From Prochlorococcus sp. AG-409-B13 (GTDB lineage Bacteria; Cyanobacteriota; Cyanobacteriia; PCC-6307; Cyanobiaceae): a DNA stretch of 64,000 bases. Below are positions 1-64,000 of the stretch, one piece after another; position 1 is the stretch's first letter; every line of letters starts with the position of its first letter. The DNA lies in contig QCJM01000003.1 in assembly GCA_003216035.1 (NCBI GenBank), positions 1 to 64,000 on the forward strand. The letters run 5' to 3'. Made by a program: the position numbers and the translations under genes. The notes beneath the pieces are model-generated. The model was given only the letters and a program-made list of their open reading frames with translations. It was not told the DNA's origin and searched no databases.

Positions 1-153
1 CGGAGCTTCTGAGAAATTCAGAACGTATTGCTTGAGAAAATCTCTGGCAATTGGGTGGCTCGAGAAATAGCCTTTGTCTTTTGCTTTTTCAAGGTCGAGC
101 CTGATCCTGTTAGTAGCTGCTCTACTTGCTTTTATCTCGAGCTCAATCTCTTT
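1..153 (-). other. open, coding-like reading frame running off the left edge
   Basis: Read on the minus strand, this stretch stays open to the window edge. Its translation is charged and looks coding (for example RIRLDLEKAKDKG and HPIARDFLKQYV). It lies in the same frame as the small membrane-protein gene at 154-315, separated only by that gene's TAG stop. No ATG, GTG or TTG occurs in frame after the TAG. It could be a separate gene with an unusual start, a former fusion interrupted by TAG, or chance. Sequence left of the window would decide. Confidence 0.3.
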
Positions 154-315
154 CTAGCTGTTTTTAGCAGCGCGTTTTTGCATGGCATCGAGGCTGATTT
201 TTATGCCCAATGGAAGAACTAACCAAAAGAGCGGAAGAGCTTGAGAAGAGAGGCCAGCATTTAGAAGTAATGCTGCGATTCCAAGCAAGGAAAAACAAAT
301 AAGTTCAGTTCTCAT
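154..315 (-). CDS. small hydrophobic membrane protein (53 aa), intact member of a local three-copy family
   Basis: The protein starts MRTELICFSLLGIAALL and ends KRAAKNS. It has one long hydrophobic stretch (about residues 5-38) and a basic tail, so it is probably an inner-membrane or thylakoid protein. The ATG lies two bases after the stop of the TIGR02450-like gene, making it the third gene of the P450 operon. A second copy at 8172-8332 carries a frameshift and a stop, and a third copy survives only as a 3' fragment at 5282-5329. The function is unknown; I recognise no domain. Confidence 0.6.
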   Translation of the reverse strand: MRTELICFSLLGIAALLLNAGLSSQALPLFWLVLPLGIKISLDAMQKRAAKNS

Positions 316-317
316 TT

Positions 318-545
318 CTATCCACTGCAATCTTCATCTTTAGGTAATTGGAGCCAGCCGCTTGTCCATTGTGAATGAGTCTTTAGTTCATCCCACGAGA
401 CTCGAATAAGAATCTCTTTGTTGTTGACGGGAAAAAGTTCAACCCATCGTCGATCTTTTTTCCCTCCATATTGCTTGACTTCAAAATGTCGATAACCTTC
501 TCTTTTGAAAGTTGATGTCCAGGCTTGGTTGGGGGGCCATCTCAT
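318..545 (-). CDS. TIGR02450-like small Trp-rich protein (75 aa)
   Basis: The protein has the pattern of the small Trp-rich family TIGR02450: an initial W-TS-F--EGYRHF block, GGKKDRRWVELFPV in the middle, then W-EL----QWTSGWLQLP at the end. The role of the family is unknown. Its ATG overlaps the P450 stop codon (ATGA, 542-545), which implies translational coupling and a shared transcript. It ends two bases before the start of the 53-residue membrane protein. The family assignment is from motif memory; the length fits the family. Confidence 0.75.
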   Translation of the reverse strand: MRWPPNQAWTSTFKREGYRHFEVKQYGGKKDRRWVELFPVNNKEILIRVSWDELKTHSQWTSGWLQLPKDEDCSG

Positions 546-1894
546 CCTCTTACTTTTACTAATAACCCATCACGAGGAGATGGACTGGGAATCTGCCGCA
601 GGGTGAAGTCTTGATCTGGGATAACTTCAAGTTGCAATTTACGAAATAACCCAACCACCATCAGTCGAATCTCAAGCTCAGCTAACGATTTGCCAAGGCA
701 TACACGTTCGCCTCCACCGAAAGGCATCAGGCTTAAAGAACTTTCATTCTCTAGATGACGTTGTGGTCTAAAGATATCTAGATCACCAATCCCATGACGG
801 TTAGAAGCAATTAAAGCTACTTGCACTACACGATTATTAGGAACGACAATGTCATCTAAGATCAAGGACTTCTTGGTGCGGCGAAAAAAACCACCTACTG
901 GTGGAGTGAATCGCATTACTTCTTTTACGAGAGCATCGAGTCTTTGCGCATTGGTAGGGGCGTAAGCCATAGTTGCCTGCTCAGGAGTTGGAGGCCAATC
1001 CAGGGTATCGATTTCTTTACGAAGCCACGTTTCCAATTGTGGATTGAGAAGTAATTCCCGCATTAAGCAGCTCAACGCAGAAGCTGTGGTTTCATATCCA
1101 GCAAATAACAGTAGAAGTAATTGTTCTCCCAAATCTTCATCTACGAAAGGAATGCCTGCTTCATCAAGACCCCCTGCAAGTAAATCCAAGCCACCTTTGC
1201 TATTGATAGGTTGGTTAACTATTTCTTGAAGTTTTTCAATTAAACGTTTTCTTGCCTTGAGAGCTTTGGCAAAGGGACTGCCTGGAAGAGCGAGGGGAAT
1301 TGAGAAGAGAGCCTTGGTCCAGATTTCGAAATCAGAAAATAACTTGTCACGATCATGACCCTCTAGTCCAAGAACAGTTGTCGCGATAACAGAGAACGCG
1401 AAACGTCGCATTCTCTCAGCCAAAGGGAGAGGTGCTTTTGCGGCTTTTAGTTCTTCGCCGAGCTCATCAATTAAGTTGATAATGCCAGGGCTATAGCGTT
1501 GAAGTGCTGAAGATGAGAATAACTGGGCTACTACCCTTCTCCTTGCTTTATGAGATGCCCCATTGCGGTTTGCGAGTGAATGGCTACCTAAAAGTTGTTG
1601 AATACTCTCAGGCCACCAACCTTCGATCGCCTCCGGTTGAGACAATAAATCAGAAATAGCTTTGCTCCCCTGAATGAACACCATTGGCTGACCAAGCATT
1701 GATGTCTCAAAGACATTTCCCAGACGATCAAATCGCCTTTGAGCGAAGCTAGGATCGCGGAAAAATGCTAGTGCCTCAAGAATTCCAGTGAGGGCACCAG
1801 TGGTTGGCAAAGGGCGCAATTTAGACATAGTCATCTTGGTTGTATTTAAATTCAGTAGAGAGCTCTTACCCTTTTCTTCTTCTATTTTCACCAT
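542..1894 (-). CDS. cytochrome P450 (CYP120-like)
   Basis: A haem-thiolate monooxygenase of 450 residues, close to the usual length for soluble bacterial P450s. Diagnostic motifs are visible: the I-helix AGYET at about 265-269, the K-helix ExxR (EVMR) at about 325-328, and the haem loop FGGGERVCLG at about 392-401 with Cys399 as the proximal ligand. Cyanobacterial relatives include CYP120 enzymes that act on retinoids or other terpenoid-like substrates, but the substrate here cannot be read from sequence. The first 20 residues are polar and unlike the family, so the real start may be Met21 or Met23 (about 1828-1834). It is the first gene of a three-gene operon, with an imperfect tandem 11-mer repeat directly upstream. 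Confidence 0.93.
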   Translation of the reverse strand: MVKIEEEKGKSSLLNLNTTKMTMSKLRPLPTTGALTGILEALAFFRDPSFAQRRFDRLGNVFETSMLGQPMVFIQGSKAISDLLSQPEAIEGWWPESIQQLLGSHSLANRNGASHKARRRVVAQLFSSSALQRYSPGIINLIDELGEELKAAKAPLPLAERMRRFAFSVIATTVLGLEGHDRDKLFSDFEIWTKALFSIPLALPGSPFAKALKARKRLIEKLQEIVNQPINSKGGLDLLAGGLDEAGIPFVDEDLGEQLLLLLFAGYETTASALSCLMRELLLNPQLETWLRKEIDTLDWPPTPEQATMAYAPTNAQRLDALVKEVMRFTPPVGGFFRRTKKSLILDDIVVPNNRVVQVALIASNRHGIGDLDIFRPQRHLENESSLSLMPFGGGERVCLGKSLAELEIRLMVVGLFRKLQLEVIPDQDFTLRQIPSPSPRDGLLVKVRG

Positions 1895-1901
1895 TTCTCT
1901 A

Positions 1902-1923
1902 GTTTGGATAAAGTTTGGATAGA
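1902..1923 (+). repeat. tandem 11-bp motif, copy 1 (upstream of P450)
   Basis: Two adjacent 11-mers, GTTTGGATAAA and GTTTGGATAGA, followed by CGATTCACTGA. The same arrangement appears at 4959-4980, 6343-6364, 25766-25787 and 30331-30352. This copy sits 7 bases upstream of the annotated P450 start codon. The role is unknown: recombinase arm sites, a regulator operator or a mobile repeat are all possible. Confidence 0.6.
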
Positions 1924-1968
1924 AATTTCCGATTCACTGAGATCGGTTGCTATCACCTAAAGGGAATT

Positions 1969-2010
1969 TTTCATTAGCCAGTAGGAGATATTCTTAGTTA
2001 TAACAAGGGT
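1969..2010 (+). repeat. dispersed TCATTAGCCAGTAG repeat, copy R1
   Basis: Begins TTTTTCATTAGCCAGTAGG, continues with GAGATATTCT and ends near TAACAAGG. It closely matches the copy at 3619-3660, with weaker copies at 6281, 6851, 12301 and 19935. No open reading frame is shared by all copies. The surrounding 1895-2198 interval, which separates divergent regions, holds nothing else that I can support. Confidence 0.6.
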
Positions 2011-2198
2011 TTTTAGTGAATTACAGGGTGTGTATTTGGTGTGTATAAAGTGTAAATTTGGGCTGTTTAGCAGTTTTTATTTCTGCCTTTATTCTGCCTT
2101 AGAAAAGCTTTGCAGGGTATGCCGATATAAAGAAAGGGATTAGGAGGTTAGAGGAGTAATTCTAATAAAAAAGGTCAAATCAATTTTTGAAAATCTTT

Positions 2199-2375
2199 TT
2201 ACTGAGCACCTTGCATGACTGGAATCATCTTTCCTCCATCTTGATCATCGTCATCATCAATTTGTCGTAACAGCAATTCCAATAGAACAAGAGTAGCTAT
2301 CGGATAAAAACACCACAAGATTGCTTTCCATGCAGAAAAATTATCTACAGATGCTTGAAGTTCACCTAAAGACAT
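2199..2375 (-). CDS. small membrane protein with acidic tail (58 aa)
   Basis: Starts MSLGELQASVDNFSAW, has one hydrophobic segment (about residues 17-36: KAILWCFYPIATLVLLELLL), then a run of five aspartates and a C-terminal GGKMIPVMQGAQ. This is typical of the tiny single-pass proteins scattered through Prochlorococcus genomes. It is the last of a run of small minus-strand genes that includes an Hli gene. The function is unknown, and I recognise no named family. Confidence 0.55.
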   Translation of the reverse strand: MSLGELQASVDNFSAWKAILWCFYPIATLVLLELLLRQIDDDDDQDGGKMIPVMQGAQ

Positions 2376-2429
2376 AGCGGTAAATAAAAAATAGAGGAAA
2401 TTCTTTTTGAATTAGAAAAGCAATGCAAA

Positions 2430-2634
2430 TCAATTAGTTGATCTTCTTCTTGAAAGGCTTTTCACAAAAAATGCTGCGATGTAAAACAATGCCGCTGCAG
2501 AAGCGAAGAGATTGCCGAGATGAAATTCACAACAGACCTATCCATCCAGCAGTTATGCCAATGACACAAAAGAAAGAGAATTCAACTAAATCTCGAAATG
2601 GTGAGCTTAGAGCATTAGAAACTTTTTCAGGCAT
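2430..2634 (-). pseudogene. small two-segment membrane protein, apparently frameshifted
   Basis: An ATG at 2634 gives a 35-residue peptide (MPEKVSNALSSPFRDL..., hydrophobic end) that stops at TGA 2527-2529. In a neighbouring frame the DNA continues as a convincing second membrane segment, NLFASAAALFYIAAFFVKS, and ends KSLSRRRSTN at 2430. Joining the two frames gives a protein of about 66 residues with two hydrophobic segments. This suggests an indel near 2530, or a sequencing error, or two unrelated short frames. It lies within a run of other small minus-strand membrane genes. Confidence 0.4.
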
Positions 2635-2703
2635 TTTAATCTTTAGCAGACTGGAAATAATTAGATTTAACTGTTTAGAATCTTTATTGTGATTACTTTT
2701 TGA

Positions 2704-2886
2704 TTAGAAAAGGAAAATTCCTTTTGATTGAAAGAAAATGTGAACTGCTGGATTATGAAGATATTGATAGTGGAACTCAATTCCAATCAATACTAAAAGC
2801 AATGAAACACTTAGGAACAATCCAGTTTGTAAGAATTGACGATCTCTAAAGAGATCTTGATTAAGTATTAGAGATGATGCTGTCAT
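2704..2886 (-). CDS. small hydrophobic protein (60 aa)
   Basis: The protein begins MTASSLILNQDLFRD, has one transmembrane stretch (GLFLSVSLLLVLIGIEF, about residues 22-38) and ends in an amphipathic aromatic tail. It is co-directional with the neighbouring small genes at 2199, 2430, 2927 and 3193. No family is recognised. The gene-like composition and ATG start make it plausible, but coding status is not certain. Confidence 0.45.
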   Translation of the reverse strand: MTASSLILNQDLFRDRQFLQTGLFLSVSLLLVLIGIEFHYQYLHNPAVHIFFQSKGIFLF

Positions 2887-2926
2887 AATGATGAGATAAG
2901 AACATTAAAATTTCCTATTGTGAGAT

Positions 2927-3100
2927 TCAAATTCTGCATCCAAGTTGGAGCTGACCTGAATCTATTAATTGGCCCAGTTTCAAAGCTGTTGATTGTTCAC
3001 ACCTAGAGAACTCTAATTGATTTCTAGTTATCCATCCCAATTCATCCTGGGTAATGATTCCAGTAGAGATGGATGTTAGAAATAATGTACCAATGTTCAT
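2927..3100 (-). CDS. conserved-type small soluble protein (57 aa)
   Basis: Starts MNIGTLFLTSISTGIITQDE and ends KLGQLIDSGQLQLGCRI. The pattern of an alpha/beta start followed by an amphipathic helix resembles small proteins I associate with picocyanobacteria, located near Hli and photosystem-stress genes. The function is unknown. It sits directly upstream (in its own direction) of the 60-residue gene and downstream of hli, so it may belong to a stress-responsive cluster. Confidence 0.6.
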   Translation of the reverse strand: MNIGTLFLTSISTGIITQDELGWITRNQLEFSRCEQSTALKLGQLIDSGQLQLGCRI

Positions 3101-3192
3101 TTTAGGATTATTTTGAAATAGGATTAGTTGGATCTCTTATAGATCCATTGAATAAATTGTTTGAATGGTTTGAAAGGATTAAATTCCATCGT

Positions 3193-3333
3193 TTAAACAA
3201 TTCCAGGAAGGATTTGCCCTGTTGATACATAAGCACCAATCAAAGCCCAAAATCCCATCATTGCTGCCCAACCATTAAGACGCTCGGCTAGACGAGGATT
3301 AGCAATTGCATTGAGTTGATCAGAGTTTTTCAT
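3193..3333 (-). CDS. hli: high-light-inducible protein (Hlip/SCP, 46 aa)
   Basis: The protein carries the Hlip chlorophyll-binding helix, RLNGWAAMMGFWALIGAY (about residues 18-35), matching the ELNGRAAMIGF-type signature of one-helix chlorophyll a/b-binding-like proteins. Hlips bind pigment in thylakoid membranes near photosystem II and protect it under excess light or during assembly. At 46 residues it belongs to the short Prochlorococcus/cyanophage-style Hlips. ATG start with an upstream AAGAAGA stretch. The conserved Glu/Arg salt-bridge positions are varied (R-LNGW), as is common in these short forms. Confidence 0.88.
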   Translation of the reverse strand: MKNSDQLNAIANPRLAERLNGWAAMMGFWALIGAYVSTGQILPGIV

Positions 3334-3882
3334 AAGAAGAAGAGAAAGGTGACGATCAATAGAATTGAACTGTGAAGAACTATAACAGTAAATATTACGG
3401 AATGTGACGGTTCGGTTTCCCGAAGCAGCTTGATTTATGCTTAATTAGCTTTTAAATACTAGTCATAGCAATCATTTATGAATTTTTAAAAGCTGAGATT
3501 ATGCTCATATAAGATGATCTCTCTATGACTTGGTCTGGTAGATATCGCTACTAAATATATTTATATGTGCAATTACATTTTTATGGTTAGTCTTTTCCTT
3601 TCCATCACTCAAATGCCGCTTTTCATTAGCCAGTAGGAGATATTCTCAGTCATAGCAATGATCTTCAGCGGAAGTTTGAGTAAAAAGGTTGTTTTTGACC
3701 CTGTTTCGATGTTAGTAAAGCAGCTCTGATTGCACCCATTTCAGGGAAGTTGAACGACTTAGATATACACATTGCTAACGCTACCGGAGGAAATGGCATA
3801 GGAGAAGTCGTTGGACTGTTTGCCATAGATGATTGCTAGGACCTTGTTATCCAGCTTGAACGTTGTGGACTTTGTGAGCCCG
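3334..3882. other. 549-bp gene-poor interval
   Basis: AT-rich DNA between hli and the DUF481 gene. It contains repeat R2 (3619-3660) and a single 11-mer GTTTGAGTAAA at 3674-3684. On the plus strand about 3709-3838 is open without an ATG, reads coding-like (SGKLNDLDIHIANATGG) and ends at TAG. I regard that as a possible decayed fragment only. No RNA gene is recognised. Confidence 0.4.
3619..3660 (+). repeat. dispersed TCATTAGCCAGTAG repeat, copy R2
   Basis: GCTTTTCATTAGCCAGTAGG, GAGATATTCTCAG and TCATAGCAATG follow one another, preceded by CCATCACTCAAATG. It is almost the same as R1 over the first 28 bases and, with TCAGTCATA, provides the fullest version of the family. Confidence 0.65.
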
Positions 3883-4785
3883 TTAAAAGCTTTTGCCTAT
3901 ACCAAATAAATAACTGTCTTTTGTTTTTGGAGTTGTTAAATCTTGATAGGAATTCTTATATTCAAGCTTTGAGTAATATGGGGAATCAATACTTGGGATA
4001 AACTTTAGGGTTGCAGTTGACTCACTTCCTTTTAATAATTCAGATGCATGTGTGGCTGTGAATTTATGGTCTAAGATTAAATTGAAAAGTTTAGTGATAG
4101 ACCAATCATATGTTGCTTGAAATCTAGATGAGTAATATGCACCTCCACAGTTACTATCATTAGAGCAATCTTCGCCTCCTGTAGACCAATGAACAGCTGG
4201 GCCTAAAGATATCTTTAATGATCTATTCTGGTTTACTAAAAAGTCTTTGGAAAGGCCAAAACCAGCAATCGTTCTATTTTTTCCTGAAGTATTCAATGCA
4301 TTATAATCATATTCTATATTTGTATAGAAGTTATATTTACCTTCATTTATAAAGTCATTTCTTAAATCCAAGCCACCACTACTTGCTCCTGTAGATGTTT
4401 TATTGTTCTCAGTTACTTCATCGTAATGATAATCAGCCTCCATGTTTAAATTATTTCTTTCCCCTGAGTAAGTAGTTGAAATGTCTATTGCATAGCTGGA
4501 ATCTTTGGCCTTGCTTGTTGTTGAAGAGTTTAAGCCTATTGAAAATTCAGTCCCCCATCTTGAAGGAGGTGTCTTCTCCTTGGGTAAAACTATAGAAGAT
4601 GAACTTATTCTTATTTTCCCAAGTAAGGGACTGACAATAACCTTTGTCTTGTTAGAGCTTTCTTCCTTAATTAGTTCACCAGTAATAGTGTCACCATTGG
4701 TGAGGTTGTAACGAACTTCTTCGGCTTGAGCAGCAGTAGGTGACAGAAGCCCAGCAGCTAGGGCGACAAATAAGAGGCGACGCAT
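3883..4785 (-). CDS. DUF481-type outer-membrane beta-barrel protein
   Basis: About 300 residues from Met at 4785, chosen because it starts a clean signal peptide (MRRLLFVALAAGLLSPTAAQA, cleavage after AQA); a longer frame reaches 4830. The first mature part, VRYNLTNGDTITGELI, resembles the N-terminal beta motif of YdiY-like DUF481 proteins. The rest is alternating polar/hydrophobic strands rich in Tyr, Ser and Asn, and the protein ends in Phe (GIGKSF), as expected for a BAM-inserted barrel. The role of the family is unclear, with salt or stress links in proteobacteria. It is flanked by repeat-rich DNA on both sides. Confidence 0.75.
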   Translation of the reverse strand: MRRLLFVALAAGLLSPTAAQAEEVRYNLTNGDTITGELIKEESSNKTKVIVSPLLGKIRISSSSIVLPKEKTPPSRWGTEFSIGLNSSTTSKAKDSSYAIDISTTYSGERNNLNMEADYHYDEVTENNKTSTGASSGGLDLRNDFINEGKYNFYTNIEYDYNALNTSGKNRTIAGFGLSKDFLVNQNRSLKISLGPAVHWSTGGEDCSNDSNCGGAYYSSRFQATYDWSITKLFNLILDHKFTATHASELLKGSESTATLKFIPSIDSPYYSKLEYKNSYQDLTTPKTKDSYLFGIGKSF

Positions 4786-4958
4786 AAAATGAGGAGGTCG
4801 ACAGCGCAGAGGTTGGCACTCCATCGACATAACTAGTCTTTTCCAATGTAATTAATATTACTAAAACGTTCCGTAAGAACACGGTGATTACTTCGGCTTG
4901 CGAGGAAATACATTTCTCTTTTCCCAGCGAATGCGCCTTTTAGTTGAAGTGAATAGGA

Positions 4959-4980
4959 GTTGGGGTAAAGTTTGGGTAAA
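4959..4980 (+). repeat. tandem 11-bp motif, copy 2
   Basis: GTTGGGGTAAA followed directly by GTTTGGGTAAA, then TCTTTTCGATTCGCTGA, matching copy 1 in both the 11-mers and the following GATTCRCTGA block. It lies on the 3' side of the truncated integrase gene, while a matching copy (6343-6364) lies on its 5' side. Confidence 0.65.
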
Positions 4981-5037
4981 TCTTTTCGATTCGCTGAAAG
5001 CGTTTGCCATTACTCAATCATCGCTTTTCATTCATAT

Positions 5038-5202
5038 ATGGGAGGATCTAAAGAACCAATCAGAGCCGAAGATTTTTTAGATTGGGTAAAAGTTCAATCA
5101 AACGCGATATATAGAGGTTGTGAGGATCCAGTCGCTTTTGAGGCAGCTGTAATAGCAAATATTAAAACTAGAATTCAATTCTTGAAATCTGCACTTGATT
5201 GA
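5038..5202 (+). CDS. small hypothetical protein (54 aa)
   Basis: Starts MGGSKEPIRAEDFLDWVKVQ and ends TRIQFLKSALD, helical and charged, with a GGAGG-like sequence overlapping the start region. An upstream in-frame extension to 4972 encodes repeat DNA, so the later ATG at 5038 is preferred. No family recognised. Its final codons overlap the 64-bp repeat at 5196-5259. Confidence 0.45.
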   Translation: MGGSKEPIRAEDFLDWVKVQSNAIYRGCEDPVAFEAAVIANIKTRIQFLKSALD

Positions 5203-5259
5203 GAAAGTCTGTTGTACCAGTGGATATCAGAGGCAGTGAGTAGACCTGATTCCAACCAT
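5196..5259 (+). repeat. 64-bp direct repeat, left copy
   Basis: About 80% identical by eye to 6732-6795 (12 mismatches in 64, no gaps). The best conserved core is GATATCAGAGG followed by AGTG and TAGACCTGATTCC. The two copies are in the same orientation and bracket the truncated integrase, so they may be old attachment-site or element-end sequence. Confidence 0.6.
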
Positions 5260-5281
5260 TTACCTAGAGCTCAATCTCTTT

Positions 5282-5329
5282 CTAGTTGGTTTTAGCAGCA
5301 CGTCTTTGAATAGCCTTGAGGCTGCTTTT
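5282..5329 (-). pseudogene. 3' fragment of the 53-aa membrane-protein gene
   Basis: Read on the minus strand it gives KSSLKAIQRRAAKTN then TAG, matching the end of the intact gene at 154-315 (KISLDAMQKRAAKNS). DNA similarity continues past the stop (TAGAAAGAGATTGAGCTC in both). The rest of the gene is missing and is replaced by the end of the truncated integrase, which marks a recombination join at about 5329. Confidence 0.6.
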
Positions 5330-6021
5330 CAAGGTTCACTCTTGTTCCCCTTCTCAATCAGTTGATCCATAGTTGCCTTCTCTCCAATGAATGTATTCAG
5401 ATTCTCTGGTGGTAGCCAACTTCTATTAGCCCCATTCTTAAAGGCAAAGCGTAGGAATTCCGCTGCGTATTGGACTCGGAGTCGTTGGCTTGTTGAGCCA
5501 GGCTTTCCTTCATGATGTTCAACAAGGGTTTTTAAAACTGAGTAGCCATTTGATACAGAAGTTTCGCCAGTAAGTATAAGCAATGTACGGGCAATAGGAG
5601 TTCGGTAGTTTCGGTTCCAAACTCGTGATCCTTTCTTCCCATTACTTGTTTTATGTGATTTGAATTTTCTGGCTAGTTGTTCCCAATCGAGTGCAGTATT
5701 TAATCCAGATTCGTTCTTTTGTTTCACTAGCTCATATGCTTCTGCTAAATCCTTTCCTTGAGATTTCATTATTAGCGAAATGTCTGCGGAGATTTTCAAT
5801 ATCCATCCCGCACTTGTTCCTACCCATGGAACAAAATCTGGATCGCTCTTGGCCTTGGGCCCAAGAATAATGCTGGTTCGGTTGCCATCCTCAAACCGAA
5901 CTGTTAGCTGAACCTTTTGAACAAGACCTTTCCCTATGCCGCGGACCATCCATCCCTCGCCACATTCCTGTCGAATGCCTTCGCGCAGGGAGGTAATCCA
6001 TTTAGAAGCCTTATCGGGCAT
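5329..6021 (-). pseudogene. truncated phage-type tyrosine integrase (N-terminal and core-binding parts only)
   Basis: The 230-residue product has an N-terminal region like cyanophage/cyanobacterial integrases (LTVRFEDGNRTSIILGP at about 37-53, then LAEAYELV). A helical core-binding region follows (WNRNYRTPIARTLLIL, KPGSTSQRLRVQYAAEFLRF). It stops before any catalytic domain; the Arg-Lys-His-Arg-His-Tyr boxes are all absent. Its end abuts a fragment of another gene, so it looks like a remnant cut by recombination. Flanking 64-bp repeats and tandem 11-mers support a decayed integrative element. Identification is by pattern, not search. Confidence 0.55.
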
Positions 6022-6062
6022 TATTCTTTATTGAATACAAGACAGGAGAAGTGGTAGGTCTT

Positions 6063-6206
6063 TTATAACCCATCCAACCTTTCTGCATAGTCTCTTAAAA
6101 CCTCTGCCATTTTGTGTGGTGGTATTTCCTGCTGATAGTCCTTACATAAATCAAAGAACTTTTCTAAAAACTCCTTCATAGGATTTGGTCTATTTTCTTT
6201 AGTCAT
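6063..6206 (-). CDS. small charged protein (47 aa)
   Basis: Starts MTKENRPNPMKEFLEKFFDL and ends MAEVLRDYAERLDGL: two amphipathic helices, no membrane segment. It lies just upstream (in its own direction) of the integrase remnant, inside the interval bounded by the 64-bp repeats. No family recognised; it might be element cargo such as a small regulator, but this is inference. Confidence 0.55.
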   Translation of the reverse strand: MTKENRPNPMKEFLEKFFDLCKDYQQEIPPHKMAEVLRDYAERLDGL

Positions 6207-6280
6207 TTAGAGCCTTCAAAGTGTAAAGAGTGTGAACGGATTTTGCGAATGCCTTGCAATTGCCTTCACTCACCCAAATG

Positions 6281-6324
6281 CACTTGTTCATTGGCTAGTA
6301 ATTAACCTCAGTCATATCAAGGAG
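6281..6324 (+). repeat. dispersed TCATTAGCC-type repeat, copy R3
   Basis: CACTTGTTCATTGGCTAGTA followed by ATTAACCTCAGTCATATCAA and GGAG. Preceded by TTGCCTTCACTCACCCAAATG, which matches the leader of R2. Diverged from R1/R2 but with the same block order. Confidence 0.5.
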
Positions 6325-6342
6325 TTTGAGCGAAAGTGAGTG

Positions 6343-6364
6343 GTTTGAATAAAGTTTGAGCAAA
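6343..6364 (+). repeat. tandem 11-bp motif, copy 3
   Basis: GTTTGAATAAA followed by GTTTGAGCAAA, with a related unit GTTTGAGCGAAA at 6324. It lies about 320 bp upstream of the start of the truncated integrase, mirroring the copy at 30331-30352 directly upstream of the intact integrase. Confidence 0.6.
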
Positions 6365-6419
6365 ACGTTTTTATCTATTTCTAAAGGCTGCATGAACAAA
6401 TTCCTATTTAGTGCAAGAT

Positions 6420-6614
6420 CTACCTATTGAGATCTCTTTGAATTGGCTCTGTCGGTATTGCCCAAACTTCGTCATTAATATTTTCTCCTAACCATTCCTT
6501 GTATTCATGGAAAATGCAACGTCGATCAGAAGGTTTTTCTAATGCTTCCATTCTTGATACAGCATTTTTAACAGCTACCTTCAAGATCTCTTTTAGTTGT
6601 GAATCAGCATCCAT
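6420..6614 (-). CDS. small hypothetical protein with HEYKEWL motif (64 aa)
   Basis: The protein contains a helical segment, KNAVSRMEALEKPSDRR, then HEYKEWLGENINDEVW. A related gene at 42120-42242 shares the order N-V-R then HEYKE, but carries a stop where this one has Trp. The family is unknown to me. ATG start; it lies between the repeats that bracket the integrase remnant. Confidence 0.55.
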   Translation of the reverse strand: MDADSQLKEILKVAVKNAVSRMEALEKPSDRRCIFHEYKEWLGENINDEVWAIPTEPIQRDLNR

Positions 6615-7005
6615 TAATGAATGAACTTATCTTCTATTAAATACATAGTTAGGGATTCCAATTTTGGAATGAGGACAAATACTCTTTATGTGCAAACAAA
6701 TACTCTTTGGCTTTGTTCTCAGCAAGCTCCCTTAACTGAGAAAGCCAGTTGAGCTAGTAGATATCAGAGGAAGTGATTAGACCTGATTCCCACCTTTCAG
6801 TAAATCCATTCCAACTTTTCAAAAATTGCTTGTGATGCCAAGGTGCTTCGCTTTTTATTAGCCAGTGGTTAATCCCTTCCGTTGACTATATGCTCACCAT
6901 TGTTGGGTACTTAGGGTAAAAGCAGTACCCGAGTTGAATCGAGTTAAAGAGTTGTTCTTACTCTGGCTTATGCGATCGATAATGCAGAGATCTCGCAGGT
7001 AGAGC
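6615..7005. other. 391-bp repeat-bearing interval upstream of the K+ channel gene
   Basis: Contains the right copy of the 64-bp repeat (6732-6795), a TCATTAGCC-type repeat copy (CTTTTTATTAGCCAGTGG, 6851-6886) and an inverted repeat GGGTAC (6905-6910) / GTACCC (6925-6930) with a 14-base loop. The inverted repeat lies about 75 bp before the channel gene and could act in its expression, although that is unproven. No gene seen. Confidence 0.45.
6732..6795 (+). repeat. 64-bp direct repeat, right copy
   Basis: Partner of 5196-5259, in the same orientation. The span between the copies (about 1.5 kb) contains the integrase remnant, the 47-residue gene and the HEYKEWL gene. Confidence 0.6.
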
Positions 7006-8055
7006 ATGCGGCTGAAAGGAGGTTGGATACGTGATCTTGCTAAGCCTTGGATTGGACTTGGCTTTTCATTATTAGTTTTGCTTTTCGTCGGAGCTTTTGG
7101 TTATAGGGTAACTGAAGGATGGGATTGGGGAGATTGTCTATGGATGGTTCTCATTACAATTAGCACCATTGGGTTTGGTGAAGTTGAACCTCTTAGTGCG
7201 GCAGGAAGAGTAGTCACTGTTCTGATAATTGGTGGAGGCCTGGTAGTTGTTCAATTAACACTTCAACGTTTGCTGCGTCTTTCTGAATCTGGTTACTTCA
7301 AGAGAATGAGTGAATTAAGGTTTCGTCGACTATTGCGAAATATGCAAGATCACGTTGTTCTTTGTGGTTATGGCCGCATTGGGAAAGAAATAGCTGCGCA
7401 ACTTCAATTTGAGGGAGTGCAGGTCCTGATTGTTGAAGTGGATTCTTCTCGGAAGGCTTCTGCGGAGCAAAAGGGCTTGAATGCTCTATTAGCTGATGCA
7501 ACCCAAGATGAGACATTGCTTCTTGCAGGCATAAAGCAATGTAGAAGTGTTGTGGTTGCCTTGCCTAATGATGCTGCGAATTTGTATGTAGTTTTAAGTG
7601 CAAGGGGACTTAACCCCTCTTGCCGTTTGATATCAAGAGCAGAAAATGAAGAAGCTGCTAACAAACTTAAGTTGGCTGGAGCGAGTGTCGTGGTTAGTCC
7701 TTATGTTGCTGCTGGAAGAACCATGGCTGCAACTGCTTTAAGACCAATTGCAGTGGATTTCTTGGATTTATTAGCAGGTTCTGATTGTGAAATTGAAGAA
7801 TTCTTTTTGACTAGTGATTCTGCTGAATTTAATTATTTAGAGTATCGAAGTTTGTCTGACCTCGAATTAGGGAAGAAAAGTGGAGCAATGATTTTGGCGA
7901 TTCGGAGTGGCAAGCAATTAATTACCAACCCAGCACCGAGCATAGAAATTGCCCCTGGGCAAGCCTTAATAGCTTTGGGAAGTAAAGAAGAGTTATTACG
8001 CCTAAGAGAATTGCTAGAAAAAGTTTTACTTAGTGTGGAAAAGATTAATTGTTGA
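7006..8055 (+). CDS. two-TM potassium channel with RCK (TrkA-N/TrkA-C) domains
   Basis: 349 residues. Two membrane segments (about 14-33 and 66-84) flank a pore loop with the selectivity filter TIGFG at about 54-58, the F variant of TVGYG. A Rossmann-fold RCK domain follows, with the nucleotide motif GYGRIG at about 121-126 and the acidic beta-2 end (IVEVD) near 140-144. A TrkA-C domain makes up the last third. Such channels pass K+ through the inner membrane and are gated by ligands bound to the RCK ring. An inverted repeat lies upstream. It stands alone, with no transporter subunit beside it. Confidence 0.9.
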   Translation: MRLKGGWIRDLAKPWIGLGFSLLVLLFVGAFGYRVTEGWDWGDCLWMVLITISTIGFGEVEPLSAAGRVVTVLIIGGGLVVVQLTLQRLLRLSESGYFKRMSELRFRRLLRNMQDHVVLCGYGRIGKEIAAQLQFEGVQVLIVEVDSSRKASAEQKGLNALLADATQDETLLLAGIKQCRSVVVALPNDAANLYVVLSARGLNPSCRLISRAENEEAANKLKLAGASVVVSPYVAAGRTMAATALRPIAVDFLDLLAGSDCEIEEFFLTSDSAEFNYLEYRSLSDLELGKKSGAMILAIRSGKQLITNPAPSIEIAPGQALIALGSKEELLRLRELLEKVLLSVEKINC

Positions 8056-8171
8056 GGTTTAGTTTATGATTTACTTTTGGATGACTTGTTGACTATTTCC
8101 TATGTAAGAAAAAATAAGAAGCAACACTTGGATCTTGTGTAGTAGCTGAGATTTATTGGTATTAATAGCTT

Positions 8172-8332
8172 TTATCTGTTTTCAGCAGACTTTCTTCGGA
8201 TAGTGTCGAGACTGATTTTGATGAGCAATGGAATAACTAATCAAAAGAGAGGAAGAATTTGAGAAGAAAGTCCAGCACTGAGAAGTAATGCTGAGATTCC
8301 AAGCAAGAAAAACAAATGAGGTTTCTTATCAT
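8172..8332 (-). pseudogene. decayed second copy of the 53-aa membrane-protein gene
   Basis: About 80% like 154-315 at DNA level. From ATG 8332 the frame reads ...NLICFSC, then one base is missing relative to the intact copy. After correcting this it continues LLGISALLLSAGLSSQILPLF, hits TGA where the intact copy has TGG (Trp), and then LVIPLLIKISL and TIRRKSAENR to TAA. A frameshift plus a nonsense codon make a functional product unlikely. It lies immediately downstream of the K+ channel gene on the other strand. Confidence 0.65.
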
Positions 8333-8357
8333 AGACCTTTTTTAGTCGAAATAAGTT

Positions 8358-8687
8358 ATGGCAGCACTCTTGAGTTTATTGGCCCTTATGATTATGAACC
8401 AATCTCTTAAGGCAATGGATTTTTCTGGACCTGATGCTATCAATGAGGCAATTGAGGCAGGTTTAGATCTTGATGGCAGTCCAATCCCTTTGGAGATGCT
8501 CAATCTTTATAGAGAAGTTATGGATAAAGAGGGAGCAAGAAAAAGAAGTGGGGTGAAGAAATCAATGCGAAATAGAATTGTTCGCTCTGGAGCAAAGCAC
8601 TTCGACCAAGAGACACTTAATAAGCTACTAGTCGCAGCTGGGTGGGAAGGTTTAAAGCCAAAGGAGGTAGATTTCTTCTTTGGTTGA
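8358..8687 (+). CDS. conserved hypothetical protein (90-109 aa)
   Basis: The C-terminal part (HFDQETLNKLLVAAGWEGLK then PKEVDFFFG) has the look of a conserved cyanobacterial small protein; the function is unknown. The longest frame begins with a hydrophobic segment MAALLSLLALMIMNQS. The second candidate, Met20 at 8415, is preceded by TAAGG and would give a soluble 90-residue protein, so the start is uncertain. Basic and helical in the middle (GARKRSGVKKSMRNRIVRSG), so nucleic-acid binding is conceivable but unsupported. Confidence 0.6.
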   Translation: MAALLSLLALMIMNQSLKAMDFSGPDAINEAIEAGLDLDGSPIPLEMLNLYREVMDKEGARKRSGVKKSMRNRIVRSGAKHFDQETLNKLLVAAGWEGLKPKEVDFFFG

Positions 8688-9128
8688 TTGTTTTTGCTCC
8701 CTTCTAGTTGCCGTAAAAGCTTTTCTTTTATCTGAGGAGGTTTCCTTCTCTTTGTACCGAATTATTCAAACCGTATTTCTCTTTCAAATGGTGAGCGAGA
8801 AAAAATATATCTCAATTCTATGAATGAAGAGCCTATAATGCAATCATAAATTCACCCATTTTTAAATCATAGCCTAATACTGACTTACTCTATAAATACG
8901 CTTGGCCGGATTAGAATACAGGAGCTAATTAATGCTTATACTGATTAAGTTTTCTAGGTTATTCCCATGGCATTGAGAGTGCTTTTTTCGAAGGCTGGAT
9001 AACTAGTCTGACATTGTTGATGATATGATCATCTGGATAACAAGCAATCTATCGTGGTTTATTAAATATGAGAGAGCTTCAATTATCCTTTTTGCTAAAT
9101 CATCGCTTTAGATTAACTTTATAAAATA
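8688..9128. other. 441-bp AT-rich intergenic interval
   Basis: No open frame of gene-like composition and no recognisable RNA or strong terminator. It probably contains the promoter for the glycosyltransferase gene that begins at 9129. Confidence 0.4.
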
Positions 9129-10247
9129 ATGAATAGTGTTCCTCTCAAAAAAGAAAATCTAACAATTGTCCTGCCAACGTTCAATGAACGAAAGAGTATT
9201 GATACCTTAATAAGCCAATTATTATTTTTTTCAGATTTATATGAATTAGAGATAATTATTGTAGATGACAATTCGACTGATGGTACGACTGCTTTAGTAA
9301 GAAAATTAGCCCAGAAAGATAGGCGGATACGTTTAATACATCGTCTAAACAGATCAGGATTGGCTAGTGCTATTAAAGAAGGAATCATTAATGCTACAGG
9401 TGATTTAGTGGCTGTAATGGATAGTGATGGTCAACATGAGCCGATTTCTGTAAAAAACGCAATAGGTAAATTAAGGAAAGAAGATTTAGATTTGGTTGTT
9501 GGCAGTAGATTCCTTAAAGCCTCGATAATTAAAGGTTTAAATCTACAAAGGGAAAAAGGTTCTTCACTGGCAAATCGTTTTGCACGATTTAGTTTGCCAA
9601 ATGAATACAAACACATTACAGATTATATGAGTGGATTTTTTGTAATCAACAGAGATTCATGCCTACCTTATGTCCATAAGGTATATGTAAATGGCTTTAA
9701 ATTTCTCTACGAATTACTTTCAGTTAGCAATGGAAGATTAAAAGTAGAAGAGCAAGAACTTATTTTTCAGAAGAGAGTTTTTGGGAGCTCTAAATTAGAT
9801 ATATCAGTTGTCTGGGATTTTTTAATTTCTTTATTACATTCAATTTGCTTTCGTATCTTACCTAGAAGAGCAATCGGTTTTGCATTGGTAGGTGCTATAG
9901 GAGTCTTCGTTCAATTAATAACTACTACTACGTTAATGTTAATACTTAGGATGTCTTTTAAATCTGCCTTGCCATTTGCAGTTGTAATCGCTGCGACTTC
10001 TAATTATTTAATAAATAATGCACTTACGTTTCGCTCTCAAAGACTAAAAAGATGGCTTTTGGTTAAGGGCTTATTGAAATTTCTTTTAGTTGCTTCTCTG
10101 CCAGCATTTGCTAATATTGGGCTTGCTACAGCTTTTTATAATGTTATTTCTCCTAATACTTTTTTAGCACAGGTAGCCGGTATCCTTGTTGTTTTTGTAT
10201 GGAATTATGCGGCCTCTTCTAGGTTCGTTTGGAATACTCCTAGTTAG
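9129..10247 (+). CDS. GT2 polyprenyl-phosphate glycosyltransferase fused to GtrA-like flippase domain
   Basis: 372 residues in two parts. The N-terminal part is a family-2 glycosyltransferase of the DPM1/GtrB type, with PTFNE at 16-20, the VDDNSTDGT block at about 45-53 and DSDGQHEP at about 98-105. The C-terminal 120 residues (about 248-370) carry four hydrophobic helices of the GtrA family, with the typical ending VWNYAASSRFVW. GtrB charges undecaprenyl phosphate with a sugar and GtrA moves the lipid-linked sugar across the membrane. A fused form is a known architecture. The convergent neighbour at 10528-12069 looks like the third component that transfers the sugar. Confidence 0.88.
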   Translation: MNSVPLKKENLTIVLPTFNERKSIDTLISQLLFFSDLYELEIIIVDDNSTDGTTALVRKLAQKDRRIRLIHRLNRSGLASAIKEGIINATGDLVAVMDSDGQHEPISVKNAIGKLRKEDLDLVVGSRFLKASIIKGLNLQREKGSSLANRFARFSLPNEYKHITDYMSGFFVINRDSCLPYVHKVYVNGFKFLYELLSVSNGRLKVEEQELIFQKRVFGSSKLDISVVWDFLISLLHSICFRILPRRAIGFALVGAIGVFVQLITTTTLMLILRMSFKSALPFAVVIAATSNYLINNALTFRSQRLKRWLLVKGLLKFLLVASLPAFANIGLATAFYNVISPNTFLAQVAGILVVFVWNYAASSRFVWNTPS

Positions 10248-10527
10248 TTAAATGTAAGTAAACTCGATTAGACCGAATACTCAATAAATCAATATGAGTC
10301 TATATAGCAACGATGTATTTCATAATGAATTGGATGAGGCTGTCCTAAATCTTATTAAGCAGGCTTGGAAATGTGCCTCCTCAGTGTTGAGAATACAATC
10401 CACGCATGGGTTAAAACATTCTTATTGGTTAATTAATGAAAAATTGATTTCGACTAGGCTTCCCTGTCGAGTTTTTATGAAATAATCAACGAAAAATTGA
10501 GATTATTGAAGCAACTCAAGACTGTTT

Positions 10528-12069
10528 CTAAAGCCTTATATAAAGATCATTATTGCATATTCTCCATTTTTTGTTCAATGAAATATTTTCAAATAATTCC
10601 TTAACGTTTTTCTTCCCAAAACATTTTATCAGACTGCGTTTCAAAGCAACGCAGTCTGATACTTTAGTTGAAAAGTCATAGGTTCGATTTACATACTCTT
10701 TAGCATAATTGCCGCAAAATATATAGTCTTGGTACCCTAGTTCTTCTAAGGCTCTATTAATTCTCTGATTCCAAGGTTTATTGCTTGAAAAAGGTGGCCA
10801 GCCACCATAAATATATTTTGCATCAAATCTCTTTAGATCATTGGAGATTACAACTAACCTATTGGTTTTTTTGAAGTCCTTAGGAATAGATTTCTTAATA
10901 TATTGAAGATTAAAATTAGTTGTTTTTGCAGCAATTCCTAAATTAGTTAAGCCTATAAAAGTTGAGTAAGAGACTGCTAATGTAATAAAAATTTTATTAA
11001 CTAATAACCCTTCTTTTGGTAATAATGATCTACTTAAGATTATAAGAATTATTGGAATAAATGACCATGACAAAGCAACTCTTAACCAATGAGTTCCTGA
11101 CATTACCATTGTAAGTGAAACTAAAGTCATGAGCATAATGTTGGCTACCAATAAGGACAATTGCCAACTTTTTAAGCGGGAATATCCCCATTTCATTTTC
11201 ACCATGTAAACAACAAGGCATAATAAAAAGCTAAAAATAATTAATAAGAAAGATTCTCCCCACTGTTGGTAAGAAGATCTGAAAGTATGATCTAGGATAC
11301 CCTTTGAATTATCTAGTAATTTTATATTCAACATCTTCTCAAGTCTACTTGAGTTGGAGGAGAGTCCAAATAAAACACTTATCTTCTTTGCGAAAAAAGA
11401 GACTCCATAGCCTATCCCTAATGACATAAGTCCCCCTGCCACATAGACAAATGTTGTTTTACACATCGGTAATTTTCCTTTATTTATTGACCTATTTGGG
11501 TCCAATGGAAGTTCTGGTAAAAAGCAAATTAATGAGAAAAATGCGAATGAACTTAATATCGCCATTGAAAATATAGAAACAAATAATGCTCTGAATATTC
11601 GTGTATAAAAAACATTCGAATGATTTATAAATGTCGATAAAACTAATATTAGGCTTGCTGAAAATGAATGAGATGGCCAGTGTAATTGTGATAGTATCCC
11701 TGGAGTAAATACGCTTAATAAAAGCAATATTTTTATCAGCTCATCATTTGCGCTTCTAGGGTCTATCCTCTTAAGTTCAAAATAAAAATAATACCCAAGA
11801 GAGCATATAGATAAAAAAAATGAAATTGTTGGAGGAATGCCTCTGAGCATGTAATGCATTGCAGGGGCAAGCCACTTCCCGTCTGTTATCTCATGAAATT
11901 CTGAGCTACTATAAACCCATGAATCATGTCTCCAATACCCTTGGGTACTCACAAAGATAAATGAGATTGTCAATAAAAAAAAACAAGCTATTAGGAAGAA
12001 ATTCTTTTGAATAGTATTGGGAATTTTTCTTCGTACCCTGTTTAAGCTTAATAGCTTCATTGATGTCAT
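10528..12069 (-). CDS. polytopic membrane protein, GtrII-like glycosyltransferase
   Basis: 513 residues with roughly ten hydrophobic helices and a hydrophilic C-terminal 130 residues with several Cys. The first periplasmic loop reads YWRHDSWVYSS then DGKWLAPAMHYMLRG, like the N-terminal region of GtrII-family transferases (PF14264), including a probable catalytic Asp in RHD. Those enzymes add a lipid-linked glucose to O antigen or another surface glycan in the periplasm. Facing the GtrB-GtrA fusion gene it would complete a three-part surface-glycan decoration system. Strongly AT-rich, suggesting acquired or fast-evolving DNA. The family call is tentative. Confidence 0.6.
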   Translation of the reverse strand: MTSMKLLSLNRVRRKIPNTIQKNFFLIACFFLLTISFIFVSTQGYWRHDSWVYSSSEFHEITDGKWLAPAMHYMLRGIPPTISFFLSICSLGYYFYFELKRIDPRSANDELIKILLLLSVFTPGILSQLHWPSHSFSASLILVLSTFINHSNVFYTRIFRALFVSIFSMAILSSFAFFSLICFLPELPLDPNRSINKGKLPMCKTTFVYVAGGLMSLGIGYGVSFFAKKISVLFGLSSNSSRLEKMLNIKLLDNSKGILDHTFRSSYQQWGESFLLIIFSFLLCLVVYMVKMKWGYSRLKSWQLSLLVANIMLMTLVSLTMVMSGTHWLRVALSWSFIPIILIILSRSLLPKEGLLVNKIFITLAVSYSTFIGLTNLGIAAKTTNFNLQYIKKSIPKDFKKTNRLVVISNDLKRFDAKYIYGGWPPFSSNKPWNQRINRALEELGYQDYIFCGNYAKEYVNRTYDFSTKVSDCVALKRSLIKCFGKKNVKELFENISLNKKWRICNNDLYIRL

Positions 12070-12433
12070 AGGGACTAGCTTTTAATTCCTATAGGTATTC
12101 ATTCTTTAAATTTACTGTGTATTTATGCCTTCCTTATAATTTCAAGTTTAAACTTAAGCATCAGTAACTGCTTCTTGCACCTTCATGGGCTAAGGGAAGC
12201 CCTCTAGAGAAATAAGTGCTGTCAATTGACACAGAATTGGAGTAAGTTTCTTGAGAACCACAGAGATCGTAGAAACATCTTTAATTCAAGCACCAGGTCA
12301 CTTTTCATTAGCTAATAGTTGATTTCAGTCATATCAAGGGATCTAGGGTGATTTGACAGGTTTTGGTGATCTTTGGGGCTTAACATTTCAGCTTTTTTCA
12401 TTGTCGCTGAAATGTTGAGGCGTGGATTCAAAT
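12070..12433. other. 364-bp interval with a dispersed repeat
   Basis: Carries repeat copy R5 at 12301-12340 (CTTTTCATTAGCTAATAG, then TTTCAGTCATATCAAGGG). Downstream of it is a T- and G-rich stretch. No gene seen. Confidence 0.4.
12301..12340 (+). repeat. dispersed TCATTAGCC-type repeat, copy R5
   Basis: CTTTTCATTAGCTAATAG followed by TTGATTTCAGTCATATCAAG. It keeps the leader CTTTTCATTAGC and the trailing TCAGTCATATCAAGG seen in R3. Confidence 0.55.
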
Positions 12434-12862
12434 TCATTCATCTTCCGAAGGTTTGTTTTGACGTTTTTGCTTCAGTGCACTTCGGCGCTTCTTGGCGGCA
12501 ACTCGACGTTTTTGTGATGCACGAGTTGGCTTAGTTGATTCCCTTGCTTTTTGAGGTGGCTTTAAACCCTCTCGCAAAAGGTCTGCCAAGTGAGCTAATG
12601 CTAATTGTCGGTTTTGATATTGGGAGCGTTCTTTCGATGCAACGATATTTAGGCAACCATTGACACATCGATTCTCCAGCCGATCAAGCAATCTCTGTTT
12701 GTAAAAAGGGCCAATTACGGAGGAACGACATATATCAAATACAAGCTCAACCCGGCTGTCAGTTTTATTTACGTGTTGTCCTCCAGGACCAGAAGATCTA
12801 GAAAAGCGCCATTTCAGCTCATTAGATGGAATAATCAAATTAGAATTTACAGTTAAATCCAT
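12434..12862 (-). CDS. arfB: peptide-release-factor-like hydrolase ArfB (YaeJ)
   Basis: 142 residues: an RF-1-type catalytic domain with SSGPGGQHVNK at about 23-33 (GGQ 27-29), then a basic C-terminal tail from about residue 100 (TRASQKRRVAAKKRRSALKQ) that in this family enters the empty mRNA channel. ArfB hydrolyses peptidyl-tRNA on stalled ribosomes lacking a stop codon. The length matches the family (about 140) and no codon-recognition domain is present, which excludes RF1/RF2. Single gene. Confidence 0.92.
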   Translation of the reverse strand: MDLTVNSNLIIPSNELKWRFSRSSGPGGQHVNKTDSRVELVFDICRSSVIGPFYKQRLLDRLENRCVNGCLNIVASKERSQYQNRQLALAHLADLLREGLKPPQKARESTKPTRASQKRRVAAKKRRSALKQKRQNKPSEDE

Positions 12863-13241
12863 TAAGTTTAAAACAAATGAGCACTGTCGCTTAAGACTTT
12901 TCTAGTTTGACTTAGGAATGAATAAAGTTTTTAAATTTTTAAGCGTTATGTCTAAGTAGCAATTTATCTGTATTTTGAAATGTTGTTCTGTGCACCATTT
13001 GCAGAGTAAAGTTATGGATTGTTCAGATGTAATGACTATTCAAGCATTAAAAGTAAATCGTTACCTGAACACTAAATCAATGCAAAATAGTTAAATGCCT
13101 CGCTTAATAGTTTTCCAAAATCTAGGGTGAGAAGGTCCTGGATTATTTGCTGATTTGTGTTCTTTGTAAGTATTTACTAAAAGATTTTTTAAGCAATGTT
13201 TTTGATGTTATGAGATAATTCAATTCACTTGAGATGAATTC
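12863..13241. other. 379-bp interval before the ABM-domain gene
   Basis: AT-rich, no gene seen. Near 13003 there is GCAGAGTAAAGTTATGGAT, a weak match to the tandem 11-mer motif. The ABM gene starts at ATG 13242 after GAGATGAATTC. Confidence 0.35.
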
Positions 13242-13631
13242 ATGGCAGTCTTTGATGCCTCAACCCCTTTTATTCTTATTGCTCGTATACAAGTGAAGCC
13301 AGGCAAAGTTGAGGAATATTTAGAGCTTGCTGCTAAAACGGATGCTTCTGTAGAGGCTTCTGAACCAGGTATGTTGCACCATACTTTTGACCAAGATCCA
13401 GAGAATCCTCTTTGGTTTACATGGTCAGAGGTTTACAAAAATGATGATGCTTTTCTTGCACATTTAGCAAATCCATCAGTTGGAGAGTATTTGAAGGCTC
13501 ACTTACAGTTAGGAGATGGATTCACTGTAGAGGTTTATGGCACTGTTGGTGATAAATGCAAAGCCGCTATGGAGGCAACAGGCCTTCCTTTGAAAATTTT
13601 TGAGAGTAAGTGTGGATATAGTAGGGTATGA
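13242..13631 (+). CDS. antibiotic-biosynthesis-monooxygenase (ABM) fold protein
   Basis: 129 residues. The N-terminal 95 form a dimeric alpha-beta barrel domain: FILIARIQVKPGKVEEYLEL at about 10-29, PGMLHHTFDQDPENP at about 43-57, WSEVYKNDDAFLAHLANPSV at about 61-80. ABM-fold proteins include quinone monooxygenases (YgiN) and haem-degrading enzymes. No IsdG-type Trp/His pair is obvious, so a quinol monooxygenase-like or stress role is only a guess. A Cys-containing C-terminal tail (KCGYSRV) is extra. Single gene. Confidence 0.75.
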   Translation: MAVFDASTPFILIARIQVKPGKVEEYLELAAKTDASVEASEPGMLHHTFDQDPENPLWFTWSEVYKNDDAFLAHLANPSVGEYLKAHLQLGDGFTVEVYGTVGDKCKAAMEATGLPLKIFESKCGYSRV

Positions 13632-14186
13632 AACTAACGGAAAACTCTAATTAAATCACAATGGCTTTATCGCTTTTAAGCGAAGTCAGTAGGTCAATAC
13701 CCTTTTGAGCCTTTGGTTTGCTTTATATATTATGCTCTTTCCAATTATGAAAGATTATGTAATTTGAATTAAATTCAGTTCTTGGATCTCTTGGTATGTA
13801 GAAAAATTCCTAGCCTCAAGCTCTTATCAAGCTTAATCTAAATTTGAATCCAGGTTGAATTAGGTTGGATTTAGTTGAAGCAGCTTCGGGTCTTAAAAAG
13901 ATGAATCTCTAATCTTTTGCTTACTTCTTTATCTTTGAACTCTGGCATTTCATGTGCTGGCTTCTAAGCAATTAAGCTTAAATTTTCACCAAGTTTGCCT
14001 GAATTAAGAAAGCTATTTATTGTAGTTGATATAGGAGCAACTGTGAGATTTAATGCCCACTTTTTGGTAAGACCATTTCAATTCTGACTTATGAAGGTTT
14101 GCCTATATGAAATTGCAAACAATGGGGCCAATGATGGCCCCTAAGCACTTCCTAAGTGATCCCCATGACTCAGCCAATCGAAAGGA
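13632..14186. other. 555-bp intergenic interval
   Basis: AT-rich with no gene-like frame. The right end contains the GGGGCCA/TGGCCCC hairpin listed separately. Confidence 0.4.
14124..14141 (-). terminator. hairpin downstream of the coiled-coil gene
   Basis: Perfect 7-bp stem GGGGCCA (14124-14130) / TGGCCCC (14135-14141) with loop ATGA. On the minus strand it is followed by ATTGTTTGC, a weak T-tract. It lies 46 bp after the stop of the gene ending at 14187. A second weak hairpin (CACTT/AAGTG) is adjacent. Confidence 0.5.
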
Positions 14187-14480
14187 TTAAGTTTTAACAG
14201 CGCACTTTTCAGTTTCTTCAGTAGAGAGTTCAGTTTTTTTTTCTGCTGGGGCTAACGCTTTGAGTTCTTCTTGAAGCTCATGCTCTCGCTCATCGATCAT
14301 TTTGATACGAGACTGATAGTTCTCTTCCAGCATCTTCCGAGAAGCTTCCAGATTGTCGAGCTCCTCCTGCCGTTGCTTAAGTTTGATCTCCTCTAGTTGG
14401 CTATCAGAGACCACATAAATAGTCCTCCTTGGAGAAAAGAATGAGTCAGCAAAAACTGCGTCGAATAAAGATGTGTACAT
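14187..14480 (-). CDS. coiled-coil hypothetical protein (97 aa)
   Basis: From ATG 14480 the protein starts MYTSLFDAVFADSFFSPRR and continues with a long charged helix (QLEEIKLKQRQEELDNLEAS, ... MIDEREHELQEELKAL) predicted as a coiled coil from about residue 30 to 80. A TTG-started extension of 12 residues exists but is less likely. The N-terminal SLFD--F-DSFF pattern looks conserved-type for picocyanobacteria. The function is unknown; a scaffold or small partner protein is possible. Confidence 0.6.
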   Translation of the reverse strand: MYTSLFDAVFADSFFSPRRTIYVVSDSQLEEIKLKQRQEELDNLEASRKMLEENYQSRIKMIDEREHELQEELKALAPAEKKTELSTEETEKCAVKT

Positions 14481-14707
14481 GATGTTCTGTGCGGGAACAC
14501 CATTATTTTGCTCCAAGTTTCAGCAAGAACTAATGCTGTAAACCGAAGAAACCTATACGGTAAATATCACCTGATTCGGTTAATAACACTATAGATAGTA
14601 AGAACCGTAAAGCCTAAATGCTTGTGTAAAAACCCTATATACAATTTATACAGATATGTTATAAATGAATTAGCCCAACAGGAGAATTATGAAACTAAGA
14701 ACTCCTT

Positions 14708-14896
14708 TCATTGTAATTGCCAAGACACTTTGAATATGTATTTAGGATGAATCTTAGGGAACGATCCAATCTTGAATCTATATTTCTGATTCCCTGAGAT
14801 TGATTGACTCTGGTAAGTTTTGACTTCCGATTTTAAATAGTCTATTGACGCTTGGTTGTTTTTTTCTGCTTCAAAAAATTGTTTAAAGAAGTTCAT
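14708..14896 (-). CDS. small hypothetical protein (62 aa)
   Basis: Begins MNFFKQFFEAEKNNQASIDY and ends in a basic, aromatic tail. It starts 12 bases after the stop of the RHH-domain gene, so it could be co-transcribed with it. No family recognised; coding status moderate. Confidence 0.4.
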   Translation of the reverse strand: MNFFKQFFEAEKNNQASIDYLKSEVKTYQSQSISGNQKYRFKIGSFPKIHPKYIFKVSWQLQ

Positions 14897-14908
14897 GCAT
14901 GTAGATAG

Positions 14909-15466
14909 CTACGCAAGCGATTGCGTTTTCACTGCGTTGAGGAAAGCTTCATTTAACTCTTCTAAAGGTTCGTTTATCCAATCATTTAGTGCAGCCCTCA
15001 TTGCACAAGAGCCATTTCTATATGCAATCGTCATCTCTAGGCCAGTCAAATCATGATTGCCTAATAGGATTTGGAAGACTAGTTCGGGATTGCTATATGG
15101 GTAATTGTTTAAATGCTGTGCAAGTTCTCTTAAGGCATTATCAAGGGTAAGTCCCTTTTTCTTTATATGCAATTCAAACTCTTTCTTGGCAGCATCACCA
15201 TATTTCTTGGCTCCTTCATCAGTAAAGATAGTTTTAACGCTATCTTCTTTCTGAGAGTTCTTGTTCCCCAGCGAAAGCAATTTTTCTACTTTTAAGAGCC
15301 TGATCTCAAGTGAATCTAAACGGTCAGAAGACTTTGTTGATGAGCTCCTTAGCTTTTCGGTGACAAACGTTGTTAAGGTTTTTCCAGATTTTATTGCTTC
15401 AGACTTTAGTAGTAACAATAATTCTGGATCAATATTTATATTTAGTTGGGTTCTTCCTTTGGCCAT
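14909..15466 (-). CDS. ribbon-helix-helix protein with a second conserved domain (185 aa), paralogue A
   Basis: Residues 1-40 look like a ribbon-helix-helix DNA-binding domain: a short strand TQLNINIDPELLLLLKSEA, then GKTLTTFVTEKLRS. After a coiled linker, residues 80-180 form a second domain with IFTDEGAKKYGDAAKKEFEL, LTLDNALRELAQHL, and a Leu-Thr-Gly-x-Glu-Met segment with NGSCAM. The gene at 38823-39377 has the same two-domain order (FTDKGARAYTKVAIEEF, HELTGDEM, TGNCPM), so they are diverged paralogues. RHH proteins are usually repressors or antitoxins; the second domain is unknown to me. Confidence 0.65.
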   Translation of the reverse strand: MAKGRTQLNINIDPELLLLLKSEAIKSGKTLTTFVTEKLRSSSTKSSDRLDSLEIRLLKVEKLLSLGNKNSQKEDSVKTIFTDEGAKKYGDAAKKEFELHIKKKGLTLDNALRELAQHLNNYPYSNPELVFQILLGNHDLTGLEMTIAYRNGSCAMRAALNDWINEPLEELNEAFLNAVKTQSLA

Positions 15467-15905
15467 TTACTTATTGTAGCTTTTTAGTGGATGGGTAATC
15501 TAGTTCTAATATAATGTATTATTAGTAATGAATTGCCTTCTCATGTAGATTAGCTCTATCGACCTTCTACGCAATATGAGAGTTTGATGCTGAAACATTA
15601 CTTAGAGGCTTGTTGTTAAGCTTGCCTCGCGTGGAGGGGGACTGAGAGTAAGTAGTTGAATTGGTATTTATTTATTCTTGGCACCTTGCTCTGAGTTATG
15701 TCAAAAGACGCTTATAGCCACCCTAGTTTTTCATGTGGTTACTAGTGAGAGTGTTTTCTCCCTCAGCTTCAGATGGATGTATATATTTGGCATCCTTCCC
15801 TAAGGAAGCTTTTCATTTCACCAATTCCGGGTAATGTGCTATTGTACGTACGCTTTTCCCTAGTAATTAAATAGCAATTACTTTGTTGTTGATCTGAAGT
15901 GAATT
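15467..15905. other. 439-bp interval upstream of folE
   Basis: No gene-like frame. It contains GTGGAGGGGGACTGAGAG near 15630 and a G/C-mixed stretch near 15690-15740 that could be structured RNA, but I cannot match it to a known riboswitch or sRNA. Confidence 0.35.
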
Positions 15906-16652
15906 ATGACTAGTACAAACCCCAACAAAAATATTAATGAAAGTGGTGAGGATAGAATCTCATGTAAATTAGTCTCTGAGATAATTCGCTCTCGGATTCA
16001 ATCTGATAAAGCTAGATTCAATGCTAATGATAATATATCTGATTATATCTTCCCCGGAGAATTAGAAATTCTTGAAAAAGAGGTCGCAACTAGGGTAAGA
16101 GATTTGCTTAAGACTCTTTTGATTGATGTTGACAATGACCATAATACTCAAGAGACAGCCGAAAGGGTCTCTAGGATGTATATAAATGAAGTGTTTAAAG
16201 GCAGGTATCACAAACAGCCCAAAGTTACTAGTTTCCCAAATGATAAAAACTTAGATGAAATATATACAGTGGGTCCAATAACTGTGCGCTCTGCCTGCTC
16301 ACATCACTTGGTGCCAATTCTTGGTGATTGTTGGATAGGAATTAAACCTGGAGATAAAGTAATTGGCCTTTCAAAATTTGCAAGAGTTGCAGACTGGGTT
16401 TTCTCTAGACCTCATATTCAGGAAGAGGCTGTAATGATACTTGCCGATGAAATTGAGAGTCTATGTGAACCTAAAGGCCTAGGAATAATTATCAAGGCAC
16501 AACATTATTGTATGAAATGGCGAGGGGTTAAAGAACCAGACACGAGTATGATTAACTCGGTTGTTAGAGGGGATTTCCGACATGATCCAAATCTCAAACA
16601 AGAATTCTTTGAATTAGTTAGACAACAATCTACTGTTGGGAAAAACTATTAA
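15906..16652 (+). CDS. folE: GTP cyclohydrolase I (FolE-type)
   Basis: 248 residues. The zinc ligands of GTP cyclohydrolase I are present: Cys131 and His134 in SACSHHLVPI, and Cys202 in AQHYCMKWRGV. The core signatures KVIGLSKFARVADWVFSRPH and the C-terminal S-INSVVRGDF also fit. The enzyme turns GTP into 7,8-dihydroneopterin triphosphate for folate/pterin synthesis. The sequence is diverged from housekeeping FolE (CSHH for CEHH, D-F-R-H near the end) and has a poorly conserved N-terminal 55 residues, so it may be a second paralogue in the genome. Single gene; no folate neighbours. Confidence 0.9.
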   Translation: MTSTNPNKNINESGEDRISCKLVSEIIRSRIQSDKARFNANDNISDYIFPGELEILEKEVATRVRDLLKTLLIDVDNDHNTQETAERVSRMYINEVFKGRYHKQPKVTSFPNDKNLDEIYTVGPITVRSACSHHLVPILGDCWIGIKPGDKVIGLSKFARVADWVFSRPHIQEEAVMILADEIESLCEPKGLGIIIKAQHYCMKWRGVKEPDTSMINSVVRGDFRHDPNLKQEFFELVRQQSTVGKNY

Positions 16653-16973
16653 AGGCTTGCTTCTAAGAAGTTAACTTTATTTCTGCTTCGCTGAGGTTGC
16701 AGAAATTATCTCAATCATTAGGTAAGACACCCTTTCTTTTATTAACTCACTGTTGAGACTGCTTTTTCTGGCAGGAACTTTAGGTAGAGGACTGTATGTG
16801 TTTTTGTTGGCCGAGAAGTGGAGCATTGATCGCGTGTCGCGTGCTCCTTAAAAAGAAAAGCAAGGATCTCTCAGCTCCTTAGCAGGAGAGTGTCTCCTTT
16901 GTGAGAGCTTTTGCACAAAGCTTGCTAGGAATATGCATTAAGACGGATTCCAATCTTGTAGTGATTGCTACCA
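16653..16973. other. 321-bp interval with a strong hairpin
   Basis: Holds a nested hairpin: outer arms GGAGCA (16820-16825) and TGCTCC (16842-16847), inner arms CGCG/CGCG with loop TGT, followed by TTAAAAAG. Next to it CTCTCAGCTCCTTAGCAGG has complementary CTCC/GGAG arms. It could be a terminator after folE (170 bp away) or a small structured RNA. Confidence 0.45.
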
Positions 16974-17114
16974 ATGGCTCATCAAAAGCTCGGAGGGATT
17001 CATGATCGATACTCCGTCAGAGTATTGGTAAGAGGCAACCTGACTTTTGCCCCAGCGCAGATTTCACGTCGAATAAATGACGATTTTTTTACTGTCAAAG
17101 CAAATTCATTTTAG
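16974..17114 (+). CDS. small basic hypothetical protein (46 aa)
   Basis: Starts MAHQKLGGIHDRYSVRVLVR and ends FFTVKANSF. Well-formed beta-rich pattern with a basic surface and an ATG start. No family recognised; gene-like composition, but short. Confidence 0.45.
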   Translation: MAHQKLGGIHDRYSVRVLVRGNLTFAPAQISRRINDDFFTVKANSF

Positions 17115-17319
17115 CTTTAGTAATTACAGGCACTTGTTTTGCCTTGGCTTGGTGACTCATTTTGCAATGGGGTGGGCTTTAGTTTTGTTTCCTCATACAT
17201 TGCTTCCGTCACTAAATACACTTTTCGAAATCCATGCGATTGCTTCAGCGAAATCAATCGTTGATCTGGAACGGAGGCATTGGCCTATGTTTTTGCGCTT
17301 GGCTTGGCTCTCCATCTAA
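17077..17319 (+). CDS. possible small hydrophobic protein (80 aa)
   Basis: Overlaps the end of the 46-residue gene in another frame. Contains a hydrophobic centre (LGLVTHFAMGWALVLFPHTL) and a helical C-terminus (SIVDLERRHWPMFLRLAWL). A later start at the internal Met (about 17167) would avoid the overlap. No family recognised; low certainty. Confidence 0.3.
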   Translation: MTIFLLSKQIHFSFSNYRHLFCLGLVTHFAMGWALVLFPHTLLPSLNTLFEIHAIASAKSIVDLERRHWPMFLRLAWLSI

Positions 17320-17607
17320 TTAATTAAGGATTTAAAGGTTGGAATAAAGTGGAAATTGCTTCTTGCTAATTTTTGAGGATGCATTCTTTAATTAAGCTTT
17401 AATTGCCCTTTGAGTATTAATTAAAAAGTCAAAAATTATTGTAACCATAGTGAATAACTAAGTAATTGTTCCTGTTGGTTGTGAGAATTTAAGCTAATCA
17501 TTTAGATAAAAGACAAGTATGAACTTGGTTTGGATCGTTATTAAAACTTAAGTTCAATGGGGATGACTCAGGAGTTGAACTAAAGTTTTGATAATTGCAG
17601 GGATTCC
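17320..17607. other. 288-bp AT-rich interval
   Basis: No gene. GTTGGAATAAA at 17338-17348 followed by GTGGAAATTGC is a weak relative of the tandem 11-mer motif. It probably contains the promoter of the SDR gene. Confidence 0.3.
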
Positions 17608-18273
17608 TTGGCTACTTATTTAGTAACAGGTGCCAACCGTGGAATTGGTTTGGAATATTGCCGACAGTTGAAAGAAAGAGGTGAAGAGGTTATTGCTACA
17701 TGCAGATCATCTTCTTCGGAATTAGATAATCTTTGCGTAAGGGTTGAGCCTGGGGTTGATGTAAGTTCAGGAGGATCAGTTTTAAGTCTCAAGAAAAAGC
17801 TAGAAGGAACTCATATAGATGTTTTGATTCAAAATGCTGGTATAGCTGAATTTAATTCGTTATCAGATCTTGATCCAGAAAGTGTTATTCGCCAGTTTGA
17901 GGTCAATGCATTGAGTCCCTTATGTTTTACGCAGGCATTTATTGGTAATCTTAGAAAAGGTTCAAAAGTAGCCCTTATGACTAGTCGTATGGGCTCAATT
18001 GATGACAACACATCTGGAGGTTCATATGGATACAGAATGTCCAAGGTTGCACTTTGTATGGTTGGAAAGTCTTTATCTATTGATTTGAGAGCCAAGGGAA
18101 TCTCTGTGGCTATTTTGCACCCTGGATTGGTTAGTACACGTATGACAGGGTTTACTCCTAATGGTATTACTCCCGAACAATCTGTTAAGGGCCTTCTTGC
18201 TAGAATTGATTCTTTAACACTAAAGAGTTCAGGTACTTTTTGGCACTCCAATGGAGACGTTTTACCTTGGTAA
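17608..18273 (+). CDS. short-chain dehydrogenase/reductase (C-factor-like)
   Basis: 221 residues with TTG as the first codon that fits the Rossmann start. Cofactor motif TGANRGIG at 7-14, NAG at about 76-78, catalytic Ser near 126, Tyr142 and Lys146 in YRMSK. The C-terminal HPGLVSTRMTGF is typical of NADP-dependent SDRs of the CsgA/sniffer subgroup. The substrate is unknown. Monocistronic; long AT-rich DNA on both sides. Confidence 0.85.
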   Translation: MATYLVTGANRGIGLEYCRQLKERGEEVIATCRSSSSELDNLCVRVEPGVDVSSGGSVLSLKKKLEGTHIDVLIQNAGIAEFNSLSDLDPESVIRQFEVNALSPLCFTQAFIGNLRKGSKVALMTSRMGSIDDNTSGGSYGYRMSKVALCMVGKSLSIDLRAKGISVAILHPGLVSTRMTGFTPNGITPEQSVKGLLARIDSLTLKSSGTFWHSNGDVLPW

Positions 18274-18705
18274 CTATTGGTGCTGACATTGGTAAAAGAA
18301 ATATCAAGTAAGTGAAGAAATTAATGTTTAATCTTTAGCATAATTACTTTTTAATTGCTCTTGTTTTTGCTCCACATCTTATTCATTGAAAAATCAAGAT
18401 TCGAGTTAAATTTGAGAAGGTTCACATGCTTTTCTTTGAAATTATAGTTTCCGAAAAATTGCATGACTTGTCTTGGCATTGTTCCAGTCCTTAGGAGTCA
18501 TTGTGATTTGAATTAATTTTACTTGCCATTGAATTGCATTTTCTAAGAGTAATTTTGTTGACTTCTTTATATATATAATTTTATTGTGGTTTATTTATAG
18601 ATTATGTGGGTGGGCTTGATTTGGTTAGGCCTAGGCACCTAGAATTGGTGATTATGGTAACTTGCCTTATTAGTTCGCCTGGCTAAGGATTATAAGGGTT
18701 AATTA
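18274..18705. other. 432-bp AT-rich interval
   Basis: No gene-like frame, repeat copy or clear RNA seen. It lies between the convergent SDR gene and the 56-residue minus-strand gene. Confidence 0.4.
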
Positions 18706-18876
18706 CTAGTCTGCGTATCCATCGTCATCTTCGGAATGCACTCTTTGAGGAGAATTGCCCGTTTGCTCGTACCATGGATGCACATAAGCTTCTTTGTCAG
18801 AGTAGACCTCACTTTTTAATTCAGCCAGCAAGGCTTCAAGGTCCTGAACCATTCTCTTTAGGTTTCTTTTTTCCAT
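18706..18876 (-). CDS. small acidic hypothetical protein (56 aa)
   Basis: Starts MEKRNLKRMVQDLEALLAEL (amphipathic helix), then YVHPWYEQTGNSPQR and an acidic end SEDDDGYAD. Coherent coding composition. No family recognised; the helix could mediate dimerisation. Single short gene. Confidence 0.6.
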   Translation of the reverse strand: MEKRNLKRMVQDLEALLAELKSEVYSDKEAYVHPWYEQTGNSPQRVHSEDDDGYAD

Positions 18877-19043
18877 TATGTGATTGAAGGTTTAAGAAGA
18901 GTCTAGGCCTGATATAGACCAATCTGTTGAGCCATGAGAGTTAGAAGCTTGAATCTGACTCAATCAAGAATTTGAGAATCAATACTGACTAACTCATCAA
19001 ATACTTTTGCCATTCTGGCTTTTAGCCCCTAATGATGGAGGAC

Positions 19044-19352
19044 TTAACTGGTCCAAAAAGTAGCTAAGCAAGTAATCCAGAGCCTATCTTTGCAAATAAA
19101 GCAAGAATCACAAATATGCTCTTGAGCTACTTCAAGATAATACGGTGATAAGGGCACGTTTAAGTTTTTGACCTGAGAATACAACTTTAGGTCTAATAGC
19201 ACTATTACTTGTTCAGTAAGCCCTATCCCAGAGAAATAATATTCGAGGAAGAGTTGATAGCTCATTAAATTTAGAGAATTAGAAAGTAGATTGCCTGTAT
19301 ATGCTCTGTGCTTGTGACCGGAAAAAATTAAAGGTTTTAAGGTCAAAAACAT
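19044..19352 (-). CDS. possible hypothetical protein (102 aa)
   Basis: Open from ATG 19352. It contains a hydrophobic middle (MSYQLFLEYYFSGIGLTEQV) and a Cys cluster near the end (HICDSCFICKDRLW). No family recognised, and the composition is unusual, so coding status is uncertain. Confidence 0.35.
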   Translation of the reverse strand: MFLTLKPLIFSGHKHRAYTGNLLSNSLNLMSYQLFLEYYFSGIGLTEQVIVLLDLKLYSQVKNLNVPLSPYYLEVAQEHICDSCFICKDRLWITCLATFWTS

Positions 19353-19530
19353 AGATTAAGGCTTGGCTTTTCTTTTGGACCTACACACAATTTTTAAGAT
19401 CGCAGGATTCGATCCAATGAAATCAATTTAAAAGCTTTATGTTTAATTGACAAGAAAATCTATATTTATTCGGTTAAGATTTTATAAATTCTGAGATATA
19501 AGAAAATCCCAAAATGTTTTATCTTAAAAA

Positions 19531-19866
19531 TTACATGCTTCCTATAGCTTCAGATAACTCTAAAACCTCTAGGAATAAAATTGCACTTAGAGAAGCTAAA
19601 ACAACAATTAAAACACTACCAAATTTGACAACCTTTTGGTTCAGATTGCCTTGACAAGCTTTTATTGAACTTTCAGTTGCTCCAAAGGGTAGAAATGTAA
19701 GCCCGAGCACTATTAAGGCAATTATTCCAATAATTGCCTGATCAGTAACCGTTCCACTGTTCAATTCTGGAACGGAAATATTTGTAAAGCTCCTCGCTGA
19801 GCCGGCTAGTTGTTCAAAAGCACCCTCTTGATAAAGTTCCCATAGTGTTTTGAATTCAGCTGCCAT
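19531..19866 (-). CDS. small membrane protein with two TM segments (111 aa)
   Basis: From Met at 19866 (MAAEFKTLWELYQEGAFEQL). Two membrane helices, IIGIIALIVLGLTFLPFGA (about 60-78) and GSVLIVVLASLSAILFLEVL (about 93-112 of the longer frame), separated by a short loop with Cys. The longer frame to 19947 starts inside dispersed repeat R6, which argues for the downstream start. No family recognised. Confidence 0.6.
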   Translation of the reverse strand: MAAEFKTLWELYQEGAFEQLAGSARSFTNISVPELNSGTVTDQAIIGIIALIVLGLTFLPFGATESSIKACQGNLNQKVVKFGSVLIVVLASLSAILFLEVLELSEAIGSM

Positions 19867-19934
19867 TGAAGCTATCCTCTGCCTCTTCGAGTTATAGCTT
19901 TTGACTTCATAGATTTCTAGGCAAGAGATACAAT

Positions 19935-19971
19935 ATTCATTAGGCAATAGCTCAGCTCAGTCATACGAGGT
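19935..19971 (+). repeat. dispersed TCATTAGCC-type repeat, copy R6
   Basis: ATTCATTAGGCAATAGCTC followed by AGCTCAGTCATACGAGG. Same block order as R3/R5 (TCATTAG...TCAGTCATA..AGG). It lies just upstream of the two-TM protein gene. Confidence 0.5.
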
Positions 19972-20138
19972 GTTCTTAGCGATTTGGTTGATTGAACGAA
20001 CCGTGAAGAGCTTTAAACTGTTCTTGCCTCATTCACTCTTCTCAATAAGCAGCAATTAGAATTGAAGTGGATGAAGTTTTAGATGTTATCTCATTTTCAC
20101 GATTATGCTAGATGATTCAAAGATCTTATAAGTAGAAA

Positions 20139-20336
20139 ATGCGCCGACTATTAAAATTTTTCGAATCTCTATTCCCAATAGCTCTAGTCGCTGGACAACT
20201 TTTTTTTTGTGGTTGGTTAGTTGTTTCTCTTATACCATTTTTTGGCGGAGAGCTCCTTGGCGGAGTGTTTGCCATGTCTATAGCGATTCTCGCTTTAATG
20301 GCTTTTGCCCTGTTTAATCAGTTCTTAGGGATTTAG
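20139..20336 (+). CDS. small membrane protein (65 aa)
   Basis: Two hydrophobic segments, about 12-34 (ALVAGQLFFCGWLVVSLIPF) and 38-62, after a basic MRRLLKFFESL start. Followed closely by the secreted-protein gene at 20360, so they may form an operon. Function unknown. Confidence 0.55.
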   Translation: MRRLLKFFESLFPIALVAGQLFFCGWLVVSLIPFFGGELLGGVFAMSIAILALMAFALFNQFLGI

Positions 20337-20359
20337 GATTGCTTCAAAGGGAAATAATC

Positions 20360-20632
20360 ATGCACTTCTTTTTTGCTCTTTGCCTTGCCTTCATTCTTTC
20401 CCTTCTGCCTTTCTCAGTCATTGCTAATGCAGAAGAATTAATTATCTATGATCTTTTAAGCCCTGACCTTCCTTCTATGAATGACGAGATTCAGCGCAGT
20501 GAAGAATTAAGCAAGAAGCCTAAGCAAACAATTCAAACATGGGACGATCTGCTTGGTCCCGAAGATAATTTTCCTTTTTTGCCGGACAACCATCGAGATA
20601 GCGGTACAGGTAAGTTTATGAGTTTTGATTGA
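20360..20632 (+). CDS. secreted or lipoprotein-like hypothetical protein (90 aa)
   Basis: From ATG 20360 the protein has a signal peptide (MHFFFALCLAFILSLLPFSV then IANA), with probable cleavage after ANA. The mature part is acidic (EELIIYDLLSPDLPSMNDE, ... TWDDLLGPEDNFPFLPDN). No domain recognised. The frame is open 21 bases further upstream via TTG, but the ATG gives a better signal peptide. Confidence 0.55.
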   Translation: MHFFFALCLAFILSLLPFSVIANAEELIIYDLLSPDLPSMNDEIQRSEELSKKPKQTIQTWDDLLGPEDNFPFLPDNHRDSGTGKFMSFD

Positions 20633-21177
20633 CACTCTCTGCACTGCTCGCTTTCGCTGAAAACTAATTAGTACCTATCTGAACCAGGAGAGTGAGAACC
20701 TCTGAACCTCTCAGCTCCATAGTTTTGAGAAAAAGAATGGATTGAATTTCTAGCCAATTCTCAAGCCTCTTTCTTGGAGCAATAAATTATGGGATTGATT
20801 GATCCTTAGCGAAACAGGACTCTGTCAAGGAAGGAGTTTTTGGGGCGCTGTAATTTTCAAAGGCTCTTGCTTAGTTGGGAAATTTGCCTTGTAATCGGAT
20901 TTTGCTCGTATTGATAACGCATTAGGAGTCTTCTCAGGATGCTTGATTTGGCGAGAGTCATGTGCTGTCTAATAGGAAACAAGCTTTGATCGGGATCACA
21001 GGTTTTGGGCTTTCCATATCTCCTGCTTGGGTTCTTTATCTAATGAACTAAGGCTTCTAGAAGGCTGAAAAGCCCGGAAGAATTTGGAAAGGTTTTTTAA
21101 ATTAGACGAAAATCTTATAAGAAATATTGTCTCTTTCTTATATATAAGTTAGTTTGAAAAGCCTATCAATTTTTCTC
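20633..21177. other. 545-bp interval upstream of the cyAbrB gene
   Basis: No gene-like frame. Near 20685-20735 AGGAGAGTGAGAACC is followed by CTCTGAACCTCTCAGCTCC, giving complementary GGAGAG/CTCTCC-type arms and echoing the CTCTCAGCTCC/AGGAGAGTG words at 16863-16892. Possible structured RNA, unproven. Confidence 0.35.
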
Positions 21178-21534
21178 ATGCTCACCGGTAAGGATCTATT
21201 AGCCAAAGTCAAGGACTTAGGGGATGTCTCCAAGTCTGATCTTGTGAAGGCATGTGGATATGTATCCACCAAGAAGGGAGGCGGAGATCGTCTTAACTTC
21301 ACAGCTTTTTACGAGGCTCTGCTTGAAGCTAAGGGAGTAAACCTTGCTTCTGAAGGCTCTGGCGGGATTGGTAAAGGAGGAAGGAAGCTTAGTTATGTCG
21401 CCACTGTTCAAGGCAATGGCAATCTATTGATTGGTAAAGCCTACACAGCTCTTCTAGATCTCAAGCCTGGAGACAATTTTGAAATCAAAATGGGCCGGAA
21501 AGGATTTCGTCTAGTGCCAGAAGGCGAAGACTAA
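21178..21534 (+). CDS. cyAbrB-type transcriptional regulator
   Basis: 118 residues from ATG 21178, matching the usual start of the family (LTGKDLLAKVKDLGDVSKSD). Then ACGYVSTKKGGGDRLNFTAF (about 26-45) and a C-terminal AbrB-like segment (GNLLIGKAYTALLDLKPGD). cyAbrB proteins are pleiotropic regulators of carbon and nitrogen metabolism in cyanobacteria that bind DNA with loose specificity. A strong Rho-independent terminator follows. A longer frame to 21154 is rejected because family members start at this point. Confidence 0.92.
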   Translation: MLTGKDLLAKVKDLGDVSKSDLVKACGYVSTKKGGGDRLNFTAFYEALLEAKGVNLASEGSGGIGKGGRKLSYVATVQGNGNLLIGKAYTALLDLKPGDNFEIKMGRKGFRLVPEGED

Positions 21535-21597
21535 ATAGGAGGTCATTACTGAACACTTTTGGAATAGGTTGGACCTCCCTTGGTCTCAATCAATCAT

Positions 21598-21627
21598 TAG
21601 CCAGCGGTCTTTTGGGAGCGCTGGCTA
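21598..21627 (+). terminator. Rho-independent terminator after cyAbrB
   Basis: Perfect 9-bp stem TAGCCAGCG (21598-21606) / CGCTGGCTA (21619-21627) with a 12-base loop, followed by TTTTTG. 63 bp after the stop. Confidence 0.85.
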
Positions 21628-21774
21628 TTTTTGAAAAAAAAAACCACTAATAACTGCCTTTAAGAGCATTCCCCTTTTGAGAGGAACGTAATATCCCTGG
21701 GGGAGATGAATAGTATTGGCAGATTGTCTAGTCTCAAATAGATGAAGGCTTCTTCGTGCTTGTGTGATCTCCAT
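21625..21774 (-). CDS. coding-like small frame, possibly the end of a decayed gene
   Basis: From ATG 21774 the peptide is 49 residues (MEITQARRSLHLFETRQSAN, ... HLPQGYYVPLKRG). The same frame is open further upstream to about 21891 with equally coding-like sequence (LTLRGRTQKIIYKKYRVESW then LFNERQSS) but contains no ATG, GTG or TTG there. The stop falls in the cyAbrB terminator stem. Either the gene uses a rare start or the 5' end has been lost. Confidence 0.35.
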   Translation of the reverse strand: MEITQARRSLHLFETRQSANTIHLPQGYYVPLKRGMLLKAVISGFFFQK

Positions 21775-22080
21775 GCTTGATTGTCGCTCATTGAATAGCC
21801 AGGACTCAACGCGATATTTCTTGTAAATGATTTTTTGTGTACGCCCTCTAAGTGTAAGAGCTCCTTGCTGAGGAAAAAAATTAGTTTTTCAATGCTTAAC
21901 TTAATTTTTTCCCTCTATAGAATGTAATAGTTACGCCTCCTCTAACTAGCAAGTAAATTTCCTTGTTGCTATATGTCATAATGGAATTCTATTTTAATAG
22001 ATCTTCTGGTGAGAAGTTCTGATGGATTTTGGCTATATACTTTTCTTCCCTCTAATTTGTTAATCTCTTCGACTTAACTT

Positions 22081-22329
22081 TTAATCCTGTTGGCCAGGGT
22101 TTGTGTTTGTTTCTGAAAGCTCATGCTCGAAAAACCATTGAGTTGTTCCCATTGTTAACTCTAGAACTAAGCCAAATTGATTCCCATCGACCATTTTGTA
22201 CCCAACTAATTTACCAGTTGGGTCTTTTAATAGCTGCAGTAAAAGTTTTTTCGGTAGGCGGTCTTTTACTTGTGCGACTTCAACTTTTAGAAGCTGATTT
22301 ATTACAAGTTTTGATGAGTCTTTGATCAT
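22081..22329 (-). CDS. DUF2862 / PetP-like protein (82 aa)
   Basis: The C-terminal half matches the PetP (DUF2862) fold: GKLVGYKMVDGNQFGLVLEL then TQWFFEHEL, with the conserved G-K-MVDG and WFFE-EL blocks. The family includes a small peripheral subunit of the cytochrome b6f complex on the cytoplasmic side, affecting linear electron flow. Here an N-terminal extension (MIKDSSKLVINQLLKVEV...) is present. The start overlaps the stop of the upstream methyltransferase gene by four bases (ATGA), so the two are co-translated. Confidence 0.7.
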   Translation of the reverse strand: MIKDSSKLVINQLLKVEVAQVKDRLPKKLLLQLLKDPTGKLVGYKMVDGNQFGLVLELTMGTTQWFFEHELSETNTNPGQQD

Positions 22330-23060
22330 TTACTTTCTTCGAAAGATAAGCCTTGTGAACCATTAAACTCTTGGTTTAGGTATCTAAGTGCTTTTACTCT
22401 AGTTATTCTTTCTATGTCATCCTCAATTGGATTTACATCATTCCAAAGTTTATCTAAACTGAAAGAGTGATTTGAAAGCCAACTGTAGAGCAATGCATTA
22501 GCTAATACGATTTCTTGCATATTGGTGGCGCATGAGAATGCTACCCTTGCTACTCGTCTTGACTTCTTATTATAAAGGGGGACAGTGCGGACAGAGCTGA
22601 AATAACTATAGATTTTAGAGAGCCACCACTCTGAAGGCGTAAGCATGACATGATCACTTCTTCCATCTGGAAGGGTTTTTAATGCTGGCATTAGATCAAC
22701 AACTATAAATGCTGCTTTCTTAGTTAAGTCTCTTATCATGGAAAGATTTATAACTAGTAAATGATTCTCAATATGCTCTAATACAGAAATTGAAGTGACT
22801 ATATCAAATGGATTTTCCGGAAGTTTATTGAAATTTTTTGTAGCGGGGCCATAGCCACTTACTCTTACTGTTTGAGGCAATAATGATTTGCATGCCTTTA
22901 CGAAATTACCTTTCCCACAACCAAAGTCTAGAATGGAATTAAACGCAAATGATTTTTTTGTGCATAAATTTGTTAGTAAGGTCGCAAACTCAGAGAACTC
23001 ATGCTCACCATAATCATCATGGATTGTATGAAATTTATTATTGATTTTGTCGTAGTTCAT
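22326..23060 (-). CDS. class I SAM-dependent methyltransferase
   Basis: 244 residues. Motif I ILDFGCGKGNFVKAC at about 43-57 marks SAM binding; FDIVTSISVLEHIENH at about 85-100 is the motif II/III region with the LEHIEN of small-molecule or glycan methyltransferases. The C-terminal half is variable. The substrate is unknown. It is upstream of, and overlaps, the PetP-like gene, although a functional link is not evident. Confidence 0.75.
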   Translation of the reverse strand: MNYDKINNKFHTIHDDYGEHEFSEFATLLTNLCTKKSFAFNSILDFGCGKGNFVKACKSLLPQTVRVSGYGPATKNFNKLPENPFDIVTSISVLEHIENHLLVINLSMIRDLTKKAAFIVVDLMPALKTLPDGRSDHVMLTPSEWWLSKIYSYFSSVRTVPLYNKKSRRVARVAFSCATNMQEIVLANALLYSWLSNHSFSLDKLWNDVNPIEDDIERITRVKALRYLNQEFNGSQGLSFEESK

Positions 23061-23221
23061 AGTTATATACCAGAGTATGCTTCCATTACAGAAACTTTTA
23101 ATGTGATTGCAATCATAATCCTATCTCTTCCTAGATCTATTTAGGCAATTAATAGCCTTCTTAAAAGAAATATTCTTAAAACTAGTTAATTTCCTCCGAA
23201 GATTAATGACTTTTGACCTGC

Positions 23222-23371
23222 TTGACTAAGGCATGTCATTTTTTACTGGCATTTATTGCAGGCGTTTGGGGACGATGCTCCTATGAGGTTTTGGGAGATT
23301 ACGGACCAGCTACTTCACCTATTGCTAAGCTCTGGCATCATTATCTCAAGCTTACTTCTGAACCTGGGTGA
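23222..23371 (+). CDS. possible small membrane-anchored protein (49 aa, TTG start)
   Basis: A TTG-started frame reads with a hydrophobic start (ACHFLLAFIAGVWG) and a polar end (YGPATSPIAKLWHHYLKLTS). There is no ATG. Composition is plausible but the evidence is thin. Confidence 0.3.
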   Translation: MTKACHFLLAFIAGVWGRCSYEVLGDYGPATSPIAKLWHHYLKLTSEPG

Positions 23372-23438
23372 AGTAAGGGTAGTCAACCTAGATTTCTCGT
23401 GAAGATTTCACCCCATTTCCAAAAATCTTTCATTTGGC

Positions 23439-23999
23439 CTATTGAAGTTGTTTTTTTGCACTAAGAAGCAATTGGAGTATGAATTCCCCTCTATTTTGAT
23501 AGGTATAGGCTTCAGCTTCTTGCGCTGAACCAAATTTTGCTAAAGATTCTGTAGAGATTGGCCACCCTAAAGGTTCTACGCCTTTTAGATTTTCATTTAA
23601 GTGCTGTAGGACATGAATAAATTCATGGCTGAATAATTGACAACGCACTTCGTCTGTCATTTCCCTTGTTGTAAGTGTAAGAACACCTAACTGTCCATAA
23701 ATTGCTTTGTAGGTAGCATCCTTACTTGGCAACTCAGGTTTGCCGAAGATGATTTTTACCCCTAGTTGATGGCCAACATCCATTAGTTGGATCCACAATG
23801 AAGGTTCATCTGTACAAAGTTTTTTATAGGTATTATCTGGACTTGAGAAATCGAAAGAGAGATTAGTCTTGGGACTTACGTGATTTGTGGAGTCATTTTT
23901 GATTGATTCAGGTGAAAGCTCACAGCCACCCATCAAAGCCACCAATAAAGATATTGAGAGGTGGATGAAAATACGCAAGGAATTATGAACTAAAGCCAT
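23439..23999 (-). CDS. putative lipoprotein with HExxH metalloprotease motif
   Basis: 186 residues. An N-terminal signal with hydrophobic core and lipobox-like LMGGC (Cys26) suggests a lipoprotein. HEFIH at about 125-129, followed by LQH and a downstream Glu-rich helix (SAQEAEAYTYQN, about 157-168), resembles a minimal zinc metalloprotease site (HExxH plus distal Glu). No named family recognised. Probably acts at the periplasmic face of a membrane. Upstream DNA is AT-rich and shared with the divergent DLH gene. Confidence 0.65.
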   Translation of the reverse strand: MALVHNSLRIFIHLSISLLVALMGGCELSPESIKNDSTNHVSPKTNLSFDFSSPDNTYKKLCTDEPSLWIQLMDVGHQLGVKIIFGKPELPSKDATYKAIYGQLGVLTLTTREMTDEVRCQLFSHEFIHVLQHLNENLKGVEPLGWPISTESLAKFGSAQEAEAYTYQNRGEFILQLLLSAKKQLQ

Positions 24000-24401
24000 A
24001 GGGGTATTTTATTGATTTATGTAGAGGGGTGCTTGTTTCTGTTTATTTAGGCTTTGCAGAAGATTCTTTACAGTCTTAGGGTGGCTAATTAATTGCGAGC
24101 AAATTTAATTTACAGCCATATCTGGATTATTTCAATATAAAAATCATTCTTTTTAATAGAAATCACAAATAGAATGAATCTATAGACATAGTGTTTTATT
24201 TTGACAGAGTAAAAGTCTCTACAAGGGTTGTCATTAACTAATGACAACTCTTCACTCCATGATTACTATTCTAATGGCGGCATGTTGACAGGGAGCTTCC
24301 CAATAGAAAATTCAAGGCTTTTCGCCTTGAATCTCCTTGTATTATTCGCGCATACATTTCTTCTTTATCTATTGTATTGATGTTTCCTTATTTGCAAATA
24401 A
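24000..24401. other. 402-bp divergent intergenic interval with a perfect hairpin
   Basis: Contains ATTCAAGGC (24310-24318) / GCCTTGAAT (24324-24332), a perfect 9-bp inverted repeat with loop TTTTC, followed by CTCCTTG rather than a T-run. It lies about 70 bp before the dienelactone-hydrolase gene, so it could be a leader hairpin or operator. Otherwise AT-rich and empty. Confidence 0.5.
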
Positions 24402-25124
24402 ATGACTGGAAATTGGGTTGTTGTTGAGGGAGGCCCTGTTCCATTACGTTGCTGGTGGTCTGGATCTATGAAAGAAAATCCAAACGTTGTTTTGGTTTTG
24501 CCAGAGGTTTTTGGGATTAATAGTTGGGTTCGCAGCATTGTGGATCGATTGGCTGATAAAGGCATTTCTTCTTTAGCTATGCCACTATTTGCTCGTACGG
24601 CTCCGGAGATGGAACTTGGTTATTCCGAACAAGATTTGATTGAGGGGCGAATGCATAAAGAGCTGACTACAACTGATCAAATCCTTGCTGATGGGTCTGC
24701 AGCGATTAAATGGCTACAAAAACAATATCTTCAACCAAGGATCACCGTGGTTGGTTTTTGTTTTGGAGGCCATGCTGCTTTGATTCTGTCAACACTTGAT
24801 GAAGTCAGTTCAACCTTTGATTTTTACGGTGCTGGGGTAAGTAAGAGTAGGCCTGGAGGTGGTCCGCCAAGCTTGGAATTGCTTTCGCAAGTTTCAGGAA
24901 AACTCACTTGTTTATTTGGGACAGCTGATCCTTTAATTCCTATCTCTGATAGAAATGCAATACAAGAGGCATTTAAGATGCATGATGTGTTTGGGAAAAG
25001 ATTTAGCTATTTAGAGATTGATGGGGCTGATCATGGATTTATGTGCGAATCTCGCCAGAGCTTTAATGTTAAAGCTTCTGAAATTGGTTGGCAGGTATTA
25101 ATGGAGAGATTGCAGAAATATTAA
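24402..25124 (+). CDS. dienelactone hydrolase family protein
   Basis: 240 residues with an alpha/beta-hydrolase fold. The Cys nucleophile lies in GFCFGG (Cys120), the acid in FGTADPLIP (Asp176) and the His in DGADHGFM (His211), which is the Cys-Asp-His triad typical of the DLH family. The oxyanion region VLPEVFGIN is at about 33-40. The natural substrate is unknown; cyanobacterial DLH proteins are usually annotated as carboxymethylenebutenolidases without proof. Single gene. Confidence 0.9.
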   Translation: MTGNWVVVEGGPVPLRCWWSGSMKENPNVVLVLPEVFGINSWVRSIVDRLADKGISSLAMPLFARTAPEMELGYSEQDLIEGRMHKELTTTDQILADGSAAIKWLQKQYLQPRITVVGFCFGGHAALILSTLDEVSSTFDFYGAGVSKSRPGGGPPSLELLSQVSGKLTCLFGTADPLIPISDRNAIQEAFKMHDVFGKRFSYLEIDGADHGFMCESRQSFNVKASEIGWQVLMERLQKY

Positions 25125-25236
25125 AAAATCAAAACCTAGTGGCTTTGTCGATGTTCATACCTAGCTTTAATAGGCTAGTTTATCTTTATTACTAACCTTT
25201 TTAAAGAAAGAGTATTTACAATCATAAGGGGGAAAA

Positions 25237-25452
25237 GTGATAGATGATTTCACATTTGAACAGTGCAAGAAGAATAGAGAGATTCTTGAGCTTAAAATAA
25301 CTAACCTTGAGCATGCGATAAGACAATTAGAAAAAATGGTGGCTGAGTCAAGAATTGATGCTAAGACCTTAACTTACCTGAGACGAAAGGCTGCAGATTC
25401 AATTCAAGATTTAGAACTTCTTTACTTAATAAGAACTGAGAAAGATCTATAA
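25237..25452 (+). CDS. small helical hypothetical protein (71 aa, GTG start)
   Basis: Preceded by AAGGGGGAAAAGTG, a strong Shine-Dalgarno, which supports the GTG at 25237. All-helical and charged (TFEQCKKNREILELKITNLE, ... AADSIQDLELLYLIRT), probably a coiled-coil dimer. No family recognised. Confidence 0.6.
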   Translation: MIDDFTFEQCKKNREILELKITNLEHAIRQLEKMVAESRIDAKTLTYLRRKAADSIQDLELLYLIRTEKDL

Positions 25453-25980
25453 AAGCATTACAGTTCTTTATTAGAAGAATATACAAACAAAATCAGATAC
25501 GGACTCTATAGCTTTTAAGGGGTACTTAAGGCTTTGATCCATAGAGAAGGCAATATTAAAAGAGTTATTTAAACTTATGGCACTCGCCTTTTACAGAGCG
25601 GCAAGAAGAATTTGAATTAGTAATTATCACTTTAAGCTGAAAACTTGCCATTGAGACACGCTCGATAAGAGAACGAGAAAACTTAAATAGAGCCACAGAA
25701 TTTTCCCAAGGCTAGCCATGAAAGGGCCTAATATCAACTGCATCAATCACTTAGAGCGGAAAAGGGTTAGAGTAAAGTTAGAGTTATTGATGTAATCGTA
25801 TTTTATGCATAAGGTTGTGAAAATAATAAAATATAATTTTATGATCAAATAATTATTTGAACGTTTGATCTATGGTATTAATACGCAATTAATGGAGTGA
25901 ATTAGTTAATAGTAATAATTCTCTCTAAAGTTAGTATAATTAAGCTCTAGAGAAAAGATTGACCAATTACTTATTGATTT
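25453..25980. other. 528-bp interval containing the left edge of the candidate element
   Basis: No gene-like frame. Contains the tandem 11-mer at 25766-25787. Base composition drops sharply (long A/T runs) to the right of that repeat, consistent with a junction between host and element DNA. Confidence 0.4.
25766..25787 (+). repeat. tandem 11-bp motif, copy 4 (left end of candidate element)
   Basis: GTTAGAGTAAA followed by GTTAGAGTTAT. Same orientation as 30331-30352 (GTTGGAGTAAA, GTTAGAGTAAA); 19 of 22 positions are identical. Confidence 0.65.
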
Positions 25981-26232
25981 TTAATCTTTAAATACTGGAG
26001 CTGGCTTTTTCTTGACACCACTTACACAATCGTATAGAGCATCCATCTGAGCGATTAAGGCCCTAACTTCTCCTTTCTCAGGCAATATCTTCTCTTTACT
26101 TAAAAAGATACTCATTTCTCGAAGTTCAACTCTCATATGAGAAAGAATGTGATGAGCTTCTTCTCTGCGGGACTTGCTCAATTGTGGTAATGCTTTTGTA
26201 TAAAATTTTCTCGCAATTTTTTGTAAAAGCAA
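25981..26232 (-). CDS. hypothetical helical protein (83 aa)
   Basis: Starts MLLQKIARKFYTKALPQLSK, basic and helical, ending GVKKKPAPVFKD. No family recognised. It is the leftmost gene inside the candidate element and is separated from the others by about 0.8 kb of AT-rich DNA. Confidence 0.5.
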   Translation of the reverse strand: MLLQKIARKFYTKALPQLSKSRREEAHHILSHMRVELREMSIFLSKEKILPEKGEVRALIAQMDALYDCVSGVKKKPAPVFKD

Positions 26233-27051
26233 CCCTTGAGAAAAGTAATTTTATTCTTCGAAGCGATGAAACTAAAAACTTGAGATGTGCTAATAATATT
26301 GCCATGCTTGGATTAAAGCTCATGCAAAAGCTTGCTAAATAGCTTTAAAATGGTAAAATCATTACAATCCAGTACCTTTATCAAGGGTGCTTAATCAAAT
26401 CGCACCACAGATTGTACTGACAGTTATTGTTGAAAGGTTTGTTTTAACCAGTATTGATGTTATTGATAAATTAAAAAAAAACAATTGCAAGTTAGCCCTA
26501 TAGGCACTCTTGCTGCTTCTCACTCTTTACTCAAACGGAAGAGTCGGCTATAATACTCAAAAATGTAAAAAAATTAATTTGACTTGATATAAATTAAGTT
26601 TAAATCAATATCATTTACTTTATTTTCTATTAAGAAATTATTGGATCAGAATATTTAATCGCATTTATCTTTAAGTGCTAAACCTTAACTCCTAATTAGC
26701 TTTTGATGATGATTATGCAAATAATATCTGCATAATTCAGTAATTTATGGAATATTCAATCACTTTATTAAAGTTTATATTATGGCTTTATCTCTTTTTA
26801 TTTTATTATTCTTTGGATTATTTTAATAAAGCTTATTAAATAAATTATCTGAAATGGCAAGAATAATTTTAATCATTTAAACTGATCAACTATTGTACCT
26901 TTAAATTTATTTTGCCTAATTTTGGGTCTATGTGTAACAAGAAGGTCTAGAACAAATGTACACACTGGAGAATTATTAATAATGTAGTCATCTAAAAAAT
27001 CATCTATTGACTTTAATTATCTTTTCTCATTATTTTTTAGATATATTTATT
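26233..27051. other. 819-bp very AT-rich interval inside the candidate element
   Basis: No gene-like frame on either strand; many A/T runs and short inverted repeats. Could be an origin-like or packaging region, decayed DNA, or spacer. Nothing specific is recognisable. Confidence 0.4.
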
Positions 27052-27213
27052 TTATGAGGCAATTAGATCATCATCAGTTTCTATATTCCATTCTTCTTGT
27101 ATTTGTTTTAGCATTAAATATTCAGGAATGCTAGTTATACTTGATTGGATGACCTCTTTTCTTGCTTGAAATTGGATTAAACTCTTGTTTTTGTATTTGT
27201 ATGGATGATCCAT
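27052..27213 (-). CDS. tiny element gene 4 (53 aa)
   Basis: MDHPYKYKNKSLIQFQARKE then a helical, acidic end (WNIETDDDLIAS). Its ATG directly follows the TAA of the gene at 27214 (TAAATG), indicating one transcript. No family recognised. Confidence 0.6.
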   Translation of the reverse strand: MDHPYKYKNKSLIQFQARKEVIQSSITSIPEYLMLKQIQEEWNIETDDDLIAS

Positions 27214-27372
27214 TTATGCTGCCTCTCTTTCATAGTCATCACATACCAAACCTTCTATAAGCTCCAGAGCTATATGCTCTGATGAGGCCTTGCTAGCCTT
27301 CCAATGTCTTACTAATAGCTGCAGTTCTTTTATCCTTAACTCTGCTGCTTTGATTTTTTCATCACTTGTCAT
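27214..27372 (-). CDS. tiny element gene 3 (52 aa)
   Basis: MTSDEKIKAAELRIKELQLL, then VRHWKASKASSEHIALELIE and an acidic end. Two amphipathic helices, coiled-coil-like. Abuts the next gene without a gap. A GGAGGG-like Shine-Dalgarno (revcomp of CCCTCCG) lies upstream of its ATG. Confidence 0.6.
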   Translation of the reverse strand: MTSDEKIKAAELRIKELQLLVRHWKASKASSEHIALELIEGLVCDDYEREAA

Positions 27373-27416
27373 TTTACCCTCCGTTTTTAGTTTGTGAGAT
27401 GTTAATCTTGAATCCT

Positions 27417-27557
27417 TTATGCTGCCATAAAGTCATCCTCCTCCTCAGCATCCCAGATACCTTGGTAGATTTGAGATGCAACAAAATCCTGTTGTTGCAT
27501 CTCTCCTACCCCCTCTGACAAATCTTGTTTCTTAATGCTATGGTCATGCCTACTCAT
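27417..27557 (-). CDS. tiny element gene 2 (46 aa)
   Basis: MSRHDHSIKKQDLSEGVGEM, then QQQDFVASQIYQGIWDAEEE and DDFMAA. Acidic, Gln-rich, no membrane segment. Co-directional with its neighbours, 44 bases before gene 3. No family recognised. Confidence 0.55.
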   Translation of the reverse strand: MSRHDHSIKKQDLSEGVGEMQQQDFVASQIYQGIWDAEEEDDFMAA

Positions 27558-27599
27558 AGAAAGTTCCTTTAGAGATCGCATAATTGGGAGAATCAATTT

Positions 27600-27719
27600 T
27601 TACTCCTTTAGTGGGATAGACCTAAATAATCTGATGTTGTTTAGAGGAATTGTATCTTTGCTTTCTAATTGGTTCAACTCTATTTCAAGCTCATCCAAAG
27701 CCAGGCAGAATTGAGTCAT
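27600..27719 (-). CDS. tiny element gene 1 (39 aa)
   Basis: MTQFCLALDELEIELNQLES then KDTIPLNNIRLFRSIPLKE. Leucine-rich N-terminal helix. It begins 38 bases after the stop of the 206-residue gene. Short, but in line and co-directional with the other tiny genes. Confidence 0.45.
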   Translation of the reverse strand: MTQFCLALDELEIELNQLESKDTIPLNNIRLFRSIPLKE

Positions 27720-27757
27720 GTAAAATGTATTTGTTATTTTTTTCTTTATATACCTCA

Positions 27758-28378
27758 TTAAACACTCTCCCCAATAGTATTTCCTTTAGCAACAAGTTCT
27801 CTAAGCTTTCTATTCTCTGCTACCAACTCCTTATTCCGACTTAATGCAAAGTCAAGCTTTATATTTAATTCCTTTACCCTTGTATCAATAGTTTTTGGCA
27901 TCACTTTCCTTGACCTAGCCTTCCCTCTTGTCATGCTCCTAACCTTGGCATCGGAGAGACTCTCTCCCTTCGCGACCGCATCGAAGACCTTCTGCCTTTC
28001 TTTGTCTGTTACTCCTTTACCTCCAAGGGCATTCAAGGACCTCGCTGAGAGTCCAGCTAGCAGGTGGTCTTCGACCTCGTAATTGCCAAGCCATTTCTCG
28101 TGGGCATTCACTAGGTCGACCGCGTATCTTTCGGAACAGTTCAGTGCTCCGGACTTTAGGTACGCCTTCCAGTTTCCTGCCTTTACATTTTGCTTTATTT
28201 CATAGAGGTGCGCAGCGACAGCGCGGATGCATTGACCAGCAGTCAGGAGTTCCTCGTTGATCTCTACTGTTGACTCTTTAATGAAAGAGACCTGAGCGGG
28301 GACTAGCCCTTTCTCAACCTCGTCTCCTAGATAGACAGATTCAAGATCAACTACCTCTCCGGTAGTTGCGATAGTCAT
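27758..28378 (-). CDS. DUF3102-like helical protein, lead gene of the element's tiny-gene train (206 aa)
   Basis: Residues about 40-95 (LLTAGQCIRAVAAHLYEIKQ, then GNWKAYLKSGALNCSERYAV) resemble the DUF3102/plasmid-phage type region in which a host-range or partition-linked protein has a helix-turn-helix-like ERYAxxLV segment. Residues 150-200 are basic and end in a coiled coil (ALSRNKELVAENRKLRELVA). GC content is visibly higher than in surrounding genes (for example GCGACCGCATCGAAGACC), a sign of recent transfer. A 14-bp perfect palindrome lies 37 bp upstream of the ATG. Probably a DNA-binding regulator or partition protein; not proven. Confidence 0.6.
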   Translation of the reverse strand: MTIATTGEVVDLESVYLGDEVEKGLVPAQVSFIKESTVEINEELLTAGQCIRAVAAHLYEIKQNVKAGNWKAYLKSGALNCSERYAVDLVNAHEKWLGNYEVEDHLLAGLSARSLNALGGKGVTDKERQKVFDAVAKGESLSDAKVRSMTRGKARSRKVMPKTIDTRVKELNIKLDFALSRNKELVAENRKLRELVAKGNTIGESV

Positions 28379-28403
28379 GAGGTGAAAACGTGACTACTAA
28401 AAC

Positions 28404-28505
28404 CTAACTCGAAGTGACGAGCTCGTCATCAAGAACGGCTGTACTATTGGTCTTTTTGAGGGCGTCCAGTCTGATTGCCGTGACTGCGAATGCTCCCTGG
28501 ATTGG
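28404..28505 (-). pseudogene. GC-rich coding-like fragment without start codon
   Basis: Open on the minus strand between an upstream TAA and a TAG, reading QGAFAVTAIRLDALKKTNST then AVLDDELVTSS. No ATG, GTG or TTG in frame. Composition matches the 206-residue gene that follows, so it may be the C-terminal end of a gene lost during element rearrangement, or a leader. Confidence 0.35.
28415..28428. promoter_or_regulatory. 14-bp perfect palindrome, operator-like
   Basis: TGACGAGCTCGTCA, reading the same on both strands. It ends 37 bases before the start codon of the 206-residue gene. Placement and symmetry fit binding by a dimeric repressor, possibly that gene's own product. It also lies within the coding-like fragment 28404-28505. 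Confidence 0.45.
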
Positions 28506-28617
28506 TTAACAAGTATTAAATTTAGTTGAATTAGCCTCTTTCTTCAATGACATTCTATATGTTGATTGCCCTTTATCAATGCAGTTCCTTTCTAGCTTTG
28601 CTTTTGATTTAATCACT

Positions 28618-28716
28618 ATGTCCTCTGAGAGAACTTTGCCTGCCGATGAAATTGAGGCTGAGGATTTAATAGATAAGCAAGAGGTGGAAATGTTCGGATT
28701 CCCTACTAATGAATGA
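28618..28716 (+). CDS. tiny acidic protein (32 aa)
   Basis: MSSERTLPADEIEAEDLIDK then QEVEMFGFPTNE. Overlaps the start of the next gene by 8 bases. The ending EMFGF resembles the EIFGF of the 46-residue gene at 37694. Short, so only moderately supported. Confidence 0.4.
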   Translation: MSSERTLPADEIEAEDLIDKQEVEMFGFPTNE

Positions 28717-28831
28717 CATAAACCTGGTTCTTGTCTTGCCTGTGACTCTATTAATTCTTTTATTAGTTGGTATAATCTACTCTCTTTATTATTTTTTTCT
28801 AGGCTTAGCAGGAGGCGAATTAGATGATTGA
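28709..28831 (+). CDS. tiny single-pass membrane protein (40 aa)
   Basis: MNDINLVLVLPVTLLILLLV then GIIYSLYYFFLGLAGGELDD: one membrane helix with an acidic C-terminus. Its ATG overlaps the end of the preceding tiny gene. Convergent with the integrase gene, whose stop lies 16 bases away. No family recognised; holin-like size, but this is not evidence of function. Confidence 0.5.
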   Translation: MNDINLVLVLPVTLLILLLVGIIYSLYYFFLGLAGGELDD

Positions 28832-28846
28832 ATAATCCATGAATCT

Positions 28847-30310
28847 TTAGCCCTGATTTTTTGATAAGCTTACACGCTCATAATAACTTGTTAATGTATT
28901 TATACTTTGACCTGTAGTTCTAGCCAAAGTAAGTAAATCTGTCCCATTTTTAATTTGCTCCTCTATAAAAGAGGTTCTAAGTGAAAAGATCGTGTATTCT
29001 TGATTGTTAGACTGAAAGCAATTGAGCCTACCGTCCGAGCGTAAATCTCTGATAATTAATTTCCAATTGTATCTGATCCGTTGTAATGAAATTGGTTCAA
29101 AACCTTTATTTGGATCAGAAAATACATATGTATTTAATAGAGAATCACGAAGACCAATATCTAAATTCCTAATGTAATTTTGCATGAATTTATACCAATT
29201 AACTAGTTCTTTAACTAGAGAACATTTTGCTTCAAACTCTTCTTTCCCTTTTCTTCTCATGACTCTTATATATACAAGCACTTCTTTTTTCGCATAATCT
29301 TTTTTATCAGCTTGTGCTACTAGATCCTCGGCAGAGGAATTCAGCATTTTATTTTGAATTGAAACCGCATATTGAGGATCTAAAAATAATAAATCCTTGC
29401 TTAACTTATTACCATGAGATCTGATCGGGGGTTTAAAGGAAAAGTCTTTCCACTTTAAATTGAGTATTTGTTGAGGATATAGACCGCAATTCTTTGATAA
29501 AAATAAAAAATTCCAAACGAGATTCCTGAAGTATTTGCATTTGATTTGCTTCTTTTTAAAAGAATGCATATCACAATTATTTATCCACCTATCTTTAATA
29601 TAGTTATTTATTAATTCCCAATCTTTTTTATTTATAGCCTGGTACGATGATATATCATGACAATAGTTGGTTATTTTAGGGATTAAATTCTCTTCATAAA
29701 GTAAGTAATTGCTTATATAATTATTTTTTGCCATGTAATTTTTTAAAAATTCCTTAATTATAGTTAATTCCCTCTTTATGTTGCAACTTGTTGATGGAGA
29801 TCTATAGGTTATGTAGTCTTTGAAAGTGTATTTGTCTATTTGATTTGAAAAAGTTATACCGAAAGATTTTAGATAGAGTTTCATATGTTTATTGAGAACA
29901 ATAACTTTATTGGCTAAACTTTTTTCTTTTAATACACCATTTACTACCAGCTTATCCTGTAAATTTATCCATTCTTTAATTGCTGATCCTATTTCTATAT
30001 TCATACAATTAACTTTATTACTGTATTCACCTGTCACTATACGCTTATCATTATTTTGACCCTTAACAGCTTTTGTGCTATTTAAAAGCGACAGATGATG
30101 CGGCGAATCCTCTTCTAATCTTAAAGCTGTATCGGAGGCCATGAAGATAGCCTCTTCCATTGTTTTTGCACCTTTTATCAGCTTACTTCTATATCTTTTT
30201 TGGCCTTTTACCTTTTCCCTGTAAAAGAATTTACCAATATTAGAATCTTGCCAGGTTATAACCTCTCCTTTACCGCTTAAAACCTTTTGTTTGGCAAGTA
30301 ATTTTGGCAT
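28847..30310 (-). CDS. divergent tyrosine recombinase / integrase (487 aa)
   Basis: An N-terminal arm-binding-type domain (SNIGKFFYREKVKGQKRYRS, about 24-43, then GAKTMEEAI) is followed by a long core-binding region and a C-terminal catalytic domain. Box I reads NCGLYPQQILNLKWKDF, with Tyr where the first catalytic Arg is expected and Gln for Glu. Box II reads IFSLRTSFIEEQI, keeping the second Arg. The end LARTTGQSINTLTSYYERV holds the nucleophilic Tyr, with Gln at the usual His/Trp. A Lys-bearing beta turn (RRKGKEEF) is present. Tandem 11-mers lie 21 bases upstream of the ATG. It may be a specialised or weakened integrase. Confidence 0.82.
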   Translation of the reverse strand: MPKLLAKQKVLSGKGEVITWQDSNIGKFFYREKVKGQKRYRSKLIKGAKTMEEAIFMASDTALRLEEDSPHHLSLLNSTKAVKGQNNDKRIVTGEYSNKVNCMNIEIGSAIKEWINLQDKLVVNGVLKEKSLANKVIVLNKHMKLYLKSFGITFSNQIDKYTFKDYITYRSPSTSCNIKRELTIIKEFLKNYMAKNNYISNYLLYEENLIPKITNYCHDISSYQAINKKDWELINNYIKDRWINNCDMHSFKKKQIKCKYFRNLVWNFLFLSKNCGLYPQQILNLKWKDFSFKPPIRSHGNKLSKDLLFLDPQYAVSIQNKMLNSSAEDLVAQADKKDYAKKEVLVYIRVMRRKGKEEFEAKCSLVKELVNWYKFMQNYIRNLDIGLRDSLLNTYVFSDPNKGFEPISLQRIRYNWKLIIRDLRSDGRLNCFQSNNQEYTIFSLRTSFIEEQIKNGTDLLTLARTTGQSINTLTSYYERVSLSKNQG

Positions 30311-30859
30311 TGGAAGTAGATATACATTCGGTTGGAGTAAAGTTAGAGTAAATAAGTACTAGCTTAAATTGATTGGAAATAAAGGTTTTAATGACTTTAG
30401 CACAACAGGAATGTTTAAACTGGAAAAGGCCTCTTTTCAATTTTTATATACCTTTGAATAAAGCCCCCCTCTATTGGGTTTCTGCATATTAAATAAACCT
30501 CTTTCTCTAACTTTATGCTCTCAAATTTGATAGTGGCCATTGCTACTGCAGAAATACTCTTCATCCATTCACTTGATTAGAACAAACTCTTTATAAGCAG
30601 CCCTTTAGATGTTTTCTCGTAAAAGACTTAAATTAAGTATCCTTTAATTTTAAGTATATAGTCTTGGCCTTGTTCATTCCTTGAGCATGTTAGGTTGATA
30701 ATTTCCCATCATCAATATATGTTTTGTTTCAATGCCTACTAATCTTATTTAGGTTTTACAAGCCATAGAAAAGATTCACCGGATTCTCTTGGCTCATTTT
30801 TAATCTGTACATATACCCTGTATTTGTTATCAGCCTCCAACTCCCCAAGGTGGTTATTC
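30311..30859. other. 549-bp interval at the right edge of the candidate element
   Basis: Contains the tandem 11-mer 30331-30352 and then AT-rich DNA without a gene-like frame. It separates the integrase gene from the divergent 2OG oxygenase gene. No tRNA or tRNA fragment recognised. Confidence 0.4.
30331..30352 (+). repeat. tandem 11-bp motif, copy 5 (right end of candidate element)
   Basis: GTTGGAGTAAA followed by GTTAGAGTAAA, the most regular copy. It lies directly upstream of the integrase ATG and could serve as att arm sites, as the element end, or as operator for the integrase promoter. Confidence 0.65.
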
Positions 30860-31501
30860 ATGGACCTTATAGCTTGTTATAGGAATTCTGGTTTCGAGGC
30901 TGTAGCTGATGGAATCATGGAATTCTTCGACAGACGACACGACCTGCAGCAACGTGGAGTTACCTTTGGCGAAGAAGCTTTTATTTTGGATGGGGAATTA
31001 GCAAAAGTTTCAACGGACATTAGCCTTGTTGCAATTGATCGCTCAGATCCCGAGGCGTTTGCATTGTCTGAGGTGATAATGCGAGGAGTTAATGCCGCTC
31101 TAGAGCAATATCTTCACTCAAGACCCTTATTTAAAGAGTGTTGCCCAAAAAAGACTTTATTTATAAACCCTATTTTTAATCTTCAACGTTATGCTCCTGG
31201 GGAAGGCTTTAAGCAATGGCATTGTGATTGGGCTATTAATGATGAGGTCACTGAACCAGTACATCGAGTTTTGGCATGGATTCTTTATTGCAATGATGTT
31301 GAGTCTGGTGGGACGGAGTTTCTCTGGCAAGGACATCATGAAGCTGCAGAGCGTGGCAAAATAATAATTTTCCCAGCTGGTCTCTCTCATATTCATAGAG
31401 GTCGAGTGAATGAGACATATTCAAAAACCATTGCGACTGGTTGGATAAATGCCGGTGACAAGGACTCCTATATGTCACGTTTGGCAAGCTTTGAAACTTG
31501 A
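30860..31501 (+). CDS. 2-oxoglutarate/Fe(II)-dependent dioxygenase (prolyl-4-hydroxylase-like)
   Basis: 213 residues from ATG 30860 (a TTG 36 bases upstream is also open). The double-stranded beta-helix carries the iron site HxD in FKQWHCDWA (His and Asp about 121 and 123), the distal His in SHIHRG (about 179) and a Lys (YSKTIATGW) for the 2-oxoglutarate carboxylate. YCNDVESGGTEF in between is the usual P4Hc strand pattern. The target (free amino acid, protein or small molecule) is unknown. It is followed by an AEC transporter gene 60 bp downstream on the same strand. Confidence 0.85.
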   Translation: MDLIACYRNSGFEAVADGIMEFFDRRHDLQQRGVTFGEEAFILDGELAKVSTDISLVAIDRSDPEAFALSEVIMRGVNAALEQYLHSRPLFKECCPKKTLFINPIFNLQRYAPGEGFKQWHCDWAINDEVTEPVHRVLAWILYCNDVESGGTEFLWQGHHEAAERGKIIIFPAGLSHIHRGRVNETYSKTIATGWINAGDKDSYMSRLASFET

Positions 31502-31561
31502 TGGTACTTGAATGATCTCAGGTAGAGATCTACTCCAAGATTCCTTGCATCTAGATCCTTA

Positions 31562-32479
31562 ATGCTTATTGTCAAATTTATTAGTGAATTGTTGCCTTGT
31601 CTTGTATTTGGCTATTTCATCGGACGCGCTAAACCGCAATTGTCCTTCTGGGTTGCTCACTTCCTGATTAATTTCGGAGTACCTATCAGTTTGATGGGCC
31701 TTCTATTGAAGAGTGGTTTTGATTGGCAGCTTTTGCAAGCTATGGGAATGGCATTACTTTCAATTGGCTTGTTTATACTCTTAACGAGGATTATCCCAAG
31801 ATTTAGACAGCTGATTTTTAATCAGACGTTGTTGTTGGGAAGTGCTTTTGGTAACTCAGGTTATTTTGGGATTCCTGTTTCTTTAGCCTTGCTCCCAAAC
31901 GAGGCCTTGAGCTTCAGTATTGGTTATGACCTTGGGGCCACATTATTGATATGGAGTTTAGGTCCAGTAATTCTTGCTAGATCATGTGAGGCAATAGAAG
32001 TACAAGGTAAATTTCATCAATTGTTTAACGCGATAATCAATAGTCCAGCTAGTAAAGGATTAATAGGGGCATTGTTGGTTCAATTGCTTCCATGGAGTGA
32101 GCAAATTACCTTCGCTCTTTGGATCCCCTCAAGAATAGTCATTGTTTTGGCTTTAATAATTGTGGGGATGCGTCTTAGTTGGTGGGACCCATCTAAAAAC
32201 TTGATCTTCAGGAATTTAGTTGTTGCAATTAAGCCAGTGGTTTTCATGAAGTTATTGTTGCTTCCACTAATAATGTTGCTTCTTTGTGTCGTGTTTGGCT
32301 TATCAGCCTTGATTCGTAACGCATTAGTTTTACAGGCTGCTACTCCTACCGCTATCTCTGTGTTGCTCTTGGCGGAGGCTAGAAATAAGGACCAGGACTT
32401 GGCTTCTGGTTTGGTTATTTACAGTACTTTTATATCTATCATTACAGTGCCGATTTGGGGAGTGGCCCTTCAACTTTGA
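31562..32479 (+). CDS. AEC family transporter (auxin efflux carrier-like)
   Basis: 305 residues with ten hydrophobic segments in two five-helix repeats, matching the PF03547 (AEC/BASS-related) fold. The N-terminal half contains INFGVPISLMGLLLKSG, and the middle SAFGNSGYFGIPVSLALLP has the characteristic N-x-G-x-x-G-x-P motif. Bacterial members export or exchange small organic acids such as malate. Likely in the inner membrane. Next to the 2OG oxygenase gene on the same strand, possibly co-transcribed. Confidence 0.85.
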   Translation: MLIVKFISELLPCLVFGYFIGRAKPQLSFWVAHFLINFGVPISLMGLLLKSGFDWQLLQAMGMALLSIGLFILLTRIIPRFRQLIFNQTLLLGSAFGNSGYFGIPVSLALLPNEALSFSIGYDLGATLLIWSLGPVILARSCEAIEVQGKFHQLFNAIINSPASKGLIGALLVQLLPWSEQITFALWIPSRIVIVLALIIVGMRLSWWDPSKNLIFRNLVVAIKPVVFMKLLLLPLIMLLLCVVFGLSALIRNALVLQAATPTAISVLLLAEARNKDQDLASGLVIYSTFISIITVPIWGVALQL

Positions 32480-32573
32480 CCATTGTAAAAGAGTTGATGT
32501 GAAAATTTTGGGTTGAATGGCGAGCCTTTAAGGTTTTAGCTTTTCTAAAATATTCCTTATTACGCAAGTCAAT

Positions 32574-33527
32574 TTGATGGTTTGGACAGTTGATGAGATA
32601 CCTGATCAATCAGGACGGGTTGCTTTGGTTACTGGAGCGAATAGTGGTTTGGGCTTAGAAACAACTAAGGCACTTTTTAGGAAAGGTGCCTTAGTAATTA
32701 TGGGCTCTCGCTCTATCTCAAAAGCACAAGCATCTGTCAAAGAACTTGTTAAAAAGCCTAAGTCAGGAATTATTGATTTTATCGAATTAGACCTTGCGGA
32801 CCTAACGAACGTAAATGAAGTTGCCAAACAAATTGAAGCTTCATATGGTCGATTAGATCTCCTTATTAATAATGCAGGTTTAATGGCTCCTCCACGCAGA
32901 ATCAGTAAGCAGGGGTTAGAAATTCAATTCGCGGTTAATCACCTTAGTCATATGGCGTTAACACTTAGATTGTTGCCATTGCTTGTGAAAGGGCATAACT
33001 CTAGAGTTGTGACGGTCTCCTCTGGAGCTCAATACATAGGAAAGATCTCTTGGGATGATCTACAAGGGGTAAAGCGTTATGACAGGTGGGCTTCCTACTC
33101 TCAAAGTAAGCTCGCTAATTTGATGTTTGCTTTGGAACTCGATAATCGATTGAGGGGACTCAATATTAATGTTGCTTCATTGGCTGCCCATCCAGGATTG
33201 GCTCGAACTAATTTGCAGCCCACTTCAGTTGCTGCTACTGGATCATGGCTAGAAGCTATTGCATATAAATTGATGGGGCCAATTTTTCAGAGTGCAAAGA
33301 TGGGCTCACTACCACAATTGATGGCTGCCACTTCGCTTACGGCCAAAGGGGGAGAACAATATGGCCCACACTTTAATTTCAGAGGCTACCCAACAAGTTG
33401 TCGTATAGCACCATTAGCTTTACAGAGAATTTATAGAGAAAGGCTATGGGCAGTCAGTGAAAAACTTATTCGAGATATTGTTGATGTTAGTTATTTGAGC
33501 ACTGTTGAAAAATCCATAAAAGCCTGA
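32574..33527 (+). CDS. short-chain dehydrogenase (retinol-dehydrogenase/POR-like group)
   Basis: 317 residues. TGANSGLG at about 20-27 binds NADP(H), SRS at about 45 and NNAGLM at about 99-104 follow, with catalytic Tyr and Lys in SYSQSKLANLMFALEL (about 176-191). The extended C-terminal part with PGLARTNLQP places it with eukaryote-like retinol dehydrogenases and protochlorophyllide-reductase relatives. It lacks the Cys-rich POR features, so chlorophyll synthesis is not implied. The start is either of two consecutive ATG codons. Confidence 0.88.
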   Translation: MMVWTVDEIPDQSGRVALVTGANSGLGLETTKALFRKGALVIMGSRSISKAQASVKELVKKPKSGIIDFIELDLADLTNVNEVAKQIEASYGRLDLLINNAGLMAPPRRISKQGLEIQFAVNHLSHMALTLRLLPLLVKGHNSRVVTVSSGAQYIGKISWDDLQGVKRYDRWASYSQSKLANLMFALELDNRLRGLNINVASLAAHPGLARTNLQPTSVAATGSWLEAIAYKLMGPIFQSAKMGSLPQLMAATSLTAKGGEQYGPHFNFRGYPTSCRIAPLALQRIYRERLWAVSEKLIRDIVDVSYLSTVEKSIKA

Positions 33528-33578
33528 ACCTTTTCCTCTTTTATTGCTCGTAAGTAATAAATAATTTAAAAATTCAAT

Positions 33579-33686
33579 ATGGCACTCACTGTCTTGAGCA
33601 CTTTGAAGGGCATTTCAAAAAAAAGATTACCTAAGACCTTGATGAAGAGGCTTTTCTTGACTAATCTCCTGAAGAAACTAAACTGA
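33579..33686 (+). CDS. possible tiny basic protein (35 aa)
   Basis: MALTVLSTLKGISKKRLPKT then LMKRLFLTNLLKKLN. Amphipathic, strongly basic. It ends 10 bases before the next gene. Weak evidence because of the length. Confidence 0.3.
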   Translation: MALTVLSTLKGISKKRLPKTLMKRLFLTNLLKKLN

Positions 33687-33696
33687 ACCAATAGAG

Positions 33697-33885
33697 ATGC
33701 TTGAAAAAAAATTGACTGAAGAAGAGTTAACTGAAATTTGCGAAGATGCCTTTGTAAATGTTAAAGAAGCATGTATGAGATTGCAAGAGAGAACTAAGTG
33801 TTCAAATGAGGTGGTTATAGGTATGCTTAACAATGTTGCAGAATTCTATGTCTCTCAAGAAATTCATGATGAAGGAGAGGTGTGA
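33697..33885 (+). CDS. small helical protein with LQERTxC motif (62 aa)
   Basis: Contains CMRLQERTKCSNEVVIGMLN. A second gene at 36493-36657 has CRVLQERTGCPNSEIIKMID at the same relative position, so the two form a small local family. Two amphipathic helices. Function unknown. Confidence 0.6.
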   Translation: MLEKKLTEEELTEICEDAFVNVKEACMRLQERTKCSNEVVIGMLNNVAEFYVSQEIHDEGEV

Positions 33886-34396
33886 ATTGACCTATGAAAT
33901 ATAAACAAGGTCTGCTTTTATATGGGCTCTCTTCTTCCTGTTGAGAGGTTCCAGAATCCCATTTATAGAAAAGCTTTTGAGAATTTTTTGCTTAGGGGCA
34001 TAGTTTTGGATAACGTTTAAGCTCTACTTGCTAGTCTGGTTCTAAAGTGTTATGTTTGTGTGTTGATTTTTGGTCTTTTAAGAGACGGAATATTAGGAAG
34101 CCTGCTGTTTAGAATGAAAGCAATTAGGTGCTTTTTCTATTAAAATTCCTGTAACTTTTCTCTTGCCCTGATCCTCTTTTAGGCCTGACTTGCGCCTAGT
34201 TATATGTCAATATCTTATCAGATCTGCTGAGAAATCTGAAGTTCTTAGCTCGGAGGATGGGTGTAAGCCTTTCTGAACTTGTTACTTCTCTGCTTTTGTT
34301 GGGGTTGGTTTCTGAAGCGAAAATATTTACTTTTCATAAAAGGTTAACTAGCATTGAAAGTTATCTATTGCAAAGAAAGAAGTAGTCAGTATTTTA
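33886..34396. other. 511-bp AT-rich interval
   Basis: No gene-like frame or repeat copy seen. T-rich plus strand. Nothing further is supported. Confidence 0.4.
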
Positions 34397-34891
34397 ATGG
34401 ATTTACAATATAAGCAAGTGAATTTAAACTCTCATAGGAAGGTCGCTAAAGCATATGCTTTTCCGACTAGAGACTTATTTAGACAGTTTTCAAAGGTTAA
34501 AAGACTTGATCCTTTAGGGCATTGTAGGAGCATTGAAAAATGCGCCAGAAGGAACAAATGGGATCATCCTTTGATTCCTAAGGTCCTATTGGGGTGCCAC
34601 AAGCCTGCAGGAAATGATTTGGCAAATTGCATCAGTCCAGGGGGTAACGGTCCAATCTTCTTGAGTCCACTTCAGGGCAGGACTGGAGATGACTTGCCTC
34701 GATTAAAGAAATTGCTTCTTGATGTAAGAAAAAATCAGGATATTTTTTGTATCAAGCAACACTTCAGCTTGGATCTCGCTTGGCTATCTAGATTACCTAG
34801 ATGGCTGGATGAAATTTTTGGAAGGCCCCAGCAGCTCAAAAGAAGAGGAGACGCACTCTCTTTCGATAGAGCTGGAGGATGCTTTGCTTGA
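34397..34891 (+). CDS. hypothetical protein (164 aa)
   Basis: Basic protein starting MDLQYKQVNLNSHRKVAKAY, with KVKRLDPLGHCRSIEKCARR and a Gly/Pro-rich middle (ISPGGNGPIFLSPLQGRTGD). No family recognised. The last 25 codons overlap an RHH-like frame in another frame; the true C-terminus may have been altered by a frameshift near 34800-34870. Confidence 0.45.
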   Translation: MDLQYKQVNLNSHRKVAKAYAFPTRDLFRQFSKVKRLDPLGHCRSIEKCARRNKWDHPLIPKVLLGCHKPAGNDLANCISPGGNGPIFLSPLQGRTGDDLPRLKKLLLDVRKNQDIFCIKQHFSLDLAWLSRLPRWLDEIFGRPQQLKRRGDALSFDRAGGCFA

Positions 34892-34991
34892 GAAACTTAA
34901 AAGAATTGCTCAAAAAGAAAATATAACATTGGCAGAGTTGATCTAAGAAAAATTATCTGATTTAATTGCAATATTAGATAAGGATATTTAA
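34809..34991 (+). pseudogene. ribbon-helix-helix remnant with in-frame stop
   Basis: From ATG 34809 the frame reads ...THSLSIELEDALLEKLKRIA, then QKENITLAELI and TAA at 34944, a clear RHH-type segment. In the same frame it goes on EKLSDLIAILDKDI to TAA 34989. The natural RHH sequence would read ELIxEKL, and TAA is one change from CAA or GAA. Related to the RHH genes at 14909 and 38823. Could be a 45-residue short form instead. Confidence 0.45.
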
Positions 34992-35189
34992 CGAAATTTG
35001 TTAGGGCATCTAATGATTTATGCTGATTGATGTTATTGATTTAATTTTAGACTGTATATAAGATGGGTAAATAAAGTTTCCATAGTGTATTGCATAAATT
35101 ACTCTCTTTATTTCTTATTTATGCTGTTCTAAAGTTAATCTATCACTGCCTCTATTGGTTTTGCGTTTTTCTGTAGTCAGCTCCCGTGA

Positions 35190-35543
35190 TTATTCTGCTA
35201 GCCAGTTAGAGGTGTTAGTTGTCCACATGATATGCCCACCATCCTCGATCATCTTTTTGTTCTTGGTAAGAATTTTTTCAACTACACCAGGTTCTGATTG
35301 ATGAATAACTACTACCTGATTCTTATCTTCTGTGCCATGTCCTCTGTATAAAGGCTTGATATTATTTGCTTTGTGCATCTTGCCTGCTTCTTTGCTATCA
35401 AAACTTGCAGCCCATTGATCAAATGGGACTTTGATTTTAAAAGTGGTGATCGAAACAGGACCAAAAACCTTCCCTCTTGGTAATTGAGTCCCTGCAAAGA
35501 CTCCAACAGCAGCAGCGATCACGACGATTGCGGCAGTTTTCAT
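35190..35543 (-). CDS. DUF3764-like secreted protein (117 aa)
   Basis: From Met at 35543 (MKTAAIVVIAAAVGVFAGTQ), a hydrophobic signal or anchor, then FKIKVPFDQWAASFDSKEA, IKPLYRGHGTEDKNQVVVIH and GHIMWTTNTSNW. These match the block order I recall for DUF3764, a marine picocyanobacterial family of unknown function. The usual form lacks a signal sequence, so this may be an exported variant. The frame is open 48 bases further upstream. Confidence 0.65.
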   Translation of the reverse strand: MKTAAIVVIAAAVGVFAGTQLPRGKVFGPVSITTFKIKVPFDQWAASFDSKEAGKMHKANNIKPLYRGHGTEDKNQVVVIHQSEPGVVEKILTKNKKMIEDGGHIMWTTNTSNWLAE

Positions 35544-35682
35544 GAATTGACTTTCTCCTTTTAGTCCTTGTTGAGCATACTCAGGTTTCAAGGTGTGATG
35601 GGACTCACTTTTTGCTAAAGCAACAGAACAGTGACCACATTCTTTTGTTTACTATTAGTTGGCAAATTAATTGGCGAAGTTA

Positions 35683-36006
35683 ATGGGCAAACAGGTATGG
35701 CAAGCTCAAGACGGGGAGCTCTTCGATACTGAAGAAGAATGCCTTCGGCATGAAAGAGCGGCGCTTCTGTTGGGTGATATGAATAATAATGAACAATATG
35801 CACGGAACGAGGAACGGTGGTCATTGCAAAAGAATTTCAGCAGGTCTTTTCTAGGTGGGTTTCAACGGATAGAGAATTTCTGGAACTATGCCGAAAGTTT
35901 CCGAACAGTGGCTGACATATTGGATGGCAAGCGTCCAGATCTCCCAAAGGAGGTTGCTGTGTCACCTAAAAGTAAAAAGAAGCTTTTACCAGCGTCTAAA
36001 AGATAA
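35683..36006 (+). CDS. hypothetical protein (107 aa)
   Basis: Starts MGKQVWQAQDGELFDTEEEC, a pattern of a short beta hairpin plus acidic helix often seen in small phage/cyanobacterial proteins (W-A-DG--FDTE-EC--HE). Ends in a basic tail (SPKSKKKLLPASKR). Function unknown. TTG 12 bases upstream is an alternative start. Confidence 0.55.
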   Translation: MGKQVWQAQDGELFDTEEECLRHERAALLLGDMNNNEQYARNEERWSLQKNFSRSFLGGFQRIENFWNYAESFRTVADILDGKRPDLPKEVAVSPKSKKKLLPASKR

Positions 36007-36492
36007 GTTTGCTAGTAGTGATGTTTAGAAATTATTTATATCCAGCTTCAATTTCCTATTGATGCAGTTGTTTCCCTAAGCAAATAGTAAATGCTAAATG
36101 AGAACTGCTTGTAGAATAGTAAAAAAGATCTGGAAGGCTTCTCATTAGTTAAGCGAGGCATCCAAAAGGGTTTGTTTTATTTTGAGAATGCTTCGAGCAG
36201 GTTGACTTGCTCCCATGAATGAAGCCTTATGAGATATTTTTTATAATTAGATAAGTGATTAATTATCTAATTATTTTGTTACGAAAATGATTAAGGGAAG
36301 AGGATTTTCCCAATATAAAAATGAGTTCAACTGTGCTGTCAAACCATTTTTACTTCTTGCCCATTCTGGAACAGCTGATTATGCACATCTACATCGCAAT
36401 TATTTTGATGGGTAATAAGTAAAGAATCTATGATTAAGTATTATTAATGCATAGTTGAGGAGCTTCTGACCCGTTGAAATTGTTCTGACTCA
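36007..36492. other. 486-bp AT-rich interval
   Basis: One possible 42-codon frame at 36287-36415 (MIKGRGFSQYKNEFNCAVKP then FLLLAHSGTADYAHL). Too short to call with confidence. No repeat copies seen. Confidence 0.35.
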
Positions 36493-36657
36493 TTATACTT
36501 TATTCTCCCAAAAACTTTTTACCGAGTCAATCATCTTAATTATCTCGCTATTAGGGCATCCAGTGCGCTCTTGCAGGACTCTACATTGAGAATTGATGTC
36601 CCTCCATATCTCTTGGACCTCAATGAACTCTTCTGCTGTGAATTGAAAGTCATGCAT
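36493..36657 (-). CDS. small helical protein with LQERTxC motif (54 aa), paralogue
   Basis: From Met at 36657 (MHDFQFTAEEFIEVQEIWRD), then CRVLQERTGCPNSEIIKMID and SVKSFWENKV. Shares the core with the gene at 33697-33885. A longer frame to 36711 (MHKAKPMKRV...) is less likely since the paralogue starts near this point. Function unknown. Confidence 0.55.
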   Translation of the reverse strand: MHDFQFTAEEFIEVQEIWRDINSQCRVLQERTGCPNSEIIKMIDSVKSFWENKV

Positions 36658-36764
36658 GATTTTTTGCAAAGTATATCGGCAAACTCTCTTCATTGGCTTT
36701 GCTTTGTGCATTGAATGTATTTTTCTAGTAAAATATGCTCTATCAGAGATAGCACTTATAGAAT

Positions 36765-37034
36765 TTAAGAGTAAAAAAGAAGAACGAATCCTTGACTTAT
36801 TTGATGGATTTCTACTTCTTCACGACTTAGATCAAGGGCAATAGCTTCTGCTTCCGTAATGGCTTCTTCATAAGGGGGGGGTGAAGTAGGTGGCTTTTCT
36901 TTACATAAAGCAGCAATCCCGACAGGAGTTGCAAACCAAATAAAGCTTTTGGTTTGTTCTATCGGAGTTTGCTTGAGACAATCTTGTAGCAGATTTGTTG
37001 TTTCTATTGAGGGCTTTTTATCTTTATAAGTCAA
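36765..37034 (-). CDS. hypothetical protein (89 aa, TTG start)
   Basis: Contains TPIEQTKSFIWFATPVGIAA and a Pro-rich PPTSPPPYEEAITEAEAIAL, then a hydrophobic end. No family recognised. The TTG start and odd composition make it uncertain. Confidence 0.4.
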   Translation of the reverse strand: MTYKDKKPSIETTNLLQDCLKQTPIEQTKSFIWFATPVGIAALCKEKPPTSPPPYEEAITEAEAIALDLSREEVEIHQISQGFVLLFYS

Positions 37035-37046
37035 AGAAAAATACCT

Positions 37047-37367
37047 TTAAAGGGTTTTAGGACATTGGTTGCCAACATCACTGTTGATACTGATTGCCTT
37101 TAAATGTAAGTAAGACTGTTTACTTTTAGACAACATGATTGGCTCTGAAATAGGTCTAAACATAATAAATGATTTCATTTGTTTCCCGAGCTGGCTTAAG
37201 CAGCCTCTTATTGGCTTGAGTCCATTGCGTCTCAAAACAGAAGTGTAGGTTTTTGGAGTCCTTGCCTTGCTTCTGCTATGAGTAGAAATTGCATTGATGG
37301 CAATAATCTTTCGATGAATGCTCGGTTGATTAATTAGGAAAAAATTGTACAAATTAATAAATTTCAT
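37047..37367 (-). CDS. hypothetical basic protein (106 aa)
   Basis: Starts MKFINLYNFFLINQPSIHRK. Basic and Ser/Lys-rich throughout, with no recognisable motif. It starts at an ATG 12 bases downstream, on its strand, of an AT-rich region and lies 12 bases upstream of the 89-residue gene. Moderate doubt about coding. Confidence 0.35.
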   Translation of the reverse strand: MKFINLYNFFLINQPSIHRKIIAINAISTHSRSKARTPKTYTSVLRRNGLKPIRGCLSQLGKQMKSFIMFRPISEPIMLSKSKQSYLHLKAISINSDVGNQCPKTL

Positions 37368-37693
37368 TCGTTTCGGTAACTCAAAATCTCGGGGAGCTAT
37401 GAGTACTTCACTTGATTTTTATGAGCATTAACCCATGATTCTGTTGGATTCGTTCAGACAGATACCCTTGGCTAAGCATAGGAGAAAGGTCATGATTGGT
37501 TGGGGTGACTCTAATTAGGAAATGCGATACATCTTTGAGACCTATGCTTGAACAGATTCAACTATCTTCTTTCCAGCTTGTTTTAACTGGCTGCTGGCGG
37601 GCGTTTATTTCTTCTGATTAGATATCTCGGTTTCAACACCTATATATATGGGCAGAGGAAATTTGCCTAAGTTCTTTCTATCGATAATTTAGT
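37368..37693. other. 326-bp interval
   Basis: No gene seen. Contains short G/C-mixed words but no confirmed hairpin or repeat copy. Confidence 0.35.
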
Positions 37694-37834
37694 ATGATCA
37701 TCTCATCAGATTTTTTCGTAGATTCACTTGGTAAAGAACCAATGGAGATTTTTGGATTCACAAGTGAAGAAGAGCTTGAGACAGCATTGTTGGCTTTAAT
37801 GCAAGAAAAATCGGAAGAAATTAGTCTCTATTGA
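37694..37834 (+). CDS. small acidic protein (46 aa)
   Basis: MIISSDFFVDSLGKEPMEIF then GFTSEEELETALLALMQEKS and EEISLY. Its MEIFGF is similar to the EMFGF ending of the 32-residue gene at 28618. ATG start; short, no family recognised. Confidence 0.45.
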   Translation: MIISSDFFVDSLGKEPMEIFGFTSEEELETALLALMQEKSEEISLY

Positions 37835-38165
37835 GATTCTCTAAAGAATTTGAAGACTTCTCCTATAATTTAAGAATTGAGCTTAAAAGTGAACTTTAAA
37901 GATTTAGTGATCATTGATTTTCTTCGCTCTTGAAATAAGTTCCGGAGAAAACTGTACCCTCTCTATTCTTTTTCTTAGGTAATGTGCTTTATTAATATAA
38001 AATCGAAACTTTTATTAGAACTATGCGAAATAAAAACCATGATTCTTGTCGTTTGTTCTAAAAGTGTTTTTTGGAAAAAGCTTTATAACCTGTATAAGGC
38101 TAATTCGCCTCTGATTTCACTTCTGTTAGGTTGAGGTATTATTTTTTAATTGATGGAGCCAATTC
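37835..38165. other. 331-bp AT-rich interval
   Basis: No gene-like frame. TTTTTGGAAAAAGC near 38068 could pair weakly; nothing stronger. Confidence 0.35.
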
Positions 38166-38324
38166 ATGCAGATTTTGACTTTCCCTGGCTTAGAGAGTTT
38201 AAGCATCTCATCTCAGCTCTTGGCCCTCGTGGCAATATTAGGAGTTGGCTTTTTACTTCTAGTTATGTTTTTAGATGACAATGAAAATTTTGCCTTGAAG
38301 CGTGATTGGCGAGATAAGAAATGA
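38166..38324 (+). CDS. small single-pass membrane protein (52 aa)
   Basis: MQILTFPGLESLSISSQLLA, then a membrane helix ALVAILGVGFLLLVMFLDD and a charged end NFALKRDWRDKK. Coherent single-pass protein typical of this genome type. Function unknown. Confidence 0.55.
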   Translation: MQILTFPGLESLSISSQLLALVAILGVGFLLLVMFLDDNENFALKRDWRDKK

Positions 38325-38424
38325 CGTTCATTAAGGTGATCTCTTTATTATGTAATTTTGGTTTTTAAATTTTTAGTTAAGTGCTATAAATTAAGCTCAG
38401 TCTACGAGTTTATTCCTAAGAAAG

Positions 38425-38625
38425 ATGATTGGCACATTAATTGCTTATTTGCCTTCTGAAGTTAGGGTTTCGCTTGAGGTTTTTTTTGTGCTTGGTTTGT
38501 TTATTACTGTGGGATTGATTGGATTATTGAGAAAATTGATAAAAGATCAAGTCAACGAACAATTTGGCAAGAAAATTCCCAAGCCGCTAAAGAGATTTGT
38601 TAAAGTTAGGATTAAATTTAGATAG
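38425..38625 (+). CDS. small membrane protein with basic tail (66 aa)
   Basis: One long hydrophobic helix (VSLEVFFVLGLFITVGLIGL, about 15-34) followed by a lysine-rich cytoplasmic tail (KKIPKPLKRFVKVRIKFR). Co-directional with the preceding small membrane gene (100 bp gap). Function unknown. Confidence 0.55.
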   Translation: MIGTLIAYLPSEVRVSLEVFFVLGLFITVGLIGLLRKLIKDQVNEQFGKKIPKPLKRFVKVRIKFR

Positions 38626-38822
38626 TCAGAAAAACGCTTTTTTAATGGATCTCGTAAATAAGAATTGATTTTTTGAGTTTACTAAAGACTACCTGGAAGG
38701 TCCTCTTTAGGTTTCTCTACCCAAAACGCCATTGATTTTCAAGAATATTTACCTAAACCAATAAGACCTATTTCGTGATAGCCATTTATTTGGTATAACA
38801 AGGCACAAAACTGGTCTCCGCT

Positions 38823-39377
38823 TTGACTAGATCAACGCTAAGCATAGATATCTCGACGGAGCTTCTTTTGAAGCTTAAGGCTCAGGCTGAAAAGGCTGGA
38901 TTGACCTTGAAAGAGTTTGTCAACATATTGCTTGCGCAAGCTGTTTCTGAAGAAAAACCTTTGAGTATGGATGAGCGTATGACTCATCTTGAAGAGCAAG
39001 TGCAAACTATTTTGAATAACACTTTTCTTTCTCCACAAAATGAGTCATTACCAGTTGTTTTGGAAAAAAAGTTTACTGATAAAGGAGCAAGGGCTTATAC
39101 GAAAGTTGCAATAGAAGAGTTTCGTAAATATACAGCTAAGAAGGAAATAACACTTCAAGAAGCATTAGAACAGTTAAGACCAATTGCTGCAAAATATCAG
39201 GGGAATCTTTCTTTAATTGTGCCAATCTTAGTTGGCCTGCATGAGCTTACTGGGGATGAAATGCACCAAGCAACTAAGGCAACTGGTAATTGCCCAATGA
39301 TGAAGACACTTCAAGACTGGACAGGAGAGCCACTCCCTTTACTTGGTAGGGCTTTTGTAGATGCGATGGTTATTTAG
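38823..39377 (+). CDS. ribbon-helix-helix protein with second conserved domain (184 aa), paralogue B
   Basis: A TTG start gives a full RHH domain: TRSTLSIDISTELLLKLKAQ, then AGLTLKEFVNILLAQAV. After a coiled linker comes the same second domain as in the 14909-15466 gene: KFTDKGARAYTKVAIEEFRK, ITLQEALEQLRPIA, LHELTGDEMHQATKATGNCP and a DWTGEPL end (paralogue A: DWINEPL). RHH proteins bind DNA as dimers; the C-terminal domain may be a sensor or partner domain. Single gene, no toxin-like neighbour. Confidence 0.65.
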   Translation: MTRSTLSIDISTELLLKLKAQAEKAGLTLKEFVNILLAQAVSEEKPLSMDERMTHLEEQVQTILNNTFLSPQNESLPVVLEKKFTDKGARAYTKVAIEEFRKYTAKKEITLQEALEQLRPIAAKYQGNLSLIVPILVGLHELTGDEMHQATKATGNCPMMKTLQDWTGEPLPLLGRAFVDAMVI

Positions 39378-39740
39378 TGGACGGAACCTTTCTCTATAGA
39401 TACTTTAATAGTTGTCCAATTGGCAAAGAAGGGCGATTGGTAGGTTTGATCAAAGAATTAATCTATAGAGGAGTTAAATTTTTATGCTTATATTTGATAC
39501 TAGAGTTAGCTCTTTGATTAGGCTCTCTATCTCATTTTAAATTCCAGAGGAGATTTTATTGGCAACTTTCCTAGGTTTTCTAGGGGAAATAAGTATCAAA
39601 TATTATATGGAATTTTATTGGCTTTAATAAGCTTTTAGCAATAGCTGTCTTGATATCAGAATGAGGTTTTCACCTTTAAAAGTTGATCTTGGCTTTTTTG
39701 AGCGATTTGGCTTGCTGGGGATAGTTCCTTATGCCTATGC
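39378..39740. other. 363-bp AT-rich interval
   Basis: No gene-like frame. CCAATTGGCAAAG near 39417 is a short palindrome (CCAATTGG) of uncertain meaning. Confidence 0.35.
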
Positions 39741-40061
39741 TTAAGGATCTTCGTCCCAAGGGTCTTTAGTGAGTTGTTTGAAGGATGTTTGTATTGAAGG
39801 CAGATTTGCTTCCTTTAGTCGCTTAAGGGTATTCCAGTCGCACCACATCTCATTTAGCAGCCATGATTGGGAAAGACTCTCTGCTCCTTCGTCTAATAGT
39901 TTGATTTGGAACGGTTTTAGATCTGCTTTCCATTCCTTGTACTGCTCTTTCCAGGGCAAATCGTTCATTTTGTGAGCGTATCTTTTTACCAATGATCCTG
40001 TGGTTGGTGGATTTAGCAAGAGAAGGTTCATGGATCCAGTTAAAATGACTTGATAGTCCAC
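39741..40061 (-). CDS. hypothetical protein (96-106 aa)
   Basis: Starts at a GTG (40061) or, more likely, ATG 40031 (MNLLLLNPPTTGSLVKRYAH). Trp-rich and charged in the middle (LPWKEQYKEWKADLKPFQIK), then WLLNEMWCDWNTLKRLKEAN. No family recognised; gene-like composition. Confidence 0.55.
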   Translation of the reverse strand: MDYQVILTGSMNLLLLNPPTTGSLVKRYAHKMNDLPWKEQYKEWKADLKPFQIKLLDEGAESLSQSWLLNEMWCDWNTLKRLKEANLPSIQTSFKQLTKDPWDEDP

Positions 40062-40159
40062 CGACTTGAGCAGATATCAGCTTTAATCCAATAGTGAAAG
40101 CACTATATCCATAATCTTTAAGTTGTACTATCTTCTATATGGTGCTTGCAATTATTTTC

Positions 40160-40357
40160 ATGGCAATTGAACCAGAAGTAATCCCACCCACAAGTTCTGC
40201 TGGTAATACTGCAGTGAGCCTTGTTCCTAAGTGGTTTTTTTACGGACTTGTTTTATTAGGTGTGCTGATCATGGTGGGAATTTTAAAGACGCTTCTTCCC
40301 TTGTTGGTAATGGGCTTGGTTCTTGGCTTTATTTGGCGCAGCGCTAACAATAATTGA
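40160..40357 (+). CDS. small membrane protein (65 aa)
   Basis: MAIEPEVIPPTSSAGNTAVS, then two closely spaced hydrophobic stretches (FFYGLVLLGVLIMVGILKTL and PLLVMGLVLGFIW). An ATG 21 bases upstream (40139) is also in frame. Function unknown. Confidence 0.6.
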   Translation: MAIEPEVIPPTSSAGNTAVSLVPKWFFYGLVLLGVLIMVGILKTLLPLLVMGLVLGFIWRSANNN

Positions 40358-40721
40358 TCCTTTTGGATAATATTATAAGACTATTAATCTGATTTGATTT
40401 TGGTGTTAGTTGTTATTTAAAAATCTTCTAGATTTACCTGCCTAATAAAAATAGTCAATGAATTACGACTTTATTGGACCAGCTAATATATATGTTCCTA
40501 TGACTGAGGCTTTATTGCCTGTCGTGGTTCTATCTAGGGCGAAAACTTTTCTCTTGGCGTAGATGGACCCTTAATAAGAAGGGCTCTTTAGATTTATGAG
40601 TACTCTTCTGGCTTTTCTGGTATTGATAGGGATCCCTGGTTTAGTCCTCTTCTAAAAGAGGCTAAAGGACTGCCATGTGAGCCATAAAGTCTCATAATTA
40701 GGGTAATTACCCTAATGCACT
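40358..40721. other. 364-bp interval
   Basis: One 34-codon frame at 40458-40562 (MNYDFIGPANIYVPMTEALL...) is possible but too short to support. CTCTTCTAAAAGAGG near 40650 forms a small perfect hairpin (CTCTT/AAGAG). No repeat copies. Confidence 0.35.
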
Positions 40722-41186
40722 TTGTTATTGATCACTCTATTAAGAAGGTTGAGTGCAAAGATTCATGATTTTTTGAAGCAAAGCCTTGCAATCATGTTCA
40801 TTCTGGCTGCTATTTCGTGCTCTCTTACTTCTCCTGCAATAGCTGTTATAGAGCCGTCGGCAATTGGAATTGACCTTACACCAGTTCAGTATAAAACAGC
40901 AAAAAACTTTTCAAGGAAATTTTGCGATGCTATTCTGGTTGGTTTAACTGATGAGACTGCTGCAAATATTGCTTCCCGTGAATTGATTAAAGTTTTGCTT
41001 GAGCCCTCACTTTGGTCTAGCACTATTTTAACCAATGGGGGAGATATCAAGGCGCTCCCTGAAGGTCAAATGGTTTCTCTAACTGCGTCTAATATAATTA
41101 ATGAGTGTGGCAAAAGCTTGAGTAATCAGGCTCAGGAAGATGTTAAGAGCATGGAATCATTTTTGAATTCTAAAATAGGAGATTAG
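40722..41186 (+). CDS. secreted hypothetical protein (154 aa, TTG start)
   Basis: N-terminal basic region (LLRRLSAKIHDFLKQSL) plus hydrophobic core (IMFILAAISCSLTSPAIA) gives a signal peptide with cleavage after AIA. The mature part is helical, with FSRKFCDAILVGLTDETAAN and a second Cys in NECGKSL, a likely disulfide pair. No domain recognised; the pattern seems conserved-type for picocyanobacteria. Met25 at 40794 is an alternative start. Confidence 0.6.
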   Translation: MLLITLLRRLSAKIHDFLKQSLAIMFILAAISCSLTSPAIAVIEPSAIGIDLTPVQYKTAKNFSRKFCDAILVGLTDETAANIASRELIKVLLEPSLWSSTILTNGGDIKALPEGQMVSLTASNIINECGKSLSNQAQEDVKSMESFLNSKIGD

Positions 41187-41496
41187 ATGACAAAATGATT
41201 GAATATAAGCAATTTGATAGTAATCTTTTTCTGAGCCTTTTATTTGCAACACTGAACTCTGAACTATTTTAGTGCTAATTGCTGAAAAATAAATATTTTT
41301 TTGACGAAAGGCCCCTTTCTTCTGAGATGCTTGGAGTGTATCCAGTCGTTATGGTTTGGGTTTCCCTCACTGTCCTTTATGCGTTGGTCTTGCTGTGGTC
41401 TCTCTAATGAGGTCAATAGCTCATGCTTTGATGGTGCATCACTTGATAGGCCTGAAGGCCCATGCTTCAGAGAGTCAATAGTTTTATAAGTGGGAT

Positions 41497-41883
41497 ATGG
41501 CTGATTTCCACTATCTGATTGCACTCGCGTTGATTGAGCAAGAAGGCCAGCGTGCTATGCCATTAGGAGGCAAGTCCTTGAAGGCCTCGATTAACTCTGA
41601 TAGTGATTTAAATAATGTCGGCAAAGATATTGCGTTAGAGCTTCTTTTAAGAGTATTGCAGCGGACTGATATAGGAGGCTTGTGTAGAGCTGCAGGTGAT
41701 AGGAGTTTGCTTTTGGTAGAAATGCCTATGGAGCTTATGCAAGAGAGATTGCCTTCTCTTAAGACTTTTTGGTTAAATACGGGAGATACAGATAAATTTC
41801 TAATTAAGCTAAAAGCTTTTTCTCAAGGAGTATGGGCTTTAAATTTTGTGAGATATGAAGGGCATAGGCTTATTCGAATTTGA
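41497..41883 (+). CDS. hypothetical protein (128 aa)
   Basis: Starts MADFHYLIALALIEQEGQRA and continues GKDIALELLLRVLQRTDIGG, RSLLLVEMPMELMQERLPSL, ending RYEGHRLIRI. Alpha-beta soluble protein with coding-like composition. No family recognised. Overlapping frames upstream (41264-41524) are ambiguous and not called. Confidence 0.55.
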   Translation: MADFHYLIALALIEQEGQRAMPLGGKSLKASINSDSDLNNVGKDIALELLLRVLQRTDIGGLCRAAGDRSLLLVEMPMELMQERLPSLKTFWLNTGDTDKFLIKLKAFSQGVWALNFVRYEGHRLIRI

Positions 41884-42119
41884 TTCAAAGTTAATTGAGA
41901 AATAGATAAGTGATTATTCAGCTTTAGGTACAGATTGCTGATTGTTTTGATTTGACTTTAGGATTCATCTTTTACTTTCATTTAGAGAGTCCTTCTCAAG
42001 TTTTTTTGTGGCGCATTGTATTGCGCGCTTAATTGGACCTTCTGCCAGTCAAAGTACTCGTTTGGGTTGCATTTAAAGTGATTTGCGGAAGACTACGCTT
42101 AAAGGCCGAGAAGTTTCTT

Positions 42120-42242
42120 ATGGACTTGTGGGAAGCAAAAATGGAGAGATCTATTTCTCTGGCAATTAGTAATGTCGTAAATCGCCTTCCTAGCCTATGT
42201 GAGGAGGACCATATGGCAGTGATTCATGAGTATAAGGAGTGA
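42120..42242 (+). CDS. HEYKE-family small protein, ended early by TGA (40 aa)
   Basis: MDLWEAKMERSISLAISNVV then NRLPSLCEEDHMAVIHEYKE and TGA. The related gene at 6420-6614 has Trp (TGG) at that place (HEYKEWL), and here the same frame continues LEYKDFQDEVMVLRDLKQ to TAG at 42297. So TGG to TGA truncation is likely. The alternative is a naturally shorter form. Function unknown. Confidence 0.5.
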   Translation: MDLWEAKMERSISLAISNVVNRLPSLCEEDHMAVIHEYKE

Positions 42243-42421
42243 CTTGAATATAAGGACTTTCAAGATGAAGTAATGGTTTTAAGGGACTTGAAACAGTAGT
42301 AAATTTCTTTTTATAAGTTCACTATGCTTACCCAAAGGAATTAGAAGGGGCAAAAGCATATTGATTAATTTATATAAGAAGACCCTCGTTTATAGGTGTA
42401 AGAACTGGGGTGATTTTTTAG

Positions 42422-42736
42422 CTAGGGAGCTTGCTTTTTTTCTACATCTTCAGCCAGCTCTACTGCCTTGTCTAATTCTTTCACGAACTTAGGGAAGTCG
42501 CAGTGGGGGACACCGTCTTCTGAGTAATCCCCATAACCAGCACCTACACATAATGCGTCTCCATTACCTTGAAACATTGCCTTGTGCCCTTCAACATACT
42601 TTCGAAGCTCTTCTCCTTCTAGTGGCTTTTTGACATGCTTTTGCTCAGAAGAGGCAAGTGGTTGCTTGAGTCCCTTCCCCTGGCCCAAGGTTAATTCTTC
42701 TGTAGCAGAAGAGTTGACAACTTCCTTCTCATTCAT
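42422..42736 (-). CDS. hypothetical protein (104 aa)
   Basis: Polar N-terminal half, then ELRKYVEGHKAMFQGNGDAL, CVGAGYGDYSEDGVPHCDFP and an acidic end. Its ATG overlaps the stop of the 65-residue gene (ATGA), so the two are coupled. No family recognised, though the GYGDY--DG--HC-F block is distinctive. Confidence 0.6.
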   Translation of the reverse strand: MNEKEVVNSSATEELTLGQGKGLKQPLASSEQKHVKKPLEGEELRKYVEGHKAMFQGNGDALCVGAGYGDYSEDGVPHCDFPKFVKELDKAVELAEDVEKKQAP

Positions 42737-42930
42737 TTCTTGACTTCGGTTTCTTTTAGATGTCTTTCAACCACTTTAACCTTGATCTCTTCTGGCCAAC
42801 TTTCAAAGGCCTTTTTCAGTTTCTTTTCGTTTAGGCATTCAGTGATAAAGCTGGCTAATGAGTTGTTTTTTTCACCCCAAATCTCATGAAGGTGATTTTG
42901 AAAGTAGTTCAGCTTTTCCTTGGAATTCAT
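42733..42930 (-). CDS. small helical protein (65 aa)
   Basis: MNSKEKLNYFQNHLHEIWGE and AFESWPEEIKVKVVERHLKE: charged, helical. First gene of a two-gene unit with 42422-42736 (4-base overlap). No family recognised. Confidence 0.6.
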   Translation of the reverse strand: MNSKEKLNYFQNHLHEIWGEKNNSLASFITECLNEKKLKKAFESWPEEIKVKVVERHLKETEVKK

Positions 42931-43293
42931 TATGGCAATAAAGTCAGAGGCTATTTATACTTTGTAGTCTTTGGGTGTTGCTTGATTTGTCTAAGACTAG
43001 ATTACCTCAGTCAATTAAATGCAGCTTAACCTTGAAAGTTCTTAAAAGTTTAGAGGACTTTTGTGATTTTACGTATTGACTTTCTTCTTTAATCTCCTTG
43101 TTAGATGCTCTAATGACTTAATTTTTTTGGAAATGTTCATGCTGCTCCATTGATTTTTTAGGAGAGAACTTGGAAAAACTATTACGCATTAATCTTGATG
43201 GTGGGTGGTTTATAGGAAGCGCGGGCTAATGTGCTTTTCTTTTGAAGCCTTCCAATGCTTTTGTTTCTATTCCTATTTGTGGAATATGGCTCC
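42931..43293. other. 363-bp interval
   Basis: No gene. T-rich stretches near 43120. Marks the border between the accessory-like half and the compact core-gene half. Confidence 0.35.
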
Positions 43294-44685
43294 TTAGTCT
43301 GTTAATAAGGCATGAATGATTGTCTTGAAATGATCTCCACGCTCCTCGAAATTTTCATATTGGTCGAAGCTCGCACAGGCTGGAGAAAGTAAGAGGCTTT
43401 TAGCATTTGTTTCCTGCCCAATTTTTATTGCAAGCTTGATTGCTTCGCTCAGACCCTCGCAACATCGCAACTTGCCTTTGTAGCCATATGCTTGGATGAG
43501 TGCCTTTAATTCATTGGCACTTGATCCAAAGAGTATTATTCCGCTGGCTTTTGACTGGAGTTCATTCAACCAATTGCTAGAGTTTCCTTCTTTTATTTGT
43601 CCACCAGCCAAGACAAGACTTGGCCCTTTTACCGCTTTTAATCCCATAGTTGCTGAATGAAAGTTTGTAGCTTTGCTGTCATTAAATATTTCCATTGATT
43701 TTATTTTCCCTATTCTTTCAAGACGATGGGGTACACCTTTAAAAGAGCTTAGAGTCCTGGCTATGGCTTTTGCAGATAGCCCTGCTTGCCGGGCAGCAGC
43801 TGTCACCATTAAAAGGTTTTGCAAATTATGCTTGCCCGGAAGATTGATTAATGATGAGTCAAATAATGGCACTTCTTTTTCTAGCAAGATGCCTTTTTCA
43901 TTAATCCACAAATCAGATGGATAATCAGATGAGCCAGGCCCTTCGCTGCTTATCCAAATGCCTTTTGATAATTTAGGCCTTTGAAGAGCGAGATCTTCGT
44001 CATCAGCATTGAAGATTCGGATCTCTGATTGATCTAGGAGCCTGCGCTTAATTCTTCTATAGGCACTCATTGTTCTGTGCCGTTCTAAATGGTCGGGCGT
44101 GAGATTTGTCCATATTCCTATTTTTGGTGAGATATCTGGTGCAGCCTCTAATTGATAGCTACTAAGCTCCATAACTAGCCAGTCTGGTTGATCTTTATTG
44201 TTGGCATTGTTCTCAAATGCCAGCTCACTTGCAGACTTGCCCATGTTGCCACCCATAGGGGCTATGAAGTGATTGGCTTCCAGCACATGCTGCAAAAGAT
44301 GTGTCACGGTGGTTTTTCCATTGGTACCTGTAATCGCAATCCAGGGAATATGGTTTAATTTTTGCCAGGCTAGAGCCATCTCTCCTTGAACCTTTATCCC
44401 TAGCTTGCGAAGGGCATTAAGAGTTGAGTGATCCCATGGGACCCCAGGGCTGACTATTACGCTCTCTAGTTGGTTTAGCCAAGGTTCAAAAGTTTTTATT
44501 TCTAGAGGCTTTCCAAGCTCTACACGTATCCCTTGTTGTTGTAGATCTTTTGCAGGTAAGCTGAAAGAATTTCTTGCAAGTTCCTCAACTACTATTACAT
44601 TTTTACCAGCTGAATTAAGTAGCTTGGCCGCGCCAATACCTGAGCGGCCAAGCCCTACAACAATAGAGATCGACTTCAAGGGCAC
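43294..44685 (-). CDS. murD: UDP-N-acetylmuramoyl-L-alanine--D-glutamate ligase
   Basis: 463 residues, the normal length. N-terminal Rossmann-like GLGRSGIGAAKLL at about 12-24, ATP loop ITGTNGKTTV at about 116-125, and the C-terminal Mur ligase domain with FNDSKATNFHSA (about 338-349) and SPACASFDQYENFEERG near the end. MurD adds D-Glu to UDP-MurNAc-L-Ala in the cytoplasm during peptidoglycan synthesis. No dcw cluster around it, as is usual in cyanobacteria. Confidence 0.97.
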   Translation of the reverse strand: MPLKSISIVVGLGRSGIGAAKLLNSAGKNVIVVEELARNSFSLPAKDLQQQGIRVELGKPLEIKTFEPWLNQLESVIVSPGVPWDHSTLNALRKLGIKVQGEMALAWQKLNHIPWIAITGTNGKTTVTHLLQHVLEANHFIAPMGGNMGKSASELAFENNANNKDQPDWLVMELSSYQLEAAPDISPKIGIWTNLTPDHLERHRTMSAYRRIKRRLLDQSEIRIFNADDEDLALQRPKLSKGIWISSEGPGSSDYPSDLWINEKGILLEKEVPLFDSSLINLPGKHNLQNLLMVTAAARQAGLSAKAIARTLSSFKGVPHRLERIGKIKSMEIFNDSKATNFHSATMGLKAVKGPSLVLAGGQIKEGNSSNWLNELQSKASGIILFGSSANELKALIQAYGYKGKLRCCEGLSEAIKLAIKIGQETNAKSLLLSPACASFDQYENFEERGDHFKTIIHALLTD

Positions 44686-44879
44686 ACTCCTTTTTGAATT
44701 CTCTTGGTAAGCATGAACTTCTTGTGAACTTGTTGTTATTCTTTGAATATATTTGAATGTAATCCATCTGAAATTATAAGTCAGATTGTAAAAGAATCAA
44801 ACTATTTTAACTTGTCTGCTTGATTATCAATGCGCTGTTTGGATTTGTGCGCTTTTAGCTTGAAACTATTTGATTTGTA

Positions 44880-44951
44880 TGGGCGATACTGGAATCGAAC
44901 CAGTGACTCCTACCGTGTCAAGGTAGTGCTCTACCTCTGAGCTAATCGCCC
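44880..44951 (-). tRNA. tRNA-Val (anticodon GAC)
   Basis: The minus strand folds as a full cloverleaf: acceptor GGGCGAT/ATCGCCC, D arm GCTC/GAGC, anticodon stem CTACC/GGTAG with loop TTGACAC (anticodon GAC), and T arm ACTGG/CCAGT with TTCGAAT. 72 nt with discriminator A; the CCA end is not encoded. Confidence 0.95.
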
Positions 44952-45016
44952 TGAAGATCCAATTAAAGACGTGGTTAAGTGGATCAATTAGAAATCAAGC
45001 TAGCAGCATGGGGTAG

Positions 45017-45805
45017 TTAGCTTCGTAATAATTCAACTCTCCAGCGTTGACGTTTGGTCAATTCAAGATTCAAAACCTCCAGTTTTCCCTTGTCTTCATG
45101 CTGTATACGGTCTCCAATACTTAACTTCTTACTGCTTTGGTGAATTGGCTCCCAATTTAACCTGAGCCTGCCTTCTTTGATTTGCTTGACAACCTTTGCT
45201 CGTGATAGGCCAAAGCCTGCTGATGCAATGGAGTCAATTCGGGGAGATGCTTCTACAGTCCTTAAGTGCCTTCTCAATCTTTGAGGTGGAAGTTGTAGTT
45301 CGCTGACTTCAACCCTTTCGCAGATAATTTTGACATCTCTGACCTTGGTTGAGGCCCCATTCAAGGCATTAGCAGCCTCTGGAGTACAAAGTGCTTGAGC
45401 ACCTCTGTCATTCCTTAGCCAGATGTCTCCTATACCACCTGAAGACACTCCATTGATTTCTAGGGCTTTGCTTATCTCTGAGGGAGTGGCTTTGTCAAAC
45501 AGAAAATTACCTTCAAGTCGTAAACCGCTTATTGGCGCTATCTCTTTTAAGACTTGATTTGGTTCTGTGCAATGTATGCATTTCATCCTTTGACGCTCTG
45601 CTTCTGGGTGCCCGCCATCTGATTGCCAATGGAGATTATGTAGCGGAGCAATAATCTCCATTGCTTCTTCCCGAAGAGGAGCTGAAATAAAAGGACTCCA
45701 GGTGGGTGACCAATTTTGAAGAGCATCTTCTGCTTGGTTTAAAAGCATTCCCATCCCTTGGGGGTCTCTGCTCCCCTTCAGGAGTTCTTGCTTAGGCAAT
45801 TTCAC
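45017..45805 (-). CDS. photosystem II S4 domain protein (YlmH-like RNA-binding)
   Basis: 262 residues. The C-terminal S4 RNA-binding domain carries RIDSIASAGFGLSRAKVVKQ followed by IKEGRLRLNWEP (about 189-220). The N-terminal and middle parts match YlmH-type proteins (QRMKCIHC, LNGAST-VRDVK). Called PSII S4 domain protein in cyanobacteria and possibly linked to PSII assembly or repair; the YlmH homologue acts in ribosome-associated quality control. Its ATG overlaps the stop of the 199-residue gene upstream. Confidence 0.88.
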   Translation of the reverse strand: MKLPKQELLKGSRDPQGMGMLLNQAEDALQNWSPTWSPFISAPLREEAMEIIAPLHNLHWQSDGGHPEAERQRMKCIHCTEPNQVLKEIAPISGLRLEGNFLFDKATPSEISKALEINGVSSGGIGDIWLRNDRGAQALCTPEAANALNGASTKVRDVKIICERVEVSELQLPPQRLRRHLRTVEASPRIDSIASAGFGLSRAKVVKQIKEGRLRLNWEPIHQSSKKLSIGDRIQHEDKGKLEVLNLELTKRQRWRVELLRS

Positions 45806-46401
45806 AAATCTCTTAGCCTCACGACCTCAATTGGTTGGATTTCTTGAACTAATTGCCATGGTAATTCCACTTCTATAGGAGTCTCAAGCAATAAAAGCCA
45901 TCGCCCTTCTTCATTTCGACTCACCAAGGTACGTATATCGTCATCTTGGTCAGGGTTGACGCTGGCTGCGGCTACATGGCTTCCTAGCCATCCTGAGCCC
46001 ATTCCTAGGAGACCACCTATTACGGGTTCTGCTATTGGAGCAATCCCTAGATTTGAAAAGGTTTGTAGGTTGGTCATTTGAGTAAAAGTAAGTCCTGCTA
46101 AAAAGCCAAAAGGCATTAACCAAAGGGCCATATAGCGTTGTCGTTGTTGTTTAGAGAGTTTTGGGTTCAGTAATTTGACTGCGTCTATTTCTATGGCTTT
46201 TAGAGGGCCTGAAAATTGTTCTAAATCTCTTTCAGTAGCTTCGGTTGTGATTTTTTTGAATGCTTCTTTTTCTGAGCGTGGCTTGATTAGTTGACAGCTG
46301 ATAATAGGTATGGATGCCTCGCTTAGCTTTTCGCTTAATTGGTTGGCGGGATCAGGATCCGCCAGAACGATCACGCAAACAGGCACTAAAACAATCCTCA
46401 A
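45802..46401 (-). CDS. conserved cyanobacterial membrane protein (199 aa)
   Basis: The N-terminal soluble part (about 1-80) is followed by two membrane segments (MALWLMPFGFLAGLTFTQMT, about 90-109, and IAEPVIGGLLGMGSGWLGSH) and a C-terminal cytoplasmic domain (NEEGRWLLLLETPIEVELPW). Overlaps the S4 gene by four bases, so both are translated from one message; a role near thylakoid RNA or PSII biogenesis is possible but inferred from this. Divergent from serA. Confidence 0.75.
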   Translation of the reverse strand: MRIVLVPVCVIVLADPDPANQLSEKLSEASIPIISCQLIKPRSEKEAFKKITTEATERDLEQFSGPLKAIEIDAVKLLNPKLSKQQRQRYMALWLMPFGFLAGLTFTQMTNLQTFSNLGIAPIAEPVIGGLLGMGSGWLGSHVAAASVNPDQDDDIRTLVSRNEEGRWLLLLETPIEVELPWQLVQEIQPIEVVRLRDL

Positions 46402-46488
46402 TTGTTTGAATTCTGAACCCTGGCCGACTTAACCATGGCTAGAAACAATTAGATCTCTACAGTTCATCTCGGCAGTCTCCCGCCTTTA

Positions 46489-48084
46489 ATGACGAAAGTT
46501 CTAGTTTCCGACCCTATAGATAAGGCTGGCATTGAAATTCTCAGCCAAGTTGCTCAAGTTGATCAGCGCGTTGGACTCTCACCTGATGAACTTAAAAAAA
46601 TTATTGGTGACTATGACGCACTGATGATTCGTTCTGGTACACAGGTCACTCCTGAAGTGATTCAGGCAGCTGACAAGCTTCGAATAATTGGCCGAGCAGG
46701 AGTTGGTGTAGATAATGTTGACGTACCCTCTGCTACTAAGAGAGGGGTCCTGGTGGTTAATTCGCCAGGAGGTAACACCATTGCAGCTGCTGAACATGCT
46801 TTGGCATTGATGCTGTCTTTATCTCGTCATGTTCCTCAGGCGCATCAAAGCACTATGTCCGGGAGATGGGATAGGAAGAAGTATGTAGGAAATGAGCTTT
46901 ATCAAAAAGTCTTAGGTGTTGTTGGATTGGGGAAAATAGGTTCTCACGTCGCCAAGGTTGCTAATGCGATGGGAATGGAGGTGATTGCATTTGATCCTTT
47001 TATTTCTGCAGATCGTGCTCAGCAGATGCAGGTTCGCCTTGAGGGAATTGAGGGGCTATTTAAAAAAGCTGATTACATCACACTTCATTTGCCCCGAACT
47101 CCTGATACAGAGAATTTGGTCAATGCAGCATTGTTGGCCACTATGAAACCCACTGCAAGGTTGGTGAACTGTGCTCGTGGCGGAATTATTGATGAGTCTG
47201 CTTTGGCAGATGCAGTTGATAGAGGTGTAATTGCTGGAGCTGCATTGGATGTTTTTGCAGATGAGCCACTCTCGTCGGATTCCCCATTGAGAAGTTTGAA
47301 CGATCATTTAGGCCATTTAATCCTTACCCCTCATTTAGGAGCTTCCACAGAAGAAGCTCAGGAAAATGTGGCAATAGATGTTGCTGAGCAGATTAGAGAT
47401 GTTCTCTTGGGTCTTCCAGCTAGAAGCGCTGTGAATATTCCTGGATTAAGTGCAGAAATTATGGATAGTCTAAAACCCCATTTGCAATTAGCTGAAACAC
47501 TTGGTTTGTTGGTAAGTCAATTGTCTGGAGGGCAGGTTCATGAATTAGAAGTTCGATTACAAGGAGAGTTTGCGCAACACCCTTCCCAGCCATTAGTAGT
47601 TGCCACACTTAAGGGTTTGCTTTCAAGCGCTTTAGGTGATCGAATTAATTATGTAAATGCTTCATTAGAAGCTAAAGGTCGCGGTATACACGTTCTTGAA
47701 GTGAAGGATGAAGCGACTCGTGATTTTGCTGGAGGTTCAATGCAGTTGAATACTCGTGGAGACAATGGAGGTCACAGTGTTGTTGGGGCTGTTTTTGCTG
47801 ATGGAGATTTACGAATAACAGCTGTTGATGAGTTCCCAGTTAATGTTTCCCCGAGTAGGCATATGCTCTTTACTAGGCATAGAGATATGCCAGGGATTAT
47901 TGGCCAGCTTGGCTCTGTTTTAGGTCAACACAATGTAAATATTGCATCTATGCAAGTAGGAAGGCGAATAGTTAGAGGAGATGCAGTGATGGTTTTGAGT
48001 ATTGACGATCCAATACCTTCAGACTTGCTTGATTTGATTCATTCAATAAAAGGGATTCAAGAGGCACATCCAGTCACTTTGTAA
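46489..48084 (+). CDS. serA: D-3-phosphoglycerate dehydrogenase
   Basis: 531 residues, the long form. NAD-binding GVVGLGKIGSHVA (about 144-156), catalytic Arg in VNCARGGIIDE (about 226-236) and His in LTPHLGAS (about 282-289). The C-terminal ASB and ACT domains (MPGIIGQLGSVLGQHNVNIA, about 468-487) match the serine-regulated type. It converts 3-phosphoglycerate to 3-phosphohydroxypyruvate, the first step of phosphorylated serine synthesis. Followed after 30 bp by prmA on the same strand. Confidence 0.97.
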   Translation: MTKVLVSDPIDKAGIEILSQVAQVDQRVGLSPDELKKIIGDYDALMIRSGTQVTPEVIQAADKLRIIGRAGVGVDNVDVPSATKRGVLVVNSPGGNTIAAAEHALALMLSLSRHVPQAHQSTMSGRWDRKKYVGNELYQKVLGVVGLGKIGSHVAKVANAMGMEVIAFDPFISADRAQQMQVRLEGIEGLFKKADYITLHLPRTPDTENLVNAALLATMKPTARLVNCARGGIIDESALADAVDRGVIAGAALDVFADEPLSSDSPLRSLNDHLGHLILTPHLGASTEEAQENVAIDVAEQIRDVLLGLPARSAVNIPGLSAEIMDSLKPHLQLAETLGLLVSQLSGGQVHELEVRLQGEFAQHPSQPLVVATLKGLLSSALGDRINYVNASLEAKGRGIHVLEVKDEATRDFAGGSMQLNTRGDNGGHSVVGAVFADGDLRITAVDEFPVNVSPSRHMLFTRHRDMPGIIGQLGSVLGQHNVNIASMQVGRRIVRGDAVMVLSIDDPIPSDLLDLIHSIKGIQEAHPVTL

Positions 48085-48114
48085 ACGTCAATCAAATTAA
48101 ATTGAAACTTTTTA

Positions 48115-49032
48115 ATGGGGTTCTACTCTTCATTTTTTTGGTGGCGACTTGAGTTGCTTTTGCTTCCTCAACTAGAGGAGTCTTTGCTTTGGAAGTTGGA
48201 ATCACTTGGAATCCATAGGTATGCGGTCCAATTTCTTCCAAATAATCCATCCAAGCGCACTTTGTTGGTTTGGCTGCCTGCTGATATCTGGTCAAAGAAA
48301 GAAAGAGAAAAACTGGTCGAAGCTCTAATTCCATTAGCTGAAAACCTTGAGTTAACTCTTCCTAGCCATGTATGGGAAAAAGTTGACGACGAGGACTGGA
48401 GCTTGAGTTGGAAAAAACATTGGCAGCCAGATGCTGTAGGCAATCGCATGTTGATACTTCCTGCTTGGTTAGAGGTGCCTGAGAATTATTCCGACCGGGT
48501 GATTCTTCGCTTGGATCCAGGTTGTGCATTTGGAACAGGAAGCCATCCAACTACTCGATTGTGTTTGGAAGCTTTGGAGGAAGATTCCCCACGTGATTTG
48601 AGGGTCGCTGATCTTGGCTGTGGTAGCGGGATTTTGGGATTGGCGGCTCTAGGCTTTGGAGCTAAAGAGGTCTTGGCTGTAGATACAGATTCCCTGGCAG
48701 TTCGCTCAACGATTGAGAATGCAAGATTGAACAAGTGGGATGAAAGTCGTTTGCTCGTACAGCTAGGTTCATTGGAAGCTCTTGAATCTCTCCTTAAAGA
48801 TGACCCTGCGGATTTGTTGCTTTGCAACATTCTCGCTTCAGTTATTGAGCGCTTGGCTCCGAGCTTTGGTCATTTAGTTACCTCTAATGGGCAAGCAATC
48901 CTTAGTGGGCTGTTGATTGAGCAGGTCCCTCGCTTAAGTGACTTGCTTGAGTCTTTGGGGTGGCTTGTGGAGCCTGTTGTTGCTAAGGCTGGATGGGGTT
49001 TGCTTCATATCAGAAGAGGCCCATCCAAGTAG
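48115..49032 (+). CDS. prmA: ribosomal protein L11 methyltransferase
   Basis: 305 residues. Motif I ADLGCGSGILGLAALGFGAK (about 164-183), preceded by the PrmA signature DPGCAFGTGSHPTTRLCLEA (about 137-156) and followed by AVDTD; NILA near 242 is the catalytic region. PrmA trimethylates ribosomal protein L11. The N-terminal substrate-binding domain is shorter and cyanobacterial in style. Probably co-transcribed with serA. Confidence 0.95.
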   Translation: MGFYSSFFWWRLELLLLPQLEESLLWKLESLGIHRYAVQFLPNNPSKRTLLVWLPADIWSKKEREKLVEALIPLAENLELTLPSHVWEKVDDEDWSLSWKKHWQPDAVGNRMLILPAWLEVPENYSDRVILRLDPGCAFGTGSHPTTRLCLEALEEDSPRDLRVADLGCGSGILGLAALGFGAKEVLAVDTDSLAVRSTIENARLNKWDESRLLVQLGSLEALESLLKDDPADLLLCNILASVIERLAPSFGHLVTSNGQAILSGLLIEQVPRLSDLLESLGWLVEPVVAKAGWGLLHIRRGPSK

Positions 49033-49195
49033 GTCTTGACTCATAAACCAGGCTTATGAATGACAGTTATTTTATTTACTTAAGTATTGAACTTGCCACA
49101 TCTGGCTAAATAAGGGCCTTCCCCGATGTAAAAAGGATCGATCTCGAGGTGATACTTTTTACCTCCGGTTCTTTTAGTGCCCTTTCTTTTATCTC

Positions 49196-49495
49196 ATGGC
49201 TTCTTACAAAGTCACCCTTGTAAACCAAAGTGAGGGTTTGAACAAGACAATCGAAGTCCCCGATGATCAGTACATCCTTGATGCTGCTGAAGAGCAGGGA
49301 ATTGATCTTCCCTACTCCTGTAGAGCAGGAGCTTGTTCAACCTGTGCAGGCAAAATCACCGCAGGAACAGTTGATCAATCTGATCAGAGCTTCCTTGACG
49401 ATGATCAGCTTGATTCTGGATTTGTATTGACCTGCGTGGCCTATCCAACCTCAGACTGCACTATCACCACTCATGCAGAGGAAGAGCTCTACTGA
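49196..49495 (+). CDS. petF: plant-type [2Fe-2S] ferredoxin
   Basis: 99 residues. Cysteines in [16 protein letters not shown] (Cys41, 46, 49) and LTCVAYP (Cys79) bind the 2Fe-2S cluster. Soluble electron carrier from photosystem I to FNR and other reductases. Ends EEELY as usual for this group. A hairpin-like GAGGT/ACCTC pair lies before the start (about 49147-49166) and a clear terminator follows at 49554-49574. Confidence 0.96.
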
Positions 49496-49553
49496 TCTAG
49501 GGTTCTTTTTCTGTCAAAGCATCAATTTAAGACTTGCTAAACATGTCTTAATC

Positions 49554-49574
49554 AGCCACCCTCATGGGGTGGCT
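49554..49574 (+). terminator. Rho-independent terminator after petF
   Basis: 8-bp stem AGCCACCC (49554-49561) / GGGTGGCT (49567-49574), loop TCATG, followed by TTTCT. 59 bp after the petF stop. Confidence 0.85.
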
Positions 49575-49607
49575 TTTCTATGGGTGCATTTTGCGCCTTC
49601 TGTATTT

Positions 49608-49988
49608 GTGAGCTCTGCCCCGCTTCCCCGAAATGATGCCGATGCTCTTATGGAGCATGGCAGTGTTCATTCAAGTGAAGGTGGGCATTACAGCTTCCGT
49701 GTGATTGGCCCGTGTTGTCGCCTTTTTGATAGAGAGGAGCTCCCTTGGCCCTGCTCGCGGTTGGCTTGGAAAAGTAAGGAGCCAAGTTGGCGTCGTATTG
49801 GCAGTCGTTTTGTTCCTGATATAGCTGCAAAACGATGCCCTTCATATTCAATAGAGCTTTTGCAACCAGGGTTTAAGCCCACTTCAACTGTTGTGACTTT
49901 GTTTTCAAGGCGATTTACTCCAGGATTGCAGGAATGGTGGTATAGCAGGCACCCTCGCTCTAAGCGCGAATTAAATTATCTTCCTTGA
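49608..49988 (+). CDS. conserved hypothetical protein (126 aa, GTG start)
   Basis: A longer frame begins inside petF, but it runs through the petF terminator, so the GTG at 49608 is preferred. Contains SFRVIGPCCRLFDREELPWP, SWRRIGSRFVPDIAAKR and TLFSRRFTPGLQEWWYSRHP. Compact basic domain without recognised motif; conserved-type composition. Not in an operon with petF given the terminator. Confidence 0.7.
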   Translation: MSSAPLPRNDADALMEHGSVHSSEGGHYSFRVIGPCCRLFDREELPWPCSRLAWKSKEPSWRRIGSRFVPDIAAKRCPSYSIELLQPGFKPTSTVVTLFSRRFTPGLQEWWYSRHPRSKRELNYLP

Positions 49989-50170
49989 GCCATTAATTCA
50001 TTTAGAGCAAAGTATTGGAAAGTTGCTTCTTGTTATTGCATTTTGTATGAAATGAGTTGATCAATTGCTTCTAAGGAAAATATTTTTCATATTTTACTAT
50101 TTGCCAATTAATGCTTTTACAACAATTTATTTTGCAGTCTAAAGTTGATTTCTGCCAGATATTTAATTGC

Positions 50171-51139
50171 CTAACTGAGGCTTCGTTGCTTTACTTCTAA
50201 CTTTAGAAAGTCTTTTGCTAATAGAGTGTTAGGGAAGATTGACTGTGCTTCTGAAAGTAAATCATTTGGAGTGACGCGATTGCCTGGTGCATATCTTGGG
50301 CTTAAGTGGGTTAGGACTAGTTGTCCGACAGCAGCTTCTGCTGCTGTTTGTGCTGCCATTGTGCTTGTGGAGTGTTGTCTTTGATAGGCCATATCTGCAT
50401 CCGAATGTGAATAAGTTGCTTCATGTATCAAAAGGTCTGCCCCGCGAGCAATGGCAACTGCAGCCTCTGAGAAGATTGTGTCAGTGCAGTAGACCATGCT
50501 GACCCCAGGACGTTTGGGTCCACAAAAATCTTTCCCATCAAAAAATCGACCATCTTCAAGTTGAACTCTCTCCCCACGCTGTAGTGCTGCATAAACTGGT
50601 CCAGGAGGGATTTCACAGGCGCGAGCACGTTCTAAGTCAAACCGACCAGGTTTGGGCTTTTGGTCAACCCTATAAGCGAAAGCAGGCACCCTATGGATTA
50701 GAGGCGTGCATCTAACAAGAAGGTCATTGTCGTCAATCAGAACATGGCTTTCTTTAACTGAATCTTGAATGCGATGTACCTGCATTGGATAGCTTATTCG
50801 ACTAGAGCTGCTGCGCATTACCCCATGCAGAAAGCTTTCTAGTGGTTCAGGGCCATAGAGATCTACACCAGAGCTGTTGCCAGCGAGACCAAGGCTTGCC
50901 AAAAGTCCTGGGAGGCCAAAGACATGATCTCCGTGCATATGACTAATGAATATCCGCCTTAACTGAGATAGGCGTAGATCACTCCGAAGGAACTGGTGTT
51001 GAGTGCCCTCACCACAATCAAATAGCCAAAGCTCGGAGCGTTGCGGAAGCCTGACGGCCACTGCTGATACATTTCGGGCGCGAGTTGGGACGCCTGAACT
51101 TGTGCCTAGGAAGGTGACCTGCAAGGTCTTTTCTCTCAA
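50171..51139 (-). CDS. rnz: ribonuclease Z
   Basis: 322 residues, metallo-beta-lactamase fold. Zinc motif HxHxDH in [16 protein letters not shown] (about 65-80), [10 protein letters not shown] at about 41-50, and later HEATYSH and LTHLSPRY. RNase Z trims the 3' trailer of tRNA precursors that lack an encoded CCA, which fits the tRNA-Val here without encoded CCA. Single gene, convergent with the following SpoIID gene region. Confidence 0.96.
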
Positions 51140-51221
51140 TGTTCCTGCTTATGATTGAGTCTGCCCCCTGGTGGAGTAGCTGTCTGGGGGGCAGACTTGG
51201 ATTTCTTATTGAATAGTTGTT

Positions 51222-52622
51222 GTGCAGTGGTTAATGCCTAGTAGAGGCGTGGGCCTTTTGGGTGGGTTGGTTGCGTTGGTTTTTTGTCCAGTAGGTCATG
51301 TAAGCGCCTCTCAAGAGCCGGTTTTGCGTGTTCTTGTTTGGGAAGGGAAGCAGCTTAGGGTTCGAGCTGATTCCAAGAGGCCTCTGATTATTAGAGGTGT
51401 TGGGAGTGCTAACAAGAGCCTTTTAGCTTTAGAAGCTAGAGAACATAATGGGATCTTTGAGGTTAATTTTGCTGGGAGCTCAGGTAGCTGGTCCCCTATA
51501 GCGAGATTTTCTCAAATAAGTATTAGAAGTAGAGATCCTCGAGGGATTTGGTTGGGTAAGCGACGCTATCGAGGTGAGTTGCGAGTGTCTTTAGTGGCTG
51601 AAGGCTTGCAGGTTGTGAATTATTTAAGATTAGAAAATTATTTGATCAGTGTTGTAGGCAGTGAGATGCCTAAATCGTGGCCTAAGGCTGCCCTTCAAGC
51701 TCAGGCTGTCGCTGCAAGGACTTATGCACTTCAAAAATACGGGAAGCCCGGTTCTTATGACATCAAAGCCAATGAATCAAGTCAGGTCTATCTAGGGATC
51801 GAGTCTGAGACTCGTAGTACTAATGAGGCTGTAAAAAAAACTCGATCCCTAGTTCTTACTTATCAGGGCAAATTAATCAATGCTGTTTTTCATAGTAGTT
51901 CGGGAGGTATGACGGAAGCTAGTGGAGATGTATGGAAAAAACAGTTGCCCTACTTGATTAGTGTTCCTGACTATGATCAACATAGTCCTGTTCATCAGTG
52001 GGATGTGAGATTTAGTTCAAAACAACTAAGTAAATTATTTAAAGAGATCGGTGGCCTGAGGAGTATCAATTTGCATAGAGCAAGCTCTACAGGGCGTGTC
52101 TTAGAAGTTAAGGTGAATGGGCCTAGCGGTTCTCTTGTTCTTACTGGAAAGGAATTGAGAAGTCGATTGGCTTTAAAAAGCACCTTGTTCAGATTTAAAC
52201 TGATTTCGGATGATTCCTTGGCCTTAAGGCTTAGTGATTCTTTTTTCTCCTCTTCGGTTATGAGCCTGGAAGGCGAATCTCCTTCCTTGGCTATGAGGAG
52301 ATCTCTCGGTTTTTGGCGAGATTGGTCTAAGGGCGGCGAGTCAATTTTTGATCCAAGGATTCCTGTCCTTACAAAGCCACCACTATTACAATCTTTATTT
52401 GGAACATCAGTCGCCCCTCTCTATAGCTCGATTGCTGTAGACCCCCCACCACCTTTGCGCTCTTTTTCAAAGGCTAATGTCCTACTGATAAGAGGGTTTG
52501 GGTCTGGTCATGGGGTTGGAATGAGTCAGTGGGGTGCCCATGGTCTCGCTCAAAAGGGCGTGGGTTTTCGCCAAATTCTTACTCATTACTACAAGGGAGT
52601 AGCTATTCGCTCTTATAAATAA
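51222..52622 (+). CDS. SpoIID/LytB-domain protein
   Basis: 466 residues with GTG start (Met5 at 51234 is the alternative). A signal-like segment (GLLGGLVALVFCPVGHVSAS) precedes the SpoIID core with YLRLENYLISVVGSEMPKSW, AQAVAARTYALQK (about 160-172), and the C-terminal HGVGMSQWGAHGLAQKG and LTHYYKGV. SpoIID-type proteins are peptidoglycan lytic transglycosylases acting on denuded glycans; cyanobacterial ones are exported and thought to act in cell-wall remodelling. Insert of about 80 residues near residue 350. Confidence 0.92.
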   Translation: MQWLMPSRGVGLLGGLVALVFCPVGHVSASQEPVLRVLVWEGKQLRVRADSKRPLIIRGVGSANKSLLALEAREHNGIFEVNFAGSSGSWSPIARFSQISIRSRDPRGIWLGKRRYRGELRVSLVAEGLQVVNYLRLENYLISVVGSEMPKSWPKAALQAQAVAARTYALQKYGKPGSYDIKANESSQVYLGIESETRSTNEAVKKTRSLVLTYQGKLINAVFHSSSGGMTEASGDVWKKQLPYLISVPDYDQHSPVHQWDVRFSSKQLSKLFKEIGGLRSINLHRASSTGRVLEVKVNGPSGSLVLTGKELRSRLALKSTLFRFKLISDDSLALRLSDSFFSSSVMSLEGESPSLAMRRSLGFWRDWSKGGESIFDPRIPVLTKPPLLQSLFGTSVAPLYSSIAVDPPPPLRSFSKANVLLIRGFGSGHGVGMSQWGAHGLAQKGVGFRQILTHYYKGVAIRSYK

Positions 52623-52705
52623 TTTTAGGGTTTGTTCTTGTTGAAATGAGTGGAAAAGACTTAAAAAGAATCAAAAGCTGTTTTCTCTTAGTTGGAGACT
52701 AGGCT

Positions 52706-53533
52706 GTGAAGAGTGCGGAGTCAAAATTTTCTCCTTCGTGGAAGTTTCCACGCTTGACTATCGTTCGGTCGGAGGGAGTCAATCTAGTAACTTCAATAGT
52801 AGATATTTTAGAAAAACGACTACGTCGACGATTGTTCGAGTTGTGCCCTAAGCCTCTTGGCCTTGCTACAGGAAGAACCATGGAGCCAATTTATGAGGCT
52901 CTTGTTGCTCGACTTAGGTCTTGGTCGGCTTCAGATCTGGAAAGACTTTTATATGGGTGGTGTAGCTTTAATTTGGATGAATATGCTGGATTGAAGGATG
53001 GAGATGATCGTAGTTTTCGCAGCTATATGTCAAGGCATCTTGGAGGGCCCTTACAGTTAAATGCAGATAAGCTCCGACTCCCTGATGGGCAAGCTAAAGA
53101 TCTGCACAAGGAGTCTTGCTGTTATACGAATCAGTTAAAAAGTTATGGAGGAGTAGGCGTTCAATTGCTTGGTTTGGGAAGTAATGGCCATGTGGGATTT
53201 AATGAGCCGCCCTCCAGCCCAGATCTTTCTTGTAGGCTTGTTTCGCTGTCTCATTCAACTCGTGTACAGAATGCTTTTTTGTTTAATGGAGACCCCCTTC
53301 AGGTTCCATCTCAAGCTATTACTCTCGGCTTGAATGAAATCTTGGGAGCTGAAGAGATACACCTTATTGTGACTGGTCATGGCAAGGCGGATATCCTCAA
53401 GGAATTGCTTCATTCCCCTTGCTCTCCACATCTTCCTGCTAGTTGGTTGAGACTCCATAAGAATGTTTCTTTATGGGTTGACCAGGCGGCAAATAGCAAG
53501 GCACTTCTAAAAGTTGAAGATAGTAGTGATTAA
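52706..53533 (+). CDS. nagB: glucosamine-6-phosphate deaminase / 6-phosphogluconolactonase family protein
   Basis: 275 residues with a GTG start. NagB motifs: GLATGRTMEPIYEALV (about 52-67), GWCSFNLDEY with the catalytic Asp, LLGLGSNGHVGFNEPP (about 156-171) and TGHGKADILKELLHSPC. NagB releases ammonia from glucosamine-6-phosphate to give fructose-6-phosphate; the 6-phosphogluconolactonase branch shares the fold but lacks GHVGFNEP. No nag operon around it, so the role in this phototroph is likely amino-sugar recycling. Confidence 0.9.
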   Translation: MKSAESKFSPSWKFPRLTIVRSEGVNLVTSIVDILEKRLRRRLFELCPKPLGLATGRTMEPIYEALVARLRSWSASDLERLLYGWCSFNLDEYAGLKDGDDRSFRSYMSRHLGGPLQLNADKLRLPDGQAKDLHKESCCYTNQLKSYGGVGVQLLGLGSNGHVGFNEPPSSPDLSCRLVSLSHSTRVQNAFLFNGDPLQVPSQAITLGLNEILGAEEIHLIVTGHGKADILKELLHSPCSPHLPASWLRLHKNVSLWVDQAANSKALLKVEDSSD

Positions 53534-53764
53534 ATTATAGATGACTACTAACTAGGAAAATTTTTGGGAAACTTATTTTAACTCTAAATTCTATTTGATA
53601 GCATTTATATTACTCTTACCCCAAGAGAGTAACCAGTTGGAAAAACAAAAGAACAGTTTCTTTGTAATGCTAAATAAGTTAATGTTGATTCTTTTCAAAA
53701 CCAATTGAGATGACTCGATTGGGATCGCTCAAGATGAGGGGAATAGTAGTTGTTAGAAATTCCA

Positions 53765-54700
53765 TTACCCGTGTGCGTTGAAGACTACTTTGGGGTGTAG
53801 TGTTGAAGGTGGCTTCCAGGTTGCAATACCTGCTACTTCCCCATTGCAGTCAATAATTACAATTGAACTCTCGAATCTTTCTGTTTGAGGAAGTGAAGGA
53901 ATCGCGGGCTGTTTGTATCTCTCTTTCGATATATTTATTGGCCGCCCTTTGCGCCAGTAGTTGAGTTCGACCTCTGTGGTTAGCTCTATTTGGGGTAGAT
54001 GTTGCAGTGCCTTAATTGGTTTTAGTACGGTTGGTGTAGGCGTTGGCTTGTGTTGAGTTTTTTCCGGTAGGGGTTCTGCTTGGCACTCGTGGAATCCTAG
54101 TGCTTGTATTCGTCTGAGTTTTGCTAAGCATCCCCCACAACCCAATATTTCTCCTAGGTCTCGAGCGAGAGCGCGAATGTAAGTTCCAGAAGTGCAGTGG
54201 ACCTTTAATTCAAGCTGACCTGTTGATTCTTCCCAATTTAAGAGAAGTAATTCATGGATAATGATGTTGCGTTCAGGTAGGTTTAATACTTCCCCTCTGA
54301 GTACTCTTTTGTAAGCCCGCTCACCTTGAAAATGGACGCTTGAAATTTGCGGAGGTTGTTGCTTTATTCGACCGCGAAATTGATCTAGATATTTTTCGAG
54401 CGAAATTCGATTTAACTGAGGCCATTGTTTTATGCCGACAATTTCTCCGGTCAGGTCATCGGTGCTACTGCGTTGGCCAAGTTGAATAGTTGCTAGATAT
54501 GTTTTTTCTCCAGGTAGATAGCGCAAGAGCCTAGTTGCATGACCGAGGGCGACTGGGAGAACACCCGTAACCGCTGGATCAAGTGTCCCCCCATGGCCAA
54601 TACGCTTAATGCCAAAAATTTTTCTAAGTCTGCTTACACAATCATGGGATGTTAATCCTGAAGGTTTGTCTATGATTACGAAGCCGAATGGGCTCCTCAC
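53765..54700 (-). CDS. truB: tRNA pseudouridine-55 synthase
   Basis: 311 residues. The TruB signature GHGGTLDPAVTGVLPVALG (about 36-54) carries the catalytic Asp41; YLATIQLG and KVHCTSGTYIRALARDLG also match. Makes the universal pseudouridine at tRNA position 55. The C-terminal PUA-like end (VEVAGIATW region) is present. Divergent from the methyltransferase gene. Confidence 0.95.
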   Translation of the reverse strand: MRSPFGFVIIDKPSGLTSHDCVSRLRKIFGIKRIGHGGTLDPAVTGVLPVALGHATRLLRYLPGEKTYLATIQLGQRSSTDDLTGEIVGIKQWPQLNRISLEKYLDQFRGRIKQQPPQISSVHFQGERAYKRVLRGEVLNLPERNIIIHELLLLNWEESTGQLELKVHCTSGTYIRALARDLGEILGCGGCLAKLRRIQALGFHECQAEPLPEKTQHKPTPTPTVLKPIKALQHLPQIELTTEVELNYWRKGRPINISKERYKQPAIPSLPQTERFESSIVIIDCNGEVAGIATWKPPSTLHPKVVFNAHG

Positions 54701-54792
54701 GAGTTCACCCTCCCTAGAAGTTTTTCATGTGGTGTTATTTGGCAGGTTGTAGAACCTAAACACTTAAGTTGATATAGCCAAGATTGTGAATC

Positions 54793-55545
54793 ATGCATCA
54801 GACCATCAAAGACAATGGTATTGATGTTGCTAGTTTTTTGGAAGATGGTTTGGATGTGAAGTCTCATCTTGCAGAATATCTTCAATTGACAGTTGATCAA
54901 ATTGATAGTCGATTACCTAAGAGCTCCGATGATTTGGCTGCATTACACCCAGGTGCTTTCCATTTCGATGATGCTAATACTTTCTATGAGGAGAAGGTTG
55001 GTACTGCACATCTTTTAGAGTTAGCTTCATGGCATTTGAGAAGTGCGGATTACATTGCGGACACACTTCGCCTTCAGCAAATGTTCGCAAAAGGGCAAGT
55101 GCTTGACTTTGGTGGTGGTATAGGTACACATGCTTTGGCTGCCGCTGCATTACCTGAGGTGGAGCATGTTTGGTTTGTGGACCTCAATCCTGAAAATAGA
55201 AAGTTTGTGAGTATGAGGGCTGATTTGCTTGGGTTGTCTGACATGATTTCAGTGCATAGAGACCTTGATAGCACTCGAGATATGGCATTTGACACATTAG
55301 TTTGCCTTGATGTGCTTGAGCACTTGCCTGAACCTTCCACTCAATTGAGATTGTTTCTACAGCGTTTATCACCTACAGCCATATCTTTGCTGAATTGGTA
55401 TTTCTTTAAGGGATTCAGTGGAGAATATCCATTCCATTTCGATGATTCCGAAATGATTGAGAAGTTCTTTGTTACTCTTCAGGAGAATTTTTTAGAAATT
55501 TTTCACCCTTACCTAATAACTACTCGCGCTTATAAGCTTGCTTGA
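54793..55545 (+). CDS. class I SAM-dependent methyltransferase (250 aa)
   Basis: SAM motif I VLDFGGGIGTHALAAAALPE (about 101-120), VWFVDLNPENRKFV with the ribose-binding Asp, and CLDVLEHLPEP (about 174-184). A long N-terminal helical part precedes it. Small-molecule or ubiquinone-type methyltransferase fold; the substrate is unknown. The interval between this start and truB is 92 bp. Confidence 0.8.
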   Translation: MHQTIKDNGIDVASFLEDGLDVKSHLAEYLQLTVDQIDSRLPKSSDDLAALHPGAFHFDDANTFYEEKVGTAHLLELASWHLRSADYIADTLRLQQMFAKGQVLDFGGGIGTHALAAAALPEVEHVWFVDLNPENRKFVSMRADLLGLSDMISVHRDLDSTRDMAFDTLVCLDVLEHLPEPSTQLRLFLQRLSPTAISLLNWYFFKGFSGEYPFHFDDSEMIEKFFVTLQENFLEIFHPYLITTRAYKLA

Positions 55546-55632
55546 TTGGGGGTGTATCTATCAGGTTGATTGCAGTAACTGTTCAGTAACTGATTTTTGA
55601 TAAGGAAAACGCTTGCTATATTTTTCAGATCT

Positions 55633-55899
55633 TTAGTTTAGTCCCGCAATATTTATGCGCTTTCTGTTGCGAAGCCCGCGACGAATACTTTCAAAAGTAA
55701 CCACTCCGTTTGTCAGGGCAAAGAGTGTGTCATCTTTTCCCTTGCCAACATTCTTGCCTGGGAGGATAGAAGTGCCTCTTTGTCGAATGAGAATTGAACC
55801 TGCAGTTACTGTCTCGCCTCCATATGCTTTGACTCCTAATCTCTTGGAATTGGAATCTCTGCCATTTCGAGTAGACCCAGTGCCTTTTTTATGTGCCAT
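55633..55899 (-). CDS. rpmA: 50S ribosomal protein L27
   Basis: 88 residues, [20 protein letters not shown] followed by [21 protein letters not shown]-terminal tail near the peptidyl-transferase centre. Second gene of the rplU-rpmA operon (37-bp spacer). Confidence 0.98.
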
Positions 55900-55936
55900 T
55901 GGTTAAGAGGGGCTGAATGTGGATAGTGAGTGAAAG

Positions 55937-56314
55937 CTATTTGGAGGTTGCCTTCCCACCATAAGAAATGGATTGAACAATGACGCGAGTTAATTCTTGT
56001 CGATGTCCATTTTTGCGCCGGGTTTTCTTCTTGGGACGCATCTTATAAACAATTACCTTCGGGCCTCTGCGATGAGCCATAACCTTGAGCTCTACACTGG
56101 CCCCCTTGACGTATGGGCTGCCTAGGGTCGTTTTTTCTCCATTGTTAACTAGAAGAACATTGTTGATGGTTACTGTTTCATCGATTTTAGCTTTGATACG
56201 ATCCAAATCGTAATAACGATTGGTTTGGAGCCAAAACTGTTGTCCAGATGCCTCAACTATGGCGTAGGGGGTTGGCTGAACATCAGTTTCTGTAACAGCA
56301 TTTTTCTTTGCCAT
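55937..56314 (-). CDS. rplU: 50S ribosomal protein L21
   Basis: 125 residues with the L21 core (PYAIVEASGQQFWLQTNRYY, then VSYGGKA at the end) and the basic HRRGPKVIVYKMRPKKKTRR segment. Followed by rpmA. In many cyanobacteria kaiA-kaiB-kaiC follow on the other side; here the gap to kaiB is only 350 bp. Confidence 0.98.
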   Translation of the reverse strand: MAKKNAVTETDVQPTPYAIVEASGQQFWLQTNRYYDLDRIKAKIDETVTINNVLLVNNGEKTTLGSPYVKGASVELKVMAHRRGPKVIVYKMRPKKKTRRKNGHRQELTRVIVQSISYGGKATSK

Positions 56315-56664
56315 GGACGTTTATGACGCACACAGGCTCGGAAAGGGAAATGAGGATAAAGATATCTATCCTTATTTGCCAGTTTTACCGATTAAGCCTG
56401 TTACGCGGTCGAATTATAAAAAGCTATTTTCAAGGCTTTTGGTCCCATTAGTCAAGGCCTAATCAGATTTTTAATTGAATGGCTTTTCATTCTCTTTTTT
56501 TTGCTCATAAAAAAAGGTGCCAGAGACGTTATAAAGTTTGGGCTTTTTTACTAGCCAAGAAGACTTTCTATTGAAATGATTTATATCTGCTGGCGGCAGT
56601 AGAGACTTTTTTGGACTAGAAACCTAACTAGTTGGATTTTGAATATGCTTGGTGTTCGCTTCTA
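56315..56664. other. 350-bp rplU-kaiB intergenic interval; no kaiA
   Basis: In Synechococcus-type genomes kaiA lies here. I see no kaiA frame and no convincing remnant, in line with the known loss of kaiA in Prochlorococcus. It contains T-rich stretches (CTCTTTTTTTTGCTC near 56497) and must hold divergent promoters for rplU and kaiBC. Confidence 0.6.
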
Positions 56665-57024
56665 ATGAGCCCTAGAAAAACCTACATTCTCAAGCTTTAT
56701 GTGGCTGGAAATACCCCTAATTCAATGCGGGCGTTGAAAACTCTTCGAGACATTCTTGAGACAGAATTTAAAGGTGTCTATGCCTTAAAGGTTATTGATG
56801 TCCTGAAAAACCCTCAACTGGCTGAAGAAGACAAAATCTTGGCGACCCCAACATTGGCAAAGATTCTGCCTCCTCCTGTGCGACGCATTATTGGTGACCT
56901 TTCTGATAGGGAGAGAGTTTTGATTGGTCTAGACTTGCTTTATGACGAATTGACTGACCTTGAACTAACCTCTTCAGGTTTTGATGCGTTGGGAGATGAG
57001 CACATAGAAGAGAGAGATTCTTAA
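56665..57024 (+). CDS. kaiB: circadian clock protein KaiB
   Basis: 119 residues from ATG 56665 ([20 protein letters not shown]), the normal KaiB start; the upstream 11-residue extension is rejected. Thioredoxin-like KaiB fold with [20 protein letters not shown] and [20 protein letters not shown], and an acidic tail (HIEERDS). KaiB binds KaiC in the night phase of the oscillator; without KaiA the system is thought to act as an hourglass timer. Confidence 0.97.
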
Positions 57025-57090
57025 GGCTCAAGGTGAAGCGGATGGCTATGTAGACATTTCCCTCTAAGTTTCATTTAGATCCTTATAACT

Positions 57091-58632
57091 ATGGAGTCAC
57101 CCTCCTCCACGCCCAACCCTCAAAAGTTTCAGGTGCAGAAGCTCCCAACTGGGATTGAGGGATTTGATGACGTCTGTCATGGTGGCTTGCCTAATGGGCG
57201 AAGCACACTTGTCAGCGGAACTTCTGGAACCGGGAAAACAGTCTTTTCTCTTCAGTACTTGCACCATGGAATCTGTCACTTTGACGAACCAGGAATTTTT
57301 GTCACTTTTGAAGAAGCCCCATTAGATATTCTGCGTAATGCTGCAAGTTTTGGGTGGAATCTTCAAGAGTTAGTTGATCAAGACAAGCTTTTTATTTTAG
57401 ATGCATCGCCTGATCCTGATGGTCAGGATGTGGCCGGTAGTTTTGACCTCTCAGGGCTTATCGAAAGGATTAGTTATGCAATTCGTAAATATAAAGCTAA
57501 ACGAGTTGCTATTGATTCTATGACTGCTGTTTTTCAACAGTACGATGCTATTTATGTTGTAAGGAGAGAGATATTTCGTTTGATAGCGCGATTAAAAGAA
57601 ATAGGTGTTACCACGGTTATGACTACTGAACGAATAGAGGAATATGGACCTATTGCTCGATACGGAGTAGAAGAGTTCGTTTCTGATAATGTAGTGATAC
57701 TAAGAAATGTACTTGAGGCAGAAAAAAGAAGGAGGACTGTTGAAATTCTAAAATTGCGCGGAACAACTCATATGAAGGGTGAATTCCCTTTTACAATGGG
57801 TGCTCAAGGGATTAGTGTTTTCCCTCTAGGAGCCATGAGATTAACTCAGCGCTCATCAAATACTCGCATTAGCTCGGGTGTCTCTGATTTGGATGAAATG
57901 TGTGGAGGAGGATTTTTCCAAGACTCAATTATTCTTACTACGGGGGCAACAGGGACGGGTAAAACAATGCTTGTGTCTAAGTTTATTGAGGATGCATATT
58001 GCAATAAAGAGCGTGCCATTCTTTTCGCTTATGAAGAATCTAGGGCCCAACTTCTTCGCAATGGAACTAGTTGGGGGATTGACTTTGAGAAGATGGAAAG
58101 TGAAGGGTTGCTCAAGATTATTTGTGCTTATCCTGAGTCCACTGGACTTGAAGACCATCTACAAATAATAAAGACTGAGATTGGTCAGTTTAAGCCGTCT
58201 AGGATGGCAATAGATTCGCTTTCAGCACTGGCACGAGGTGTAAGCCTTAATGCTTTTAGACAGTTTGTTATTGGCGTTTCTGGGTATGCTAAACAGGAAG
58301 AGATTGCAGGCTTCTTTACTAATACTGCTGAAGAATTTATGGGTAGTCACTCTATTACAGATTCACACATATCAACCATAACGGATACCATACTTTTGCT
58401 TCAATATGTAGAGATTAGAGGAGAGATGGCTCGTGCAGTTAATGTATTTAAAATGAGAGGTTCGTGGCATGATAAAAGAATTCGTGAATTCATAATTACA
58501 GACAAAGGCCCTCATATTAAGGACTCTTTCTCTGATTTAGAGCAAATATTTAGCGGTCTTCCTCATAGGATAAGCGGTGAAGACCGAAAAGAAATCCCTG
58601 GAGTTTTTAAGGGTATTAAATCGAATGATTGA
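57091..58632 (+). CDS. kaiC: circadian clock ATPase/kinase KaiC
   Basis: 513 residues with duplicated RecA-like domains. Walker A CI: GTSGTGKTVF (about 43-52); CII: GATGTGKTML. Catalytic Glu pairs are kept (FVTFEEAP and FAYEES). The autophosphorylation segment SITDSHISTITDT has the Ser/Thr pair equivalent to S431/T432. The C-terminal tail is diverged from KaiA-binding tails, as expected when kaiA is absent. Directly follows kaiB (66 bp) and converges on nblS with only a 15-bp gap. Confidence 0.97.
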   Translation: MESPSSTPNPQKFQVQKLPTGIEGFDDVCHGGLPNGRSTLVSGTSGTGKTVFSLQYLHHGICHFDEPGIFVTFEEAPLDILRNAASFGWNLQELVDQDKLFILDASPDPDGQDVAGSFDLSGLIERISYAIRKYKAKRVAIDSMTAVFQQYDAIYVVRREIFRLIARLKEIGVTTVMTTERIEEYGPIARYGVEEFVSDNVVILRNVLEAEKRRRTVEILKLRGTTHMKGEFPFTMGAQGISVFPLGAMRLTQRSSNTRISSGVSDLDEMCGGGFFQDSIILTTGATGTGKTMLVSKFIEDAYCNKERAILFAYEESRAQLLRNGTSWGIDFEKMESEGLLKIICAYPESTGLEDHLQIIKTEIGQFKPSRMAIDSLSALARGVSLNAFRQFVIGVSGYAKQEEIAGFFTNTAEEFMGSHSITDSHISTITDTILLLQYVEIRGEMARAVNVFKMRGSWHDKRIREFIITDKGPHIKDSFSDLEQIFSGLPHRISGEDRKEIPGVFKGIKSND

Positions 58633-58647
58633 TATTCCTAACTGCCT

Positions 58648-60696
58648 CTAGAGTTGCATTTCCCACCGTCTGCTTTTTCTCTCAGATTGCAGCTCCAATT
58701 CATTCGCGTCGGCTTGTTCTAGCGGGAGATCGAACCAGAAAGTGGTTCCTAGATTTGGTTCGCTGGCCATGCGAATACTCCCACCATGCTTTTCAATAAT
58801 GCCTCGAACGATCGATAGTCCTAAGCCAGTACCTACCTCAGTGTGAACTGCATTCTCTACTCGATAGAAGCGCTCAAATATACGTTGTTGATCTGCTTCG
58901 GTAATTCCGCAACCAGTATCTCCAATCTCAACACGGAGTCTTGGAAGTGGTGGGATTAATTCACAATGTGGTGCTGAATGAATATTCTCGACAGGAGAAG
59001 TTGAACAAATATCTGGCCAGGTATAGGCTCTTAATCTTAGGCAGCCTTTGGCTTTACTAAATTTAAGCCCATTGCCTACTAAGTTATCCAGTACTTGTAG
59101 AAGTAGATCCCAATTTCCAAGAATTTTCGGAAGTGGCTCTTCAATATCTAGTGCAAGAATAACCTCTTTTTCATCTGCGTTGAGCTTATAGTTTCTGAGG
59201 GTTTGCTCCATCGCTGGACGTAAATCCATTGGCTCAAACTCAACTTTTCTGCTTGACTCGAGCCTAGATAAGTCAAGTACATCATTTACTAAGCGAGTAA
59301 GTCGATCTGTTTCTGAGTTTGCAACGCCAAGGAATTCTTGCTTTTCTTGTTCTGTGAGCTGATCTCCTAGATCATGCAAGGTTTCTACGTAACTTTTGAT
59401 ATTGAAGAGTGGTGTTCTTAGCTCATGGGAAACGTTGCTAATAAACCTGCTTTGCGCAGCATTTAATTCAACTTCTCTTGTTAAATCCTGAACTGTTACT
59501 GCTATCCCCTTTAATGTCTCTCCGCTAGAATCCCGAACTGATTGCAATACGATGCGAAGGGTTCTAGGTGGTTCCCCAACGCTGCAACGGAGATCATTGC
59601 TTTCTTGAATATTTCCCATAAGAGAGGCAAGGGGATCATGTAATTCGTTCCCGAGTAGTTCGGGTAATTCATTCAATAACTCTTGCCCTTCGAGCTTTCT
59701 ACCTTCCCATCTAAATAGTCTTCTAGCTGTTGGGTTAACTAAAACAATGTTTCCTTTCTCATCTAGCAAAACCGCCCCATCAGCCATTGTTGCAATTAAA
59801 GATTGCTGTTTTACTTGGGCTGCTGTGAGCTCTTCAATATTTGCGGCATCATAATCTTGAAGTTGGGAGGCCATTGCATTAAATCCATTAAGAAGTTCTC
59901 CTAATTCTCCGCTCATAGGAAGAGAAATTCTTGATTCAAAATTGCCTGCTGCAATATCTCTGACTCCTCGTAGCAATTCTTTTACGGGGCGTGTAATTGT
60001 TAGAGCATTAAAAACAGCTCCAAGAATTACAAGAACCCAAATTGAAATAAATACAGCAACTGAAACTTCTCTTGTTAGGGCTGCACTAGCTAATGCTCTT
60101 TCATTAGGGTTTACACCAATTGCAAGTGTCCCTAGGTATTGCCCTTTCCAAACTAAAGGAACAAATACATCAGTTACTTGTCCTTGAGGCGTGAGATGTT
60201 GTCTTAAAAGAGGATTTTGTGGTTTTTTCTGTAATTCTGGTGGGAGTTCAAGCCGACGATTTTGTAGCTCGCTGTTATCCACAGATTGGGTGGCACTGAT
60301 AGGGATACCTAGATAAATAACTCCCTCAGGATCAGCAAAAAAGATATAGCGCAGAATCTTGCTTGAACGCCAGAATTTTTCTGCAACATTTGCTATTTCT
60401 CTTTCTTTCCCTTGAGCGACTAATTCGGTTACATTTCCAGAAAGAAGTAGTCCAAGGTCTCTGGCGTAACGTGTGTCATTCATACTCGCATCTCTTTGGA
60501 TGCCATTTAGTACGAAGAAAGTTATACCAGTCATCATTAGGCTCACAACCAGAGTAGTGATTGCAAGCAATTTGGTTTGAAGGCTAAATTCTGCCCACCA
60601 GAGAGTGATCCGCTCCCACCAATTTCCTGGTGTCGGGGGTGTTGGCCCGTCAGGTTTTGCCCAACCTGCAATGGTTGTTGAATTAGTGCTTGTCAT
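58648..60696 (-). CDS. nblS: histidine kinase NblS (Hik33/DspA type)
   Basis: 682 residues. Two N-terminal membrane segments (about 42-64 and 212-232) bracket a periplasmic sensor region, then HAMP (about 234-285), PAS (about 295-405), HisKA with phospho-acceptor His424 in SNVSHELRTPLFNIKS, and HATPase motifs LDNLVGNGLKFS, GDTGCGI and GTGLGLSIVRG. NblS controls light and stress responses including hli genes and phycobilisome or antenna regulation; an hli gene lies at 3193 in this window. Downstream of purD on the same strand. Confidence 0.93.
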   Translation of the reverse strand: MTSTNSTTIAGWAKPDGPTPPTPGNWWERITLWWAEFSLQTKLLAITTLVVSLMMTGITFFVLNGIQRDASMNDTRYARDLGLLLSGNVTELVAQGKEREIANVAEKFWRSSKILRYIFFADPEGVIYLGIPISATQSVDNSELQNRRLELPPELQKKPQNPLLRQHLTPQGQVTDVFVPLVWKGQYLGTLAIGVNPNERALASAALTREVSVAVFISIWVLVILGAVFNALTITRPVKELLRGVRDIAAGNFESRISLPMSGELGELLNGFNAMASQLQDYDAANIEELTAAQVKQQSLIATMADGAVLLDEKGNIVLVNPTARRLFRWEGRKLEGQELLNELPELLGNELHDPLASLMGNIQESNDLRCSVGEPPRTLRIVLQSVRDSSGETLKGIAVTVQDLTREVELNAAQSRFISNVSHELRTPLFNIKSYVETLHDLGDQLTEQEKQEFLGVANSETDRLTRLVNDVLDLSRLESSRKVEFEPMDLRPAMEQTLRNYKLNADEKEVILALDIEEPLPKILGNWDLLLQVLDNLVGNGLKFSKAKGCLRLRAYTWPDICSTSPVENIHSAPHCELIPPLPRLRVEIGDTGCGITEADQQRIFERFYRVENAVHTEVGTGLGLSIVRGIIEKHGGSIRMASEPNLGTTFWFDLPLEQADANELELQSERKSRRWEMQL

Positions 60697-60720
60697 TAAG
60701 CCATATTTCTTAGCTGAGGA

Positions 60721-62037
60721 TTAGGACTTTCGAACTTGATGTCCGATGTCACGGCGAAAAGTCATCCCTTCAAAATTAACCTTCTTTAGTCCTTCATAGG
60801 CTTGATTGAATGCGTCTTCAAAATTTTCTGCTTTTGCAACAACAGCTAGTACTCGACCACCTGAGGTGATTAATTGCCCTTTTGTATTGCACTTCGTTCC
60901 AGCTTGAAATAGTTGAAGTGACTCATTAGATTTTATATTCACTTCTATTTGGTCCCCTTTTCGAGGATTATCTGGATATCCAGAAGCAGCAGCCACTACA
61001 CATGCACTGTAATTTTCCAAGAAAGAAAGCTTGCCCGCTTTCCCCAGGCAACCAAGTGCGCAGGCATGAAGTACTTCTGCTAGTTCTGGCCCCATTAGAG
61101 GCATAAGTGCTTGGCATTCTGGATCTCCAAAGCGGCAGTTGAATTCAATCACTTGAGGCCCTGATTTGGTTAGCATTAGTCCTGCATAGATCACTCCTCG
61201 ATAGTCGATCCCAATTGCATTTAGGGCTTTCAAGGTGGGTTTGATAATTAACGCTTTGACTTCTTCAAGATCTTTGTTATTTAAATGCGGAGCAGGTGCA
61301 TAAGCTCCCATGCCTCCAGTGTTTGGGCCTTGATCCCCTTCTCTGAGTCTTTTGTGATCTTGGGCAGTAGGTAATAAAACAAAGTCTTTCCCATCGCATA
61401 GAGCGAATATTGAAACTTCAGGTCCTTCGAGCACTTCCTCAAGAACCAGCTGCTCCCCTGCAGTACCAAATTTGCCTTGAAAGGCTTGTTTAATAGCGTG
61501 CTTAGTTTCATCAACTGTTTGTGCAACAGTCACACCTTTTCCTGCAGCAAGACCATTGGCTTTAACAACAAGTGGCTTTTGCAAGTTTTCAAGTATCGAT
61601 AGTGCTTCTGCTTCTGAGGTCACAGTCCAATGTTTTGCAGTTGGGATGTTTGCCTCTTCCATTAAATTTTTAGACCATGCTTTGCTTGCTTCTAGTTGCG
61701 CGCCTTTTTTGCCTGGTCCGAAGACTGCTAGTCCAGCTTTTCTGAGGCCGTCTGCAATTCCTGCTGCTAAGGGTGCCTCAGGACCAATTACTACTAATTC
61801 GATGCGATGCAAAGAGCAGGTTTCTATAAGAGCTTCTAAATGGGTCTCCTCAATCTTCAGTCGAATGCATCCATGATGGTCTTCAGTGCCTCCATTCCCT
61901 GGCGTGACCCAAACTGTTTCGATGCCTTTACAGCGTTTAAGAGCCCAAGCGAGGGCATTCTCTCGTCCACCATTACCTACTACAAGAACTCTGTGGAGTG
62001 CAGGCAGGCTTTGAGTATGGGATTCTAAATTTGTCAT
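60721..62037 (-). CDS. purD: phosphoribosylamine--glycine ligase
   Basis: 438 residues, standard GARS length. N-terminal GNGGRENALAWALKRCKG, ATP-grasp GLAAGKGVTVAQT (about 165-177), ALCDGKDFVLLPTAQDHKRL and IEFNCRFGDPECQALMPLM. Second step of de novo purine synthesis. Its ATG overlaps the start of the divergent gene at 62036 by two bases. Confidence 0.97.
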   Translation of the reverse strand: MTNLESHTQSLPALHRVLVVGNGGRENALAWALKRCKGIETVWVTPGNGGTEDHHGCIRLKIEETHLEALIETCSLHRIELVVIGPEAPLAAGIADGLRKAGLAVFGPGKKGAQLEASKAWSKNLMEEANIPTAKHWTVTSEAEALSILENLQKPLVVKANGLAAGKGVTVAQTVDETKHAIKQAFQGKFGTAGEQLVLEEVLEGPEVSIFALCDGKDFVLLPTAQDHKRLREGDQGPNTGGMGAYAPAPHLNNKDLEEVKALIIKPTLKALNAIGIDYRGVIYAGLMLTKSGPQVIEFNCRFGDPECQALMPLMGPELAEVLHACALGCLGKAGKLSFLENYSACVVAAASGYPDNPRKGDQIEVNIKSNESLQLFQAGTKCNTKGQLITSGGRVLAVVAKAENFEDAFNQAYEGLKKVNFEGMTFRRDIGHQVRKS

Positions 62038-63079
62038 GGAAGGAAACTGGCATTTGAGTAGCTCTAGGTTGGGACGGGCTTGGCTTGACCAGATCTATCC
62101 AAGTCCTTCCATCAATTTTGTTGAAAGGATCACCTCATTGGGGATTCGCTCCTTTTCCCTAACAATTTTGTTGATTGTTTCTTGTTGCCAATTGGTGGCA
62201 GCAAACGGTGCTTCAGATGACATTAGAAAGCTTTCTGAGCCTATTAGTGAGACTTCGTATAAACAAATTCTTCAGGATGGTGGAATTGATGAGTTATTGA
62301 TGGCCTGTGAAGATGCCTCAAAGTTCTCTTTGGATTCTCGCTTAAGGGAACTTAGCTATCGGCTGACAACTCTTTTCCCTCAGCCTCTACCTGTTGAGGT
62401 TGTGATTGCGAATGCCCAAGCTCTATTGGCTTGTAAGGCTCCAGATAGTGCTCAAAAAATACTGTCTAATTTTAGTTCGCCTTCAGGGTTGAATCGTAGG
62501 GAATGGTTGATTGTCTCCTGGCAAGCCGCTAATGCCTCCATGGATCATCTCAACGCTGCATTGGCTTTGCGTGAATTGGTACAAGGCAAAGTCAAGGAAT
62601 TGGATAAGGAACAACTTGTAGTGAGCCTCCTAGAAGATGGATCTTCTTTGACAAGATCGGCTCTCGATTTACTTGCGGATCATGAGATTTCACTAGGTCA
62701 ATGGGAATCTGCAGCAAAGGTTTTAATGGCAGGTCGTAAAAGAGGGAGTGTTGGTGTGAGAAGGATGGCCTTGGCATCTCAACTCCTGGAACGTTTGAGT
62801 GATGATCAACGTCAAAGTATGTTGGAGATAGCGTTGGAGAACGCTGCTAAAGATAAGGCTTGGTGGCTTGCTTCAGATATTTTGAAACTGCAATTAATTT
62901 TGGATATAAAAGCAGGAGGCGAAGGTGTTGTATTGCGAAATCGTCTTGAGAAATTAGCTAAAGAGCTTGATGACAGCTATACCCTTTGGGAAATTATTTC
63001 TACTGATGTCTCTCGGAAAGAAGAAGCTGCGCGCTTGAAAAATCAATTATGGTCACCTAGAAACTATGAAAATGACTGA
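62036..63079 (+). CDS. conserved secreted TPR-like protein (347 aa)
   Basis: Helical repeats after an N-terminal hydrophobic segment (FSLTILLIVSCCQLVAANGA, about 40-59). The first 34 residues, overlapping purD, are polar; TTG at 62138 would give a cleaner signal peptide and a length of about 313. Mature part is all-alpha with repeats (VIANAQALLACKAPDSAQKI, DSSLTRSALDLLADHEISLG). No named family recognised, but it lies conserved-looking between purD and purC. Likely a periplasmic or lumenal scaffold. Confidence 0.7.
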   Translation: MEGNWHLSSSRLGRAWLDQIYPSPSINFVERITSLGIRSFSLTILLIVSCCQLVAANGASDDIRKLSEPISETSYKQILQDGGIDELLMACEDASKFSLDSRLRELSYRLTTLFPQPLPVEVVIANAQALLACKAPDSAQKILSNFSSPSGLNRREWLIVSWQAANASMDHLNAALALRELVQGKVKELDKEQLVVSLLEDGSSLTRSALDLLADHEISLGQWESAAKVLMAGRKRGSVGVRRMALASQLLERLSDDQRQSMLEIALENAAKDKAWWLASDILKLQLILDIKAGGEGVVLRNRLEKLAKELDDSYTLWEIISTDVSRKEEAARLKNQLWSPRNYEND

Positions 63080-63145
63080 AGCTTATGGGCTAGCACAAAT
63101 ACCTGGCTGACTTGACTTGTTCAACTTTTTTTTTTGAATATTAAA

Positions 63146-63898
63146 ATGAACCCAGATCATGGACCACTCATCTACGAAGGTAAGGCTAAAAGAATCTTTG
63201 GCTCTCAGAAACTTGAACAGGTTTTTATTGAGTTTAAGAATGATGCAACAGCATTTAATGCTTTAAAGCATTCAGAGTTAGAAGGCAAAGGTCGTTTGAA
63301 TTGTCAGATATCCTCATGCTTGTTTGAGTTGCTTGAGTCAGAGGGTGTGCGAACTCATTATCTAGGCATTGCTAACGATACTTGGATGGTAGCTAAACGT
63401 GTGCAGGTTATTCCTCTAGAAGTTGTCCTGCGGAATGTGGCTACAGGCTCACTATGTAGGGAGACACCTATTCAGCCTGGGACTGAACTTGAGCCTGCTT
63501 TGCTTGATTTTTATTATAAAGATGATGGCTTAGGGGATCCCTTGCTTACGGAAGCCAGACTAAAAATCTTAGGCCTAGTTACACCTGATCAACTTTTACA
63601 AATTGAACAGCTTGCACGTCGAGTTAATGAACTATTAACCAGTTTTTTTGAGAAAGTTGACCTATTGCTAGTGGACTTCAAGTTAGAAATAGGAGTAAAT
63701 GATGCTGGCGAACTTCTTTTGGCAGATGAAATTAGTCCTGACACTTGTCGAATTTGGGATAAGCGCAGCATTGACTCAAATAAACGAATTCTTGATAAGG
63801 ATCGCTTCCGTAAAGATCTTGGTGGCGTGGTCGAGGCTTACGAAGAAATTCTTAAGCGAGTTCAAGGGGCTACTTCTAATCCTCGCTTTTACAAGTAA
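63146..63898 (+). CDS. purC: phosphoribosylaminoimidazole-succinocarboxamide synthase
   Basis: 250 residues from ATG 63146; an in-frame TTG 12 bases upstream is less likely. SAICAR synthetase motifs: [11 protein letters not shown] (about 10-20), [24 protein letters not shown] and [15 protein letters not shown] near the end. Joins aspartate to CAIR in purine synthesis. With purD it forms a scattered purine gene pair. Confidence 0.97.
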
Positions 63899-63944
63899 GG
63901 TCAGCCCACTCACCGGGCTCTAAGTACAGGCTTTCTCTCTATCT

Positions 63945-64000
63945 ATGTCGAGATTTTCTAAAAGCGTTCCCTCGGATCTATTCCGGTTAGGAACATTCGG
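63945..64000 (+). CDS. start of a gene cut by the right edge (possible)
   Basis: ATG 63945 opens MSRFSKSVPSDLFRLGTF and runs off the window. Too short to identify; in related genomes an Omp85-type outer-membrane protein gene commonly follows purC, but this is context only. Confidence 0.35.
   Translation, partial: MSRFSKSVPSDLFRLGTF

Follow-up and report, generated by a model that had tools for sequence, protein, structure and literature searches.

The stretch of DNA analysed here (the window) comprises 64,000 nt from Prochlorococcus sp. AG-409-B13 (assembly GCA_003216035.1, contig QCJM01000003.1, positions 1-64,000, forward strand). A tyrosine recombinase gene and a set of small genes lie there between two copies of a tandem repeat, next to an oxygenase gene, and the features of the locus are as follows:

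25710-25723, minus strand: left crossover zone as predicted by family geometry, 42 bp outside the distal pair; no recognisable core
25766-25784, minus strand: putative distal arm-site pair ACTCTAAC-TTT-ACTCTAAC at the far element end, oriented as the proximal pair
25981-26232, minus strand: small gene, 83 aa, last before the distal pair; 69% identical relative in locus L198
27052-27213, minus strand: small ORF, 53 aa, TAAATG-coupled to the next
27214-27372, minus strand: small ORF, 52 aa; in L117/L118, partial relatives covering its first 28 residues
27417-27596, minus strand: small ORF, 59 aa; relative in L198 at 40% identity
27600-27758, minus strand: small ORF, 52 aa, no assigned function
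27758-28378, minus strand: 206-aa protein, all-helical, weak DUF3102/HTH signal
28579-28716, plus strand: small ORF, 45 aa; relative in L198 at 40% identity
28847-30310, minus strand: tyrosine recombinase, 487 aa; its start codon lies 20 bp away from the right repeat copy
30331-30349, minus strand: putative proximal pair of arm sites, ACTCTAAC-TTT-ACTCCAAC, 20 bp ahead of the recombinase start
30399-30412, minus strand: right crossover zone as predicted by family geometry, 49 bp outside the proximal pair; no recognisable core
30824-31501, plus strand: 2OG-Fe(II) oxygenase gene, whose homolog is the divergent EVE-gene neighbour in genomes G070/G028

Matches to the pattern GTTRGAGTAAAGTTAGAGTWAW lie at 25766-25787 and 30331-30352, with no third site in the 1.45 Mb genome. 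With 3 mismatches allowed, shuffles of the 64-kb window gave an expectation of 0.00 matches, and the core pattern at 2 mismatches returned the same two sites only. The copies at 25765-25784 and 30330-30349 are identical at 19/20 positions and lie 4565 bp apart, and the pattern search thus recovered the two direct copies of a 22-bp double motif, about 4.56 kb apart, reported in the initial annotation. This type of motif is not unique to the 4.6-kb element, since related tandem motifs are also present in the window at 1902-1920, 2028-2046 and 4959-4977.

The recombinase itself matched no tyrosine recombinase entry in Pfam, PHROGs or NCBIfam. Its homologs match PF00589 and Foldseek placed its fold with those of Cre, XerA, XerH and Tn1549 Int (E down to 8.4e-7, probability 1.00), which bears out the earlier reading of a 487-residue tyrosine recombinase beside the right copy. 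Its layout consists of an N-terminal domain predicted to bind arm sites (residues 1-68, strands and a helix in the AF2 secondary structure), core-binding helices (107-205) and a catalytic domain (228-487). As in tyrosine recombinases with an arm-binding domain (AB-YR), a Tyr nucleophile, a Lys and an HxxR-like Arg are found in a tyrosine recombinase fold (K354, R445 and Y477, invariant in the family, are kept), and the AF2 structure together with the correlation between arms and N-domain described below points to an arm-reading domain of beta-strands and a helix. The full catalytic set with box I Arg and His/Trp is absent from the window recombinase. Compared with 34 relatives, it deviates at three family-invariant residues (E281Q, R359F and Y442F), presents Q at position 468 where the relatives have H or N, and carries Y as box I residue where they have S or R; a displaced box I Arg has been described for the CTnDOT group (PMC8138268). 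The alignment query retrieved 29 named loci, with long matches at about 23-32%, and no close relatives were found in GTDB contigs, IMG/VR or phage records.

In L035, L052 and L072, homologs of the 206-aa protein are encoded immediately after the recombinase gene, and the protein is a probable DNA-binding partner; against PDB folds it gave nothing at E <= 0.001 and only a weak ParB hint. The idea that its gene is specific to the element was weakened, since most genomes of one genus have a homolog. Searches of the tiny genes against Pfam, PHROG and NCBIfam gave no convincing match, and the cargo relatives in L198 lie near a 2OG gene with neither recombinase nor arms. The initial annotation was accurate on the ORFs (the 206-residue gene and four tiny genes on the same strand, two of them joined as TAAATG), on the long AT-rich spacer (GC 0.29), on the absence of capsid and replication genes from the element, and on its lack of linkage to a tRNA gene: no tRNA is present within 14 kb, the sole one reported being tRNA-Val at 44880. 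A fifth small gene, at 25981-26232 on the minus strand, was absent from it.

Most recombinase homologs present tandem 8-mers with a period of 11 (sometimes 10 or 12) located 4-60 bp upstream of the start codon, the letters of which vary from one enzyme to another, and the proximal pair of the window element is placed in the same way. The arm letters correlate with the identity of the N-terminal domains (r 0.59; partial r = 0.60, 0/5000 permutations, p < 0.001), and no positive correlation with the catalytic part is seen once the N-domain is taken into account (partial -0.28). The window element and L034 have 15/16 arm letters in common, with 66% identity in the N-domain and 28% in the catalytic part. 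A natural domain swap separates L037/39/40 from L041-44, in which residues 1-90 are about 47% identical and the remainder 87-90%, and the arm letters differ along with the swapped N-domain. Because the letters track the N-domain and not the catalytic part, and because the swap of this domain changes them, we infer that the repeats are arm-type binding sites for the recombinase N-domain and not crossover sites.

In the window copy, the two 8-mers of the proximal pair agree at 7/8 positions, a match that has no significance by itself (shuffle fraction 0.215), and the arm-site case rests on the distal match together with the family evidence: tandem pairs in the same direction are found at both ends and are cognate at 15/16 positions. 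Such a distal pair, matching the proximal one in the same orientation, is present in the window element and in nine clear relatives, in which the EVE core then follows; L061 and L065 have weaker distal pairs with other duplicated cores. Over 21 modules, the cognate matching from end to end had a mean of 14.6/16 versus 11.8/16, a value as high being reached in 0/20,000 permutations. The core lies 41-44 bp beyond the distal pair in 39/40 cases, and its distance from the proximal pair is 49, 50 or 60 bp in 31/31, counts that are not fully independent because they take in related genomes.

Most of the relatives are organised in tandem arrays at the 5' end of an EVE-domain gene, and many of the array modules have no recombinase, yet keep matched tags and carry nutrient genes. 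Six EVE cores, all on one strand, are present in the window, and more are found on small contigs of the same genome. The recognised cores and arm pairs of the window outside the 4.6-kb element are:

1902-1920: proximal arm pair ATCCAAAC (twice) of the cytochrome P450 module
1970-1983, minus strand: EVE-gene 5' core TACTGGCTAATGAA, start of the cytochrome P450 module (542-1894)
2028-2046, minus strand: distal arm pair ATACACAC (twice) of the preceding module
3622-3635, minus strand: EVE-gene 5' core copy
4959-4977, minus strand: arm pair ACCCAAAC/ACCCCAAC of the DUF481 module (3883-4830)
6287-6300, minus strand: degenerate EVE-gene 5' core copy, preceded by distal arm pair GCTCAAACTTTATTCAAAC
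6854-6867, minus strand: degenerate EVE-gene 5' core copy
12304-12317, minus strand: EVE-gene 5' core copy
19936-19949, minus strand: degenerate EVE-gene 5' core copy, the outermost recognised

The first 30.8 kb of the window are probably part of an EVE-type island in which the 4.6-kb element is outermost, the 2OG-Fe(II) oxygenase gene being the probable edge. The island would continue across contigs, with the EVE contig C4 joined to C3. No tRNA is present in 36/40 homologous loci (mostly 20 kb), the four exceptions having four different tRNAs, and none was found in further stretches beyond EVE.

At the window element, the duplicated EVE 5' core is not present 42 and 49 bp outside the arms. 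The in-register comparison of the two predicted places gave 7/14 matches (P 0.05), the best match in a grid search for a core duplication was at chance level, and neither the best repeats nor a weight matrix of 75 EVE cores found a core. Because no core lies at the predicted places, the window element is regarded as a relative and not as a proven EVE-targeting member of the family. No syntenic empty site was found, either through fused left and right flank proteins in 119 relatives or through flank DNA in 201 genomes, where the flanks were without close relatives, and the window arm pattern had no match in IMG/VR. The initial annotation described a compact recombinase-bearing integrative element between the repeats, which stands, and took the repeats as its junctions, which does not, as the duplicated target of the relatives is found 41-60 bp outside. 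Its description as self-contained is doubtful, because residues invariant in 34 relatives are lost from the recombinase and because the element apparently lies inside a larger EVE-gene island. The absence of a recognisable core duplication and the loss of family-invariant catalytic residues also suggest that the window copy is probably old and perhaps immobile.

We consider it likely that the double motifs are the arm-site pairs of the adjacent recombinase and that they belong to an element of about 4.6-4.7 kb from a family of picocyanobacterial integrative elements. The arm pairs would mark both ends of the element from inside, and by analogy with the relatives the circular form would have both pairs in the same direction, the distal one separated from the core by 42 bp and the proximal one, on the other side of the core, by 49 bp. 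The N-domain would keep hold of the arms during the exchange, by the catalytic part, of a target core 40-60 bp outside each pair. By analogy with intS of KplE1, the recombinase probably also represses its own gene, given the position of the proximal pair immediately before the start codon. Members of the family insert at protein-gene ends, the 5' end of an EVE-domain gene being the commonest target, and successive insertions would produce arrays in which each module has its own matched arm pairs, those modules without a recombinase being probably moved in trans. The window element would probably be an old, decaying member at the 2OG-oxygenase edge of the island. Seemingly, this is a large and undescribed family of picocyanobacterial insertions stacking at one host gene.

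The two near-identical direct copies, one of them adjoining the integrase, could also be read as attL and attR cores, with an element ending exactly at 25766 and 30352, and no other duplication was detected at the window element. We find this improbable, as EVE-type elements duplicate an arm pair plus a separate core 41-60 bp outside it, and as the arm letters go with the enzyme rather than with the target, the same EVE core being accompanied by different arms. Still less credible is the proposal that the tandem 11-mers are operators of a host response regulator (PhoB/RpaB-like, one helical turn) which drive the recombinase and the cargo and lie at the ends incidentally. The period of 11, the position 4-60 bp upstream of start codons and the motif at the same position in the P450 module are as this proposal would have them; the element-specific letters that covary with the recombinase N-domain, the cognate matching of both ends, and a distal pair which faces no gene in the window and has the target core next to it in relatives are not.

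Phage satellites and tycheposons, understood as tRNA-targeting elements packaged by phages, do share with the present elements a picocyanobacterial host, a tyrosine recombinase and cargo islands, as far as the accounts of tycheposons go (PMC10872708, PMC10187409). Protein genes as target, the scarcity of tRNAs at the homologous loci and the lack of any packaging gene make such an origin highly unlikely for the window element, which has no packaging or capsid-hijacking gene of the kind found in PICI/VEIME-like satellites; the satellite idea of the initial annotation also drew no support from 50,697 phage records (0 matches) or from IMG/VR, where a single 25% relative is found on a viral contig. 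A reading that is compatible with the arm-site explanation of the family, and to which we give slightly less than an even chance, is that the window copy is a fossil, in which arms and ORF persist, the recombinase is inactive and no movement occurs at present. The four substitutions noted above at positions 281, 359, 442 and 468, the missing core, the outermost position in the island and the cargo relatives of L198 without recombinase or arms would fit such a state, against which stand the intact 487-aa ORF, the retained catalytic Lys, Arg and Tyr, and arms that still agree at 15/16.

Tycheposons have been described with tRNA genes as targets (7 described) and sizes of 4-200 kb (Hackl 2023, via PMC10872708 and PMC10187409). 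As these accounts present them, they resemble the present family in their picocyanobacterial islands, tyrosine recombinase, nutrient cargo and serial integration at one locus; they are set apart, by description, by our family's use of the EVE-gene 5' end or other protein-gene ends, its modules of mostly about 1-10 kb and its element-specific arm pairs, and the window element is not integrated at a tRNA gene. The integrases of Flamholz, Biller and Kelly are also picocyanobacterial tyrosine integrases missed by standard profiles, located in variable islands and of unknown mechanism, but are typically found ahead of tRNA-Phe or tRNA-Cys, in many cases with a small serine recombinase nearby (PMC10187409); compared by description, our family differs in not lying upstream of these tRNAs, which are present in 0/40 loci here (mostly 20 kb). 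The integrases of Lambda, Tn916 and KplE1 likewise have an N-terminal arm-binding domain of beta-strands and a helix, arms away from the core and an att region over the integrase promoter (PMC8138268, PMC2951348), whereas here one tandem pair is found per side, in the same direction and with a fixed 42/49-bp spacing, and the arm specificity is diversified among enzymes with a common target. Islands of dusA-associated integrases are similar in that tyrosine recombinases insert at a protein-gene 5' end, with restoration of the gene proposed (PMC4482086); their host gene and taxa are unrelated, and dense arrays of matched-arm modules are seen here. Finally, integrons also present, at a single locus, arrays of cassettes that lack a recombinase and are probably mobilised in trans, but by layout the arrays here have no single intI beside attI, both ends of each module bear tandem arm sites, and several modules have their own recombinase.

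Prochlorococcus and marine Synechococcus, the ocean's most abundant photosynthesisers, differ mainly in the genes of their islands. To our knowledge, the movers described so far in these organisms use tRNA genes. If true, the mechanism proposed here would constitute a second route, based on protein genes and on element-specific end tags, which would explain the gain and loss of single traits such as nitrite use. The arm code appears readable, with about 20 recombinases with cognate sites and a natural domain swap available for testing arm recognition by integrases, and the arm-core-arm rule could be used to find and bound such cassettes in other genomes. A broader interpretation, on which we are evenly divided, is that of an addressable cassette system with one EVE target and interchangeable arm-reading domains, in which only DNA with matching tags would be moved and stacked upstream of EVE, the window element being an early-diverged relative from the island. 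The recombinase-less nutrient cassettes considered under this interpretation concern nitrite assimilation, phosphate/arsenate and P450.

The candidate integrative element at about 25766-30352 holds the genes that the initial annotation had described, since an open-reading-frame check agreed on the 487-residue recombinase (28847-30310, minus strand), the 206-residue gene (27758-28378, minus strand) and the tiny reading frames, and a pattern search found both copies of the double motif at the ends of the element and none elsewhere in the genome. Inside the left end there is also a small gene (25981-26232, minus strand), to which a relative elsewhere is 69% identical. The recombinase is not recognised by Pfam, PHROGs or NCBIfam; several of its homologs match Phage_integrase (PF00589). 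Its AlphaFold2 model (mean pLDDT 77) begins at the N-terminus with a domain of four strands and then a helix, followed by a helical core-binding domain and the catalytic domain, and Foldseek retrieved Cre, XerA, XerH and the Tn1549 integrase (E down to 8.4e-7). Of 400 genomes of the family, 54 encode relatives, mostly about 22-35% identical; named records are from Prochlorococcus and Synechococcus. The window's genome itself encodes a second such recombinase (34%), on contig C31. Lys354, Arg445 and Tyr477 (window numbering) are invariant in the family alignment. At the position of the box I arginine, window residue 278, 21 of the 34 relatives have Ser and 13 have Arg. Displacement of the catalytic arginine has been noted for CTnDOT integrases and may apply to this family as well, the near-invariant R297 being one candidate. 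One relative (25%) was seen at 1050-2420 of L166, a 17.7-kb IMG/VR contig.

In most homologs the start codon is preceded by a tandem 8-mer (NNNCNAAC in its general form, with variants CAC and AGC) whose period is usually 11 and whose letters vary from enzyme to enzyme (ACTCTAAC, ATTCCAAC, ATTCGAAC, ATCCACAC, ATACCAGC and others). A distal pair matching this proximal one in the same orientation exists in the window and at loci L034, L035, L037, L039, L044, L045, L047, L058 and L060, with looser matches at L061, L065 and L067. For 21 modules, the two ends of one module match on average at 14.6/16 positions versus 11.8/16 when distal ends are shuffled, a value as high being reached in none of 20,000 permutations. 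The repeats had been proposed as crossover junctions, a role that the EVE-type relatives argue against: in these, a core from the 5' end of the EVE gene, TACTGGCTAATGAA, lies 41-44 bp beyond the distal pair, and a copy of it precedes the proximal pair at a distance of 49, 50 or 60 bp (49-50 bp in 27/31 cases, 60 bp in 4/31). Because arm pair and core are both present, separately and at fixed distances, the crossover duplication is distinct from the repeat, and on sequence grounds we assign the window's repeats as predicted arm sites of the recombinase. The 60-bp spacing exceeds the others by one 11-bp step, which would fit tolerance of an extra helical turn.

Among 27 recombinases, the more alike two enzymes are over residues 1-65, the more alike are their arms (r 0.59; partial r 0.60 given the catalytic part, 0/5000 permutations); similarity of the catalytic part shows no such relation (partial -0.28). 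Between the window enzyme and that of L034, 15/16 arm letters agree, with 66% identity in the N-domain and only 28% in the catalytic part. A natural domain swap separates L037/L039/L040 from L041-L044: identity between the two groups is 87-90% after residue 90 and about 47% in the preceding part, and the arms are different. The N-terminal domain thus behaves as would be expected of an arm-binding domain (PMC8138268). The proximal pair lies over the recombinase promoter region, which suggests that the enzyme could repress its own synthesis, as shown for KplE1 intS (PMC2951348). The 206-residue protein, with an all-helical predicted model (pLDDT 85), a weak DUF3102/HTH signal and no significant match among PDB folds, has relatives immediately 3' of the recombinase on the same strand at L035, L052 and L072; others, distant from any recombinase found in this analysis, occur in many genomes of a single genus. 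Our guess is a DNA-binding accessory or regulator.

Most Prochlorococcus homologs of the recombinase lie next to a partial EVE-domain gene (PF01878, 180 bits), and an intact EVE gene stands at the distal end wherever the contig extends that far, so insertion appears to replace the first codons of this gene. Islands at the 5' end of a gene have a precedent in dusA (PMC4482086). EVE cores recur along arrays, with a new module after each, and among modules devoid of recombinase 8/12 still have ends matching at 14/16 or better. One of them, of 4.2 kb (L043, core 15912 to 11694, ends 15/16), encodes PstS, an ArsJ-associated GAPDH and an ArsJ-like transporter; ArsJ is also found on contig C33 of the window's genome. 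A further stretch devoid of recombinase, on contig C24 of that genome (L226, 535-5773), is flanked on each side by an EVE core and by arm pairs that resemble each other; it encodes ferredoxin-nitrite reductase (nirA) and a formate/nitrite transporter, a putative nitrite-assimilation cassette. Some recombinase-less modules bear tags (ATTCGAAC, ATCCAAAC) that also belong to recombinases of other genomes; mobilisation in trans would account for this but is not proven by it. Apparent 3' ends of ychF (L050, L067), rpsD (L066, L068, L069) and iscA-like (L063) genes, named from translations, near other homologs suggest target switching within the family.

A weight matrix of the EVE core finds six copies in the window.

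EVE cores in the window (weight matrix)
1983, minus strand, EVE core
3635, minus strand, EVE core
6300, minus strand, EVE core
6867, minus strand, EVE core
12317, minus strand, EVE core
19949, minus strand, EVE core

At 542-1920 (minus strand), a cytochrome P450 gene directly behind an arm pair and EVE core is probably a cassette at the contig end. In genomes G070 and G028, the EVE gene and a 2OG-Fe(II) oxygenase gene are divergent neighbours; in G025, G057 and G030 they keep this arrangement at about 9, 31 and 36 kb. In the window's genome, EVE lies near the end of contig C4, three small contigs (C24, C28 and C33) hold more cores, and contig C3 begins with the window, in which the oxygenase lies at 30.8 kb (30824-31501, plus strand). 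Most simply, these would be pieces of a single EVE-2OG island split by the assembly, no read spanning the gaps, with the window element outermost, beside the oxygenase; in some genomes the two genes are widely separated. At the C4 end (L123, 7061-15674), the intact EVE gene is preceded by what their translations suggest are zinc-uptake ABC genes, a gene for a Fur-family regulator and a CobW-like gene, which may be island cargo.

For the window element, repeat search, weight matrix and in-register test found no core at the predicted crossover places. Three residues that all 34 aligned relatives share, E281, R359 and Y442, are lost in its recombinase, which also has Q in place of the relatives' H or N; we put immobility of this copy at slightly less than an even chance. 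In the catalytic part no relative is markedly closer than the others to the window enzyme, which may therefore use a different target. Judged by target the element is not a tycheposon, and the integrases of Flamholz, compared by description, differ in their tRNA-Phe/tRNA-Cys setting (PMC10187409). A literature search for the EVE domain with Prochlorococcus found nothing related; since PMC10187409 mentions further 'cryptic elements' from Hackl 2023, some members of the family may already have been seen there. Near the oxygenase gene, L198 carries a related cargo set (a 206-residue-like gene with relatives of the 59-, 83- and 45-residue proteins) from which recombinase and arms are absent.
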